A stretch of 47,395 bases of DNA, from positions 1 through 47,395 of IMG/VR virus record IMGVR_UViG_3300043411_000460; one strand, given 5' to 3'. The notes beneath the pieces were generated by a model. The model saw only the letters and a program-made list of their open reading frames with translations. It did no database searches and was not told the DNA's origin. Shown piece by piece: positions 1-47,395 of the stretch. The first letter of the stretch is position 1. Each line of letters starts with the position of its first letter. This DNA comes from a virus. The position numbers and the translations under genes are program-made.

Positions 1-1083
1 CTTCCTCGTGTTCGAGCTAAACAAATAATTGGCATTATAAAAAAGAGTCCCGATACTCTCGCTAAAGAAATATCACAAAGAGGTGGATTTCGTTTTGATG
101 TAGTTCAGAGATGGATTAATGACTCCAGTCGTCATAATCTATCTCGAGCACAAAGACAAGCTGGGGGACTACCCCGGGCACAGTCTGTAACAGATATTAC
201 ATTAGGACATGCAGTAAATGATGCTAATAGAATTATAAGAGACGTGGGATCCACTGCAGCATCCGCGGCAGTATCGCATACTAACACCATTAACAGAGTC
301 ACAGGTAATGAACTAAGAAGAGAAGCTGCTAATTTAGGTAAAGATATTAGTAATAGAATGGGTCTTGCTAAGCCTATTCCTTCGCCTGATTTTAGTGTAA
401 AAAGACAGAAGTTTATTAGGGCTGCACCAACCGACCATCCTCTTCAGAATAGATCTTTTGATCGTCTTCGTTTATCAGCCAAGATCGACGATGCTGCGAA
501 AAGAGTTAATCCAGAATCAGTTGATATAACTCGATTAGCAGAACGAGCAAATCGCCAGTATTCTGGAGGTATTACTAGTGTAAGAAACGAAAGAATAGTA
601 AATGAAGTAACTGGAATAATGAAATACCAGAAGAATGGAGTACACTATTCTACTCAATACGATGGAATCCAAGCAGTAAGACAGCGACCCGGTCTGTTCA
701 AGATTGTCGAAGAGAATGCAGATGAGAGGGCACTCAAGACTAGTTTTAAGAAACTCGAAACCCATTTAAAAAATCTAGATAATTCAACTGATGGACATTC
801 CTATTTAGGTTTAAATTCAAATAGCGGTGCAAAAAAGGCCAGGATAGCACCAATGACTTCTTCACCATCTAGAAATAGGATATATGGATCCGCGGATATA
901 GAAACTAATAATAGTCCAATGGAACTAAATCTCTCAGGACTTTCACGAGGAAGATCCACAAACACTTCATCTATAGATAGGGGTGAACAAATTAACGAAG
1001 TTTTGATGAATAATAAGAAACGCTCATATGCCAGAAGCAGAGATGTAACTACTGATCTTAGAGATCGTGGTCTGCTTTTTTAG
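1..1083 (+). CDS. C-terminal part of a basic Ser/Arg-rich protein, start outside the window
   Basis: The reading frame is open from base 1 to a TAG at 1081-1083, so the first ATG/GTG inside the window need not be the real start; a GTG at 244 is in frame, but coding sequence continues upstream of it. The visible 360 residues are hydrophilic, rich in Arg, Ser and Asn, with no enzyme motif I recognise. The composition resembles the two minus-strand proteins that follow and the giant protein at the right edge, which fits an internal virion or ejection protein, but that is inference. Its last bases overlap by 4 nt the stop of the convergent gene at 1080-2432, and no clear terminator lies between them. 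Confidence 0.7.
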   Translation, partial: LPRVRAKQIIGIIKKSPDTLAKEISQRGGFRFDVVQRWINDSSRHNLSRAQRQAGGLPRAQSVTDITLGHAVNDANRIIRDVGSTAASAAVSHTNTINRVTGNELRREAANLGKDISNRMGLAKPIPSPDFSVKRQKFIRAAPTDHPLQNRSFDRLRLSAKIDDAAKRVNPESVDITRLAERANRQYSGGITSVRNERIVNEVTGIMKYQKNGVHYSTQYDGIQAVRQRPGLFKIVEENADERALKTSFKKLETHLKNLDNSTDGHSYLGLNSNSGAKKARIAPMTSSPSRNRIYGSADIETNNSPMELNLSGLSRGRSTNTSSIDRGEQINEVLMNNKKRSYARSRDVTTDLRDRGLLF

Positions 1084-2432
1084 TGATAAAGAGATGCAGT
1101 AGAATCGAACATGGAGCGGGCATTCATATTAGCATTTGCTATAGCTTCTAGTGCTCTCTGTCTTTCTGTCTGGGCACCAGCATTAATATTTGCCATACCA
1201 TCTCCAAAATCATAATTTAAAGCACTAGTGGCTCGATTAAGTGTATGGTTAAATTGTCTAGTTGCATTTCCAACGAATGGAGCGGCTACTACCCCTAATG
1301 CCAATCCAACAGATGCTACTGCTCCGATCCTTCTGCCCGCCTTCGATGCAAGCCTAGCTACAGAAGATTTTCCACGTCTCATTGATCTAGCTAACAAATC
1401 TGAATCAGGAGATCTTGCTTGTGAGCTAGAAAAAGATAATTCCCTCTGTCTTATTTTATTAACATTAGCTTCTCTTAACCTAGCGCGTCTCTCCCTCTTA
1501 GGACGAGAAGACTCCTTTTGGATGTATTCATATGCTTGTCTTTCGGTTCCAGACGATTGTCTCTTTGCCTTTCTAAACGCAGTTGGATCTATATCAAAAT
1601 CAGATACAGTTCTTCCGGTAGGGGTGAGTGGTGCGTTGGCTCCTAACGAACGACCTTGTTTAATACGTCGGCTTCGTTGGATGGATCCGGAACTAACACG
1701 CTTGCCGCCTACTACTTCCTGAAAATATTCTATTCTTCTTTCTCTAAAGAAATCACGATATCTTCCATTTGAGGCTTTATCTAACCAATCTACTTCTTCT
1801 TTAGAAATACTAACTCGCATCTTCTTTGGCTTACTAGTAGCTCGCGCTTCGGTTGTGGATTGGGTTGGAGTTATGGGTGATATTTTATCGAAACCGCCGG
1901 TTACCTTCTCTCTTAGTTTTGTAGATAAGGAAAGATTGGAATTCCACATGAATTCCCCTGCTTCCATCAGACCAACTGCACCAATTTGTTTTAGTGAGTT
2001 ATATACTATATCTTCACCGGGTGTTCCGTAATCTTCATAACCAAATAGAAGATAACCCAATTGAGCTTTCGCTGCAAGACTACTGCGTTTAGAAGATACC
2101 CTTTGTTTAAACTTTTTCCCAGTCTTTAAACCATCTACAATTTCATTTTTAGATATATTAAAATCGAAGTTCCTCATACTTAACATAGAGCTTGGAACAA
2201 ATGTTTCCTTACTAAAGAAACGTCCAGCTCTCTCTTTCCCATAGAGAGATCTACGTGCTCCATATAGACCGGTCCGTAATACTGCAAGAGTGCCGGCTCT
2301 TTCAACAAGATTTGATTGTTGTTCTTGTTCTATTTGTTCATAGTAATCACCAAGTCCACCCGCGGCATGGCGTCCTGCAAAGAAGAAGTTAAGATTAGAA
2401 ACTTGTCCGCCTGTTCTTTCAAATAGTGACAT
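1080..2432 (-). CDS. Basic protein of unknown function with a C-terminal hydrophobic segment
   Basis: This 450-residue protein is not recognised. It is strongly basic in its second half (many Arg/Lys, Ser-rich stretches around residues 200-365) and has one glycine/alanine/valine-rich hydrophobic segment at about 369-388, shortly before the C-terminus. Its ATG shares one base with the stop of the gene at 2432-3148 (TAATG-type junction), so the two are probably translated as an operon from the divergent promoter region at 3149-3220. Its 3' end overlaps the convergent left-edge gene by 4 nt. A virion-internal or DNA-ejection protein is a reasonable guess from composition and from its place next to packaging genes. 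There is no direct proof. Confidence 0.7.
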   Translation of the reverse strand: MSLFERTGGQVSNLNFFFAGRHAAGGLGDYYEQIEQEQQSNLVERAGTLAVLRTGLYGARRSLYGKERAGRFFSKETFVPSSMLSMRNFDFNISKNEIVDGLKTGKKFKQRVSSKRSSLAAKAQLGYLLFGYEDYGTPGEDIVYNSLKQIGAVGLMEAGEFMWNSNLSLSTKLREKVTGGFDKISPITPTQSTTEARATSKPKKMRVSISKEEVDWLDKASNGRYRDFFRERRIEYFQEVVGGKRVSSGSIQRSRRIKQGRSLGANAPLTPTGRTVSDFDIDPTAFRKAKRQSSGTERQAYEYIQKESSRPKRERRARLREANVNKIRQRELSFSSSQARSPDSDLLARSMRRGKSSVARLASKAGRRIGAVASVGLALGVVAAPFVGNATRQFNHTLNRATSALNYDFGDGMANINAGAQTERQRALEAIANANMNARSMFDSTASLYH

Positions 2433-3148
2433 TAAATTAATCTACTCCGTCTAATAGTTTGAAATCTCATACCTTGTAGAGAAGCAGGACCAAGCATACC
2501 AGAACTATCAGTTCCGTATTTACCAGCACCCATAGATTCCGTATAATACTGTTCACCATATTTAGCAAACTTAGAGAGACCTCTTCCTGCAGCTACACCC
2601 AGGCCGGCTATAACGTAATTCCTTGGATTTGTCAGAGCACTGGAAGCTTTACCCGCAAGTAGAGATTTAACCATCCCTCGTTTGGAAAAGAATTCCTTCT
2701 TAACACTGTTGGCTGCAGTTGAAATGGATTTTCCTTTTCCACCCAGGGAACGTAATTCGTTAGTAATAGAATCAGTTAATTTTGCAGAAACTTGACCTTT
2801 ATTCTGAGATTGCCCATATGCTTGCTTTGCTAGCATCTCTAACTTACGAGTTCTAGTAAAATCACCATGTCTTTGTTGGAGACCGTAAAGGATTCCACTT
2901 GCACCAGAAGCGGTTTTGGTATTAAAAATTGCTTGGAGACCCTTAGCAGCTTGGGTCCGATGTCTACTTGTTGAATGTGCTGTCAATGGTGAAGCTAATC
3001 CTCTCACTATAGGTAAAGCTCTTTGTAAGTTAGAAAGAGGATCATTTGCCATTCTACGAACTTGTCTATACTGATGACCTACATAGTTGACGCCCCCGCG
3101 AAAATAGGATCTAGCTCTATTGACCATCGAATCAGTTCTGTTAGCCAT
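2432..3148 (-). CDS. Small basic protein of unknown function, first gene of the minus-strand pair
   Basis: The 238-residue product is basic and Gln/Arg/Ser-rich, with a short glycine-rich hydrophobic stretch near residues 178-188. I recognise no family. The ATG at 3148 is preceded only by a short A/T-rich leader without a convincing Shine-Dalgarno sequence. A candidate promoter (TATAGG at 3167-3162 on the minus strand) would start transcription only a few bases upstream. The gene is divergent from the terminase and runs into the gene at 1080-2432 with a one-base overlap. Together with that gene it forms the only minus-strand island in the window. Confidence 0.7.
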   Translation of the reverse strand: MANRTDSMVNRARSYFRGGVNYVGHQYRQVRRMANDPLSNLQRALPIVRGLASPLTAHSTSRHRTQAAKGLQAIFNTKTASGASGILYGLQQRHGDFTRTRKLEMLAKQAYGQSQNKGQVSAKLTDSITNELRSLGGKGKSISTAANSVKKEFFSKRGMVKSLLAGKASSALTNPRNYVIAGLGVAAGRGLSKFAKYGEQYYTESMGAGKYGTDSSGMLGPASLQGMRFQTIRRSRLI

Positions 3149-3220
3149 ATGAAAATGTTATCCTATAACTTATTGAAGTACGAGCTTGACAACATTAAAA
3201 CAGTTGTTAGATATAACTAA
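3149..3220. promoter_or_regulatory. Divergent promoter region between terminase and the minus-strand pair
   Basis: On the plus strand TTGACA at 3186-3191 lies 16 bp before TAGATA (3208-3213) and 20 bp before TATAAC (3212-3217), and the terminase ATG follows at 3221. On the minus strand TTGTCA (3192-3187) is followed after 19 bp by TATAGG (3167-3162), and the ATG is at 3148. The two -35 boxes overlap almost completely. Neither gene has a Shine-Dalgarno sequence. Promoter calls are by consensus only. Confidence 0.45.
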
Positions 3221-4975
3221 ATGGGTCAAATACTTACTAAAAATCAACTTAAAGACCTCTGGAAGACGGGCGAATTTACTGATGAAGAATTCCAAGAACT
3301 CGTTCTAAACTCTACTCCTAGTCTCTGGGCAGAGACGTACTTACATGATCCAGATAACAAAGACAAAGCACTAACGCTTCACTGGTATCAGAAACAAATG
3401 CTCGATGAACCACATCGAATGAAGTGTTTGTTGTTTGGTCGTGGTGCTGGAAAGTCAGTTAGCTTATGTGCCAATATGTTATGGGATGTAATTACAGAAC
3501 CAGGTATAAAGATATTCTACTATATTCCGGGTAAGTCTCAGCTAGAACGCCTATATGAGATCCTAGAAAACATGATAGCTAACTCTCCCAAAGTTGCTAA
3601 TGAGGTGGTTGAGGGATCTGGTTTAAAGGAAACACTAGGTAAACGTTCTGCTATTGAACATACAATACAATTTAAAAATGGTAGTAGAATTGTTTTCTTT
3701 ATATGTTCCTCTAATGTTGAGAAGATTCGTTCTCACCACAACGGTAAAATTATAATTGATGAAGCACATTACATAAAACAAGAAGCACTTGATGCTATTA
3801 CTGGGGTTATCGTTAATACGCAAAATCCATATATCATTCAAGCATCCACTCCCAGAGGTCCCTTCGGAAACTTTTATCAGTGGGCCCAGGATTCCAGAGT
3901 TAATACATATCATGTCCGTTCGTCCCAGTCACCCAACTGGACTACTGAAAAAGAGGCCATGGCGCGAGTATTGTGTCCAGATGAAGCCACTTATAATAGA
4001 GAATATAATGCATTATTTGGAACTGAACATGATTCAGTATATCAAATGAATGATATTGATGATGCGGTTAGAAGATCATCGAGGATCTACGGGTTAACTA
4101 ATAAAAAAACATATGGAGAACTATATACTACATTCTTGAATGCTGATCAACTATGGGCAGAATATCTTCAAGAAAAGAAACGATTATTTATCGGAGTAGA
4201 TTGGAACTCTCCAGCAAATGGTGTACAAATAGTGTATCTAGTCGAGACTCCAAATGAATTAGCAGTTGCACGTATCGATACTATTGCGAACGAACAATTT
4301 ACCCAACTCAAAGCAGTAGAGACAATCCTACGCATTTGGGAAGATTATCGTCCTAATCTTATATATGTTGATATAGGATATGGATCCAGTCAGGTTGAAA
4401 TGATACAACAGAAAGCTCTATCTGAAGATAATAAAGAACTTTACAACGCATTCAAGGCAATAGACTTTACCGCTAAGATAGAACTTGCTTCACCATTCGC
4501 GGGAACCCTCACTGAAAAAGAAGAGCAGAAAAAGGTTAAAGTTAGAGTTAAGAATCATATGATATCATTAATAGGTTCTGCTCTAAAATCTGGTAATTTT
4601 GTATTACCTGCCTTTGAAGATGAAAAGACAGGCATTCTTACAGAGATGCGAGCCTTTAAATTGGATAGAATGGGCGAAAACCAGGAACCAATTTACTCTA
4701 AAGGCGGTGGTCAACATAAACACATGGCATTGGCTCTAGCTATGTATGCTAGATATTCACATACGCAAGATATACTTACTGTTCCTGAATCTAAATTGGG
4801 AGTCCTAACTGCATATTTAAAAGATCAGGATTCACCCAATAATATTTTTAAACCCGATGGTTATGAAAGTAGAGTAGAGAAAACATCCGATCCAATTGGA
4901 TCGTTAGATGGTGGTTCGTTTAGAAATCACTATGGTGGCAGAAGCCGTTCTTCAAGAAGAGAGGATTTATTCTAA
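3221..4975 (+). CDS. terL: Terminase large subunit (packaging ATPase and nuclease)
   Basis: This 584-residue protein has the two-domain layout of phage large terminases, which pump DNA into the prohead through the portal and cut it. The N-terminal ATPase shows Walker A GRGAGKS at residues 73-79, Walker B KIIIDE at 176-181 with the catalytic Glu at 181, and the coupling motif QASTPRG near 207-213. The C-terminal RNase H-like nuclease starts near residue 323 with acidic residues Asp327 (IGVDWN) and Asp384 (IYVDIG). The usual third acid near HKHMALALAMYA (499-510) is not obvious, so the metal site may be completed by another residue. The start is the only ATG near the promoter and has no Shine-Dalgarno sequence, suggesting a leaderless or nearly leaderless mRNA. 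No small terminase is visible next to it. The stop overlaps the next ATG by one base. Confidence 0.95.
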   Translation: MGQILTKNQLKDLWKTGEFTDEEFQELVLNSTPSLWAETYLHDPDNKDKALTLHWYQKQMLDEPHRMKCLLFGRGAGKSVSLCANMLWDVITEPGIKIFYYIPGKSQLERLYEILENMIANSPKVANEVVEGSGLKETLGKRSAIEHTIQFKNGSRIVFFICSSNVEKIRSHHNGKIIIDEAHYIKQEALDAITGVIVNTQNPYIIQASTPRGPFGNFYQWAQDSRVNTYHVRSSQSPNWTTEKEAMARVLCPDEATYNREYNALFGTEHDSVYQMNDIDDAVRRSSRIYGLTNKKTYGELYTTFLNADQLWAEYLQEKKRLFIGVDWNSPANGVQIVYLVETPNELAVARIDTIANEQFTQLKAVETILRIWEDYRPNLIYVDIGYGSSQVEMIQQKALSEDNKELYNAFKAIDFTAKIELASPFAGTLTEKEEQKKVKVRVKNHMISLIGSALKSGNFVLPAFEDEKTGILTEMRAFKLDRMGENQEPIYSKGGGQHKHMALALAMYARYSHTQDILTVPESKLGVLTAYLKDQDSPNNIFKPDGYESRVEKTSDPIGSLDGGSFRNHYGGRSRSSRREDLF

Positions 4976-7764
4976 TGGCTAATGAAAAGTTTTTTAATCA
5001 ACCCAATGTACCACCACCAGAACGGGATTCGGAATTTGAATATAATGCTCAAGAAGAAAGATTAATTCCTCCAGATATCTCAGAAGAGACTATTCTGGAG
5101 ACTACTCCTGCAAAAAATATTATTACTGAATCACTAAAGTTTGTATCTCAGTTAAGGACTAAGAGTGCTAATCTCATACTCAAAACACAAGGAACGTTGA
5201 GTTATCATCTGACGGATATGGACTATAGTGGTCCAATACCTTCTCATATACAAAAGGCTATCGAAGAATTAGTTGGTCCGGTAGATATCCTTACCCCTCA
5301 ACATATGGAGTGTATCACATCTATCTCGCAACGCAATCCTCGAAGTCAGGTAATTGCCGATACCTTAAATCAATCTACTCCACAAGATACAAATAATGAT
5401 TTATTGTTCTATCTATTAGAAAAGATGACGAAAAATAAATATAGCTATGGAACGGAGCTATTGTGGAGATTGGTTAGATTATGTCTAGCGTATGCAGTCC
5501 ATATGATCATAGGTGGTTTATGTAATTTCTTTCTGGGAAAACTATCTATACCAATTCCCTTTCTGGGAACATTTCCAGCAGGAACAATGATTTCGCAAAC
5601 CATACTGGCACCCGCGGAACGTACTGCTAAGCGCGCTCTTGGATTTCCATGCGAAGATAAATTACCACTTCCCAACGATTGTCTGAATCTATTTCGCTTT
5701 CTAAAAGACGATGACGATCCAGCCAATCTCCTACCCTGCTGTATGCCAGTAGGTCTATCCGCTATGCTTCTACGTATGCAGGAGATACAACAACGAGCTA
5801 GTGGCGGTAATCCTCTCTCATCTAATATCGACGATTTCCTAAAATCATTTAAAATCGAAGGCGGATTTAAACAGGGCTATATTAAAACTGGATCAACTGT
5901 AAATCTCATTAATAGTGAAGTCGCAAGTATTTTAGCTGAAGGCGATCCTAATAACCTTGGAGCTAGCATGAAGAACGCAGTAGCTCGTACTGCAGCAGAA
6001 CTAAAGACTTCAAATAAACAACAACAGCAACTACTTACTACTCTTGACGAGAGAGCTATACTTGGAAGTGCAGCTCAGGGATTGGTTGATTCGTGGTTTA
6101 GTTGTGTGGCCCAAGGTTTATCTGCAGCCCTACATGATGAGCCAGATAATTTATATCAAGGACCCCCATGTGTGGATCCTTCTAATCCTGTTAACTCTAG
6201 CGAGTTACATATTGACTATGCTAAACAGGTAATTGATTTCTATGTACAAAAGAATTCAGTTCCAGATAAACCCAATATTACAAACTCAGTGAATGTAAAG
6301 AATCTAATTGGAGTTTTATCAAGCACAAAAGATACCGATTATACACTTGCTCAATTAGAGAGAGAACTCAAAGATCACGAAGATGTTCTCAATCCTTCTA
6401 CCAAAAGATGTATTGAGGGATTGGCTAATTTACGTTCTCAAAATACTCTAGACTTAAAGAAGATAGCAAATGATCCTAAGGCCTTCTTTGATAAATTAGG
6501 TACAGATAATTCGATGTCGAACATAAGCCTCACTCCAGAGGCTTCTACAGAGATATCTGGATTTGATATTGGAGATACTCTCGCTACCAATATTGGAAAT
6601 ATTGGCGGTCTACAATCAATAGGATCTATGATGCAAAATGTTCTGGATGGAGTAGATAGTTTACTCTCAGAATTAGATGGATATGTATCGTCCGTTAATG
6701 GTCTTACTAAATTCTTTAGTTCTAAAGAATTTTGCTGTATCATATATCTTATAGTTCTACTATCTAATGTAGCTAGAGGGAAGGGACTTTGTCCAACAGA
6801 TGATATTAGTAGCTTCTTTCAATACTCTCAGCGGATTAAAGATAAGAAGGATGTAGCAATTCTCAAAGCACAACTGGCTCTTCTGAAGGGCATCATAGAT
6901 GCAATCAGACAGAGTCTGGCTATTGGAATTGAAGTAAAGGGTCTCAATATACCTCTTAAAGATTTGATGGAACAAGTAAGAACTACTATTGCTACTATCT
7001 CCAAAGTCCTGGTGGATGCAGCTACTGCTCCCATAGAGGAAGGCTTAGATAGTATCCTACTAAATCCAGAAGTAAATGCATCTGTTCAAAATAATTGTTT
7101 CTATGCCTTTGATATACTTTCACTTCTCAAGTGTGGTATTGAATGGTTTAAAATATTCATCGTGCAGTTGGCAATGGATCTGTTCGAAAACAACTTCCAG
7201 AACATAGAGTTAGTGAGAAATTTAAAGATGGGAGGTATGAGATTCAAGATACTGGATATGCTGAGTAATCTACTGGGTGCAATAATAAACCTCCTAGTTG
7301 GAATCGGCGATTGTTATGATGGGGACGATTATCTTAATAGTATAGTTGGGGATACTATCCAACAGCAATACTCTGAAGCTGATAGATTGGTATCTCTATT
7401 GAATAGATCTAATGTTCCTATAGAAAGAATAGACGAGTGGTCTCAAACTCTAGAGGGTTCTGACCCATTAAATGTAGATCCCAATAGTTCTGAAGCCGCG
7501 GATGTATTCAGTGAATTCTTTAATGTTGGAGAAGCTTTAACTGAAAAAACAGTTCAATTATTGAGGAGTGCTGCTCCACTTTCGCTTTTTATAGCAAAAG
7601 GCACATCGGGTCCGCCTAAATTAGTAGATCCTGATGAGTTCGTAAGGCGAATGGAAGAGTACACAGGGACTAGTCTCTCTCAAATTTATCTAGATCTTTA
7701 TGGCCTAGACAAAGGTATATTTGATATCTTTGCATCTGGAAATATACCTCCGGCAGGAACCTGA
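4975..7764 (+). CDS. Large protein of unknown function between terminase and portal
   Basis: The 929-residue product is not recognised. It overlaps terL and the portal gene by one base on each side (TAATG and TGATG junctions), so it is locked into the packaging/head operon. Three hydrophobic stretches stand out: about 166-200 (followed by a Pro/Phe/Gly-rich stretch), about 586-600 beginning with a Cys-Cys pair, and about 765-778. Further Cys residues (for example a second Cys-Cys near residue 248) are unusual for a cytoplasmic structural protein. Candidate roles are a portal-associated or neck virion protein, or a membrane-interacting ejection protein. The sequence supports only that it is a real, conserved-looking gene in the head module. 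Confidence 0.75.
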   Translation: MANEKFFNQPNVPPPERDSEFEYNAQEERLIPPDISEETILETTPAKNIITESLKFVSQLRTKSANLILKTQGTLSYHLTDMDYSGPIPSHIQKAIEELVGPVDILTPQHMECITSISQRNPRSQVIADTLNQSTPQDTNNDLLFYLLEKMTKNKYSYGTELLWRLVRLCLAYAVHMIIGGLCNFFLGKLSIPIPFLGTFPAGTMISQTILAPAERTAKRALGFPCEDKLPLPNDCLNLFRFLKDDDDPANLLPCCMPVGLSAMLLRMQEIQQRASGGNPLSSNIDDFLKSFKIEGGFKQGYIKTGSTVNLINSEVASILAEGDPNNLGASMKNAVARTAAELKTSNKQQQQLLTTLDERAILGSAAQGLVDSWFSCVAQGLSAALHDEPDNLYQGPPCVDPSNPVNSSELHIDYAKQVIDFYVQKNSVPDKPNITNSVNVKNLIGVLSSTKDTDYTLAQLERELKDHEDVLNPSTKRCIEGLANLRSQNTLDLKKIANDPKAFFDKLGTDNSMSNISLTPEASTEISGFDIGDTLATNIGNIGGLQSIGSMMQNVLDGVDSLLSELDGYVSSVNGLTKFFSSKEFCCIIYLIVLLSNVARGKGLCPTDDISSFFQYSQRIKDKKDVAILKAQLALLKGIIDAIRQSLAIGIEVKGLNIPLKDLMEQVRTTIATISKVLVDAATAPIEEGLDSILLNPEVNASVQNNCFYAFDILSLLKCGIEWFKIFIVQLAMDLFENNFQNIELVRNLKMGGMRFKILDMLSNLLGAIINLLVGIGDCYDGDDYLNSIVGDTIQQQYSEADRLVSLLNRSNVPIERIDEWSQTLEGSDPLNVDPNSSEAADVFSEFFNVGEALTEKTVQLLRSAAPLSLFIAKGTSGPPKLVDPDEFVRRMEEYTGTSLSQIYLDLYGLDKGIFDIFASGNIPPAGT

Positions 7765-9368
7765 TGGCAATTCGTGATTATATCCCATTTTTAAAACGTT
7801 CTTCTAGTAAGATCATCGATGCGGATCTCGTATCTATGGAACGTAGTTTAGTTAGAACTAAACTAGATGAACAAAAAATAGAAGGTTATAAAGGTCTCAC
7901 CACTTCACCATCGGCAGTAGACTTCTATCCGATATATACTACCGTCAAGTTACCTAAACGTAAACAAGAGGTGGGTGTTCAAGTCATATCAGATTTCTAT
8001 CTCTATCGAATGGAAAAGTATTGGGAAACAGAAGGTATTATATATAGAAGTATTAATAAACTCTTAGAGTTAGTAACGCAAGTTGGTTTTACTTTCAAGA
8101 GTGTAGATAAGAGTGGTCGTGATAAATTTACTGATCGCTTTAATATGCTTCTAAGAAGAGGAGAAACTCGTCATACTATTGACACTTTCATCAGAAGAAC
8201 TCTTCATGATTATCTTCTATATGGTAATCAGTTTACTAGAAAGGTAATTGGAGATTCAGAGAACATCCTTCAATTGAATTTTATGGATCCTCTGTCTATG
8301 TCTGTTCTCTTAAACAGAGATAATCAAGAGAAGATGTATTATGTATCTAAACGAGGTCTTCGTAAAAGAGGAGATATAGAAAAGCAAATTAAAAAACAGA
8401 TGCAGACGCCATCCAACTATGGTCCTATGGGTAAGTTTTTTAGATATGCACCTAATGTATTCTATCAACCAGAAGAACCCGATGAGAGAATAGATATAGA
8501 TGAGATAAATCACATTAAATATATAGATATGCCACAGAATGCCATATCTATACCTCCACTATATCCAGTCATTAATGACGTTCTTGCATTGAGATCTATT
8601 GAAGATGATATCTTACTTCTTTCGTATCAATATGGTCATCCGTTCCTTCATGGAACAATTAAACGTGAGGGAATGACTGCAGAACAGATACTAATAGAAA
8701 CTCGACATTTAAGAGATCAGATCCAGAAGATGGAAGGTAATGGATTTTTAATTACCAGTGATATCGTAGATGTCCAGCTTAAAGGACCACAGGGGGCATT
8801 CCCAAACCTCATAGAATTTCACAAACTATTCCGTGAAAGAATCGAGAAGGGAGCAGGCGTATCTGATCTCTTTACCGGTAATGGTGGTGGGGTTGGTCGT
8901 CAGACGTCAGAGACAGTGGAGAAGTCCACCTACAGTTACATAAACGATCTGGCAAACTCTTATGCTTATGGTATGCAACTCTTCTTCGATGAGTTCTTCA
9001 ATAGAAATGTAGCTAATTACCGTGGCTCTAAAGTATATGATCCGTGTCCTATAGAATTTAGATTTAATGAAGCTGACCGTGAAGAAAAGAGGGCATCAGA
9101 ACAGCATCTTATTACTCTCTTCCAAACTAGTGGTATTAGTCATGGTGAATTTAGGGAAAAATTAGATATGCCCGTAGATCCTAAGCTCAAGGATAAATAC
9201 TTCTTTGAGATTATGCCAACGAAGACTGATCCAGGAACCAATGCTAGTAACAAAGTGTCCAGTCAAATTTCACCTTCGAATCAACACGGTAAAAAAACCA
9301 CAGCTGGTAAGAGCAAAAAAGATCAATTAAGTACGCAGGAACTTGATGAAGTTAACAATATAGACTAA
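7764..9368 (+). CDS. Portal protein
   Basis: The 534-residue protein has the length, position and sequence style of a phage portal, the dodecameric ring at the capsid vertex through which DNA passes. It follows terL (after one gene) and precedes the prohead protease. Portal-like traits are the Tyr/Arg-rich middle with repeated 'ISIPPLYPVIND'-type and 'YQYGHPF'-type strands, a Gly-rich GNGGGVGRQTSE loop near residues 371-382 followed by the long helical stretch that reads like the portal crown/stem helix, and a charged, low-complexity C-terminal tail (residues ~490-534). The start codon overlaps the previous stop (TGATG). The assignment rests on family resemblance and synteny rather than on a catalytic motif. 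Confidence 0.82.
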   Translation: MAIRDYIPFLKRSSSKIIDADLVSMERSLVRTKLDEQKIEGYKGLTTSPSAVDFYPIYTTVKLPKRKQEVGVQVISDFYLYRMEKYWETEGIIYRSINKLLELVTQVGFTFKSVDKSGRDKFTDRFNMLLRRGETRHTIDTFIRRTLHDYLLYGNQFTRKVIGDSENILQLNFMDPLSMSVLLNRDNQEKMYYVSKRGLRKRGDIEKQIKKQMQTPSNYGPMGKFFRYAPNVFYQPEEPDERIDIDEINHIKYIDMPQNAISIPPLYPVINDVLALRSIEDDILLLSYQYGHPFLHGTIKREGMTAEQILIETRHLRDQIQKMEGNGFLITSDIVDVQLKGPQGAFPNLIEFHKLFRERIEKGAGVSDLFTGNGGGVGRQTSETVEKSTYSYINDLANSYAYGMQLFFDEFFNRNVANYRGSKVYDPCPIEFRFNEADREEKRASEQHLITLFQTSGISHGEFREKLDMPVDPKLKDKYFFEIMPTKTDPGTNASNKVSSQISPSNQHGKKTTAGKSKKDQLSTQELDEVNNID

Positions 9369-9375
9369 ATAGCTT

Positions 9376-10647
9376 ATGAGTGTAATTCCGCTCTATATCT
9401 CTCGCCAGAGTAAATACAAAACAGAAGCAGATCCGGCTGATGTTAAGATCATTGAGAAGGTCAAAAAGATCATAGATACAATGGGACTAAAAGGTCTCGT
9501 TGTAGCTAATGATGGAAGTCATTCGGGTTATGTTAACTCTAACTTTCGTAAATATTCCGATAAATCTTTCAAACAGAATGCTAGTTCATTCTATGATCCG
9601 TATCCTGCGCCTGTTTTAAAACATCATGATATGTTCTCCGATCCATCTGATGCGGTGGGTCGTGTCTACGATGCCGTCTTCCAATCTGGAGAATGGACAT
9701 ATCCCGATGGACAGAAGGCATCCGGACTAATGAAAGTGGGCTTCTTTATTCCAGAAGGAGAAGAAGCAGATAAGATTGCCAACCACATCAACATAACTAC
9801 ATCTATTGGTTTTAGAACTTCCAATGCCAAGTGCTCTATCTGTGGATATGATTGGAGAACTCATACCAAAGCAAAAAAAGATACAGAAGACTGCACACAT
9901 GAGCCCGGTCTAGTTTATGATCAAAAACTCTGTTACCTAGAAACAGATATTGCTAGATTCCGCGAAGTGAGCCTGGTCACCAGTCCTGCGGACATGCTAT
10001 CGTTCTTAAAAGCATATGCTAGAACTAATAAAGATAGTATCGATAGCGGAATGGACATTCGTGATGTAGTAGATGCAGAGTACAGTACTGATCTACCATT
10101 GAATTATATCTTCAAAGATATCGGTTACGGCGGTGCCGTGACTGTTACTGCCGATATGAGGGAAGCCGTTAATGGTAAACCCCAAGGAGACTCAGAGGAT
10201 ATGTCCGAAGAACTTATTAAGCAGATGACTGCCGCTTTTGGTGAAATCAAGACAGCAATGATTGCTCAGACTGACGCAATCAATAAGATTGCTGCCTCAG
10301 TAATCGCAAAACCAGATGCAGCTCCTGCTGGAACTCCAGCTCAGGCACCAGCAGTTGATTCTAAAGAAACTTTTACAAAACAAGATATGCAGGACATGAT
10401 TGCTGCCGCTGTGAAGCAAGCATTCGAAGCCCTTAAACCTGCACCTCAGACAGAACCCAAACCTGGTACTGACGGGCAAGAAGTTAAGCCTTCTGTAGAA
10501 GACCTTCAAAAAACACTTACTGAACGTGATCTTGAGATTACTCGTCTGAAAGGTCTTGTTGATCAAGCAGAGTTGAAGCTTAAAGAAAGCAAACCGAAGG
10601 ATAGCGAGAAGACTCCGTCGTTTTCGCCCTTCAGAAAAAACAAATAA
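9376..10647 (+). CDS. Prohead protease fused to a scaffold-like C-terminal domain
   Basis: The first ~220 residues resemble the herpesvirus-assemblin/HK97-type prohead protease fold: a His-His-Asp (83-85) in KHHD, a TTSIGF motif with candidate nucleophile Ser143, and a REVSLVTSPAD strand at 196-206 that is typical of these proteases. Between the Ser motif and this strand sits an extra Cys-x2-Cys ... Cys-x-His cluster (Cys153, Cys156, Cys173, His175), which reads as a small zinc-binding insertion. After about residue 225 the protein becomes acidic, then Ala/Pro-rich (305-330), then a predicted coiled coil (about 345-405) and a basic tail, as expected for an internal scaffold. Known protease-scaffold fusions process themselves and the capsid during maturation. 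The order portal-protease-capsid supports the call. Confidence 0.8.
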   Translation: MSVIPLYISRQSKYKTEADPADVKIIEKVKKIIDTMGLKGLVVANDGSHSGYVNSNFRKYSDKSFKQNASSFYDPYPAPVLKHHDMFSDPSDAVGRVYDAVFQSGEWTYPDGQKASGLMKVGFFIPEGEEADKIANHINITTSIGFRTSNAKCSICGYDWRTHTKAKKDTEDCTHEPGLVYDQKLCYLETDIARFREVSLVTSPADMLSFLKAYARTNKDSIDSGMDIRDVVDAEYSTDLPLNYIFKDIGYGGAVTVTADMREAVNGKPQGDSEDMSEELIKQMTAAFGEIKTAMIAQTDAINKIAASVIAKPDAAPAGTPAQAPAVDSKETFTKQDMQDMIAAAVKQAFEALKPAPQTEPKPGTDGQEVKPSVEDLQKTLTERDLEITRLKGLVDQAELKLKESKPKDSEKTPSFSPFRKNK

Positions 10648-10676
10648 GGAATAAGTAAAAATCAAGAGGTTTAAGA

Positions 10677-11765
10677 ATGGCTACAGGTGATTATCTAGAT
10701 CTTAATGGCACCGCGTTCCAAGAGGAGCAACTCAGGGAACTTAAAGACGGGCGTTATACGTATCTCGACGGACTAGAAACTGTCCTCGAACAAAACTGGA
10801 TGGAGTATGGTGCATATCGTCCACACAGGTTCCTACCTGCACAATATGTAACTCTTCAGGATCAGGAAGGTTATACAATACCACATGGTGCTGTCGTTGC
10901 AGCTGAGAACCTCAGATCTGCCGGGGGTGGCTACAATGCGTCTGCTGGTCTAGGTGGAACTGGGCAATTTGCTCATGCTCTTAACATTTCCAGCAATCCG
11001 ATGTATGCCAGTGCAGATCATCCGATCTATGGTTATGATAGAACTCTCGATGGAGTTATCGTTCCATGCAACGGCTCAACTGCTGCAGTCGATGACTATG
11101 TAACTACAGCTGACGTCACTATTGAACGTTTACTGTCAAGTGGTGCAACTGCCGCTTCTGGCGACATTAACGTAACTGTAGCTCTACAAAGAGCCGCATC
11201 CCAGACTCCTATCGGTGTTGTCTCGGGTCAAATCATGAGAGAGACCGCTGGCTCAAACATGACTTATCGTCTGAATACTTATGCATACTCAGTATGTCGT
11301 AAGGGTGTTCTGCATATTCCTTATGTTCTTAAGGATGCTGCTAGAATCAACACTCCAAACGGTGCTCCTGGTGGAGACGCTGGTTATCGTGCTGTTGTAG
11401 GAAAGCATCAGTTTATGCTCATCGATGACATGAGCCTAATGAAATCCGAAGCTACTCCTAGAGTAGATGGATACGGTAAACTGATCCTTACTGCATCTGG
11501 AACTTACCCAACTAAGTTTGGTCGTATCATTAGCTGGACTAATAAGGTCAATACTGATCTGTTAGCAAAAGTAGATGGTATGCCTGGCTTCCAGTTCCCT
11601 GGAGTTAATACCGGTGGTCTGACTAGACGTCTCTTTGACTTCATCTATCAGATCCGTAAAGCTCGCAGTGTGGGCGTTACAATCAATGAGATCGTAGCTG
11701 ATGTAAACAATGGTGCATACGGTATGGTTAAAGTGCTGTTTGATACCTGTGCGGTAATCAGCTAA
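10677..11765 (+). CDS. Probable capsid decoration or second head protein
   Basis: The 362-residue product lies between the protease/scaffold and the major capsid gene, where head decoration (cement) or minor capsid proteins are usually encoded. It has a good Shine-Dalgarno sequence (AGAGG, 10667-10671) and the C-ending, high-expression codon use shared with the capsid gene, so it is probably abundant. The sequence is rich in Gly, Ala, Thr and Tyr with beta-strand-like segments and no membrane segment. It is longer than lambda gpD-type cement proteins. I do not recognise the fold. The alternative is a second capsid shell protein. Confidence 0.6.
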   Translation: MATGDYLDLNGTAFQEEQLRELKDGRYTYLDGLETVLEQNWMEYGAYRPHRFLPAQYVTLQDQEGYTIPHGAVVAAENLRSAGGGYNASAGLGGTGQFAHALNISSNPMYASADHPIYGYDRTLDGVIVPCNGSTAAVDDYVTTADVTIERLLSSGATAASGDINVTVALQRAASQTPIGVVSGQIMRETAGSNMTYRLNTYAYSVCRKGVLHIPYVLKDAARINTPNGAPGGDAGYRAVVGKHQFMLIDDMSLMKSEATPRVDGYGKLILTASGTYPTKFGRIISWTNKVNTDLLAKVDGMPGFQFPGVNTGGLTRRLFDFIYQIRKARSVGVTINEIVADVNNGAYGMVKVLFDTCAVIS

Positions 11766-11796
11766 GGAATAAAGAGGAATAAGGAGTAACTAAGAA

Positions 11797-13302
11797 ATGC
11801 TAGATTCCATCAGTAAAATTTTCGGTACCGATGCTTATCGTAGAGAATCGGTTAAATACGATGCTGCAGGTAATCTATCCGCGGGAGAGAGACTCCTCTC
11901 CCGTAAGGTAGATGGTAGCAAGTCGTGGGCAGACAAAGTAGGCGAAGCAGTCGAACCGGCTGATAAAGACAAAGTTCTTTATGAGATGGCAAGTGCTGAT
12001 GCGCAGGCTTCTAGTTTCCTCTACGATCTTATGACTGGTAGCGTTCCTTCGAACGTAAAGGTTCCTAAGATCGAAGAAATGATGAATGACTTCTTGTCTC
12101 ATCGTGACTTCCCATTCATCTGGGATCCAGCGATTGAGCTTGTAATGAAGAATTACATCATGCCTCAGATCCTCGTTTCCTCTGAGATCTTCCGTACGAT
12201 TCCTTATACTGGTCAGAAAAGCCAGGTTAACATCCGTACGATCGGTCCTATTGAGATCGAAGAAGTCGGTGATGGAGAAACCTATCCGGAAGTAGGTTCT
12301 TCTATCATGGATAAAGCGTATCGTATCGCTCTAGACATCAAGAAATATGGTGTTAAGCTTGGTATGACTCGCGAACTCCGTGAATCTGACAACTGGGGAG
12401 TTCTTGGATTCCTTCTGACTCAGATTGCAGATGGCTTTGTAATCCACAAAGAATATGCATGTATGAACCTCTTGAACAAGATGGGCGTAACCATCTTCAA
12501 TAACGCCGCCCCATCCACTGGTATTGAAAAGCGTATCACTGAAGGCCGCGGTATTGATGGTAACCCCAATGGAACCATGTCTCTCAATGACCTTATGGCA
12601 ATGTGGGCTTATGGTAACTCTATGGGATTCAACTATAGCGTTCTTCTGATGCATCCATTTGCATGGCAAATGTTTGCTACTAACCCAGAACTGCGTGAGG
12701 TAGTTATCCAGGGTTCTAACGTACAGAGCGCACTGAATAGCTCAAGACGCCAAGGAGCTGCTGCTCCTGGAGTTACTGGACCATTTGGTGAAATGTGGGG
12801 ACAAAAGATGTCTGGCCTTGGTGGTCAGTCAGCTAATGGCTACTACTCTCCTAACAATGCTCTGGATCCAGTCTATGGTAAGCTCGGAATCTCTCCTGCT
12901 TCTACAAGTCTGACTCCTTGGGGAGCTACGTTCAATATCCCTCCAGGTAACTTCTGGCCAGGTGGACTGAGAGTAATCGTTACTCCTTATATTCCTTGGG
13001 CACAAGATTCTTCTTCGAAGAAATACATCACAAACCTGTATTTCATCGATCCAGAAAGAACTGGTGTAATCCTCCAGGGAGAGGGTCCTACAACTGAAGA
13101 ATGGGAAGATGTAGAAAGAGAAATCCAATACATCAAGTTCAAGTCTCGTTGGGGCCTGGCTCCTGTGTATCAGGGACGTGGTGTGGCTGTTGCTAGAAAC
13201 ATCGTAATCGATCGCAGCTATGTGTTTGAGAACACTAATAGCGTATCGCTCAGTGCGATTACTGCAGCAAGCACTGTCGGTGGAGTTTCCTGGCCATCCT
13301 AA
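11797..13302 (+). CDS. Major capsid protein
   Basis: This 501-residue protein is the best candidate for the HK97-fold shell subunit. It follows the protease and decoration genes, has a strong Shine-Dalgarno AAGGAG (11781-11786) and biased codon use, and is followed directly by a strong intrinsic terminator, all signs of very high expression. The N-terminal ~110 residues are charged and helical and could be a delta-type region removed by the neighbouring protease. The core contains paired strands with Gly/Pro turns and 'FIWDPAIELVMKNYIMPQIL' near residues 106-125, which reads like the long spine-helix entry of capsid proteins. The cleavage site is not predictable by eye. Confidence 0.85.
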   Translation: MLDSISKIFGTDAYRRESVKYDAAGNLSAGERLLSRKVDGSKSWADKVGEAVEPADKDKVLYEMASADAQASSFLYDLMTGSVPSNVKVPKIEEMMNDFLSHRDFPFIWDPAIELVMKNYIMPQILVSSEIFRTIPYTGQKSQVNIRTIGPIEIEEVGDGETYPEVGSSIMDKAYRIALDIKKYGVKLGMTRELRESDNWGVLGFLLTQIADGFVIHKEYACMNLLNKMGVTIFNNAAPSTGIEKRITEGRGIDGNPNGTMSLNDLMAMWAYGNSMGFNYSVLLMHPFAWQMFATNPELREVVIQGSNVQSALNSSRRQGAAAPGVTGPFGEMWGQKMSGLGGQSANGYYSPNNALDPVYGKLGISPASTSLTPWGATFNIPPGNFWPGGLRVIVTPYIPWAQDSSSKKYITNLYFIDPERTGVILQGEGPTTEEWEDVEREIQYIKFKSRWGLAPVYQGRGVAVARNIVIDRSYVFENTNSVSLSAITAASTVGGVSWPS

Positions 13303-13323
13303 TCCAGGTTAACATCCAAAACG

Positions 13324-13355
13324 AAAAGCCCTCCAGAAATGGGGGGCTTTTTTTT
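13324..13355 (+). terminator. Intrinsic terminator after the major capsid gene
   Basis: An 11-bp stem (13324-13334 with 13341-13351, one U-G pair, CCC/GGG core) encloses the loop AGAAAT and runs into a T tract at 13348-13355. It lies 21 bp after the capsid stop codon and directly before the next promoter. Confidence 0.92.
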
Positions 13356-13358
13356 ACC

Positions 13359-13395
13359 TTGACACAGAACTAACAAAAACACTATTAACTAACAT
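13359..13395 (+). promoter_or_regulatory. Promoter of the neck/tail operon, nearly leaderless
   Basis: TTGACA at 13359-13364 and TATTAA at 13383-13388 are separated by 18 bp, right after the capsid terminator. Initiation about seven bases downstream would fall at or next to the ATG at 13396, and no Shine-Dalgarno sequence is present. The TTGACA...TAACTAA layout repeats that in front of the terminase. Confidence 0.6.
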
Positions 13396-14082
13396 ATGCC
13401 AAAAATCAAAATCAATCTTAATGAATCAACGGGACCTCTTTTTGAAGGCGGAGGTATCCGTCTCAGTTCCCTTGATGAACCACCCATCAAAGACATTGAA
13501 CATGAAATTACCACACCCGCGGCAGCTACTGAATTACTGAATGGTGTTAAACATGGAAGGATTCAGATTAGCAAGGAAGATGTAGCAAAGCTAGTAGAGC
13601 TTACATCAGACGGTAATAGAGCAGAGGCTGTAAAAGAGAAGGGTAAAATCAAACCCGGGGAGAGAGTGCTTCGTCTTGCAGACCGGGAAGTTATCTGGCA
13701 GACGAATAGTGGTTCTGTCCTGTTAAATCGTTTAGCGGGTATAGTTGCTGTAGCGGTAGATCCTACTAAAGTTACTGCTATCGATAATAAAGATATCCAG
13801 AACGGTCTTAGAAGTGGCAAAATTACTGTTGATGAAGAAACTAAATCAAAAGATATCGAAGTCGAAACTGGCTTTGATTTAGATAAAGCTTCTCAGTCGT
13901 CGCCAACAATACGAGAGAAATTTCTTAAGTTCATCCTGACTACTGATATTTCTGAATTTAGAAATATGATCAAAGGCTTTAAGCGAGTTGATCTTGTATC
14001 TATGAAGAAATTAGAAGAAGCAAGCGAAAATAGAAAGGAGTACATAGCTATCATAGTAGATATCCTACAAACAGCAGAGTAA
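13396..14082 (+). CDS. Hypothetical protein, first gene of the neck/tail operon
   Basis: The 228-residue product is not recognised. The N-terminal half is Lys/Glu-rich with a short hydrophobic strand (LNRLAGIVAVAV, about 111-122); the C-terminal half (from ~160) is helical with 'REKFLKFILTTDISEFRNMI' (174-193). Position between capsid and connector genes suggests a head-completion protein or an assembly chaperone. The start is placed at ATG 13396 because the reading frame has no alternative nearby and the promoter ends there. The last codons form the left arm of the 14066-14094 hairpin. Confidence 0.65.
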   Translation: MPKIKINLNESTGPLFEGGGIRLSSLDEPPIKDIEHEITTPAAATELLNGVKHGRIQISKEDVAKLVELTSDGNRAEAVKEKGKIKPGERVLRLADREVIWQTNSGSVLLNRLAGIVAVAVDPTKVTAIDNKDIQNGLRSGKITVDEETKSKDIEVETGFDLDKASQSSPTIREKFLKFILTTDISEFRNMIKGFKRVDLVSMKKLEEASENRKEYIAIIVDILQTAE

Positions 14083-14094
14083 CTGCTGTTTGTA
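14066..14094 (+). promoter_or_regulatory. Perfect 12-bp hairpin spanning a stop codon, one base before the next ATG
   Basis: TACAAACAGCAG (14066-14077) and CTGCTGTTTGTA (14083-14094) are exact reverse complements around the loop AGTAA. The stop codon of the upstream gene is TAA at 14080-14082 in the loop, and the next ATG starts at 14096. There is no long T tract, so this looks more like a translational-coupling or RNA-processing element than a terminator. Confidence 0.75.
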
Positions 14095-14095
14095 A

Positions 14096-15454
14096 ATGGC
14101 TCTATCTGTTGTAACTACATCACCCCATGGTCAAGAACTTGACATACCTCTTAATGGGTATGTCAAGATTGACTTTAATTCAGAAATAGGAACTACTTAT
14201 TTCTCAGATATCAATGTTGGAAACTATTTCCAACTCTACGAAAAAGCCGGCTTCCGAAAACAAGGTGTCCTTGGTGGAAGAATAACTGGAAATAATCTTT
14301 CAGTATTTATTGAACCAATTCAAGCTCTTAAGCCACATACTGAATATATTTTTATTATCCTAGGTGGTCCGAACGGCGTTAAGAATTTACTTAACGAATA
14401 TCTCACTACAAACTTCGTAGTGGGATTCACCACTGGTGGATCAGTTGATGCCGAAGATAATATAACTATCGTAAATAACGAAGTTACATATGATGTTGTT
14501 CCTGAAGCAGAAATTCCTACTCCTGTTCCTGATCCAGATACTATAGTTAGTTTTGTAGATACTAATAACTTAATTGTTGGTCCTGAAACTGGAGTTCCAA
14601 GCCAATATTACTACGAAAACCCAATGTCGTCTGGTGAACTGTATATAGAATATAGTGCTCCCCAGAACAAGACTGCGGGGATAGAGTATCTAGATAAGAT
14701 TGCTCTCTATTGGAATGAGAATATACAAGATCGTTTTATCGATGAGATAAAAGTAAAGAAGACTAAACTCCCCTTTGAAACAGATATATTTGCAGATCAT
14801 TCAATAACTATTGGAACTAGAGTTATTGCAAATCATAAACTAACACTTCAGATGTTTGAAACTGGTGCTGGAGTTACTGAGAACTACGAATATACATTAG
14901 AGATACCTCAGGGAGCAGTAGCAAGATCTACTGATCTCAGCTTAAGAAATGCATTTACTATTATCAAATTTGCAGGACCTCTGAGTCCTCTTTTTGCAAC
15001 CCCAGATGCAATTAAAATGTTGCTCAGTAGTGATATGAGCGGGTCTGATATCCAGATCGATGATTATGATTTATTAAAGAAGATTCAAATCATTAGCCAA
15101 GAACTATTAAGTATGCTTGGAACAACACCCAACCCAGAGGATCCGATATATTTCTGGATCGTTAGATATGTTACATGTCGTATAGCATATGAAATACTTA
15201 GAGGCCCTCTAGATATTCAAAAATACTTAACCAGTCGGAATGTGCTGGGGCAATCTGTTACCTGGGGCATAAGTAGAACTGGTGATGATAAAAGTCCATT
15301 AAGGCAATGTATAGAAAAAGCACTTCAGGAGTTAGGTCTCTTCGAAGGAACTGCGAGTCCTCAGATCGGTGTAAAAAGCTCAAACACGGCATACTACCGT
15401 GGGAGAGAACGTCAAGATAATATAGAGGAGGATGATCTTCGTGGATTGGTATAA
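14096..15454 (+). CDS. Neck/connector protein with N-terminal bacterial Ig-like domain
   Basis: The first ~110 residues read like an SbsA/Big_5-type Ig-like domain: a 'TSPHGQELDIPLNGYVKIDF' opening (residues 8-27), regular beta strands and a closing 'FVVGFTTGG'. A Pro-rich linker (about 140-150) leads to an extracellular-style middle domain and a helical C-terminal part (about 315-450). I infer a head-tail connector or neck-whisker protein from its place between capsid and tail-terminator genes. Ig-like domains are common on phage surface structures. The ATG has no Shine-Dalgarno sequence and sits one base after a 12-bp hairpin. The end overlaps the next gene by 23 bases. Confidence 0.68.
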   Translation: MALSVVTTSPHGQELDIPLNGYVKIDFNSEIGTTYFSDINVGNYFQLYEKAGFRKQGVLGGRITGNNLSVFIEPIQALKPHTEYIFIILGGPNGVKNLLNEYLTTNFVVGFTTGGSVDAEDNITIVNNEVTYDVVPEAEIPTPVPDPDTIVSFVDTNNLIVGPETGVPSQYYYENPMSSGELYIEYSAPQNKTAGIEYLDKIALYWNENIQDRFIDEIKVKKTKLPFETDIFADHSITIGTRVIANHKLTLQMFETGAGVTENYEYTLEIPQGAVARSTDLSLRNAFTIIKFAGPLSPLFATPDAIKMLLSSDMSGSDIQIDDYDLLKKIQIISQELLSMLGTTPNPEDPIYFWIVRYVTCRIAYEILRGPLDIQKYLTSRNVLGQSVTWGISRTGDDKSPLRQCIEKALQELGLFEGTASPQIGVKSSNTAYYRGRERQDNIEEDDLRGLV

Positions 15455-15944
15455 TATGCGCGATAATGTCAGGGCCTATCTATATGGTGATATAGATAAG
15501 ATGCCCGAAGGTGAGTGGTCCATCTACAGATGGTTTGATAGAACACAACCACTTACTTCTAACTGGAGTCCCACTTATGATGAAGCTGTGGGTGGAACTA
15601 AGTATAGATACATACACTATCTAATTAGAATGCTCAAGCGTCCAATTGGCGATACTTATGGACAGCCAATGCTTGAAGATGTAGTTCAGGGTCTTACCGA
15701 TAAAGAAGGCTTTATCGCAATGATTGCGTGGGATCTTTCAAAGGGAAATAACTACCCCATACCGCATCCCCAAACTGGTGATATAATTCTAAGTTTAGAA
15801 GGTGTATCTCAGACTAAAAAACCACAACCTCCATATAGATTCTCAAAACAATATGAAGTAAAAACAGCCCTCCGTTCTTCTGGAGATTTTGGTCGTCCAG
15901 AAGGTTGGATCATACACATTAAAAATGCACCACATATTAGGTAA
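15432..15944 (+). CDS. Probable head-tail joining/neck protein
   Basis: This 170-residue soluble protein is Trp/Tyr/Pro-rich, without recognisable motifs. It lies between the connector candidate and the tail-terminator candidate, which suggests a head-completion role. GAGGAGG at 15425-15431 touches the ATG at 15432, which is too close to work as its Shine-Dalgarno. An in-frame GTG at 15441 is nine bases away and may be the real start; ATG 15456 is a third choice. The gene overlaps the upstream one, so coupled translation is likely. Confidence 0.65.
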   Translation: MIFVDWYNMRDNVRAYLYGDIDKMPEGEWSIYRWFDRTQPLTSNWSPTYDEAVGGTKYRYIHYLIRMLKRPIGDTYGQPMLEDVVQGLTDKEGFIAMIAWDLSKGNNYPIPHPQTGDIILSLEGVSQTKKPQPPYRFSKQYEVKTALRSSGDFGRPEGWIIHIKNAPHIR

Positions 15945-15946
15945 TC

Positions 15947-16729
15947 ATGTCAACATATCCATTACCTACTTATTTTGTCTCAGATGATACTGAGACAATA
16001 GATGAGACTCTAACGCGGATCAACCAATCTACTGGCCATAGAAAAGGCAATGGTAGATGTATAGAACTTATACTTCCTGAACTTTCTCTAATACTCGAGA
16101 AGCAATGGCTTGCTTTCTTCCCAATGGAATTCAAGCAAAACTGGATTAGACAACTTCAAGATAACCGTATTCTAAATGAGATACCAGATTTAGGGCCCGC
16201 TACAAGTGAAACTAAGTCTCAGAATTTCTCAGCCCCTACTACCGATAATCCAACCGCAGTTACTCGAACATCGATAAGATATAGAATAATGAGAACTGAG
16301 GCTGGTGGCTTTAAGCGTAAGATGTTCTCAGATACTAAGGAATTGATGCCGCGGCTACGGTTTAATATCGTTAGCCTTCCTAATGCTCAAGGTATAAGAT
16401 CTATTACAAAGGTAATGGCTAAAACAACAGAACACTTAGTGGAATGGGAAATTTCGGCACGCAATAATATCGAAGCGGATTATTTCTACAAATGCCTAGA
16501 GTACGTCTTTTATTGTAAACGTAAGATGATTTCTGACCTGGGTGTTCAACGGGCAATTCCCCTTGGATCTCCTCGGCATTCTGGAATAGATGATCAGACC
16601 AAGATGCATAAAAAGATTCTCTCAGTCTATTTCAGGAATGAGGAATACTTCTATGAAGAACCGGTGGTCGAGATCACCGATGCATCGCTCAATTGGAAAG
16701 ATATCAATCTTGAATACTCAAGAACTTGA
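15947..16729 (+). CDS. Probable tail terminator (gp15-like position)
   Basis: The 260-residue product immediately precedes the sheath gene, where contractile-tail phages usually encode the tail terminator that caps tube and sheath. The sequence is mixed alpha/beta with basic patches ('ISARNNIEADYFYKCLEYVF' near 176-195) and an acidic C-terminal strand. No motif proves the role, so the call depends on gene order. It starts two bases after the preceding stop. Confidence 0.6.
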   Translation: MSTYPLPTYFVSDDTETIDETLTRINQSTGHRKGNGRCIELILPELSLILEKQWLAFFPMEFKQNWIRQLQDNRILNEIPDLGPATSETKSQNFSAPTTDNPTAVTRTSIRYRIMRTEAGGFKRKMFSDTKELMPRLRFNIVSLPNAQGIRSITKVMAKTTEHLVEWEISARNNIEADYFYKCLEYVFYCKRKMISDLGVQRAIPLGSPRHSGIDDQTKMHKKILSVYFRNEEYFYEEPVVEITDASLNWKDINLEYSRT

Positions 16730-16739
16730 GAGGTAGAAA

Positions 16740-19238
16740 ATGGCAATCGATCAATACAATGGTGTCCGGTCAACAATCATCGACCAGATCAACCAGGTTT
16801 TTCAAACGCCTCCGACCGCAAATGCTGTTCTTGTAATTGGAACATCTAGAAAGGGTGCAAAAGAACAACTAGTCAGACTGCAAGATGGAACTATTGTAGA
16901 TAACTTTGGTTCTGTTCCTTCTGATGGTTCATTTGACACTAACCTTGTACGTGCTTATTTCGAAGCATCCAGATCGACTGGTAATGGTATAGATGCATTT
17001 GGACTTAGGGTTGGTGATGCAGAAAAAGCAATCTTACTCCAATATGAATCCCAGGGGATTGGTGGAACTTCTTATGGTGGACTTGCTTCTGGTGACTATG
17101 GTTATACACAAGATGCAACTGCGAATTCACTTTCTCTTTCTCTGATTCATGAAGCTATCGTAGAAGGCGACGAAGCCAACGGTGGTCGTGTTGAAGTAAT
17201 CGACGAAGATGGTGTTCCTAAAGCTATTAGTTTTGAAACTCCGGATGGTATTCGTAAATCTTTCGCTCTGGATCCTTATGGAAGATCCCCCAATGCTCTT
17301 GCAAACGTAAGAGAAATTGCACAAACATTTAACGCTGATCCAGATTGGAGAAAATGGTATACTACTAAGTATGTTGTTCTTCGTAAAGAAGCTCTCGCTG
17401 TTACAGTTCAACAGGATGCCAATGGTGGTATCTACATCGAAATCGATGGTGGAACTGAGTCTTACGGCGATAAACTAGAGACTCTCGAAAAAGTAGAAAT
17501 CCAAGACGATGCAGCAACTGATGATATTCCGCTCGGAAGAACAGCTTTTGCTCTTTCTAGTATTCCTACAAAAGATACACTAGATGTTACGGCCACTATC
17601 GATACATTTGTTAGAACTGTAGAGAATGAGCAGATTCTATCTATTGATGCAACAAACGTAGGTAATCAGACTTATAATACTACTCTGTTCCTTGGTCGTT
17701 CTAATGCACGTTGGGATGCTGACCTTGCATATGTATGGAATATAGTCGAGAGTAGCGACTATTATGATAACTTTACTCTTTACATTGCTAAACCAGATGG
17801 AAGTAGAGTAGAAGTTCCCAAGCTATATGATGCTCTTCCTGTTTACTATGTAACTGGAACTGGACAGATATTTATCGATCTTTCAGTATGGGGTAATACT
17901 AGTTTCCAACTCGGTGATATATTTGTAGCTACTTACAAATACAAAGCATTCTTCTCTGAAGCAAATCTGAGAAGCCAATTGGAAATCGGTAATGAGTTTA
18001 GCTACTTCGTAAAAGGTAACGAGATAATCTTCGGTGCATCTCTATCATTACCTCTTACTGTAATTTACTCTACTAAGAAAGTTTATGCTGCATCGGATAT
18101 CAATCTATCCGATGCACAAAACATAGTTATCTACTTCCTGAATCCACTCAACAGACCTACTGTGGGTGCCTCGGTTCTAGTGACTTACACATACCTACCC
18201 GAACTTCCCGCTTCGTCTGGAACTATTCTGACTCTACCTGATGCGGATCAGCTAGTTCAACAGACTGGCTTCTCTGGTGGAACCGATGGTAGAAATGTAG
18301 GGAAACTGCGTTATAAACAACTTGTAGATGAAGCTCTTGATCTTGTTGAGTTGTATCCATTCAAGCAAGTGCTAATTGCAGGTGCTTACATCGATGATGT
18401 AGTAAATGGCTATGACGACGAAACAGGTCTTCCTGCAATCGTTCCAGTTAACTGGGGAGATATGCTAGTTGCTAAGATTGCTACACGTTCTTTCCTTGTT
18501 AAGGAATGCACATGCACTCTTGCAGTGAGACCTCCTACTGACTTTACTCCTAGAGGAGTGAGAGCCTGGTTTGACAGATTACTGATCAACGATGCCGCGG
18601 ATCCTGGCCGTGGAGCTAATCAGATCGACGCAATGCAAGGTCCGGATAGTTTCCGTTTCAATGTTATAGCTGGAGCACCCATTGTAGCGATTTCGCAAGT
18701 TGCTGGTGGAATTCAGTATGTGGCTAATCCAGCTGCAATCTATACCGGAATGAGACAGGATCTCCCAATTGAGCAATCTCATACAAATGCTCTTCTTCCT
18801 CCAAACGTTTTCGATCTTGGAGTTAAAGTTCTTAATGCCAAGATCGTTGGCGATATGAATCAGAAGAAGTATACGTTCATGACTGTAGATGCTGCGGGTA
18901 ATCGCATTATCGCAGATGCACCTACGGTTGCTCTGACTGGTTCTAACTATGATCGTCAGTTTGTTGTCGATGCAACATTTGCGGCAGTGGAGATCATCCG
19001 AGTAACTGCCCAAAGATTCATTGGTATTGCTAGAACCCAGGAGAATATTCTGGCACTTCGAAACAAATGCCAGAAAACAGTTCAATATCTTGTTCCTAAG
19101 GTATTCCAGAACATTCAAGTCAACGTACTGGATGTCCCAGAGGGCTCTATTACGGGACGTGTTAAACTTGGTATCTCGATGATTACCTCCAGAGAAATCC
19201 GGAGAATTGACCTCGAGACCAGAATCAGCCTGGTATAA
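16740..19238 (+). CDS. Contractile tail sheath protein
   Basis: At 832 residues this is a large sheath protein (T4 gp18 is about 660). The N-terminus (VRSTIIDQINQVF...ANAVLVIGTS) and the C-terminal ~150 residues are characteristic. The latter contain 'RVTAQRFIGIARTQENI', a beta strand ending 'PEGSITGRVKLGISMI', and the final 'IRRIDLETRISLV', corresponding to the strand-exchange handshake region of sheath subunits. Middle insertions (about 100-530) are probably surface domains. It has a Shine-Dalgarno sequence (GAGAGG at 16729-16734) and lies directly before the tube gene. It establishes that the phage has a contractile tail. Confidence 0.93.
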   Translation: MAIDQYNGVRSTIIDQINQVFQTPPTANAVLVIGTSRKGAKEQLVRLQDGTIVDNFGSVPSDGSFDTNLVRAYFEASRSTGNGIDAFGLRVGDAEKAILLQYESQGIGGTSYGGLASGDYGYTQDATANSLSLSLIHEAIVEGDEANGGRVEVIDEDGVPKAISFETPDGIRKSFALDPYGRSPNALANVREIAQTFNADPDWRKWYTTKYVVLRKEALAVTVQQDANGGIYIEIDGGTESYGDKLETLEKVEIQDDAATDDIPLGRTAFALSSIPTKDTLDVTATIDTFVRTVENEQILSIDATNVGNQTYNTTLFLGRSNARWDADLAYVWNIVESSDYYDNFTLYIAKPDGSRVEVPKLYDALPVYYVTGTGQIFIDLSVWGNTSFQLGDIFVATYKYKAFFSEANLRSQLEIGNEFSYFVKGNEIIFGASLSLPLTVIYSTKKVYAASDINLSDAQNIVIYFLNPLNRPTVGASVLVTYTYLPELPASSGTILTLPDADQLVQQTGFSGGTDGRNVGKLRYKQLVDEALDLVELYPFKQVLIAGAYIDDVVNGYDDETGLPAIVPVNWGDMLVAKIATRSFLVKECTCTLAVRPPTDFTPRGVRAWFDRLLINDAADPGRGANQIDAMQGPDSFRFNVIAGAPIVAISQVAGGIQYVANPAAIYTGMRQDLPIEQSHTNALLPPNVFDLGVKVLNAKIVGDMNQKKYTFMTVDAAGNRIIADAPTVALTGSNYDRQFVVDATFAAVEIIRVTAQRFIGIARTQENILALRNKCQKTVQYLVPKVFQNIQVNVLDVPEGSITGRVKLGISMITSREIRRIDLETRISLV

Positions 19239-19259
19239 CGGGAGTGAAGGAGTAATTAG

Positions 19260-20135
19260 ATGGCTCTTGGTTCAATTTTTACTAAGACATACACCACTTA
19301 TAGTGGTGTTGATATTACAGCGATTTTCGATAACATCTCGCTGGCAACACTTACAGGTATTGCCATCTCGGTGACTCGAGAAAAGGCACCTGTATATACC
19401 TTTGGATCTGCCAATCCACGATCTATCTCTAGAGGTAAGCGTGGAACTGCGGGCTCGATGATGTTCACATTGTTTGATCGTGATGCATTCTATGGTCTCT
19501 TCCTTAGTGAAGAACATAAGTATTATGCTCACGCTGATGAGATTAACTGGCTTACAAACCCAATTAATGCATCTATGGCAATAGGACTATACTATCAGGC
19601 ATTTGATAATGCCAACGGAGCAGTTCCTACTGGTGGTGAGCTTACTGGTTTAGGTCGCCAAGCTGATTCTACATTTGCTGTAGATCAGAGTGCAGTGGAT
19701 CCACTGACTGGTCAACCTATTGCGGGAGTTCAGCCACAAGGTGGTAATCCTCTTGCATTGCAAGCTGGTCAATCTAGTGGTGGTGGCTTTGTAGGAGCTA
19801 GAACTACTCGTAGATCTGCGATGTATGCTGACCAGGTAATGCCATTTGACATTACCCTCATTGCTCAGAATGAATACGGTCATGCCTCTGCCGCGGGGGT
19901 TGTTGGTGTTGAGATCATCAACGAAGGTGGTGGTATCTCTATGGATGATATTACCAACGAACAACAGATGACATACATTGCCATCTATAGACTTCCATGG
20001 TATTCGTTAAATAACGGACAACAAAAAGAGTCTATCTATGGTGGAGTAACTAGCCTTATTGAATCTGAAAGAGTTGGTAACACTATTGTTACCCAAACTA
20101 ATGGCAATAATGCAAGTGTTCTTGGTCAACCTTAA
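19260..20135 (+). CDS. Tail tube protein
   Basis: This 291-residue protein follows the sheath with a strong Shine-Dalgarno (AAGGAG). It has the conserved tube-type opening: 'SGVDITAIFDN', then 'TGIAISVTREKAPVYTFGSA' (34-53), a Ser-Arg-Gly-Lys-Arg-Gly turn and a FTLFDRDAF segment. Such proteins stack as hexameric rings inside the sheath and conduct DNA. An insertion of about 50 residues (about 130-180, Gly/Gln-rich) separates the two halves of the fold. The gene is closed by a strong terminator, consistent with high expression. Confidence 0.88.
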   Translation: MALGSIFTKTYTTYSGVDITAIFDNISLATLTGIAISVTREKAPVYTFGSANPRSISRGKRGTAGSMMFTLFDRDAFYGLFLSEEHKYYAHADEINWLTNPINASMAIGLYYQAFDNANGAVPTGGELTGLGRQADSTFAVDQSAVDPLTGQPIAGVQPQGGNPLALQAGQSSGGGFVGARTTRRSAMYADQVMPFDITLIAQNEYGHASAAGVVGVEIINEGGGISMDDITNEQQMTYIAIYRLPWYSLNNGQQKESIYGGVTSLIESERVGNTIVTQTNGNNASVLGQP

Positions 20136-20157
20136 TAACTAAAGAACGGTTCCTCTT

Positions 20158-20190
20158 AAAGAGCGTACAGAGATGTGCGCTCTTTTTGTT
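20158..20190 (+). terminator. Intrinsic terminator after the tail tube gene
   Basis: AAAGAGCGTAC (20158-20168) pairs with GTGCGCTCTTT (20175-20185), 11 bp with one U-G pair and the loop AGAGAT, followed by TTTTTGTT. It ends the sheath-tube transcript. Confidence 0.93.
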
Positions 20191-20201
20191 TAAGTACGCA
20201 C

Positions 20202-20239
20202 TTGTTAAACATAACATTATCTAATTAGCAGGTATAACT
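20202..20239 (+). promoter_or_regulatory. Possible promoter after the tube terminator
   Basis: TTGTTA (20202-20207) and TATAAC (20233-20238) are too far apart (25 bp) for a standard promoter, but TATAACTA again abuts the ATG, as it does before the terminase. Weak call: the position after a terminator requires a promoter somewhere here. Confidence 0.3.
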
Positions 20240-20614
20240 ATGGCGCATCATATGTCACATAAACCATATAATGCAGGCACAACTACATTACATACTAGTC
20301 AGGGCGTAATGCCTCTTTTACGCACTATCTTCGGTGATGGATTTGTAAGTATAGATGATCATATTTTAGATTTTCATATTACTTATGATAGAGAGTTGGA
20401 AATCAGTTTTAATTCTCCCGATTACGATAAATACATTCTAAGAAATGGCGGATCCACACATCACACCTTTTCATTAACAAAATTAATTCCTCCTGGATAT
20501 ATGAAGATAAATGAAGTATATGTTAGAAATCGGGGCAGTGGAAATGCGACAATTGATATACTTTTCTTTGCTCGTCTGGAACCTGGAGTAACCGCACACC
20601 CACTGGGATTATAA
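20240..20614 (+). CDS. Hypothetical 124-residue protein
   Basis: The product is His-rich at its N-terminus (MAHHMSHKPY) and otherwise beta-like, with Gly/Asn turns and an aromatic/Pro end. No family is recognised. A second in-frame ATG at 20252 could be the true start if transcription begins near 20245. It begins the transcription unit after the tube terminator and is followed by a small acidic protein with a good ribosome-binding site. A small virion-surface or head-fibre protein is possible, but nothing in the sequence decides it. Confidence 0.6.
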   Translation: MAHHMSHKPYNAGTTTLHTSQGVMPLLRTIFGDGFVSIDDHILDFHITYDRELEISFNSPDYDKYILRNGGSTHHTFSLTKLIPPGYMKINEVYVRNRGSGNATIDILFFARLEPGVTAHPLGL

Positions 20615-20625
20615 AAGAGGTTTAC

Positions 20626-20814
20626 ATGGAAGTAACAGATTTCAGATTTCAAGATATTAACATTGATACGAAAAAAGTAGATATATATCCTTCTGAGAAA
20701 ACACTTCCCCAGAAAATTAAAGAATTTGTAGAACGTATTACTCCTAATAATGTATCTATAGATATAACTGAAGATAACAATTCAGTAAATATCAAAATCA
20801 AAAAAACCACTTGA
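20626..20814 (+). CDS. Small hypothetical protein (62 residues)
   Basis: A clear AAGAGG Shine-Dalgarno (20615-20620) precedes the ATG. The product is short and charged with alternating strands ('DIYPSEKTLPQKIKEFVERI') and a Lys-rich C-terminus. No membrane segment or motif is seen. The stop codon forms part of a TGATTC-CA-GAATCA inverted repeat. Confidence 0.6.
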   Translation: MEVTDFRFQDINIDTKKVDIYPSEKTLPQKIKEFVERITPNNVSIDITEDNNSVNIKIKKTT

Positions 20815-20895
20815 TTCCAGAATCAGTACGAATCTCGTTGTATCCCTTACGAAGTATAACACCTATTGAGGTGAATCTATTACGAGGGTATATAT
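20815..20895 (+). promoter_or_regulatory. 81-bp intergenic leader with two small inverted repeats
   Basis: The gap contains TGATTC-CA-GAATCA (20812-20825) and CACCT-ATTG-AGGTG (20860-20873), a TATAAC at 20855-20860 and a GAGGG ribosome-binding site at 20884-20888. No consensus -35 box is well placed. It could hold an operator or a leader hairpin. Evidence is weak. Confidence 0.3.
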
Positions 20896-21285
20896 ATGTG
20901 GGTACGTCTTTGGTCACAGAATTCTCCGAATAATAATAGCGGTTATCCTGCAATCATAAGTAATATTAAATTTAAAGATTCACAATATCTGACAGAAGAA
21001 GAGTTATGCGACATTTATAGTACTCTTGGTTTTCCTAAAGAAGGCGAAGCGATTACTAAAGTACACGTTTTCAGTAAGAATACCATCATGTGTATAGCCA
21101 CATACAGCTGGTATGTAAATCATTACTCGCACTCTAATCCAATCGAAAAGCATACATATATTTATTCCGGAACACATTTTCTTTATACCGCAATCGAAAA
21201 GTATAACGAACGAGGAGTAGTCGTCAAGGAACACCTTGTAAGACACTGTACCTATGAGCCTTTCAAAAGAAAAATTGCTAGCTGA
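20896..21285 (+). CDS. Hypothetical 129-residue protein
   Basis: A Trp/Tyr/His-rich soluble protein with no recognised domain. The GAGGG sequence seven bases upstream supports ATG 20896. Its last 32 bases overlap the metallophosphatase gene in another frame, so the two are probably translated together. Small proteins of this kind next to phosphoesterases may be partners, but there is no direct sign. Confidence 0.6.
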   Translation: MWVRLWSQNSPNNNSGYPAIISNIKFKDSQYLTEEELCDIYSTLGFPKEGEAITKVHVFSKNTIMCIATYSWYVNHYSHSNPIEKHTYIYSGTHFLYTAIEKYNERGVVVKEHLVRHCTYEPFKRKIAS

Positions 21286-22837
21286 TATAAAGAAGATAGA
21301 TAAGAAATTTCAAACAGATACTAAATCAAAACGCGGAACAGTTACACGAGACTTCTATCGAAAAAATTCTAAACACGGTGAAAACTATACTAAGTACTGG
21401 GGGTCATTTAAGACTTTTCGTAAAGAAGCATTCGGTGACATTACCGAACAACGTTTCAATCGGGAGGCGATTCAGAGAGCGATAAAGACGCCAGTTTCCA
21501 AGCAGAAGCGTTATATCCTGACTGCGGCCGTACTTGGTCAATCTCTGAATCGTCCTTCCTTTGAATCTGTTCTCAATTACCATAACCAACGTGATGCAGA
21601 ATTAGTAATTCTTCCAACAGTTGGAAACAACAAAGAAGATGTCGAATACGCTGAAGAATTAAAAGATTATATTCCTCATTTCGCAGAAGAGTATACGTTC
21701 AATGAACGAATTAAAGCTCTTGATCTCTTAATTAAACCACAACAGATTAATCCATTAACGGGGATACCAAGACTTGGACATAAACATAGTTCAATAGTAG
21801 TAGCGAGTCCCAAACAGCAAATGGTGGTAGTCCCCACTACTGGAACTTCTCACCCACACATGCTCCACTCCACTGGAGTTATTACTAATCCAGACACGTA
21901 TAGGTATAGTCGTCAAGGTGTGTTAGCGAGACAAGATCATGTTATTGGTGGATTGATTATTGAAACAGATGGACCTAAGATGTTTCATCTACGACAATTT
22001 CAAATGGATAAAGATGGATCCTTCTGTGATTTGGGATTCATATATAAACGCGATAAGATAGAACCAATAACAGCTACTGCATTTGTTCTTGGTGATTATC
22101 ATGCAGGATGGCATGTTGAAACTGTAGTAAAGTCGTGGATGGAAATCTGTAAAATTATCAAACCTAAATATGTTTTAATTCATGACCTATTTGATGGATG
22201 TTCTATATCTCATCACCACCAACATGATATTAAGGCACAAATTAAAAGACCAGCTCATCTCTCTACGATAGAGAGAGAACTTCAAACAGTTGGTCAAGAA
22301 CTCATAAGATGGCATAAAGCATTTCCTGATGTACAATTAGTTGTCGTTCGTTCGAATCATGATGAGCATCTAGATCGCTATCTCAAGGAAGGTAGATATG
22401 TAGATGATAGAATGAATCATCGTCTAGCTTTAGATCTAGCGTGTTATTATCTAGATGGATATAATCCAATAGAAGTATGGCTATCTAAAAACATGGGAAT
22501 TAATTGGGTTAAATGGCTCAAGCGAAATGATAGCTTCAAACAACATGGAATAGAATTGGGTTGCCATGGCGATAAAGGTAACAATGGAACTCGTGGATCA
22601 GCTCAAAGTGCAGAAATAAGTTTTGGAAAAAGTATTAGAGGACACGAACATACACCGGGGATCCTAAGAGAAACTATGACAGTTGGAACTACTGCCGATT
22701 TACATCCGGACTTTACTATGGGTTCCCCTTCCTCGTGGCTCAACACCAGTGCCATACTGTATCCCACTGGCCAAAGAACTCTAATAACCTGTATCCACGG
22801 AAGAACAGCCTTAGAAGTACCACCCGGGACAGCTTAA
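21254..22837 (+). CDS. Calcineurin-type metallophosphoesterase with N-terminal DNA-binding-like repeat
   Basis: The C-terminal half (about 272-515) carries the binuclear-metal motif set of calcineurin-like phosphoesterases: GDYH (Asp281, His283), HDLFDG (Asp311/Asp314), RSNHDEH (Asn368-His369-Asp370), CHGD (His438) and RGHEH (His464, His466). The first ~60 residues look like a homing-endonuclease-associated/HTH-type repeat: Lys/Arg-rich, with YTKYWGSFKTFRKEAF near 45-60. Hence a DNA- or RNA-directed nuclease or phosphodiesterase is more likely than a protein phosphatase. I recall a metallophosphoesterase of similar size among T5 first-step-transfer proteins (A1), which is linked to host-DNA breakdown; this needs a search. 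It lies just before the partner-switching cassette. Confidence 0.8.
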   Translation: MSLSKEKLLADIKKIDKKFQTDTKSKRGTVTRDFYRKNSKHGENYTKYWGSFKTFRKEAFGDITEQRFNREAIQRAIKTPVSKQKRYILTAAVLGQSLNRPSFESVLNYHNQRDAELVILPTVGNNKEDVEYAEELKDYIPHFAEEYTFNERIKALDLLIKPQQINPLTGIPRLGHKHSSIVVASPKQQMVVVPTTGTSHPHMLHSTGVITNPDTYRYSRQGVLARQDHVIGGLIIETDGPKMFHLRQFQMDKDGSFCDLGFIYKRDKIEPITATAFVLGDYHAGWHVETVVKSWMEICKIIKPKYVLIHDLFDGCSISHHHQHDIKAQIKRPAHLSTIERELQTVGQELIRWHKAFPDVQLVVVRSNHDEHLDRYLKEGRYVDDRMNHRLALDLACYYLDGYNPIEVWLSKNMGINWVKWLKRNDSFKQHGIELGCHGDKGNNGTRGSAQSAEISFGKSIRGHEHTPGILRETMTVGTTADLHPDFTMGSPSSWLNTSAILYPTGQRTLITCIHGRTALEVPPGTA

Positions 22838-22851
22838 TAGAATAACTGGCA

Positions 22852-23373
22852 ATGCTTCTCGATCAAATACTTAAAGCAGCCGGCCCCATTGGGATTACCG
22901 TTCTCGGTGGAATATTGATCGTGGTTCTAGGATGGGTCCTCTATAAATTGGGAGCCAAACGAGGAATCAAGTTTCCTTGGACTGATAAATATTTAGTCCC
23001 TCCTCCAAAAGAAGAATTAGCAGATACTAAAGCTGAACCAGAAGCAGAAATCATAGTCCCTGACTATGAAGTTCTGGTAGGTAGTGTTCGCGTTGGATAC
23101 TACGTTCCTCGTCCATATGTTTACCTCTATGGTAAAGAATGGAATACTGAATCACATAGAAGTGGTTACAAGGAACTAGATCGTCTCTGGGTAATCGACC
23201 AAGTTCCTTCGATTTACTTAATAGATACTAACATAACTTCAACACTAGTATCCCTGCTCGATAGTAAGGTCAAACAGACCAAAAAAGATATTACTATATT
23301 CTGTTCATCAGAACAAGAAAAGCTCCTATCCCACTTCAAGCAGTATCAACATGTTAAGTTTGAAATCAGATGA
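22852..23373 (+). CDS. Membrane-anchored STAS-like protein (partner-switching scaffold candidate)
   Basis: One N-terminal membrane segment (about 12-33, Gly/Ile/Val-rich) is followed by basic residues, a Pro/Glu-rich linker (49-70) and a ~100-residue domain. That domain has the STAS order of secondary structure: strand (YVYLYGK, 89-95), hydrophobic strand SIYLID (120-125), a Ser/Thr at the start of a helix (TSTLVSLLDSKV, 129-140), strand DITIFCSS (146-153), helix EQEKLLSHFKQY, and a last strand. In RsbS/SpoIIAA-type anti-anti-sigma factors the phosphorylated Ser/Thr sits just there; Ser130, Thr131 or Thr129 are the candidates here. Sequence similarity is low, and the call gains most support from the two overlapping genes that follow. 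A plain membrane protein of unknown role remains possible. Confidence 0.55.
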   Translation: MLLDQILKAAGPIGITVLGGILIVVLGWVLYKLGAKRGIKFPWTDKYLVPPPKEELADTKAEPEAEIIVPDYEVLVGSVRVGYYVPRPYVYLYGKEWNTESHRSGYKELDRLWVIDQVPSIYLIDTNITSTLVSLLDSKVKQTKKDITIFCSSEQEKLLSHFKQYQHVKFEIR

Positions 23374-23761
23374 TTCAGTAACATTCTCGATCGAAAATGA
23401 GGATGACTTAGTTGATCTTCAGAAGACCTTGCTGCAAGACAAACAACCTGCAGACAAGGTCTTCGTTGCTACTGAGATGGCCTCTAATATACTTCGTGCC
23501 CATGAAAAGGGTACAATTACAGTTAATGGTGTTTATGTAGAGACTAAATTAAAAACAAACCACTTCAAAGAAATTGTACATTACATCGAAAAAGCCAAAG
23601 AGATTAAGGAGAAACAACTCCCACAAACACTTAAAGGCGAACCATTACGTGGAATGGGATTCATTACAATGTTTGGTGCTGGTTGGAATCTTAAGGTAGA
23701 GAAGTTGGGTAAGTATGTCAGAATCATCGCCTCTCTCGAAGCAAATCCAAGAACTGTATAA
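23351..23761 (+). CDS. RsbT/SpoIIAB-like GHKL (HATPase) protein, possibly degenerate kinase
   Basis: This 136-residue protein has the size of anti-sigma/switch kinases of the RsbT-RsbW-SpoIIAB group. Residues 40-58 (ATEMASNIL...EKGTITV) line up with the N box of RsbT-type kinases (SELARNI...GKGQI), keeping the catalytic Glu (Glu42) and Mg-binding Asn (Asn46). Residues 98-109 (PLRGMGFITMFG) resemble the glycine-rich lid/G2 region. The usual DxGxG (G1) box is not visible and is replaced by a charged helix (about 67-90), so ATP binding may be altered or lost. The gene overlaps its upstream neighbour by 23 and its downstream neighbour by 47 bases. It is expected to phosphorylate, or at least bind, the STAS-like neighbour. 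Confidence 0.68.
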   Translation: MLSLKSDDSVTFSIENEDDLVDLQKTLLQDKQPADKVFVATEMASNILRAHEKGTITVNGVYVETKLKTNHFKEIVHYIEKAKEIKEKQLPQTLKGEPLRGMGFITMFGAGWNLKVEKLGKYVRIIASLEANPRTV

Positions 23762-24965
23762 AGAACATCAAAGAAAAAGTTTACTATTCTCCTTTCATCT
23801 AAGATTAGTTACCGCAGCAGTCTTCGCAATAGCTATAGCATCATTGCTTGTTTTAACGAAAGCAACTATATTTCAGGTGATACCGGCTATGGTAATAGTT
23901 GGCTTCTATATAGTTGTAGTTCATTTTGCTAAATATGCAGTAGAGCATCAGTTGGATCGAGATTGGCATGGTTACCTTCAGATATCATTAGATATCATAC
24001 TACTTACATTTTATATAGGTTTTGGTAGTCCGTTCGGGCCACATCTGATATATGTCGGTTCATTGAAGGATGTATACTTTATAATCATAGCCGTCGCGGC
24101 TTGCCAGGGCGACTACAGGTATACGCTGTTTGCCACTGTTGGATCCATCATAATGTTCACTATTGTATCAATGTCGTTCTATACCTCTGCAGATATTGCA
24201 ACTCTCTATCAGTTAACTCCAGCAAAGAATATATTAGGTTATGATGATATTATAAAATATCTTATATATCTAGGAATTGCCGGCTATGTAATAGGTCATA
24301 AAGTTCATTTGGTTAATAACGTAGAATCTAGACTACGTGATGCTTCTATTAAAATGATTATATCGGGAACATATGGTGACTTAAATAAACCCAATGGACA
24401 GATTGATTTAGGCAACTATAGTGTATTCTCTGACACGAAACCTGCGGAGGGTAGTTTCGTGGGTGCTGATTTTGTTTCTTATAAGGAAACAGAAGAAGGG
24501 ATATCTGTAATGATTGGAGATGTGATATCCCACGGCATAAACGTGAGCCAGGGTGCAACTGTGGCTTTGGGGGTATACCACGGACTGGAGACTGGTAATC
24601 CTTCTAAGATACTAAAAGCCATTAATCGTTCATTATGTGAAGTAGATCTATATCATGGTGGAGAAGCATTTGTAATGGCCTTCCTCCTGAAACCAGATGG
24701 AAAAGTCATTTACAATGGTGAGCTGGATCGCATAACTGTTGTTAGAAATAATGGTTCACTTGAGTTTCCCAATACCGTTGGCCCTATCCTTGGTAAGGAT
24801 AAGGATATCGATATGTTACCCAATCGTTATTTCAAACTGTTGCCCGGGGAAGGGTTTACAGTAGTAACTGATGGTATAACTAATCAAGATCCTCACGATG
24901 ATAGGACTATGCTGATAATTAGTTATATTCCCCAACCTAAAAGATCGAGGAATCATGAAACGTAA
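23715..24965 (+). CDS. Membrane-anchored SpoIIE/RsbU-type PP2C phosphatase
   Basis: The N-terminal ~200 residues hold about six hydrophobic segments (roughly 30-48, 52-70, 88-102, 117-131, 137-155, 180-195). A linker helix leads to a SpoIIE-type PP2C domain (about 228-405). Metal-binding and signature residues are in place: GAD (Asp252), IGDVISHG (Asp269, His273), VVTDGITN (Asp386) and DDRT (Asp395/Asp396). Such enzymes dephosphorylate the Ser/Thr of STAS-domain partners and are driven by sensory N-termini, here a membrane sensor or anchor. Both neighbours upstream look like the other two members of a partner-switching set. The start at 23715 overlaps the HATPase gene by 47 bases, and the end overlaps the transglycosylase by 11. 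A SpoIIE phosphatase inside a phage virion/lysis operon is unexpected. Confidence 0.88.
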   Translation: MSESSPLSKQIQELYKEHQRKSLLFSFHLRLVTAAVFAIAIASLLVLTKATIFQVIPAMVIVGFYIVVVHFAKYAVEHQLDRDWHGYLQISLDIILLTFYIGFGSPFGPHLIYVGSLKDVYFIIIAVAACQGDYRYTLFATVGSIIMFTIVSMSFYTSADIATLYQLTPAKNILGYDDIIKYLIYLGIAGYVIGHKVHLVNNVESRLRDASIKMIISGTYGDLNKPNGQIDLGNYSVFSDTKPAEGSFVGADFVSYKETEEGISVMIGDVISHGINVSQGATVALGVYHGLETGNPSKILKAINRSLCEVDLYHGGEAFVMAFLLKPDGKVIYNGELDRITVVRNNGSLEFPNTVGPILGKDKDIDMLPNRYFKLLPGEGFTVVTDGITNQDPHDDRTMLIISYIPQPKRSRNHET

Positions 24966-25503
24966 ATTATCGATATTTCTATTTCTACTCCTATCTATTA
25001 GTTATTCTCAACTAGTCAATGCGTGCCTTCTTCAAGAAAGAAGATATGAATCAGTAAGAGATAATATAGATTATAGATACTTTAGTGAACTCCTTAAAGT
25101 ATACCCATGGCTCGATCGTAATCTATATGATATCATCAGGATATACTCAGCGGAGCATGGTGTGGATCACCTACTGGTGTTAGCTGTAATTCAAGCCGAA
25201 TCGAACGGATACATACTTGCTACAGGCAAACCTGTAACTTACAACAAGAATGGAGAAAAGGTCACATACCGAGCCCGTGGTTATATGCAAGTCATGCCAT
25301 TTCATGTCAACTACCCCGCGGATCTACTTTATATACCACATAATAATATAGATAAAGGTACATATATCTTAGCTAATAGTCTTAGATTATCTAAAGGTAA
25401 TCTATATACAGCCCTGAAGAATTATAATAGCGGACCAGCGTCTGCATACTATGATTGGGATTATATCAGGAAAATTGTAACATATTATCAACGAACGAGG
25501 TAA
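24955..25503 (+). CDS. Lytic transglycosylase, probable lipoprotein
   Basis: The 182-residue product starts with a Lys/Arg-rich n-region, a hydrophobic core and VNAC (Cys24), a fair lipobox, so it is probably exported and lipid-anchored. The rest is an SLT-type lysozyme-like domain: catalytic Glu82 in VIQAESNG, GYMQVMP at 109-115 and NYNSGP at 156-161. Enzymes of this family cut the MurNAc-GlcNAc bond of peptidoglycan with formation of the 1,6-anhydro product. Residues 88-107 form a short insertion between the Glu motif and the GxMQ motif. GAGG before the ATG gives a good ribosome-binding site. The gene overlaps the phosphatase, so the cassette probably regulates or accompanies murein cleavage. 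A virion-borne role is less likely because of the signal peptide. Confidence 0.88.
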   Translation: MKRKLSIFLFLLLSISYSQLVNACLLQERRYESVRDNIDYRYFSELLKVYPWLDRNLYDIIRIYSAEHGVDHLLVLAVIQAESNGYILATGKPVTYNKNGEKVTYRARGYMQVMPFHVNYPADLLYIPHNNIDKGTYILANSLRLSKGNLYTALKNYNSGPASAYYDWDYIRKIVTYYQRTR

Positions 25504-25505
25504 GC

Positions 25506-26189
25506 ATGAATACTAGAAAACTAAAATCAAAATTACAATCATTTGTTTACCGAAAGTTTGGTAATCCTAAAGCTGAATTAGATGTAAATAAAGGTCTATT
25601 TGGTTGGTTAGTTGCAGCTCGAGAATTTGAAGCTCTCGTAAGTGGTCCCCAGGATATGCTTATTTGTGGTGACTCAATCATGCACGCTGGTGAAGGTTAT
25701 TTCGAATCTAATATCAGTCATTGTATGGATACTGCCATATCTGGTCAGACTACAAAAACTCTTCTCGGGTGTTTCCGTAGAATCATCCTACCATATCGTC
25801 CTAAACGTCTATTCCTCCATGTATCTGGAAATGATACTCTTCAAAATCAAAAACTAAACGATACACTAATGAATTTATTAACAGTAATTCACGTATGTAG
25901 AAGTGAGGGAGTTAAAGAAATATACTGGGCAGAGATATTACCTCTGGGTAAACCAAGATTCGAAAACAAAGAATTCTCTAAACTTAATAATGAGATTATT
26001 CCTGAATATAATCAAATGGTTAAGAATTCTAAATGTGTGGATGTGATTTCTACTAGATCAACAGAAGCTCTATCAGGACCTGATGGTTGGATCAAACCGG
26101 AATACAATTCAGGAGATAATATCCATAATAGTCCTCTAGCATATGAACGATTCTGGTTACCTACCATCAAGACTGTATTCGGTGTTTAG
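25506..26189 (+). CDS. SGNH/GDSL-type hydrolase
   Basis: From ATG 25506 (two bases after the transglycosylase stop) the protein has 227 residues with the four SGNH blocks: GDSI with nucleophile Ser57, Gly80 in ISGQTT, Asn109 in HVSGND, and the Asp204-x2-His207 pair in GDNIHNS. These hydrolases remove acyl groups from sugars or lipids. Next to a lytic transglycosylase, de-O-acetylation of peptidoglycan or of a surface polysaccharide is the simplest idea. No signal peptide or membrane segment is visible, so action on the envelope would need release by a holin or a virion location. A longer frame starting at a TTG at 25455 overlaps the upstream coding sequence and is less likely. Confidence 0.85.
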   Translation: MNTRKLKSKLQSFVYRKFGNPKAELDVNKGLFGWLVAAREFEALVSGPQDMLICGDSIMHAGEGYFESNISHCMDTAISGQTTKTLLGCFRRIILPYRPKRLFLHVSGNDTLQNQKLNDTLMNLLTVIHVCRSEGVKEIYWAEILPLGKPRFENKEFSKLNNEIIPEYNQMVKNSKCVDVISTRSTEALSGPDGWIKPEYNSGDNIHNSPLAYERFWLPTIKTVFGV

Positions 26190-26192
26190 TAG

Positions 26193-27431
26193 ATGATGAT
26201 TTCGGATCTCCTAACAAGAATCAAAGATGACGTAGCCGCGGCAAACCAGCGGCTCGAACTTCCTTTGCCTCTTGAAGGGGATCCAGTTCTTGATATAGAA
26301 GTTTTAATAGATCGGAGTATTGATAATTTAGATAATGTAACACAATGGAATAACTTCAGTAAGGATACATTCGAATCGCCCGGATTATACATGAGTGAGA
26401 AATTTATTCCAGTTCCACCCCTCTCTGAATTTACCAATGGAACCTACTTCGTTTCAAATTCACTAGATCCTGAAATAAATAATGACAAAATAGTAAGTCT
26501 AATCTATACAATTAAGAAGACCATTTCAAAGAACAATTTGATAAACCATCTACTGCCAATTGTCACTGTCGATGAAGCTTCGACTACAGAAGACGTAGCG
26601 TCTGATACTACTATAGACAAAGAGAAACTCGAAGAAGAACAAAGACAAGAAATAGTAGAAGAGCGACTTAAGGATATATCTCTTTCTATTCAAATTGTTT
26701 ATTTTCTAGGTAGACCATTCGCTAACGAAATATACACTAGTAGTGTAGTAGAAAGCATTACTAATCCTGATATTCCAGCTAGATCCGCAATTGATGCTTT
26801 TGTTCTTACACTAAAGACTGCAGCCACCAATCCTAAAACTCAAATAATGGATTCAGAATATATCAGTAGAACGTTGAGCAAGTATACTATATATGGTTTC
26901 ACTGATCCTATTGGAACAGAAAGCGGATACGACCATAGAGTTCTAGCGACATATAGATGTCTTGGTCTTCGTACTATGATCTACGAAGGGCTACTGCGCG
27001 GTAAAGCATTACCTCCCGGATTTAATATAGAACAAATAAAGATAAATCCAGATCATTATAATCAATTATGGCAAAGTGGTAGAGCTTATGACCATATGAG
27101 ATTAGCTGCTCTCGGGTTGACCGAACTACCAGATAACGTATTTGAGCCAGTTCCCATATCTACTATTTTAGAAACAACAAATACTCCAAGTAATACTCAG
27201 AGTCCCCAAACCGATATAGAATCAAAGGCAGCTCTATCTCAGGATTCATATGTACAGCAAAGATTGATTAATATTAGAAACTTCCGCTCTAAGATATCTA
27301 AGAATCAACAAGCCATATCTAAAGCCGGAATATCGGATATTGAACGAAATAGAATTGTATCTAAAATAAATGATGACCTAATTTCGATTGAAAGTCTTTT
27401 ACTTGAGATTAAAGTGAGGCTTGGTCTATAA
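26193..27431 (+). CDS. Unrecognised tail/baseplate candidate (412 residues)
   Basis: Soluble, Ser/Thr/Ile-rich protein without a clear motif. A helical acidic segment lies at about 145-165, a Tyr/Arg-rich middle region ('IYGFTDPIGTESGYDHRVLA', about 230-249) follows, and there is a C-terminal coiled-coil-like helix (about 345-410). ATGATG gives two starts (26193 and 26196) four bases after the hydrolase stop. The one-base overlap (TAATG) with the next gene, and the run of three large genes of similar style up to 32561, suggest a baseplate or tail-wedge set. That is inference from position only. Confidence 0.65.
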   Translation: MMISDLLTRIKDDVAAANQRLELPLPLEGDPVLDIEVLIDRSIDNLDNVTQWNNFSKDTFESPGLYMSEKFIPVPPLSEFTNGTYFVSNSLDPEINNDKIVSLIYTIKKTISKNNLINHLLPIVTVDEASTTEDVASDTTIDKEKLEEEQRQEIVEERLKDISLSIQIVYFLGRPFANEIYTSSVVESITNPDIPARSAIDAFVLTLKTAATNPKTQIMDSEYISRTLSKYTIYGFTDPIGTESGYDHRVLATYRCLGLRTMIYEGLLRGKALPPGFNIEQIKINPDHYNQLWQSGRAYDHMRLAALGLTELPDNVFEPVPISTILETTNTPSNTQSPQTDIESKAALSQDSYVQQRLINIRNFRSKISKNQQAISKAGISDIERNRIVSKINDDLISIESLLLEIKVRLGL

Positions 27432-28462
27432 TGGCATTTGATAAATTTCTATTTCTTGAATCTTATCCAGTATTGTTGGAAAAACCAACATATCAGGTTG
27501 AACCAAGAGATAATGAACTTCTCATCACCAATCCATCTCTATCGGATCCTCCGTCTTATACATTACAAGATGTAATGATTAGAAGATCAATAGAAGCAAA
27601 CGACTATATAAATAACGTAGTCGATGATAATGTAAGTTTCCTCAAGAACTCCCTACAGACTACAGGCAGAGCAGGAATTGGTAGGGATGTAGCCACATTT
27701 GGTTTTAATGAGTATCTTCAAAGAATATGTGTATTTGAACCAGAACCAATTAATATAGCAGAGCGATATACTCCAACTGAAGTTGATCTCATTAAATCCA
27801 CATTCGCTGAAGAAATATTAAAAAGCAATGTAATACTACTTTCTGGTTCATATGAACTAAAACATGGTATATCAACTTTATACTGGGGTTCCGTAAGATT
27901 TGATCCATCTGAACTTGCTACTTATCTTAAAAATAGCGAAGAGAATGATATTATAATTTACTTATGTGGACATAATACTGTTCACTTTGCTCGTCAGTTA
28001 GTAAATGTTATGGCAGTAAAGCCGGGTAGAAATATTACAGTTTTCTACACGTACAATTCAGTCAGCTGCCTTTCTGCCGAACAGATACTAGTCGATCTTA
28101 GAAAAATCAATAGTAATATCGAAATGGGAACTCTCGATTTAACAGATAAGAGACAACTCACTTTAACTTATATAGTCGAAATACTATTCCGTGGAGAACT
28201 TAGTTTTAGAACTGATATGTTGTCAGAATTGGATTCTGAATATGGAACTACGTTAAGCCTTCCTGAATTATCATATTCTCCCGATGAACGTATAGCTCAA
28301 TTCATAACCGAATACATAAAAGAAGATTTCAGTGGGAAGAACGAACCATCGGAATCCCCCGGGATTCTAGATAGTGAATTTATAGTGACTGCCCTTCTTG
28401 AAGCAGAACGGTGGATGTGCGGTGTTAACTTCATAAATAGAGAAAGAGCATTAGATGTCTAA
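27431..28462 (+). CDS. Unrecognised tail/baseplate candidate (343 residues)
   Basis: Mixed alpha/beta protein with hydrophobic beta strands (NVILLSGSYEL, DIIIYLCGHNTVHFA, NITVFYTYNS; residues ~131-220) that resemble a Rossmann-like core rather than a fibre. It is bracketed by overlaps of one base upstream and eight bases downstream, so it belongs to the same translational unit as its neighbours. No catalytic motif is recognised. Confidence 0.65.
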   Translation: MAFDKFLFLESYPVLLEKPTYQVEPRDNELLITNPSLSDPPSYTLQDVMIRRSIEANDYINNVVDDNVSFLKNSLQTTGRAGIGRDVATFGFNEYLQRICVFEPEPINIAERYTPTEVDLIKSTFAEEILKSNVILLSGSYELKHGISTLYWGSVRFDPSELATYLKNSEENDIIIYLCGHNTVHFARQLVNVMAVKPGRNITVFYTYNSVSCLSAEQILVDLRKINSNIEMGTLDLTDKRQLTLTYIVEILFRGELSFRTDMLSELDSEYGTTLSLPELSYSPDERIAQFITEYIKEDFSGKNEPSESPGILDSEFIVTALLEAERWMCGVNFINRERALDV

Positions 28463-31400
28463 TTATACAGAGAAGTTAGGTAATGACATAAACGGTCTCA
28501 CCAGGATAGCCTTAAAGCGCCTGGAGGGCGATATTACGCGCCTGTATGTATACTTACCTCAACTCAGTAATTATCTCCTTGATACAGAACTTAAGATGGA
28601 TCCCACACAGGTTCCGGGATCTCGACAGGAGGTAGTGTTCCAGAAAGAGATAACAACAGACATGTTCATCATGCAGATTGATATGCTCACTCAGCAAGTA
28701 TCAAGTAAACCAAGAGTTACGTTGAGTAAGTCTGCCAATATAAAAGATCTTTTTGCTCAACTCCAAAGACTTAATTCAGGGAGCCGGCTCAACATCCCGT
28801 CCAGCCCCCTACTGAACAATAATACTTACAATGGAAATGAAGGACAATTTATCAATCCATTTGGTTATAGTTACCTGATCGATTATATTATCAAAAATCG
28901 CATAGCTATATCTCACGTAATAGACTTACTACTAAATAGTCAGAGTAGTTTTAGTTCTGTTACTCTAGAAGATCTAGAACAAGAAGATTCGTTTTACTAT
29001 ATGAAAAGAATCGGTTCTGCTAAGGATGCTACTACTCCTATTAGTGCCGCCAGACAAAGTATAGTAGGATCCAGTAGGGTATCCGGCGCAGCAAAGCAAT
29101 TCCAGAGTCCTCCTGCTATAATGCCTACTTTGATCATTCTTAAATATATAAAGACACTAACATCTATAGCCAATACAGATATTGTTGCAGGTAAACTACC
29201 AGGGGCACAAAATTTAATAGAAGAATTAGGTGCTGCAGTCGTGCGAGCTACTTCGAATGATTGGTTAAGTTTTTTCAATCCAGATATCCAACAATCTCTG
29301 TTTGAGTTACAGAAGAAAATATTTGATGCAAGTGGAAATCCTGATCAGTTACTGGATACAGTATTAAGTGATCCGCGTCTTAAGCAATTTCTCTCTCATG
29401 TATTAGTATTGAATGAAATATATTCTGGCGATTATAGTCAAGGTAGTGAATCAGTCAGATCACATATAATTGATCTCATATCTGGAATACCAACAGATCC
29501 TGCCCAAGCAGCAAAATATCTTAATAATAATATCAGATGGGATACTCCCGTTTCAGTCGAATGGTCTGATGGACAAACTCGAGTAGATGAACCTCCAACT
29601 AGAAGTAAATTCGATAAGAATCAAGAAGGTATCTTTGATAAAGAACAAGCAAGAGTATTTGCAGAAATTAATGGAAGATTATACTATAACGAAAATCTAT
29701 CAAAAGATATTCTAGAAGGTATCTTTATTGAAGGAAAAAAACAAGCTCCACTTCCCAAAATAGTTCTTCAGATAGTTACTCTTGATGGATTTGTACGTTC
29801 TACAATAAAACCAGAAGATGATGTAATAAATACAAGAGAATATGAATTAGATACTAATCGATATCTCGAGTATAGAGATCTTGGATCTGTAGATGGTGTC
29901 GGCGTTCAAGTAATCGACGCTCAGACATTACTCGATGCTTATGTGGGATTAAACCACCAACGCACTGATGCATTATGGGATATTCTTGCAAACGAGATTA
30001 GTAGTCTTAAAGCTCGTCTTTATACTAAGAGTTCTTCTGCTTTATCTGGTGTATGGTATTACTCGACATCTGAATATAGTGATTTAATAAATCTCTTTGA
30101 TTATCACGAAGCTTCAACTGAAGCAGATGAAGATGGTTTTATTCAAAATACTTTAGTTGCATTAAGACCTAATTCGGATTCTGATCCCAATACATCTCTG
30201 ATTACAGTTGTGGATCAAATCTTAAAATACTATTATGTATATGGTGTATTCCAGAAGCGTATAGCCGAAGCAGAGGAGGCGATTGACGAAGTAATTCAAT
30301 CTGAGTATTCTCAGTTATTAAGCGAAGCAATTGATCTAACTATACAACAGTCTAGTGCTGAAAGCATTGCTAATAAAACTTCAGAGATATTAAATACTAC
30401 TGAAGGAATGTTAAATACTTCTGTTCAGAAATTCATAGAATATTTTGAAAGTTATGATAAACTTAAAGAATCTTATAATGATTATTGGAATAGAGCTAGC
30501 AGGGAACATGCTTCTTTAGAAGCAGAAGTAGTTGAAGAATTATTAGTAGATGGTGAATCAGTTAATGTATTATCGTATATAGATAATGCAAAGCTAACTT
30601 TAAATCAATTAACTAGTTCATATACTTATATAAAACAAGAACTTACATCTATTGTAACTGCTATATCTGGAATTGGAACAGATCAATATCAATTAATTAC
30701 AGATAGACTTATTGAAATTCAAAATGAATTCGATGAGTTATTGGTTACTGAAAATACTCTCAAAGATTATATTGGATTACTCAAAGTCAGACAAAATAAC
30801 ATTATTAATCAAGTCAGAATAATAATCTCACAAACAATCAATCTTCGGTATAGGTATTTTGCTCAGAAACTTCCACGTCTTAAATCTCTGATTTCTATAA
30901 TTGATAATATTAGTACTTATCAGTATAATACACTGATAGATTCTTTCGATCCCTCGAATATAACTCTTACTGGAACTTCATTAGTACAAGAAGGTCCTTT
31001 CTCGTCTAGTAATCCCAATAACTATGTAGAAGAAATCCGCGGACAATTCTTTTACTGGTATCCTTCTTTAAAAGAATTAAAGAACATACAAGACACATCT
31101 TCTCCATATAGAAATATAATCGATCTTGAAGACATCTTACTGAAACCATCAATACTTAATCAATCCAATAAGATTAATTTCATCAAGGATCCAACTACAG
31201 GGAAGATGAGTCCTTTCTTCCTACGTTATGATATTGCTGGAATTAAAAGTAATCTATCTTCAGATAGAATTAAATCAAAGCTGCAGTCTCTGGGGGATTC
31301 GAAAGCTGTCCCAACTCCTATCGAATATGGAGGATTACAATATGATGATTCTAAAATATATTCCACAATAAAAGATTTCTTCAATGCTGGATTAAATGGA

Positions 31401-32561
31401 ATCAAAAACGAAGCGGCTATTTCAATCGAAGCTGGAGAAGTTCTTAATGTTCCCGGATGGTATAATAAAATTGCTTCTGAAGTTTTCGTAAGAACTATTG
31501 ATTCCGATACTGTCGAATTTTCTAAACTATATATAGACTTCGAAACTGTTGAACCCGTTCTAGATAGAACAATGTCACTGACATTAACGCGAGCAGAGTT
31601 AGCTGAAGATATTACATCTGGAACTATTGAGAAGTTATTATGTTTGCGACTCATTGAATTTATTCTTAATATCCGAGATATACAAAATGATCAGCAGTTG
31701 GCTGCATACATGCCGACCTTTTATAAAAATGTATCTGGTCTTTCTGGTATAACTCCACAACTTCTTGAGTTATCTAGTATCGAAAAGGAGTTCCAAACTA
31801 GTTTTCCTGGAATTAGAAATTCGTCAGATAATGCTAAAATATTTCCGATCATATCTAATGATATAGATTTCTATGATTATAATGTTAAAGTAAAAGAAGG
31901 CATTAGTGAAGATATAGTTGGTGAGTTTGAGATCATTTCTAAGATGTATCTAAAGAAAGCCAAACTTCCTCTATTTGGTAAAATCGATCTAGATCCAGAC
32001 GAAGCTTACTATCAGATCTCTTCTCAAGAAAGATCTCTTTCTAAGAAGTATCCAAACTTTAAGCCAATCTTATTTAATGACTTTATCGAAACCTTTTCTA
32101 CTAATAATGCAGGAGAAACCAGTAGGACTCATTGGGCTTTTAATCATTGGACAATAAAAGCGATTTTAGGTAATAGTACAGATAAGATCAGAACCTTTTT
32201 TAGGACTTCCGTATGGGATCGTTTTAGTAGTATGAGTGGGGAGATATGGAATGTATATCTAAAACCAGCATACTCGAGGCTAGTAAGCATAACCAATCAA
32301 GACGCCAATCCTATTGAATCAGCTATGGAACCAGGTGAAACACTAGAAGGGATGAGCGACACAAGGTTAGATACATTACTACAAGCTACGCAACTAGAAG
32401 CGATGTTTAGTTTTTCGGATATTGGGAAGGCTCTAGGTAGACCTCAAAACATACCAGTTTCACTTTCACTACATGGATCCCTGGATGGGACTCCTACAGA
32501 ATCTGAAAATCTAATTGGTTTATATCTCGAAAAGAAAGAAAATAGTACAGGAATGTCCTAA
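28455..32561 (+). CDS. Very large structural protein, probable baseplate/tail component
   Basis: The 1368-residue product begins with eight bases of overlap with the preceding gene. It is Ser/Ile/Tyr/Gln-rich with several predicted coiled-coil segments (about 590-830) and no membrane segment or enzyme motif. Size, solubility and its place between tail genes and the adhesin point to a baseplate wedge or another large tail protein. The C-terminal ~250 residues contain Trp-rich motifs (HWAFNHWTIKA) and end in a Ser/Gly-rich tail. I do not recognise the family. Confidence 0.65.
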   Translation: MSNYTEKLGNDINGLTRIALKRLEGDITRLYVYLPQLSNYLLDTELKMDPTQVPGSRQEVVFQKEITTDMFIMQIDMLTQQVSSKPRVTLSKSANIKDLFAQLQRLNSGSRLNIPSSPLLNNNTYNGNEGQFINPFGYSYLIDYIIKNRIAISHVIDLLLNSQSSFSSVTLEDLEQEDSFYYMKRIGSAKDATTPISAARQSIVGSSRVSGAAKQFQSPPAIMPTLIILKYIKTLTSIANTDIVAGKLPGAQNLIEELGAAVVRATSNDWLSFFNPDIQQSLFELQKKIFDASGNPDQLLDTVLSDPRLKQFLSHVLVLNEIYSGDYSQGSESVRSHIIDLISGIPTDPAQAAKYLNNNIRWDTPVSVEWSDGQTRVDEPPTRSKFDKNQEGIFDKEQARVFAEINGRLYYNENLSKDILEGIFIEGKKQAPLPKIVLQIVTLDGFVRSTIKPEDDVINTREYELDTNRYLEYRDLGSVDGVGVQVIDAQTLLDAYVGLNHQRTDALWDILANEISSLKARLYTKSSSALSGVWYYSTSEYSDLINLFDYHEASTEADEDGFIQNTLVALRPNSDSDPNTSLITVVDQILKYYYVYGVFQKRIAEAEEAIDEVIQSEYSQLLSEAIDLTIQQSSAESIANKTSEILNTTEGMLNTSVQKFIEYFESYDKLKESYNDYWNRASREHASLEAEVVEELLVDGESVNVLSYIDNAKLTLNQLTSSYTYIKQELTSIVTAISGIGTDQYQLITDRLIEIQNEFDELLVTENTLKDYIGLLKVRQNNIINQVRIIISQTINLRYRYFAQKLPRLKSLISIIDNISTYQYNTLIDSFDPSNITLTGTSLVQEGPFSSSNPNNYVEEIRGQFFYWYPSLKELKNIQDTSSPYRNIIDLEDILLKPSILNQSNKINFIKDPTTGKMSPFFLRYDIAGIKSNLSSDRIKSKLQSLGDSKAVPTPIEYGGLQYDDSKIYSTIKDFFNAGLNGIKNEAAISIEAGEVLNVPGWYNKIASEVFVRTIDSDTVEFSKLYIDFETVEPVLDRTMSLTLTRAELAEDITSGTIEKLLCLRLIEFILNIRDIQNDQQLAAYMPTFYKNVSGLSGITPQLLELSSIEKEFQTSFPGIRNSSDNAKIFPIISNDIDFYDYNVKVKEGISEDIVGEFEIISKMYLKKAKLPLFGKIDLDPDEAYYQISSQERSLSKKYPNFKPILFNDFIETFSTNNAGETSRTHWAFNHWTIKAILGNSTDKIRTFFRTSVWDRFSSMSGEIWNVYLKPAYSRLVSITNQDANPIESAMEPGETLEGMSDTRLDTLLQATQLEAMFSFSDIGKALGRPQNIPVSLSLHGSLDGTPTESENLIGLYLEKKENSTGMS

Positions 32562-32589
32562 GTTAAGAATAATGTATGAGGTATCATAA

Positions 32590-35500
32590 ATGATCATCAA
32601 AGCACGTCCTAGTTATATTGGTGAAATCCTTGAGATTCCATATCGAGAAGAACCTTCTGAGGACTTCCCGTGCTTTCGTTTAGATCAAGATGATACTACT
32701 ATTAATGACACTAACTGGGATCTTCTAGTAGAAAACTGGAGAACTAAAAGATTCTCTGAAGTAGAAGCCGGCCTCGGAACATATAACTTTACACACTATA
32801 CTGTCTTTAGTGATCATGTTCGTTTATACTTGAGAGAAGATTATGTATCCAGGATGGCATTCGAAAACCTGGTAGAAGATTATCGGTATCATAATCTTCT
32901 TGGTGGAACATTCGATGATTGGTATCGAACTATTACTCTAGATTCAGCAGTTGGTATAATCACCGCCGGTGATCACTATGTTAAGGGTTATGGATATGAT
33001 ACAGAACCATCGGGCGAATCACATCGTTATTTAGAAGCGGACTCACCATCGCTCTTTCTTCCTTTTGATAATGTTAGTCCAACCTTAGTTGTTACTGATG
33101 CTGTCGATAGATCTACATATAATCACGGTGTAGCATACTATAATCATAGTTCTGGAGGAATCTCTACTACTCAATATTTCACAAATGGTTCGTCGCTCTA
33201 TTCTGGTAATGATTATGCAAGACTGCTAATAAAAGATCATTCATCTCTTCAATTCGGCACTGGTGATTTTACCATTGAGGGATATATAAGACCAGAAGGA
33301 ACTACTGAATATAATTTAATAATGTCTAAAGGGGAACCTGGGGTCAATCCAGTAATGGGTTTTAGTAATGCGGGTAATACTATTTATGATATGGTTAAGG
33401 TTGGTGATTATATCTGGTTTACTGATGTTAATAACAACCGTATTAGAAAATATAATCCAGCTACGAATCAAGTCGATCTATCAGTTACAGTAGGGACGGC
33501 TCCCAACGGAATCGAATATGATGGAAGTCACCTATGGGTATGTAATTATTCTAGCGACAGCATCACCAAAGTGGATCCCACTGATGGATCAGTAGTAACT
33601 ACTATCTCATTAGCAGCAACCGCGGCCCCGCGGTTTCCTACGTACGCTGGTGGTTATCTATGGGTTCCTGGTTATGGCCTACATGAAGTATATAAAATTA
33701 ATGTCTCTACGAATGCCGTAGTTGCTACGATTACGGGTGTGACTACTAATCCATGCTATACCGCATCAGATGGAACATATTTATGGGTAACATGTGCTGG
33801 ATCCGCTAATGTTCGTAAAATAAATATGACTACAAATGCACTTAGTGCAAACGTTGCTGTGGGTAATACCCCAACAGGTATCCGATATTTCGCCAGCCAC
33901 ATATGGGTAGCTAATTATACTTCCTCGACTATTTCTAAGATTGATCCAGGAACAGATACAGTAGTAACTACACTTTCTGGTGGAAACCTGAGCGGATGTC
34001 AGGATGTAGAATATGATGGAACATATCTCTATGTTGCTAATTATGGAAATACCTTAATATTGCAGTTTGATATTGTTAATAATATTCAATTCCATGAGAT
34101 AATGCAACCACAAAACTATGCCTCAAATTACTTTAGATTAAAAAATCTAGATGGAGAACTGTGGGTAACAGGAATCGGAGCAGGACCCTTTCAACTTTTG
34201 AGATTAACGAATGATCCAATGTTAAAGGAACAATTCCTTGTTGCCGGTAATCCTACTCCAGCGGAGGTGGTATCTGATGGAACTTATATATGGGTTCTTT
34301 CTACTACTTCAGCAAATGCTAGAAAATTTGACCCCAATACAAATCAACATATTGCTTCTGTGGCAATTTCAGGAGTATCGTATGCTGGCGTATATCTAAA
34401 TGGATATCTCTGGGTGGGATCTACTGCAACTGGTAGTGTTGAGAAGATAGACGTTTCTACAAACACGGTAGTCGCTACCGTGGCTGTTACTCATGTTGTG
34501 ACTGGTTTATGTACTGATGGTACATATATTTATGCTTCCTGTGGTTCAAGTGCATATGTTAAAAAGATAGATCCTGTAGCAAACACTCTTATTTCATCTG
34601 TTCTTACTACTATGTCGTATGCCTATCGTTGCGTAGTATTAAATGGATACTTATATGTAACTGGTTATAATACATCAGCTCTGGATGTTTTCGACTTAAC
34701 TACGTTTACTGTTGTCCGTAGAATCACCGGTTTCCCAGGCAATGTGAATGGAATCACTACAGATGGAACATACCTATGGGTGACTTCAGATAACGATGCT
34801 CGTGTCCATAAAGTAGATCCATCTCAAGCGCCTGGTAGTGAGATAGTTAAAAGTCTAAACGTAGGCTTTGCACAACAGTGGCCATTCTATAGTAATGGAA
34901 TTGTTTGGATTCCTTGTCCAAGGGCTGGTTCTAAAGATGGAACAATCATTATAAAAAATGATGTTGTATTACAACTTCGTTCACATGGTGGGGCATATTG
35001 TGGATGTGCTCATGGTGGTGATATATGGATTGCAGGATATCACAGTGAAACATTCAATCGATATAAAAATACAATAAATGTAGAGTGGGGAATACATTGG
35101 GATGCATACAATCAAAAACTAGCATGGATTGGAGGTAATGGTTCTATTGTAAAACAATCAACTGGTGTGGCCACTATGGCAACCAGTACTTGGAATCATT
35201 TTGTCATACAGAGACGATCTGGAAAAGTTAGAATATTTATAGATGGATTGTTTGATGGTGAAGTTGACGATACTACTAATTATAATGGAACTGGCGAAGT
35301 GAACGTCGGCGCCAACTGTGGTCCAGCATTGGATCCATTTTATGGTTATCTAGATTCAATAAAGATAACTAAGAATTATTTAGTATATGGCGAAAGTCGT
35401 AGATGGGGTGCTGGGGATCCTGAGTTTACTGTTAAGAAAAACATGTATCTCAAACTCGGATTAGCAGATCAAATCCATGCTAGTAGTATCTTCCATTTGA

Positions 35501-36456
35501 ATTTTGAAGCTACTCATGGAACCTCAGTATTTAGAGACGAAGGCCCTAAGAGAAGATCTATATCACAAGCTGGTCCAGTAACACATTCGAGTTATCTAAC
35601 TGCATCTGGATCTAGTTCAGCTAAATTTACTGCTAGTTTAGGATCATATCTAACCGTTCCAGATCATGCAGATCTGGATTTAGGAACTGGTGACTTTACT
35701 TTAGAATTCTGGTTCTTTCCAGTTAGTGAAGTAAAAACTTTCCTCTTTGGAAGATGGCCCAACACGGGATCCGCGGCTGCATCTCGTATATATGGACTTC
35801 GCTATAATGGCGATACAGATAATATTACATGGTTGGGAGCCAACGCTGGAGTATCGATCTCATCAACCGCAAATGGAATCAAATCAAAAAGATGGCATCA
35901 TATTGCAGTAGTTCGCGAAGCTGGTGTTCTTAGTATATATGTAAACTTCACACTAGATGGAACAGGAGCCGATGCTACTGATTATGTTGGAGTTGATCCA
36001 CTATTTATTGGGCATGGTGAAAGTGGAACATATGCGGCATTTGATGGTTATCTAGATCAAGTTTCATTTATAAAAGGAACTGCCCTATATAGTGATCCAA
36101 CAATTAACTATGATAGAAGTGGAACTTTTAGAATTAACCCACATAGGATCCCTGGATCCACTACTACTGCAAGACATCGAAAAGTTCTTGGTGTTACTAA
36201 ATCCGTAGACAAGGGTAGATTTGCTGGTTTCAGAATTTTGGATAGTGTTCAGAAAGTAGTATGGTTACACACTCATGCCCTTGATAACGCAACTGGAACT
36301 GGATCGGCTGACTTTGCAACAAGTGTTGGTAGTGGACCAGGTAATACTGCTACTAAATTCAATAGTAGTGATCCAGATATTAGATATACAAAGGAAACTG
36401 CAGAACGTGGATTGGCAGTCTACAGATACGAATTTGGAGGACGGTTTAATCCGTAA
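32590..36456 (+). CDS. Receptor-binding/adhesin-type protein with LamG domains and a 14-blade-like propeller
   Basis: The 1288-residue product has an N-terminal attachment-like region (1-~145), half of a LamG/concanavalin-type domain (about 150-258), a run of about 14 repeats of 38-45 residues (about 258-830), the second half of that LamG domain (about 830-935), a complete LamG domain (about 968-1170) and a C-terminal domain. Each repeat has the YVTN/NHL pattern: 'DGTYLWV' strand, then 'KIDP..N.VVATI'. LamG motifs are LDLGTGDFTLEFW, WHHIAVVREAG and FDGYLDQVSF. Fourteen blades could form two seven-bladed propellers. Such domains bind glycans or proteins, so I infer a tail fibre or host-binding protein. 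GAGGT (32578-32582) supports the ATG. Confidence 0.8.
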   Translation: MIIKARPSYIGEILEIPYREEPSEDFPCFRLDQDDTTINDTNWDLLVENWRTKRFSEVEAGLGTYNFTHYTVFSDHVRLYLREDYVSRMAFENLVEDYRYHNLLGGTFDDWYRTITLDSAVGIITAGDHYVKGYGYDTEPSGESHRYLEADSPSLFLPFDNVSPTLVVTDAVDRSTYNHGVAYYNHSSGGISTTQYFTNGSSLYSGNDYARLLIKDHSSLQFGTGDFTIEGYIRPEGTTEYNLIMSKGEPGVNPVMGFSNAGNTIYDMVKVGDYIWFTDVNNNRIRKYNPATNQVDLSVTVGTAPNGIEYDGSHLWVCNYSSDSITKVDPTDGSVVTTISLAATAAPRFPTYAGGYLWVPGYGLHEVYKINVSTNAVVATITGVTTNPCYTASDGTYLWVTCAGSANVRKINMTTNALSANVAVGNTPTGIRYFASHIWVANYTSSTISKIDPGTDTVVTTLSGGNLSGCQDVEYDGTYLYVANYGNTLILQFDIVNNIQFHEIMQPQNYASNYFRLKNLDGELWVTGIGAGPFQLLRLTNDPMLKEQFLVAGNPTPAEVVSDGTYIWVLSTTSANARKFDPNTNQHIASVAISGVSYAGVYLNGYLWVGSTATGSVEKIDVSTNTVVATVAVTHVVTGLCTDGTYIYASCGSSAYVKKIDPVANTLISSVLTTMSYAYRCVVLNGYLYVTGYNTSALDVFDLTTFTVVRRITGFPGNVNGITTDGTYLWVTSDNDARVHKVDPSQAPGSEIVKSLNVGFAQQWPFYSNGIVWIPCPRAGSKDGTIIIKNDVVLQLRSHGGAYCGCAHGGDIWIAGYHSETFNRYKNTINVEWGIHWDAYNQKLAWIGGNGSIVKQSTGVATMATSTWNHFVIQRRSGKVRIFIDGLFDGEVDDTTNYNGTGEVNVGANCGPALDPFYGYLDSIKITKNYLVYGESRRWGAGDPEFTVKKNMYLKLGLADQIHASSIFHLNFEATHGTSVFRDEGPKRRSISQAGPVTHSSYLTASGSSSAKFTASLGSYLTVPDHADLDLGTGDFTLEFWFFPVSEVKTFLFGRWPNTGSAAASRIYGLRYNGDTDNITWLGANAGVSISSTANGIKSKRWHHIAVVREAGVLSIYVNFTLDGTGADATDYVGVDPLFIGHGESGTYAAFDGYLDQVSFIKGTALYSDPTINYDRSGTFRINPHRIPGSTTTARHRKVLGVTKSVDKGRFAGFRILDSVQKVVWLHTHALDNATGTGSADFATSVGSGPGNTATKFNSSDPDIRYTKETAERGLAVYRYEFGGRFNP

Positions 36457-36461
36457 TAGAT

Positions 36462-37118
36462 ATGTCTAAAATATTCGTATACGAACAAGATAATCTAATT
36501 CAAGCATATCCATATGTTGAGCGTTTAGTAGAACAAGTTAGAATGCAAATTGCCGACTTCAATGCAAACAATAACGCTAAACGAAAAATGAGGACAGGGA
36601 ATATATTTCCACCCGATCCAGATACATATGTCTATGATTCAAATATCTCCGACTATCGTGAGCTAACTACTACTGAAAAGGTTGCGCTTGGAATCATAGT
36701 CCTAGCGGATAATCAAAAGATCGTTAATGAAAAGATCGTAGAAAAGACAGAACAAGAATTAGTTAATGATGGAATTAAAACTTTTGCCAAGGTAAAAGAA
36801 GAGCAAATAGTTCAGCTAAATATGGAAGTTGAAGATCATCTAAAGACAGTTAAAACTCCAAGTGGCTGGCCAGTAGATGCATTCTCGAGGGAAAGATTAC
36901 TTGCAACGTTTAGTATGAGAACTCTTCCTGAGGATGATCCTAATCGTGCTCCATATATAGCTCTTGGATTAACATTTCCCAATGATCGAATGCAAGAAAT
37001 GATAACTACTCTAAAGGTAGTTCAAGATGCATATGCAATTGCTGCAGCTGATGTTAATGCTATTAACGATAACGATGTGCTTGCTGTAAGATCTATTCAT
37101 CTAGAGGATTATCTATGA
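36462..37118 (+). CDS. Hypothetical protein downstream of the adhesin
   Basis: The 218-residue product is charged and mostly helical (Glu/Lys/Val-rich, about 70-130), with a Pro-rich loop and a final acidic segment. Its place directly after the adhesin gene suggests a fibre-assembly chaperone or a second fibre component, but no such family is recognised. Its stop overlaps the next start (ATGA). Confidence 0.55.
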   Translation: MSKIFVYEQDNLIQAYPYVERLVEQVRMQIADFNANNNAKRKMRTGNIFPPDPDTYVYDSNISDYRELTTTEKVALGIIVLADNQKIVNEKIVEKTEQELVNDGIKTFAKVKEEQIVQLNMEVEDHLKTVKTPSGWPVDAFSRERLLATFSMRTLPEDDPNRAPYIALGLTFPNDRMQEMITTLKVVQDAYAIAAADVNAINDNDVLAVRSIHLEDYL

Positions 37119-37303
37119 GCGCTATTGAAAGATGTAATCATTGTGGTAAGTTAGTTGATACTATCGAAGTACACGGGCATACGCAATGTTCGAATTGTAA
37201 AACAAATACCAATCCTTGTTGTAGTGGGGAACGCAATGAGGATGAAATGAATGATAAGAGGCAATGTAATGCAATCGATGGAACAACATGCTGTACCGAC
37301 TAA
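37115..37303 (+). CDS. Small zinc-ribbon-like protein
   Basis: The 62-residue product has CNHC (residues 7-10) and CSNC (25-28), the two knuckles of a zinc ribbon, followed by further Cys residues (35, 36, 51, 59, 60). It starts in a four-base ATGA overlap with the previous gene and its second half overlaps the next gene in another frame. Role unknown. Confidence 0.55.
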   Translation: MSAIERCNHCGKLVDTIEVHGHTQCSNCKTNTNPCCSGERNEDEMNDKRQCNAIDGTTCCTD

Positions 37304-37586
37304 TCTAAGTGTTCTTAATGGAACTGCTGATTTTACTAATAATGGATATATGGAAGATGGCATAGCTCCAGAATTAGATAAGAAATTAACAGCTAAAGGT
37401 AGAAAGCGAATTAAAGCTTCTAACTTTGCACTTCCAGGTAAAAGATATCCTATACATGATCCAAGTCATGCACGTAATGCATTAGCCAGGGTATCTCAAT
37501 ATGGTTCGCCATCAGAAAAAGCCAGGGTCAGAGCTGCTGTATATCGCAAGTATCCGGGAATGAAGAAAGCCAAAGGTAGGAAGTAA
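37269..37586 (+). CDS. Conserved small basic protein (DUF6582-like C-terminal motif)
   Basis: From ATG 37269 (AGAGG seven bases upstream) the protein has 105 residues; an ATG at 37251 with GAGG nine bases away is almost as good and adds six. The C-terminal half has a pattern I know from many phage and bacterial small proteins: 'LPGKRYPIHDPSHARNALAR' then 'SPSEKARVRAAVYRKYPGM'. It is highly basic and probably binds nucleic acid or a protein partner. Its function is not established. It overlaps the end of the zinc-ribbon gene by 35 bases. Confidence 0.65.
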   Translation: MQSMEQHAVPTNLSVLNGTADFTNNGYMEDGIAPELDKKLTAKGRKRIKASNFALPGKRYPIHDPSHARNALARVSQYGSPSEKARVRAAVYRKYPGMKKAKGRK

Positions 37587-37600
37587 TCTTCTTCTAAGTA

Positions 37601-37648
37601 CAATCTAAGCCTCCCACCAAGTATCTTATAAGATATTAGATTGGGAGG
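37601..37648 (+). promoter_or_regulatory. Two mutually exclusive hairpins over the holin ribosome-binding site
   Basis: CAATCTAA (37601-37608) pairs perfectly with TTAGATTG (37636-37643). CCTCCCA (37610-37616) pairs perfectly with TGGGAGG (37642-37648), which is the Shine-Dalgarno. A 14-base palindrome TATCTTATAAGATA (37622-37635) lies inside both. The two long pairings cross and share bases 37642-37643, so only one can form fully. One hides and the other frees the ribosome-binding site. Confidence 0.7.
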
Positions 37649-37652
37649 ACTT

Positions 37653-37892
37653 ATGAGTCTCGATAAAGTCAAAGAGTTTCTAAAGGTTGAGAAAGAAGGT
37701 AAAGTCTTCTGGTTCCTATATGTTCTCGAATTTCTGTTAGTGGCTAAGATTGCACTACCAGAACTCATTACAGGAATTAGTATTCTAGATAATGTCAGTA
37801 CATTGATATCCTGGGCTATCATTGCAGTATTCGTATTCGATACGATTACTATTGTATATCCCAAACTGAAGGCTAAGTTTGCAAAGAAGTAA
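37653..37892 (+). CDS. Small membrane protein, holin candidate
   Basis: From ATG 37653, preceded by GGGAGG at 37643-37648, the product has 79 residues: a charged N-terminus, two hydrophobic segments (about 18-37 and 48-68) and a Lys-rich C-terminus (KLKAKFAKK). Size, two membrane spans and a basic tail match class II-type phage holins, which form the membrane lesion that sets lysis time. An in-frame TTG at 37641 overlaps the Shine-Dalgarno and is not the start. The control hairpins in its leader fit a protein whose expression must be timed. A holin role is inferred. Confidence 0.68.
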   Translation: MSLDKVKEFLKVEKEGKVFWFLYVLEFLLVAKIALPELITGISILDNVSTLISWAIIAVFVFDTITIVYPKLKAKFAKK

Positions 37893-37907
37893 GAGGATTA
37901 GAAGAAA

Positions 37908-37929
37908 GCCCCCCGTAATGGGGGGTTTC
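37908..37929 (+). repeat. C6/G6 hairpin after the holin candidate
   Basis: GCCCCCC and GGGGGGTTT are separated by GTAAT, giving a compact GC hairpin with AAA/TTT flanks and one bulged G. The short TTTC tail makes it a poor terminator. It lies just before the next ATG and could instead limit read-through or translation. Confidence 0.5.
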
Positions 37930-37935
37930 GAATAC

Positions 37936-38271
37936 ATGGAATCTTCCAGACGTTCCACAAAGACTAGTTCTGACGCTCGAAAAAAGCGCGACATTTCTAG
38001 AAAGCTATTTATATCTTCTTGGTTCTTGGGTGCATTAGTTCTCCTCCTTGACTTGTTCAAGAAAGATGTAGCTGTAGATGGAACCCTGATACCTACAGTA
38101 TCAGGACCTGCATATGATTTTCTTGTATACTTTATAGGTATCTTTACCGCTAACTACTCTGTAAGGCGTGGTACGGATGCTTATACTCAAATTAAAGGAG
38201 TATTTTCAAATAATGATACTCTTCCCGAAACAACATTACCAGACGACTTCACTAATCAGCGAGGACGCTAA
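37936..38271 (+). CDS. Second small membrane protein, holin/antiholin or pinholin-type candidate
   Basis: The frame is open from a TTG at 37879, but a hairpin occupies 37908-37929, so ATG 37936 (111 residues) is the most plausible start; ATG 37918 is an alternative. A strongly basic N-terminus (1-23) is followed by a hydrophobic segment (24-41), a short charged loop, a second hydrophobic segment (about 60-74) and a polar C-terminus. Placed directly after a holin candidate, it may be an antiholin or a second lysis membrane protein. It ends in a one-base overlap with the next gene. Confidence 0.6.
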   Translation: MESSRRSTKTSSDARKKRDISRKLFISSWFLGALVLLLDLFKKDVAVDGTLIPTVSGPAYDFLVYFIGIFTANYSVRRGTDAYTQIKGVFSNNDTLPETTLPDDFTNQRGR

Positions 38272-41200
38272 TGCCTGATTCTGGGATCCAGGGACAAGAA
38301 GGCCCACAAACAAGTCTTACCTTTGATGAAGAACTAACTAATCAATATTCTTCATATACTACTAACTATTTTACGGGTAGTCAGTGTAGTTTGTTCTTGG
38401 GCCCAGTATGGGTCGAAGATTTCATTGCAATTAAATATCGTCTTATAAATAGTAAGGCTCCGATATATGGATGGAATGAACTTTATCCAGATGCAGTTAT
38501 AGATGGAAACTTCCTTATACAAGGAACACTTACTGTTCATTATCGTGAATCTGATTATATATTTCGTCTTATTGATCAGATCAAACAACAACTCGAGTCT
38601 ACTTCTAATCAAGAAGATATTGATAGAGTTATAGAAAACCAGAAAGGTAAATTTAGAACCAGGATAGAACAAAGACTTCTCGAACAGAATCTAGATCCAG
38701 CTACTGTGGCTCAGTTAGTAGAACAGGCATCCGACCGCGTTAATATAATTGTAAACGAGTTAAGTAATCAGAATGAGAACACATTTAATTTTGATCTTAC
38801 AGTAGTAACTGGCAACTATCGTTCTAAAGCCAGCGACTCAGCAATCAAGATCTTTGAGAAATTCAACATTACCTCAGAGAGTAGCGCAGTAGAGCCCGAT
38901 GATTCCCCGCTTACTACGACATATGAGTTCTTTGCTTTTAAGAGTAGATCGAGACGTAGAAATGTTGGTCAACCAGTTGTAGCGGACCTCCCGGGTATAG
39001 ATATAGAGAGAATGCTGGAAGAAATCACCAGTAAGATGGCAGATGGTTTCCAATTTGAAAACAAGAAGTCCCTCCTCCAGCTTGCTACTGAAAACTCAAC
39101 ACAAGGTAGAAAGCTTACTGTTTTTGATATAGCAGCTAGTGAAGATTATTCTAAAAAACGTAGAAGGGGACTTCTTGATATTCCTCATATTACATTTAAA
39201 AATGCCACACTCGATTCTAATGCAGATACTGAAATAACGAGTAGTATAACTCAATCAGACGAATGGGGGTATGGTGGTCTTGTCCTTGTCGGTACTAATA
39301 ATTATGGACTTAAAGCAAGTATAAATAAATTAGAAGTCTCATTTGAATGCCCGGAGAAATTTATAGTAGAACAACCAGTCTATGAATTTGGAACTGAGAA
39401 TGCAACAGTTCTTGTAAATGATCAGCGTACATCTGTAGGAATCCAGCGCGCTTCGACTGATTCTTCGAAGCCTATTCTTGATGGTAGTGGTCCTGTAACT
39501 ATGCCGGTAGTTATGAATAACCACTCTGGACAGATACAGCATATAGATCACGAAATCATGAGAAATGAAGGTTTCGATTTCGTCGGAGAAATAATTCCGA
39601 GTCCACCTATTATTAGAGGCTCAGGTATACCAGTAAGAAGAATATACCCACTCACTACAGATACATACAGTTTCGAAAATAGAAGTGGATTCACTAACTC
39701 TTTTCTTTCACTCACAGAACCTATTACTGTATTAAAAAATATAGTCAATCCTTATGGTGAAACTAAGGGCCCACTCGAAAATCGTAGATATATTAGCGAA
39801 GTAGTGCAACAGCCAACATTTGCTATGAATTACTTTGACATATTTAGTTTTTGCAAAGTTGAAGGTAGTAAAATTAAATATGTGCGACCAGTTCCAATTT
39901 ACTTTATGGATCGTCTTTTAAAATCGAATACTCTTCAAGACTTTAGAAGAACTGGAAATCTAGAAGGAGAAGGACTAACTGATGAAGTTAAAGCTAATCT
40001 TACTGGAGAAGATGGGGTAGATGGAATATTCGTTCCAGTATATGGTAAATACTATTCTAGTTCAGAGATTAGTAATATCATAGATTTTGGAGAAGATTTC
40101 TATTATGATGATATTCCATACGTAGAACTTAAAACTAGAATGGAGGCTCTTTATCCTAACAATGTTCTAGAAACAGAAGAAATGCAATTTGTTGAAAAGA
40201 GTTTTCATCTAATTCCAGTTGTATTCAATATCAAGTCCTATGAGATGATAATAAATGGAACTTCAGAAGAAGCTTCAACAGAAGCACTACTTGCCACTAA
40301 ATGGCAACAACAACTTCTTTCTAAGGAACCTTTAACTAAACTTCTAGAAAAGGAACAATCATCAGATATTACCAAGGTCTATCGCACTGCGTATAGTTTA
40401 CATTATGATTATCTTCTTAAAAATACCTCTGGACTTAATCCAGCTGGAGCTACTCCGAATATTGATTTTAGTTTTATAAACAAACTTGATATCAATGAGG
40501 AGGCATTATTTTCTAAAGATGATTTCCTCTTAGTTCAGGTTTATGCTGTAATTACAAAGAGTGTCAACTTTCAAAATTCTGCAGCACTGCTTGAAGACAT
40601 TTTAACAAGTAGAAATATTAAATATAGCTTTATTAACTCTCGTGGATTTTCTTCTAAGATAGAAATAACATCCAATGATGCGGCCAGACAAATGATCGAA
40701 CAGGCCAATATACAAGATGCGATTCCTCCTGTTGAAGTTCATCAACGATACGAAACTGCTAGATTGGTCGTATTTGAAAATTATATACGTTCAGATTATA
40801 AGAATTATATAATCATGGATTCATTCTGGGATACATTCTTAAACTTCATTACACCGAAACGACTCTTGAGTTTTCTACAAGAGTTCAGTACTATGCGTGT
40901 TATCTTCGAATTCCTGGGCCTTGGAAGTTTTGATGGAGCGACAAATATTTTAACTTATCAGAGAGAAATGGCTACATATGTGAATGAGCGTTTAGATCTA
41001 GATAATGATGAAATAGGTAAGATGTTTGGAAGTGCCATAAAGGAATGGGTTGGTTACTTCAAGAGTATCATCGCATTAGGCATAGAAGCAGTAAGTATAT
41101 TCACAAATCTCTTTGAAGATTCAAATGCAGATGATGGACAGAAAATATCTGCATTATATAATCCAACTATCAAATCTATTACAGAAGAAGAAAAGGTTAA

Positions 41201-41753
41201 GACTGAACTTCTATACAACTGTGTAGGATTTGCTGCACAGTCGTATGTAAACGTAAATCTTAGAGTTGTAGCTGAGGAAATTTGGAAATACTTTGATAAA
41301 GATGCATACGCTGCTTCTATTCAAGGTGAACAAAAGCTAAGACATCTTAATTTAAAGAATGTTCAATTTAATGAGATTAAAGTAATACCTACCAATAGTA
41401 ATGCTACGGCTACGATTCTAGAAAGGATATCTAAATCAAGAGCATTGATTTATCCAAATAAAGAACAATTCATCGAACGAGTAGTAGGTCTTCTTAAGAA
41501 GAAGATATTAGATTATAATAATACAGATGGTAGTAAAACTACTATTATAACCAAACGTTTTCGTGCAGATGAGGATAGGAGAGCAGAGACAAAAAGTCCC
41601 CTATTCGAAGATCCATATCGTAAGGATATGTTATATATCAGACATCAGATAGCATATCCGTCGAATACTGCTGTTGTGACCTATGGAAAAAACACACCTC
41701 CTGACAAAATTGCGCTTGGCAATTACGAATGGATGGCTGATATAACCCTATAA
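38271..41753 (+). CDS. Large virion/tail structural protein with tube-like N-terminal domain
   Basis: The 1160-residue product opens with a domain (about 38-105) whose pattern 'LFLGPVWVEDFIAIKYRL ... PIYGWNELYPDAV ... QGTLTVHY' recalls a domain found in many phage tail-tube-related or baseplate virion proteins. The rest is Ser/Thr/Glu-rich and alpha/beta, without membrane spans. Its place just before the chaperone-like pair and tape-measure-like gene fits a tail or baseplate component. The assignment is by resemblance and order, and the middle ~800 residues are unassigned. Confidence 0.6.
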   Translation: MPDSGIQGQEGPQTSLTFDEELTNQYSSYTTNYFTGSQCSLFLGPVWVEDFIAIKYRLINSKAPIYGWNELYPDAVIDGNFLIQGTLTVHYRESDYIFRLIDQIKQQLESTSNQEDIDRVIENQKGKFRTRIEQRLLEQNLDPATVAQLVEQASDRVNIIVNELSNQNENTFNFDLTVVTGNYRSKASDSAIKIFEKFNITSESSAVEPDDSPLTTTYEFFAFKSRSRRRNVGQPVVADLPGIDIERMLEEITSKMADGFQFENKKSLLQLATENSTQGRKLTVFDIAASEDYSKKRRRGLLDIPHITFKNATLDSNADTEITSSITQSDEWGYGGLVLVGTNNYGLKASINKLEVSFECPEKFIVEQPVYEFGTENATVLVNDQRTSVGIQRASTDSSKPILDGSGPVTMPVVMNNHSGQIQHIDHEIMRNEGFDFVGEIIPSPPIIRGSGIPVRRIYPLTTDTYSFENRSGFTNSFLSLTEPITVLKNIVNPYGETKGPLENRRYISEVVQQPTFAMNYFDIFSFCKVEGSKIKYVRPVPIYFMDRLLKSNTLQDFRRTGNLEGEGLTDEVKANLTGEDGVDGIFVPVYGKYYSSSEISNIIDFGEDFYYDDIPYVELKTRMEALYPNNVLETEEMQFVEKSFHLIPVVFNIKSYEMIINGTSEEASTEALLATKWQQQLLSKEPLTKLLEKEQSSDITKVYRTAYSLHYDYLLKNTSGLNPAGATPNIDFSFINKLDINEEALFSKDDFLLVQVYAVITKSVNFQNSAALLEDILTSRNIKYSFINSRGFSSKIEITSNDAARQMIEQANIQDAIPPVEVHQRYETARLVVFENYIRSDYKNYIIMDSFWDTFLNFITPKRLLSFLQEFSTMRVIFEFLGLGSFDGATNILTYQREMATYVNERLDLDNDEIGKMFGSAIKEWVGYFKSIIALGIEAVSIFTNLFEDSNADDGQKISALYNPTIKSITEEEKVKTELLYNCVGFAAQSYVNVNLRVVAEEIWKYFDKDAYAASIQGEQKLRHLNLKNVQFNEIKVIPTNSNATATILERISKSRALIYPNKEQFIERVVGLLKKKILDYNNTDGSKTTIITKRFRADEDRRAETKSPLFEDPYRKDMLYIRHQIAYPSNTAVVTYGKNTPPDKIALGNYEWMADITL

Positions 41754-41761
41754 GAGGAATT

Positions 41762-42367
41762 ATGGCAAGCTCAAAGGAAAAACCCAAACAAAATGATTTA
41801 GCATGGGAAGAGCTATCTTCCGCAACGCAAGAAGAGAAAGAAGATAATACACCAGAAGCACCTCGAGAGGAAGAAAGTCCCAAACCTGGAGTAGATACTG
41901 AACTTTCCAAGGTTAGAGCTTTAAAAGCAAAGCTAGAAGAAGAATACCCAGAACACGACATCGTTCTTCTCAAGATGAGAAGACTAAAAGGAATTAAACC
42001 TTACTTAGTAAGATCAATGGATCTGAAAGATTCAGAAGATCTCGAAAAGGAAACAGTTGCTGAATGTAAAGCTTATCTCGAACAACTGAAGGATCGTCAG
42101 ATGAAAGAGAAAGCTTCTCCTGATTCTGTTTTCTTAACACAGAGAGATCAGGATAACATCCAAGACAGACTCATGGTTGTTAAATGTACATTATATCCAG
42201 AAAACATCAAAGATTTAATTGATGAGAAAAAGATTAAACCCGGCGAGTATGCTGAATTGGTTCGTGTTATTATTGCTACCTCTGGTTTCTTTCCTGCATC
42301 AGTAGACGATGGCGACGAGCAGATTGAAGAAGGTCTCGATAGAACTCTAGATTCAGATTTAGAATAA
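41762..42367 (+). CDS. Probable tail assembly chaperone, first of a pair
   Basis: Acidic 201-residue protein: Lys/Glu-rich disordered start (1-50), a helical core (about 50-180) and an acidic tail. AGAGGAATT precedes the ATG. Small acidic proteins just upstream of the tape-measure gene are usually tail-assembly chaperones (lambda gpG-like). The next gene lies in the -1 frame and starts two bases after this stop, so a G/G-T-type frameshift is conceivable, but the sequence T TTA GAA near the end is not a classical slippery heptamer. Confidence 0.5.
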   Translation: MASSKEKPKQNDLAWEELSSATQEEKEDNTPEAPREEESPKPGVDTELSKVRALKAKLEEEYPEHDIVLLKMRRLKGIKPYLVRSMDLKDSEDLEKETVAECKAYLEQLKDRQMKEKASPDSVFLTQRDQDNIQDRLMVVKCTLYPENIKDLIDEKKIKPGEYAELVRVIIATSGFFPASVDDGDEQIEEGLDRTLDSDLE

Positions 42368-42369
42368 TT

Positions 42370-43206
42370 GTGCGCTTTCAACAAACATTTAAGATTAATC
42401 CCGCCACTAAGAGGATAAAGGAGTTTGTACAGCAAACTGGCTTCTTAGGGCGGCTTTATTTTGATCCAGAAAGTTATGCTAATTATAACCCTAAAGCAAT
42501 AAGAACTGGTGTGTTAGAAACTGGTTCAGTTCTCTTACTTGAAAAACTTCGTGTTGACTTACCTCATGAAATAATCTTAAAACCAGTTAGTTACGCCAAC
42601 TGGAGAATCTATAGATCATTTTATAATCAACCTGATATCATTCGCAAGATTCTAGAAGAATCAATCGTCGACATCACCCCCGCTGATATCAATCTATATA
42701 AGATAATTAAGAAGAGGCCATTCTTTTGGAAGTCTTTATTTGCTATAATACAACAGATATCAGACTTCAGTTACTCTGAAGAAGAACAAGAACGTAGGCT
42801 TGCCGATATGGTAGATAGAGCTACTATGAATTATGTGGGTAGTCTCGATGGTCTCTATGATTTATTTGTACTAACTAACTTCCCCAATATCTGGGAAACC
42901 TATCGAAAAATGGATTACTATGAACGTCTAGATGTTCTAGGAATGTTACAGCAACTTATAGGGGTTAACGTATATAAGAATCTACAAGACTTTAGAAATA
43001 AGAAAATCAGTAGGATAGAACTCACACCGAAGGATCCGCGGAAGATTCCTAAGGATATGCGCGAAACTAAAGGTGTAGATCCTGTCGTTCTAGATGATGC
43101 ACAGCAAAAACTAATGGAGGATATAGAGCGAGACCGCATGGGCGGGTACAAGCGCAAGATCAATACTGATCTTGAAAACAGACAATTTATCACCGGTAAA
43201 GAATAG
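42370..43206 (+). CDS. Probable second tail assembly chaperone, GTG start
   Basis: The 278-residue product lies in the -1 frame relative to the preceding gene and is open only from 42343, so it must begin near the end of that gene. The first usable start is GTG 42370, two bases after the upstream TAA and without a Shine-Dalgarno sequence, which suggests re-initiation or frameshifting. It is helical and basic at the C-terminus, with Trp/Tyr/Arg-rich patches. A chaperone or tape-measure partner role follows only from its position. Confidence 0.6.
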   Translation: MRFQQTFKINPATKRIKEFVQQTGFLGRLYFDPESYANYNPKAIRTGVLETGSVLLLEKLRVDLPHEIILKPVSYANWRIYRSFYNQPDIIRKILEESIVDITPADINLYKIIKKRPFFWKSLFAIIQQISDFSYSEEEQERRLADMVDRATMNYVGSLDGLYDLFVLTNFPNIWETYRKMDYYERLDVLGMLQQLIGVNVYKNLQDFRNKKISRIELTPKDPRKIPKDMRETKGVDPVVLDDAQQKLMEDIERDRMGGYKRKINTDLENRQFITGKE

Positions 43207-43209
43207 TTC

Positions 43210-46200
43210 ATGGCTGCTGCACACATATTCCTCAGTATAGCAGGTAGTCAATTCCTGGGTAACATGGTTACCAGGGCTACTGATAAATTAACCAGAAAGA
43301 TCGGGCCTCGAGTAATTCGAGCCCTCAGAAACTATAATCTTAGAGAAGCCCGCGGATCTCCAAATATAAGTGAAGCTTCTATTAAAGAAGTTCAACATGC
43401 TAGAAAGAATGCAGTAAGTCAATTTCGTTCCTTTAGAAAATCATTTGAACGAAGTAGTAGAACTTTAAATAGTTTCATTACCAGGGATTTAGAATTAACA
43501 ACAAAATTAGACAGAGCCGCTGGTAGGATTTTTGCAGGACCTAATAGTAGTAAACTCGGTAAAGCTTTTGCTCCAAGTTTTACTAAGCATATGAAGACAG
43601 TCATAGCTAATGATTTAGCAACTATGCCTGTCACATATGCAATGTATCAATATGATAAAAGTAAGTATCCAGAAATGAAAGATACTAGCTTTATGAAATA
43701 CTACATGCAAACCATCCCATATAACCTGGGATTCCAAGCATCATCTGCCGCAGTTAGGACTGTTACAAAAGTAGCGTCTAGTCGACTTGCTAATAAAGTA
43801 GCCCATAGTCGTTTTACTCCCCAGGCAATTGAAAGTGTTCTCGATATAGGTCAAGCCGCGGCTGCTAAGGTAGGGGCAGCACTTTCATACCATTCAACAC
43901 TTAAGAGGGAGATGATAGATTCAACTGCCCTGAGGGATTTTGCTAGTGTACGTGGAGTGCAAGGTATATGGCATAGGTTAGGACATGCGCATAGAAGCGC
44001 AGCATCCGCCGCTAGAACACCTTATGCTACTCGCGTAATGGACTCAGATTTATTTCAAAGAAGAATGGGTGAATATTATCAACAGACTTCTATTTCACAG
44101 CAAGATGCTCGTCGTGTTGGAGAAGAATTCAATTCAATGTTGGATCCAGATTTTAAGAGAAGTCATGCCTTTGGGTTTCTCAATAAACTCCTAGAGCCTC
44201 ATAATATTAGGCTTCAAAAGGAAGTAGCCGCTCCAATGCTTATAAATAGACCACAACCTAATGGGTCAAATCAACCTGCAGTTATTACTGACTTTGTGCG
44301 GGATCGTAGTAGATTTGAATTTGTACGTAATGGAATCAAAGATGAAAAGGCTTATGACTTTGGTATATTCAATATAGATAGACTTAGAGATTCTGTTGCT
44401 GACTTTGTTGAAGGTAGTGGTTTCCATACACCCTTTGGTTTCCTAAAAGGACTCAAGATTACTACTGGTGGATTTGATTTTATTCGAAGTGACTTTAAGA
44501 GAAATCTTTCTAATGCTGTTGTTGGTGGAAAAGCACGAAGTTTTGCAGTAACTCCAGCTCTTGCAGAGATAGCTAATAATCAACCCGGGATAAGCGAGAT
44601 TAAAGAAACGGCAGACTACAGGAAGCACGCTCAAGGTATTCTACGAGAAACATTTGGTCTAAGAAGTTCCGAAGAAGCGGGTGTTCTTCTTGAAAGAATG
44701 GCAAGCTCACATAATGCAAAAACTATAGAACAAGTATCTTCTACCATATCATCTCCATTTCAAGTAGATCTTTATTCTAAACGTCTAGTTGAAAACGCTA
44801 AACATGGCTCATTGCCAATTGAGAAAGGTTCATTCTTTTTCTTTAACAATAAAGGTTATGGAACACTCATTACTGGAGGGGATACTGGAAGAGATTATGT
44901 AGCTACTGGTCTTGGTAGAATGACTATTTCTACTAATGAAAATAAAAGTAGTATAGCTGAAGTTATGACTCGAGTTCTAGGTTCTACTAAACACGGTAAT
45001 GAGATATATGGATTAGAAAGAACAAGAAAACTTTCTGGACACGAACTATACGAACAACGGAAGTCCATGGGTATTACTGATGAGAAAGAATTATGGGGTT
45101 TCATAGATACAATAAGCGAGAGATTCGATCTGGGAGGAGGAGGCACAAGCGTATTAGATTGGATCAAAGGATACTACACCAAATTCAAAAACCCATCTTA
45201 TGCTCGAAATATCTTTACTTCGGATGTTTTTGTAAACGAAGTCAGTAACCTAACATCGCCTACTCCAGATGTTTCATCAGCGAAATGGTTTATAAAGACA
45301 TTAGATAATGTATTCTCTACTAGTCAAGAGCGTGTAAGTAGAAAGCTCTTCGATAGCAATACGCAGAGAAGACGTTTCTGGGGAGTTCTAGATAGGCAAC
45401 TCTCTTCATTCTCTGAGAAGGTCGGTGCTGAATTCAGGCATTCTGAAATGTCTCTCAATGGTATAACCAACATTTCTGATGCTCTACAAAGAGTTAATCG
45501 TTATGAAGAATTTGCAAATGCTTTTGATTCTCCTAACATGGTACAGTTTACTGGATCTCTAAAAAAGGCATTAACTGAAAAGGGTAGTATCAAGGAAGCA
45601 TTAAATACTATAACCTTTGGTGATAATATAACTATGTTCGAGAAATATGAATCAATGCTTGATCATAACTTCTTAATTCGTGCCCATCAGACAGGGAATC
45701 CAGAAGTTCCCGCAACTGATGTATTTTTTGAAACAGCTAGAAGATTAATGCCTAAATCAAAGATGGGAGACTTTAGCACATATTCTAAAATCATATCATC
45801 CCATAATAAGATTATTTCAATTCGAAATATCAAAGGTCCAGATAACGCTATTACTGATGAATATATAGAAGGTCTACAGAGTCTAGGAACCGATCTCGAT
45901 ATAACTGATTCTACCTTAGGTAAAAGAATGTCCCATTTACTAATGGGTAAGTTTGGGGAATTCAGCGATAGTGTTGGATTTAAACGCTATAAGTATATTC
46001 CACATAATACTGATGCGATGTTTTTCTTTACCGACCGCGGAAAGATGATGCCTGGCTTATCTAGAGGTAAAGACGTACGTGGAGTAGAAACCGATTACTT
46101 AACGGACTCAGTTACTACTGGTGGTGCCACTATGATGATGGCACTTAATACATTCAATCGAGCTATGGGATGGTTACATCTTGGAATGGATGATTATAGA

Positions 46201-47395
46201 ACACCTCGAGATATGCTCACTAACTTCGTTACTAAACGTGTTCTTCCAGTTGGTGGCCTTATAGCTGGAATGGACGCAGTAGATAACTTTGTTGATAATA
46301 GTGGATTGTTCGAAGGAACTCCCTTAAGCGAAGGTATATATCAAGTTCCAATGAACGTATATGCCGGGGTAAGGATGGCATCTGCTGGAGTGCTAGACGC
46401 GGCAGGAGTTACCTCTGTAGCCAAATATACTGAAGATCTTCTTCCTGGATCTATCAATTCACCACTATCAGGAGCAGTAAGAGGTATTGCTCCATTTATG
46501 GCTGGAGCAGGTCTTGGATATCATATGGGCGGTATGAAAGGAGGTATGACGGGTGGTTTAATAGGCGGAGCTGTAGGTATCATGCTTGGCGGTGGTCCGC
46601 TTGGTTTATTTGATTCATGGGATATTAGTCAATCTAGAGCAGAAGTTATTCAAGAATTTAAAGGAGAAAAAGAAGTTTCTATAAAGAAGGGCAGATTCTG
46701 GGAGATTAGTTCGGGAAATTTCTGGGGCAATCAGTTATCATACTTTAGACCACACTTGTATCATCTGATGCGTTCTGACTATAAGGATAGTCCGAACTAT
46801 AAGACCTCGATGTTTGATGAAATTGCCAGTTATATTGACCCATCAGTTTATAGTAGAAAACATTACTACTCTCGACCTTCTCTAGAACATCCTGGTTTAC
46901 TTTCTAATATTCCGATCATAGGTCCTGCGATCAATTTAGGAAATACCGAGGCACATAGAGAAGATGTCGACATGACTCAATTGTCTAGAGATCGCGAAGA
47001 AATTAGAGCTGTATATGCAGGCGGTTCAGGAAGTCCAGGCGAAGCATTAGCGATGGCATCTGGAACAGGTCCTTCTGAATACTTAACAAATAACTTCTAT
47101 CCTGATCCAAGAAGTAATTCGTCCATTAACAGTAGGCTCAGTGACACATTCTATAATTTCAAAGAGGTAGCCGGTCTTCGTGGTTTCTTGGCTGAAACGT
47201 TTCAAGAATCACTGACTGGAAATAAACAATTATTTGCTGATCAGCCAACAATAGAAGCTAACGCCATCGGTTCGATGGGAAGACAATTCTGGGATTTGAA
47301 TCTTGGTGGAATTGCAGGACTCTCTGAAGGTATTCGACGTATCTTTCCTAGGAAGACTGCAGATATCGAATATTTTAATCCAGTCCGTAACTTAA
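43210..47395 (+). CDS. Giant tape-measure- or ejection-like protein, 3' end outside the window
   Basis: The frame starts at ATG 43210, four bases after the preceding stop, and stays open for 1395 codons to the edge. The product is rich in Ser, Arg, Asn and Gly. It contains a basic N-terminal helical region, a mixed middle part and a glycine-zipper-like hydrophobic segment (about 1094-1137, GxxxG-style) as seen in tape-measure or pore-forming ejection proteins. With the chaperone-like pair upstream this is most likely the tape measure, which fixes tail length and is expelled ahead of DNA. No lytic or peptidase motif is visible in the part present. Similar basic/glycine-rich composition is shared with the genes at 1-3148. 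Confidence 0.62.
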   Translation, partial: MAAAHIFLSIAGSQFLGNMVTRATDKLTRKIGPRVIRALRNYNLREARGSPNISEASIKEVQHARKNAVSQFRSFRKSFERSSRTLNSFITRDLELTTKLDRAAGRIFAGPNSSKLGKAFAPSFTKHMKTVIANDLATMPVTYAMYQYDKSKYPEMKDTSFMKYYMQTIPYNLGFQASSAAVRTVTKVASSRLANKVAHSRFTPQAIESVLDIGQAAAAKVGAALSYHSTLKREMIDSTALRDFASVRGVQGIWHRLGHAHRSAASAARTPYATRVMDSDLFQRRMGEYYQQTSISQQDARRVGEEFNSMLDPDFKRSHAFGFLNKLLEPHNIRLQKEVAAPMLINRPQPNGSNQPAVITDFVRDRSRFEFVRNGIKDEKAYDFGIFNIDRLRDSVADFVEGSGFHTPFGFLKGLKITTGGFDFIRSDFKRNLSNAVVGGKARSFAVTPALAEIANNQPGISEIKETADYRKHAQGILRETFGLRSSEEAGVLLERMASSHNAKTIEQVSSTISSPFQVDLYSKRLVENAKHGSLPIEKGSFFFFNNKGYGTLITGGDTGRDYVATGLGRMTISTNENKSSIAEVMTRVLGSTKHGNEIYGLERTRKLSGHELYEQRKSMGITDEKELWGFIDTISERFDLGGGGTSVLDWIKGYYTKFKNPSYARNIFTSDVFVNEVSNLTSPTPDVSSAKWFIKTLDNVFSTSQERVSRKLFDSNTQRRRFWGVLDRQLSSFSEKVGAEFRHSEMSLNGITNISDALQRVNRYEEFANAFDSPNMVQFTGSLKKALTEKGSIKEALNTITFGDNITMFEKYESMLDHNFLIRAHQTGNPEVPATDVFFETARRLMPKSKMGDFSTYSKIISSHNKIISIRNIKGPDNAITDEYIEGLQSLGTDLDITDSTLGKRMSHLLMGKFGEFSDSVGFKRYKYIPHNTDAMFFFTDRGKMMPGLSRGKDVRGVETDYLTDSVTTGGATMMMALNTFNRAMGWLHLGMDDYRTPRDMLTNFVTKRVLPVGGLIAGMDAVDNFVDNSGLFEGTPLSEGIYQVPMNVYAGVRMASAGVLDAAGVTSVAKYTEDLLPGSINSPLSGAVRGIAPFMAGAGLGYHMGGMKGGMTGGLIGGAVGIMLGGGPLGLFDSWDISQSRAEVIQEFKGEKEVSIKKGRFWEISSGNFWGNQLSYFRPHLYHLMRSDYKDSPNYKTSMFDEIASYIDPSVYSRKHYYSRPSLEHPGLLSNIPIIGPAINLGNTEAHREDVDMTQLSRDREEIRAVYAGGSGSPGEALAMASGTGPSEYLTNNFYPDPRSNSSINSRLSDTFYNFKEVAGLRGFLAETFQESLTGNKQLFADQPTIEANAIGSMGRQFWDLNLGGIAGLSEGIRRIFPRKTADIEYFNPVRNL

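Follow-up and report, generated by a model that had tools for sequence, protein, structure and literature searches.

The window (the whole viral record analysed, 47,395 bases, classified as a fragment) carries three consecutive genes on the plus strand, hereafter P1 (22852..23373), P2 (23351..23761), and P3 (23715..24965), which encode proteins of 173, 136, and 416 aa and together occupy ~2.1 kb. The three overlapping ORFs were located at exactly the coordinates given in the initial annotation. P1 and P2 overlap by 23 bases, P2 and P3 by 47 bases, and P3 overlaps by 11 bases with the gene of an SLT-type lytic transglycosylase (hereafter, SLT; 24955..25503, plus strand), which is exported via a signal peptide or anchor (PF01464, 8e-12). 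The trio is placed between the tail tube gene (19260..20135, plus strand) and further tail genes, adjoining this transglycosylase.

PHROG matches to a terminase, a portal, a major head protein, a tail sheath, and a baseplate revealed the gene content of a large myovirus. Similar terminase, portal, head, and tail tube genes occur in Moorella phage MTATph1, in Bacillus phage KLEB27-3, and in Acinetobacter phage ME3, whose annotation refers in turn to Bacillus phage 0305phi8-36. Among the window genes matching these three phages the tail tube gene is the best conserved, with at most 56% identity (over 80 residues) to that of KLEB27-3. Elsewhere in the window, the first 200 residues of a 1160-aa protein (38271-41753) match phrog_9206, as does the tail tube protein, which suggests a second tube-like domain fused onto a long protein. 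Two long ORFs (450 and 238 aa) at 1080-3148 on the minus strand have the opposite orientation to the late genes, and neither had a Pfam or PHROG match.

Relatives were sought in viral contigs using the tail tube protein as an anchor, which identified 461 related stretches, the best 80 of which were kept. Within these 80 the two nearest relatives, judged by tail tube identity, are L009 (81%) and L010 (72%). In L009, the counterparts of P1 (10929-11483), P2 (11455-11910), P3 (11858-13126), and SLT (13089-13700) directly follow the tail tube gene in the identical order and overlap as well, as identified by tblastn (2e-14, 3e-7, 4e-51, and 1e-27, respectively). The corresponding protein identities are 34%, 23%, 30%, and 45%. 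Given that all four ORFs are conserved in L009 with their order and overlaps kept, they are true genes and not chance ORFs, and the refuting outcome named in the initial annotation, a triplet never kept together in related phages, did not occur. The L009 P3 still matches the SpoIIE family and the four genes stay together next to a tail tube protein of 81% identity, which indicates that the module is fast-evolving yet behaves as one unit.

At the position of the trio, L010 instead encodes an unrelated 332-aa protein (10923-11921) without any family match above cut-off, which suggests that the module is a removable cassette. In the window, the tail tube gene and the trio are separated by a gene for a T5 A1-like DNA transfer protein (21254-22837; PHROG 1745, 1.4e-91), whose closest relatives are in the jumbo phages OC, XacN1, and RAS14. 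This gene has no counterpart there in L009 and L010, and is accordingly interpreted as a separate inserted cassette. In two further related stretches, a second, larger tail-tube-like protein directly follows the first (L012, 11059-12501; L013, 10820-12190).

The triplet is rare: it is known from two phages and is missing from the next closest relative, L010. In the records behind the best 80 of the 461 loci, many of which are fragments, SpoIIE was detected in the L009 contig only, plus one sub-threshold piece. In viral contigs, four alignment scans using patterns of P3 and P1 retrieved the L009 contig alone in every case, scans of viral contigs with the single P2 and P3 proteins returned nothing, and no genome contigs were detected with the phosphatase core. 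The P3 proteins of the window and L009 had no tblastn match in 50,697 phage records. Isolated SpoIIAB-like genes in "phage" records were left out, as these records are mostly unannotated faecal fragments and may be bacterial.

The clearest family assignment is that of P3, a SpoIIE-type PP2C phosphatase with an N-terminal membrane part, based on PF07228, hydropathy, and the L009 homologue. PF07228 matched residues 261-396 (24495..24902, plus strand) at 5e-8 and 33.6 bits, above the curated cut-off of 25, and the L009 P3 at 5e-9 and 36.7 bits. The metal-binding Asp motifs are GDV.SHG (D269), TDG (D386), and DDRT (D395/D396), with GAD (D252) just upstream of the domain match. All four motifs (GAD, GDV.SHG, TDG, and DD.T) are invariant between the window and L009, so the complete set of signature Asp residues reported in the initial annotation is confirmed. 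The six membrane spans assigned at the same time are not, as hydropathy gives three strong spans only (two in the L009 P3). In RsbU-type phosphatases, switching depends on dimerisation of the phosphatase domains by a linker (PMC12143880), and the part of P3 from its last hydrophobic segment to GAD is long enough for a candidate RsbU-like linker. Judged from its sequence, P3 is a membrane-anchored SpoIIE/PP2C phosphatase with predicted activity on a STAS protein.

No family match was obtained for P2 in Pfam, NCBIfam, PHROGs, or PADLOC, and the HATPase_c_2 profile (PF13581), which had been anticipated for this protein, was absent in a two-record profile search with E up to 10. Sub-threshold family hits of P1 and P2 (LAG1-DNAbind, TRI4_N, and similar) were dismissed, being under the cut-off and making no sense. 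The fold of P2 is more informative. A confident AlphaFold2 model from a two-sequence alignment (pLDDT 82.5) has the order strand, helix, N-box helix, two strands, helix, disordered lid, helix, and two strands, i.e., the GHKL topology that the structural check had been expected to reveal. A PDB search with this model ranked SpoIIAB first (1til; E 6e-4, probability 1.00), followed by SpoIIAB again, UsfX, and RsbW. SiaB of Pseudomonas aeruginosa (6kko) was lower by E-value, yet had the top TM-score (0.53) among the matches listed. The TM-scores of P2 to GHKL proteins are about 0.5, and those of the P1 and P2 model matches range from about 0.4 to 0.58, with each model built from two sequences. In the viral library the best match was a phage histidine kinase, also a GHKL protein. 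Several de novo designed proteins fit the P2 model nearly as well, and thus the fold match alone is no proof.

The motifs of P2 point in the same direction, though incompletely. An N-box-like EMASN (E42 and N46; 23474..23488, plus strand) corresponds to ELVEN in L009, with the Glu and Asn invariant and at positions equivalent to E46/N50 in SpoIIAB and E61/N65 in SiaB. A G2-like box, RGMGF (23648..23662, plus strand), has its GxGF conserved in L009. The GMGF motif is found in SpoIIAB as well, 57 residues after the N-box Asn, compared with 55 in P2. The DxGxG motif (G1 box) is missing from P2 of both the window and L009; an Asp near this place is present in the L009 protein and not in that of the window, and is therefore not conserved. 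In sequence comparisons, hhalign of P2 with SpoIIAB/RsbW was not significant (probability 3%), and our own profile-profile alignment with shuffles gave Z = 2.8, with 2/150 shuffles equally good. The yardstick sequences of B. subtilis SpoIIAB and P. aeruginosa SiaC were taken from or checked against PDB chains. Taken together, the model strongly suggests a GHKL fold for P2. The initial description as RsbT/SpoIIAB-like holds for the predicted fold and the N-box Glu/Asn, but not for an intact set of kinase motifs. We also considered P2 as a broken gene and dropped this idea, as L009 shares the missing G1 box while the remainder is conserved.

Since the DxGxG box is missing, the kinase activity of P2 is putative. 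SiaB, a proven kinase with E61 as predicted catalytic residue (PMC7647112), likewise has no DxGxG, so its absence from P2 is compatible with activity. A fairly unlikely alternative is that P2 is a pseudokinase, i.e., a GHKL fold that makes no use of ATP and acts by binding like RsbT, with P2 and P3 forming the switch and P1 serving as their membrane dock or as the substrate of a host kinase. The absence of DxGxG from both phages without a conserved Asp would fit this, as would the activation of RsbU by RsbT through linker binding (PMC12143880) and the extent of the P2-P3 overlap, which exceeds that of any other pair (47 bases in the window and 53 in L009). The invariant N-box Glu and Asn, which are needed for catalysis, argue against it, as does SiaB as an active kinase without DxGxG.

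P1 was confirmed as a one-span membrane protein, with a single span near the N-terminus (at about residues 13-31) in the hydropathy scan. Its C-terminal part was modelled with AlphaFold2 (residues 68-173) from the two available sequences, with a middling pLDDT of 67.7 and the order strand-helix-strand-helix-strand-helix-helix-strand. The best PDB match of this model was SpoIIAA (probability 0.94, E 0.046, TM 0.55), with SiaC, a STAS domain, and similar proteins ranking next, and STAS/SiaC proteins accounted for about half of the first 23 PDB matches. Searches of Pfam, NCBIfam, PHROGs, and PADLOC gave no convincing family match for P1, and the predicted match to the STAS profile PF13466 was not obtained. 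The STAS-like domain proposed in the initial annotation is therefore a tentative fold prediction, weaker than that of P2, and not a family assignment; the model moderately supports a STAS fold.

A comparison of P1 with its 34% identical L009 counterpart showed that the longest invariant runs are LDRLW, NITS, and LVSLL. The latter two lie in NITSTLVSLL (23230..23259, plus strand), whose N, I, T, and S are invariant and which marks the start of helix 2, as helix 63-75 of the model begins at S130. The phosphorylation site of SiaC, T68, is located in NTSS in the N-terminal part of helix 2 (PMC7647112, PMC8457831). The invariant T129 and S130 of P1 thus lie at the position of the STAS phospho-site, although the DSSG motif itself is absent. 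We predict that T129 or S130 is the phospho-acceptor, in the place of the phosphorylated Ser/Thr of SpoIIAA and SiaC.

Partner switching in bacteria controls sigma factors, stressosomes, and diguanylate cyclases. In the window, each of three adjacent genes resembles, independently of the others, a different component of one such system, i.e., P3 by PF07228, P2 by its likeness to SpoIIAB, RsbW, UsfX, and SiaB, and P1 by its likeness to SpoIIAA, SiaC, and STAS. Several observations count against a partner switch: P1 and P2 are without a sequence-level family, their models derive from two sequences with TM-scores of about 0.4 to 0.58, the P1 model is of middling confidence, and designed proteins fit P2 nearly as well. 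In addition, DxGxG is missing, with no Asp near its place in the P2 of the window, the scans of the window revealed no sigma factor, diguanylate cyclase, or other target, and L010 has no module at this place. Membership of the Rsb type, as first proposed, was not supported by the profile searches, which assigned neither P1 nor P2 to a family. Given the GHKL fold of P2, the weaker STAS-like fold of P1, and the triplet in L009, a partner-switching set of scaffold, kinase, and phosphatase stays the best reading, albeit one without the intact kinase motif set that had been supposed. That the phosphatase, kinase, and switch-protein folds of three co-conserved neighbors are best read as a partner switch is, in our view, quite probable.

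The placement among tail genes and next to an exported transglycosylase could also point to a lysis or structural cassette without phospho-signalling, in which P1, small and with one span, would be holin-like or a virion protein, P2 a virion protein or chaperone sharing the fold, and P3 the only enzyme. This would require that three partner-type folds in three consecutive genes are a coincidence, and it sits poorly with the invariant NITS and N-box residues; we consider it very unlikely.

Under the partner-switch reading, P3 would respond to a membrane or dimerisation signal and strip phosphate off Thr129/Ser130 at the start of helix 2 in the STAS-like domain of P1. P2 would bind unphosphorylated P1 and probably (re)phosphorylate the same residues, and P1, tethered to the inner membrane, would hold P2 or another partner depending on its phosphorylation state. 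Such a phospho-cycle on P1 is marginally probable. The output would most likely be an envelope step of late infection and not a sigma factor. SLT, the fourth gene of the cassette conserved in L009, is the only gene travelling with the trio, and neither a sigma factor nor a diguanylate cyclase nor any other target was recognised in this genome fragment, which was scanned with PHROGs and, for part of its ORFs, with Pfam; an envelope or lysis step is our tentative first guess on these grounds. The gene after SLT in the window encodes a GDSL-hydrolase-like protein (25455-26189), and the corresponding place is occupied in L009 (13703-14347) by a C39-like peptidase (PF13529) and in L010 (12034-12690) by a protein that resembles it in sequence.

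A further possibility is that the module mimics or titrates a partner switch of the host (a stressosome, SiaABC, or an anti-sigma system) against a stress or dormancy response, in which case P3 would remove phosphate from a host STAS protein while P2 or P1 served as a decoy. Phages are known to act on the host sigma-factor control of dormancy (PMC9429907), and an auxiliary spoIIE gene has been reported for viruses (PMC8940887). However, the phage encodes proteins for all three roles and keeps them together, a set that a simple decoy does not need, the proteins are far diverged from cellular ones, and a position among late structural genes would be late for a takeover. This explanation is quite unlikely.

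We therefore return to P1-P2-P3 as a divergent viral partner-switching module at the membrane, with a P3-P1-P2 phospho-cycle and an envelope output, an explanation that as a whole we hold to be somewhat probable. A stronger version, in which a membrane-bound viral switch whose GHKL kinase represents a new family senses the envelope through reversible Ser/Thr phosphorylation of a phage STAS-like protein and gates a late step (e.g., release or activation of the transglycosylase and, through it, lysis timing), is unlikely. If the partner-switch reading is true, viruses run their own Ser/Thr phospho-switch, as a complete, diverged, and co-conserved set in the late region of a phage. It would offer a compact model, with all parts encoded within about 2.1 kb, and would make phage lysis or envelope control accessible to a biochemical mechanism rarely considered there. 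The families of P1 and P2 are new to the profile libraries searched.

Among known systems, RbaV/RbaW/RbaY is a host partner switch that controls the gene transfer agent RcGTA (PMC3999984). Like the trio, it has no sigma factor gene beside it, and its output is phage-like particles; unlike the trio, it is host-encoded outside the particle gene cluster and has clear STAS, HATPase, and REC-PP2C domains. In viruses, lone components are known, i.e., single spoIIE genes reported in marine viruses as an auxiliary gene (PMC8940887) and the SpoIIAB-like PHROG 12354, as opposed to the three-part set described here.

SiaA/SiaB/SiaC(/SiaD) of Pseudomonas aeruginosa (PMC7647112, PMC8457831) shares with the trio a membrane SpoIIE phosphatase, adjacent genes, and the lack of a sigma factor. 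SiaB resembles P2 in its GHKL fold, its EMxxN box, and the missing DxGxG, and SiaC resembles P1 as a small STAS-like protein with NTSS (phosphorylated) at the start of helix 2, compared with NITS in P1. Both SiaB and SiaC were among the PDB fold matches. The trio differs in that P1 has its own membrane span, the gene order is C-B-A, and no diguanylate cyclase was seen in the scans of this genome fragment. The SiaB (PF19788, DUF6272) and SiaC (PF09345) profiles had no match in P2 and P1, respectively, and profile-profile alignments of P2 with SiaB and of P1 with SiaC were no better than shuffles, so we do not assign the trio to the Sia family.

RsbV/RsbW/RsbU-X and SpoIIAA/SpoIIAB/SpoIIE of Bacillus have the same three folds with identical roles, the best single PDB matches were SpoIIAB for P2 and SpoIIAA for P1, and the GMGF G2 motif is as in SpoIIAB. 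In contrast to these systems, P2 is without DxGxG, P1 is membrane-anchored with NITS and not DSSG, and the trio is phage-encoded in a window without a sigma factor gene. The trio would work like SpoIIA/Rsb and in its details like SiaABC, and by sequence it belongs to neither. No complete viral three-part set was described in the literature searched (open-licence papers), and we conclude that the trio is a new, virus-encoded variant of a known switch type.
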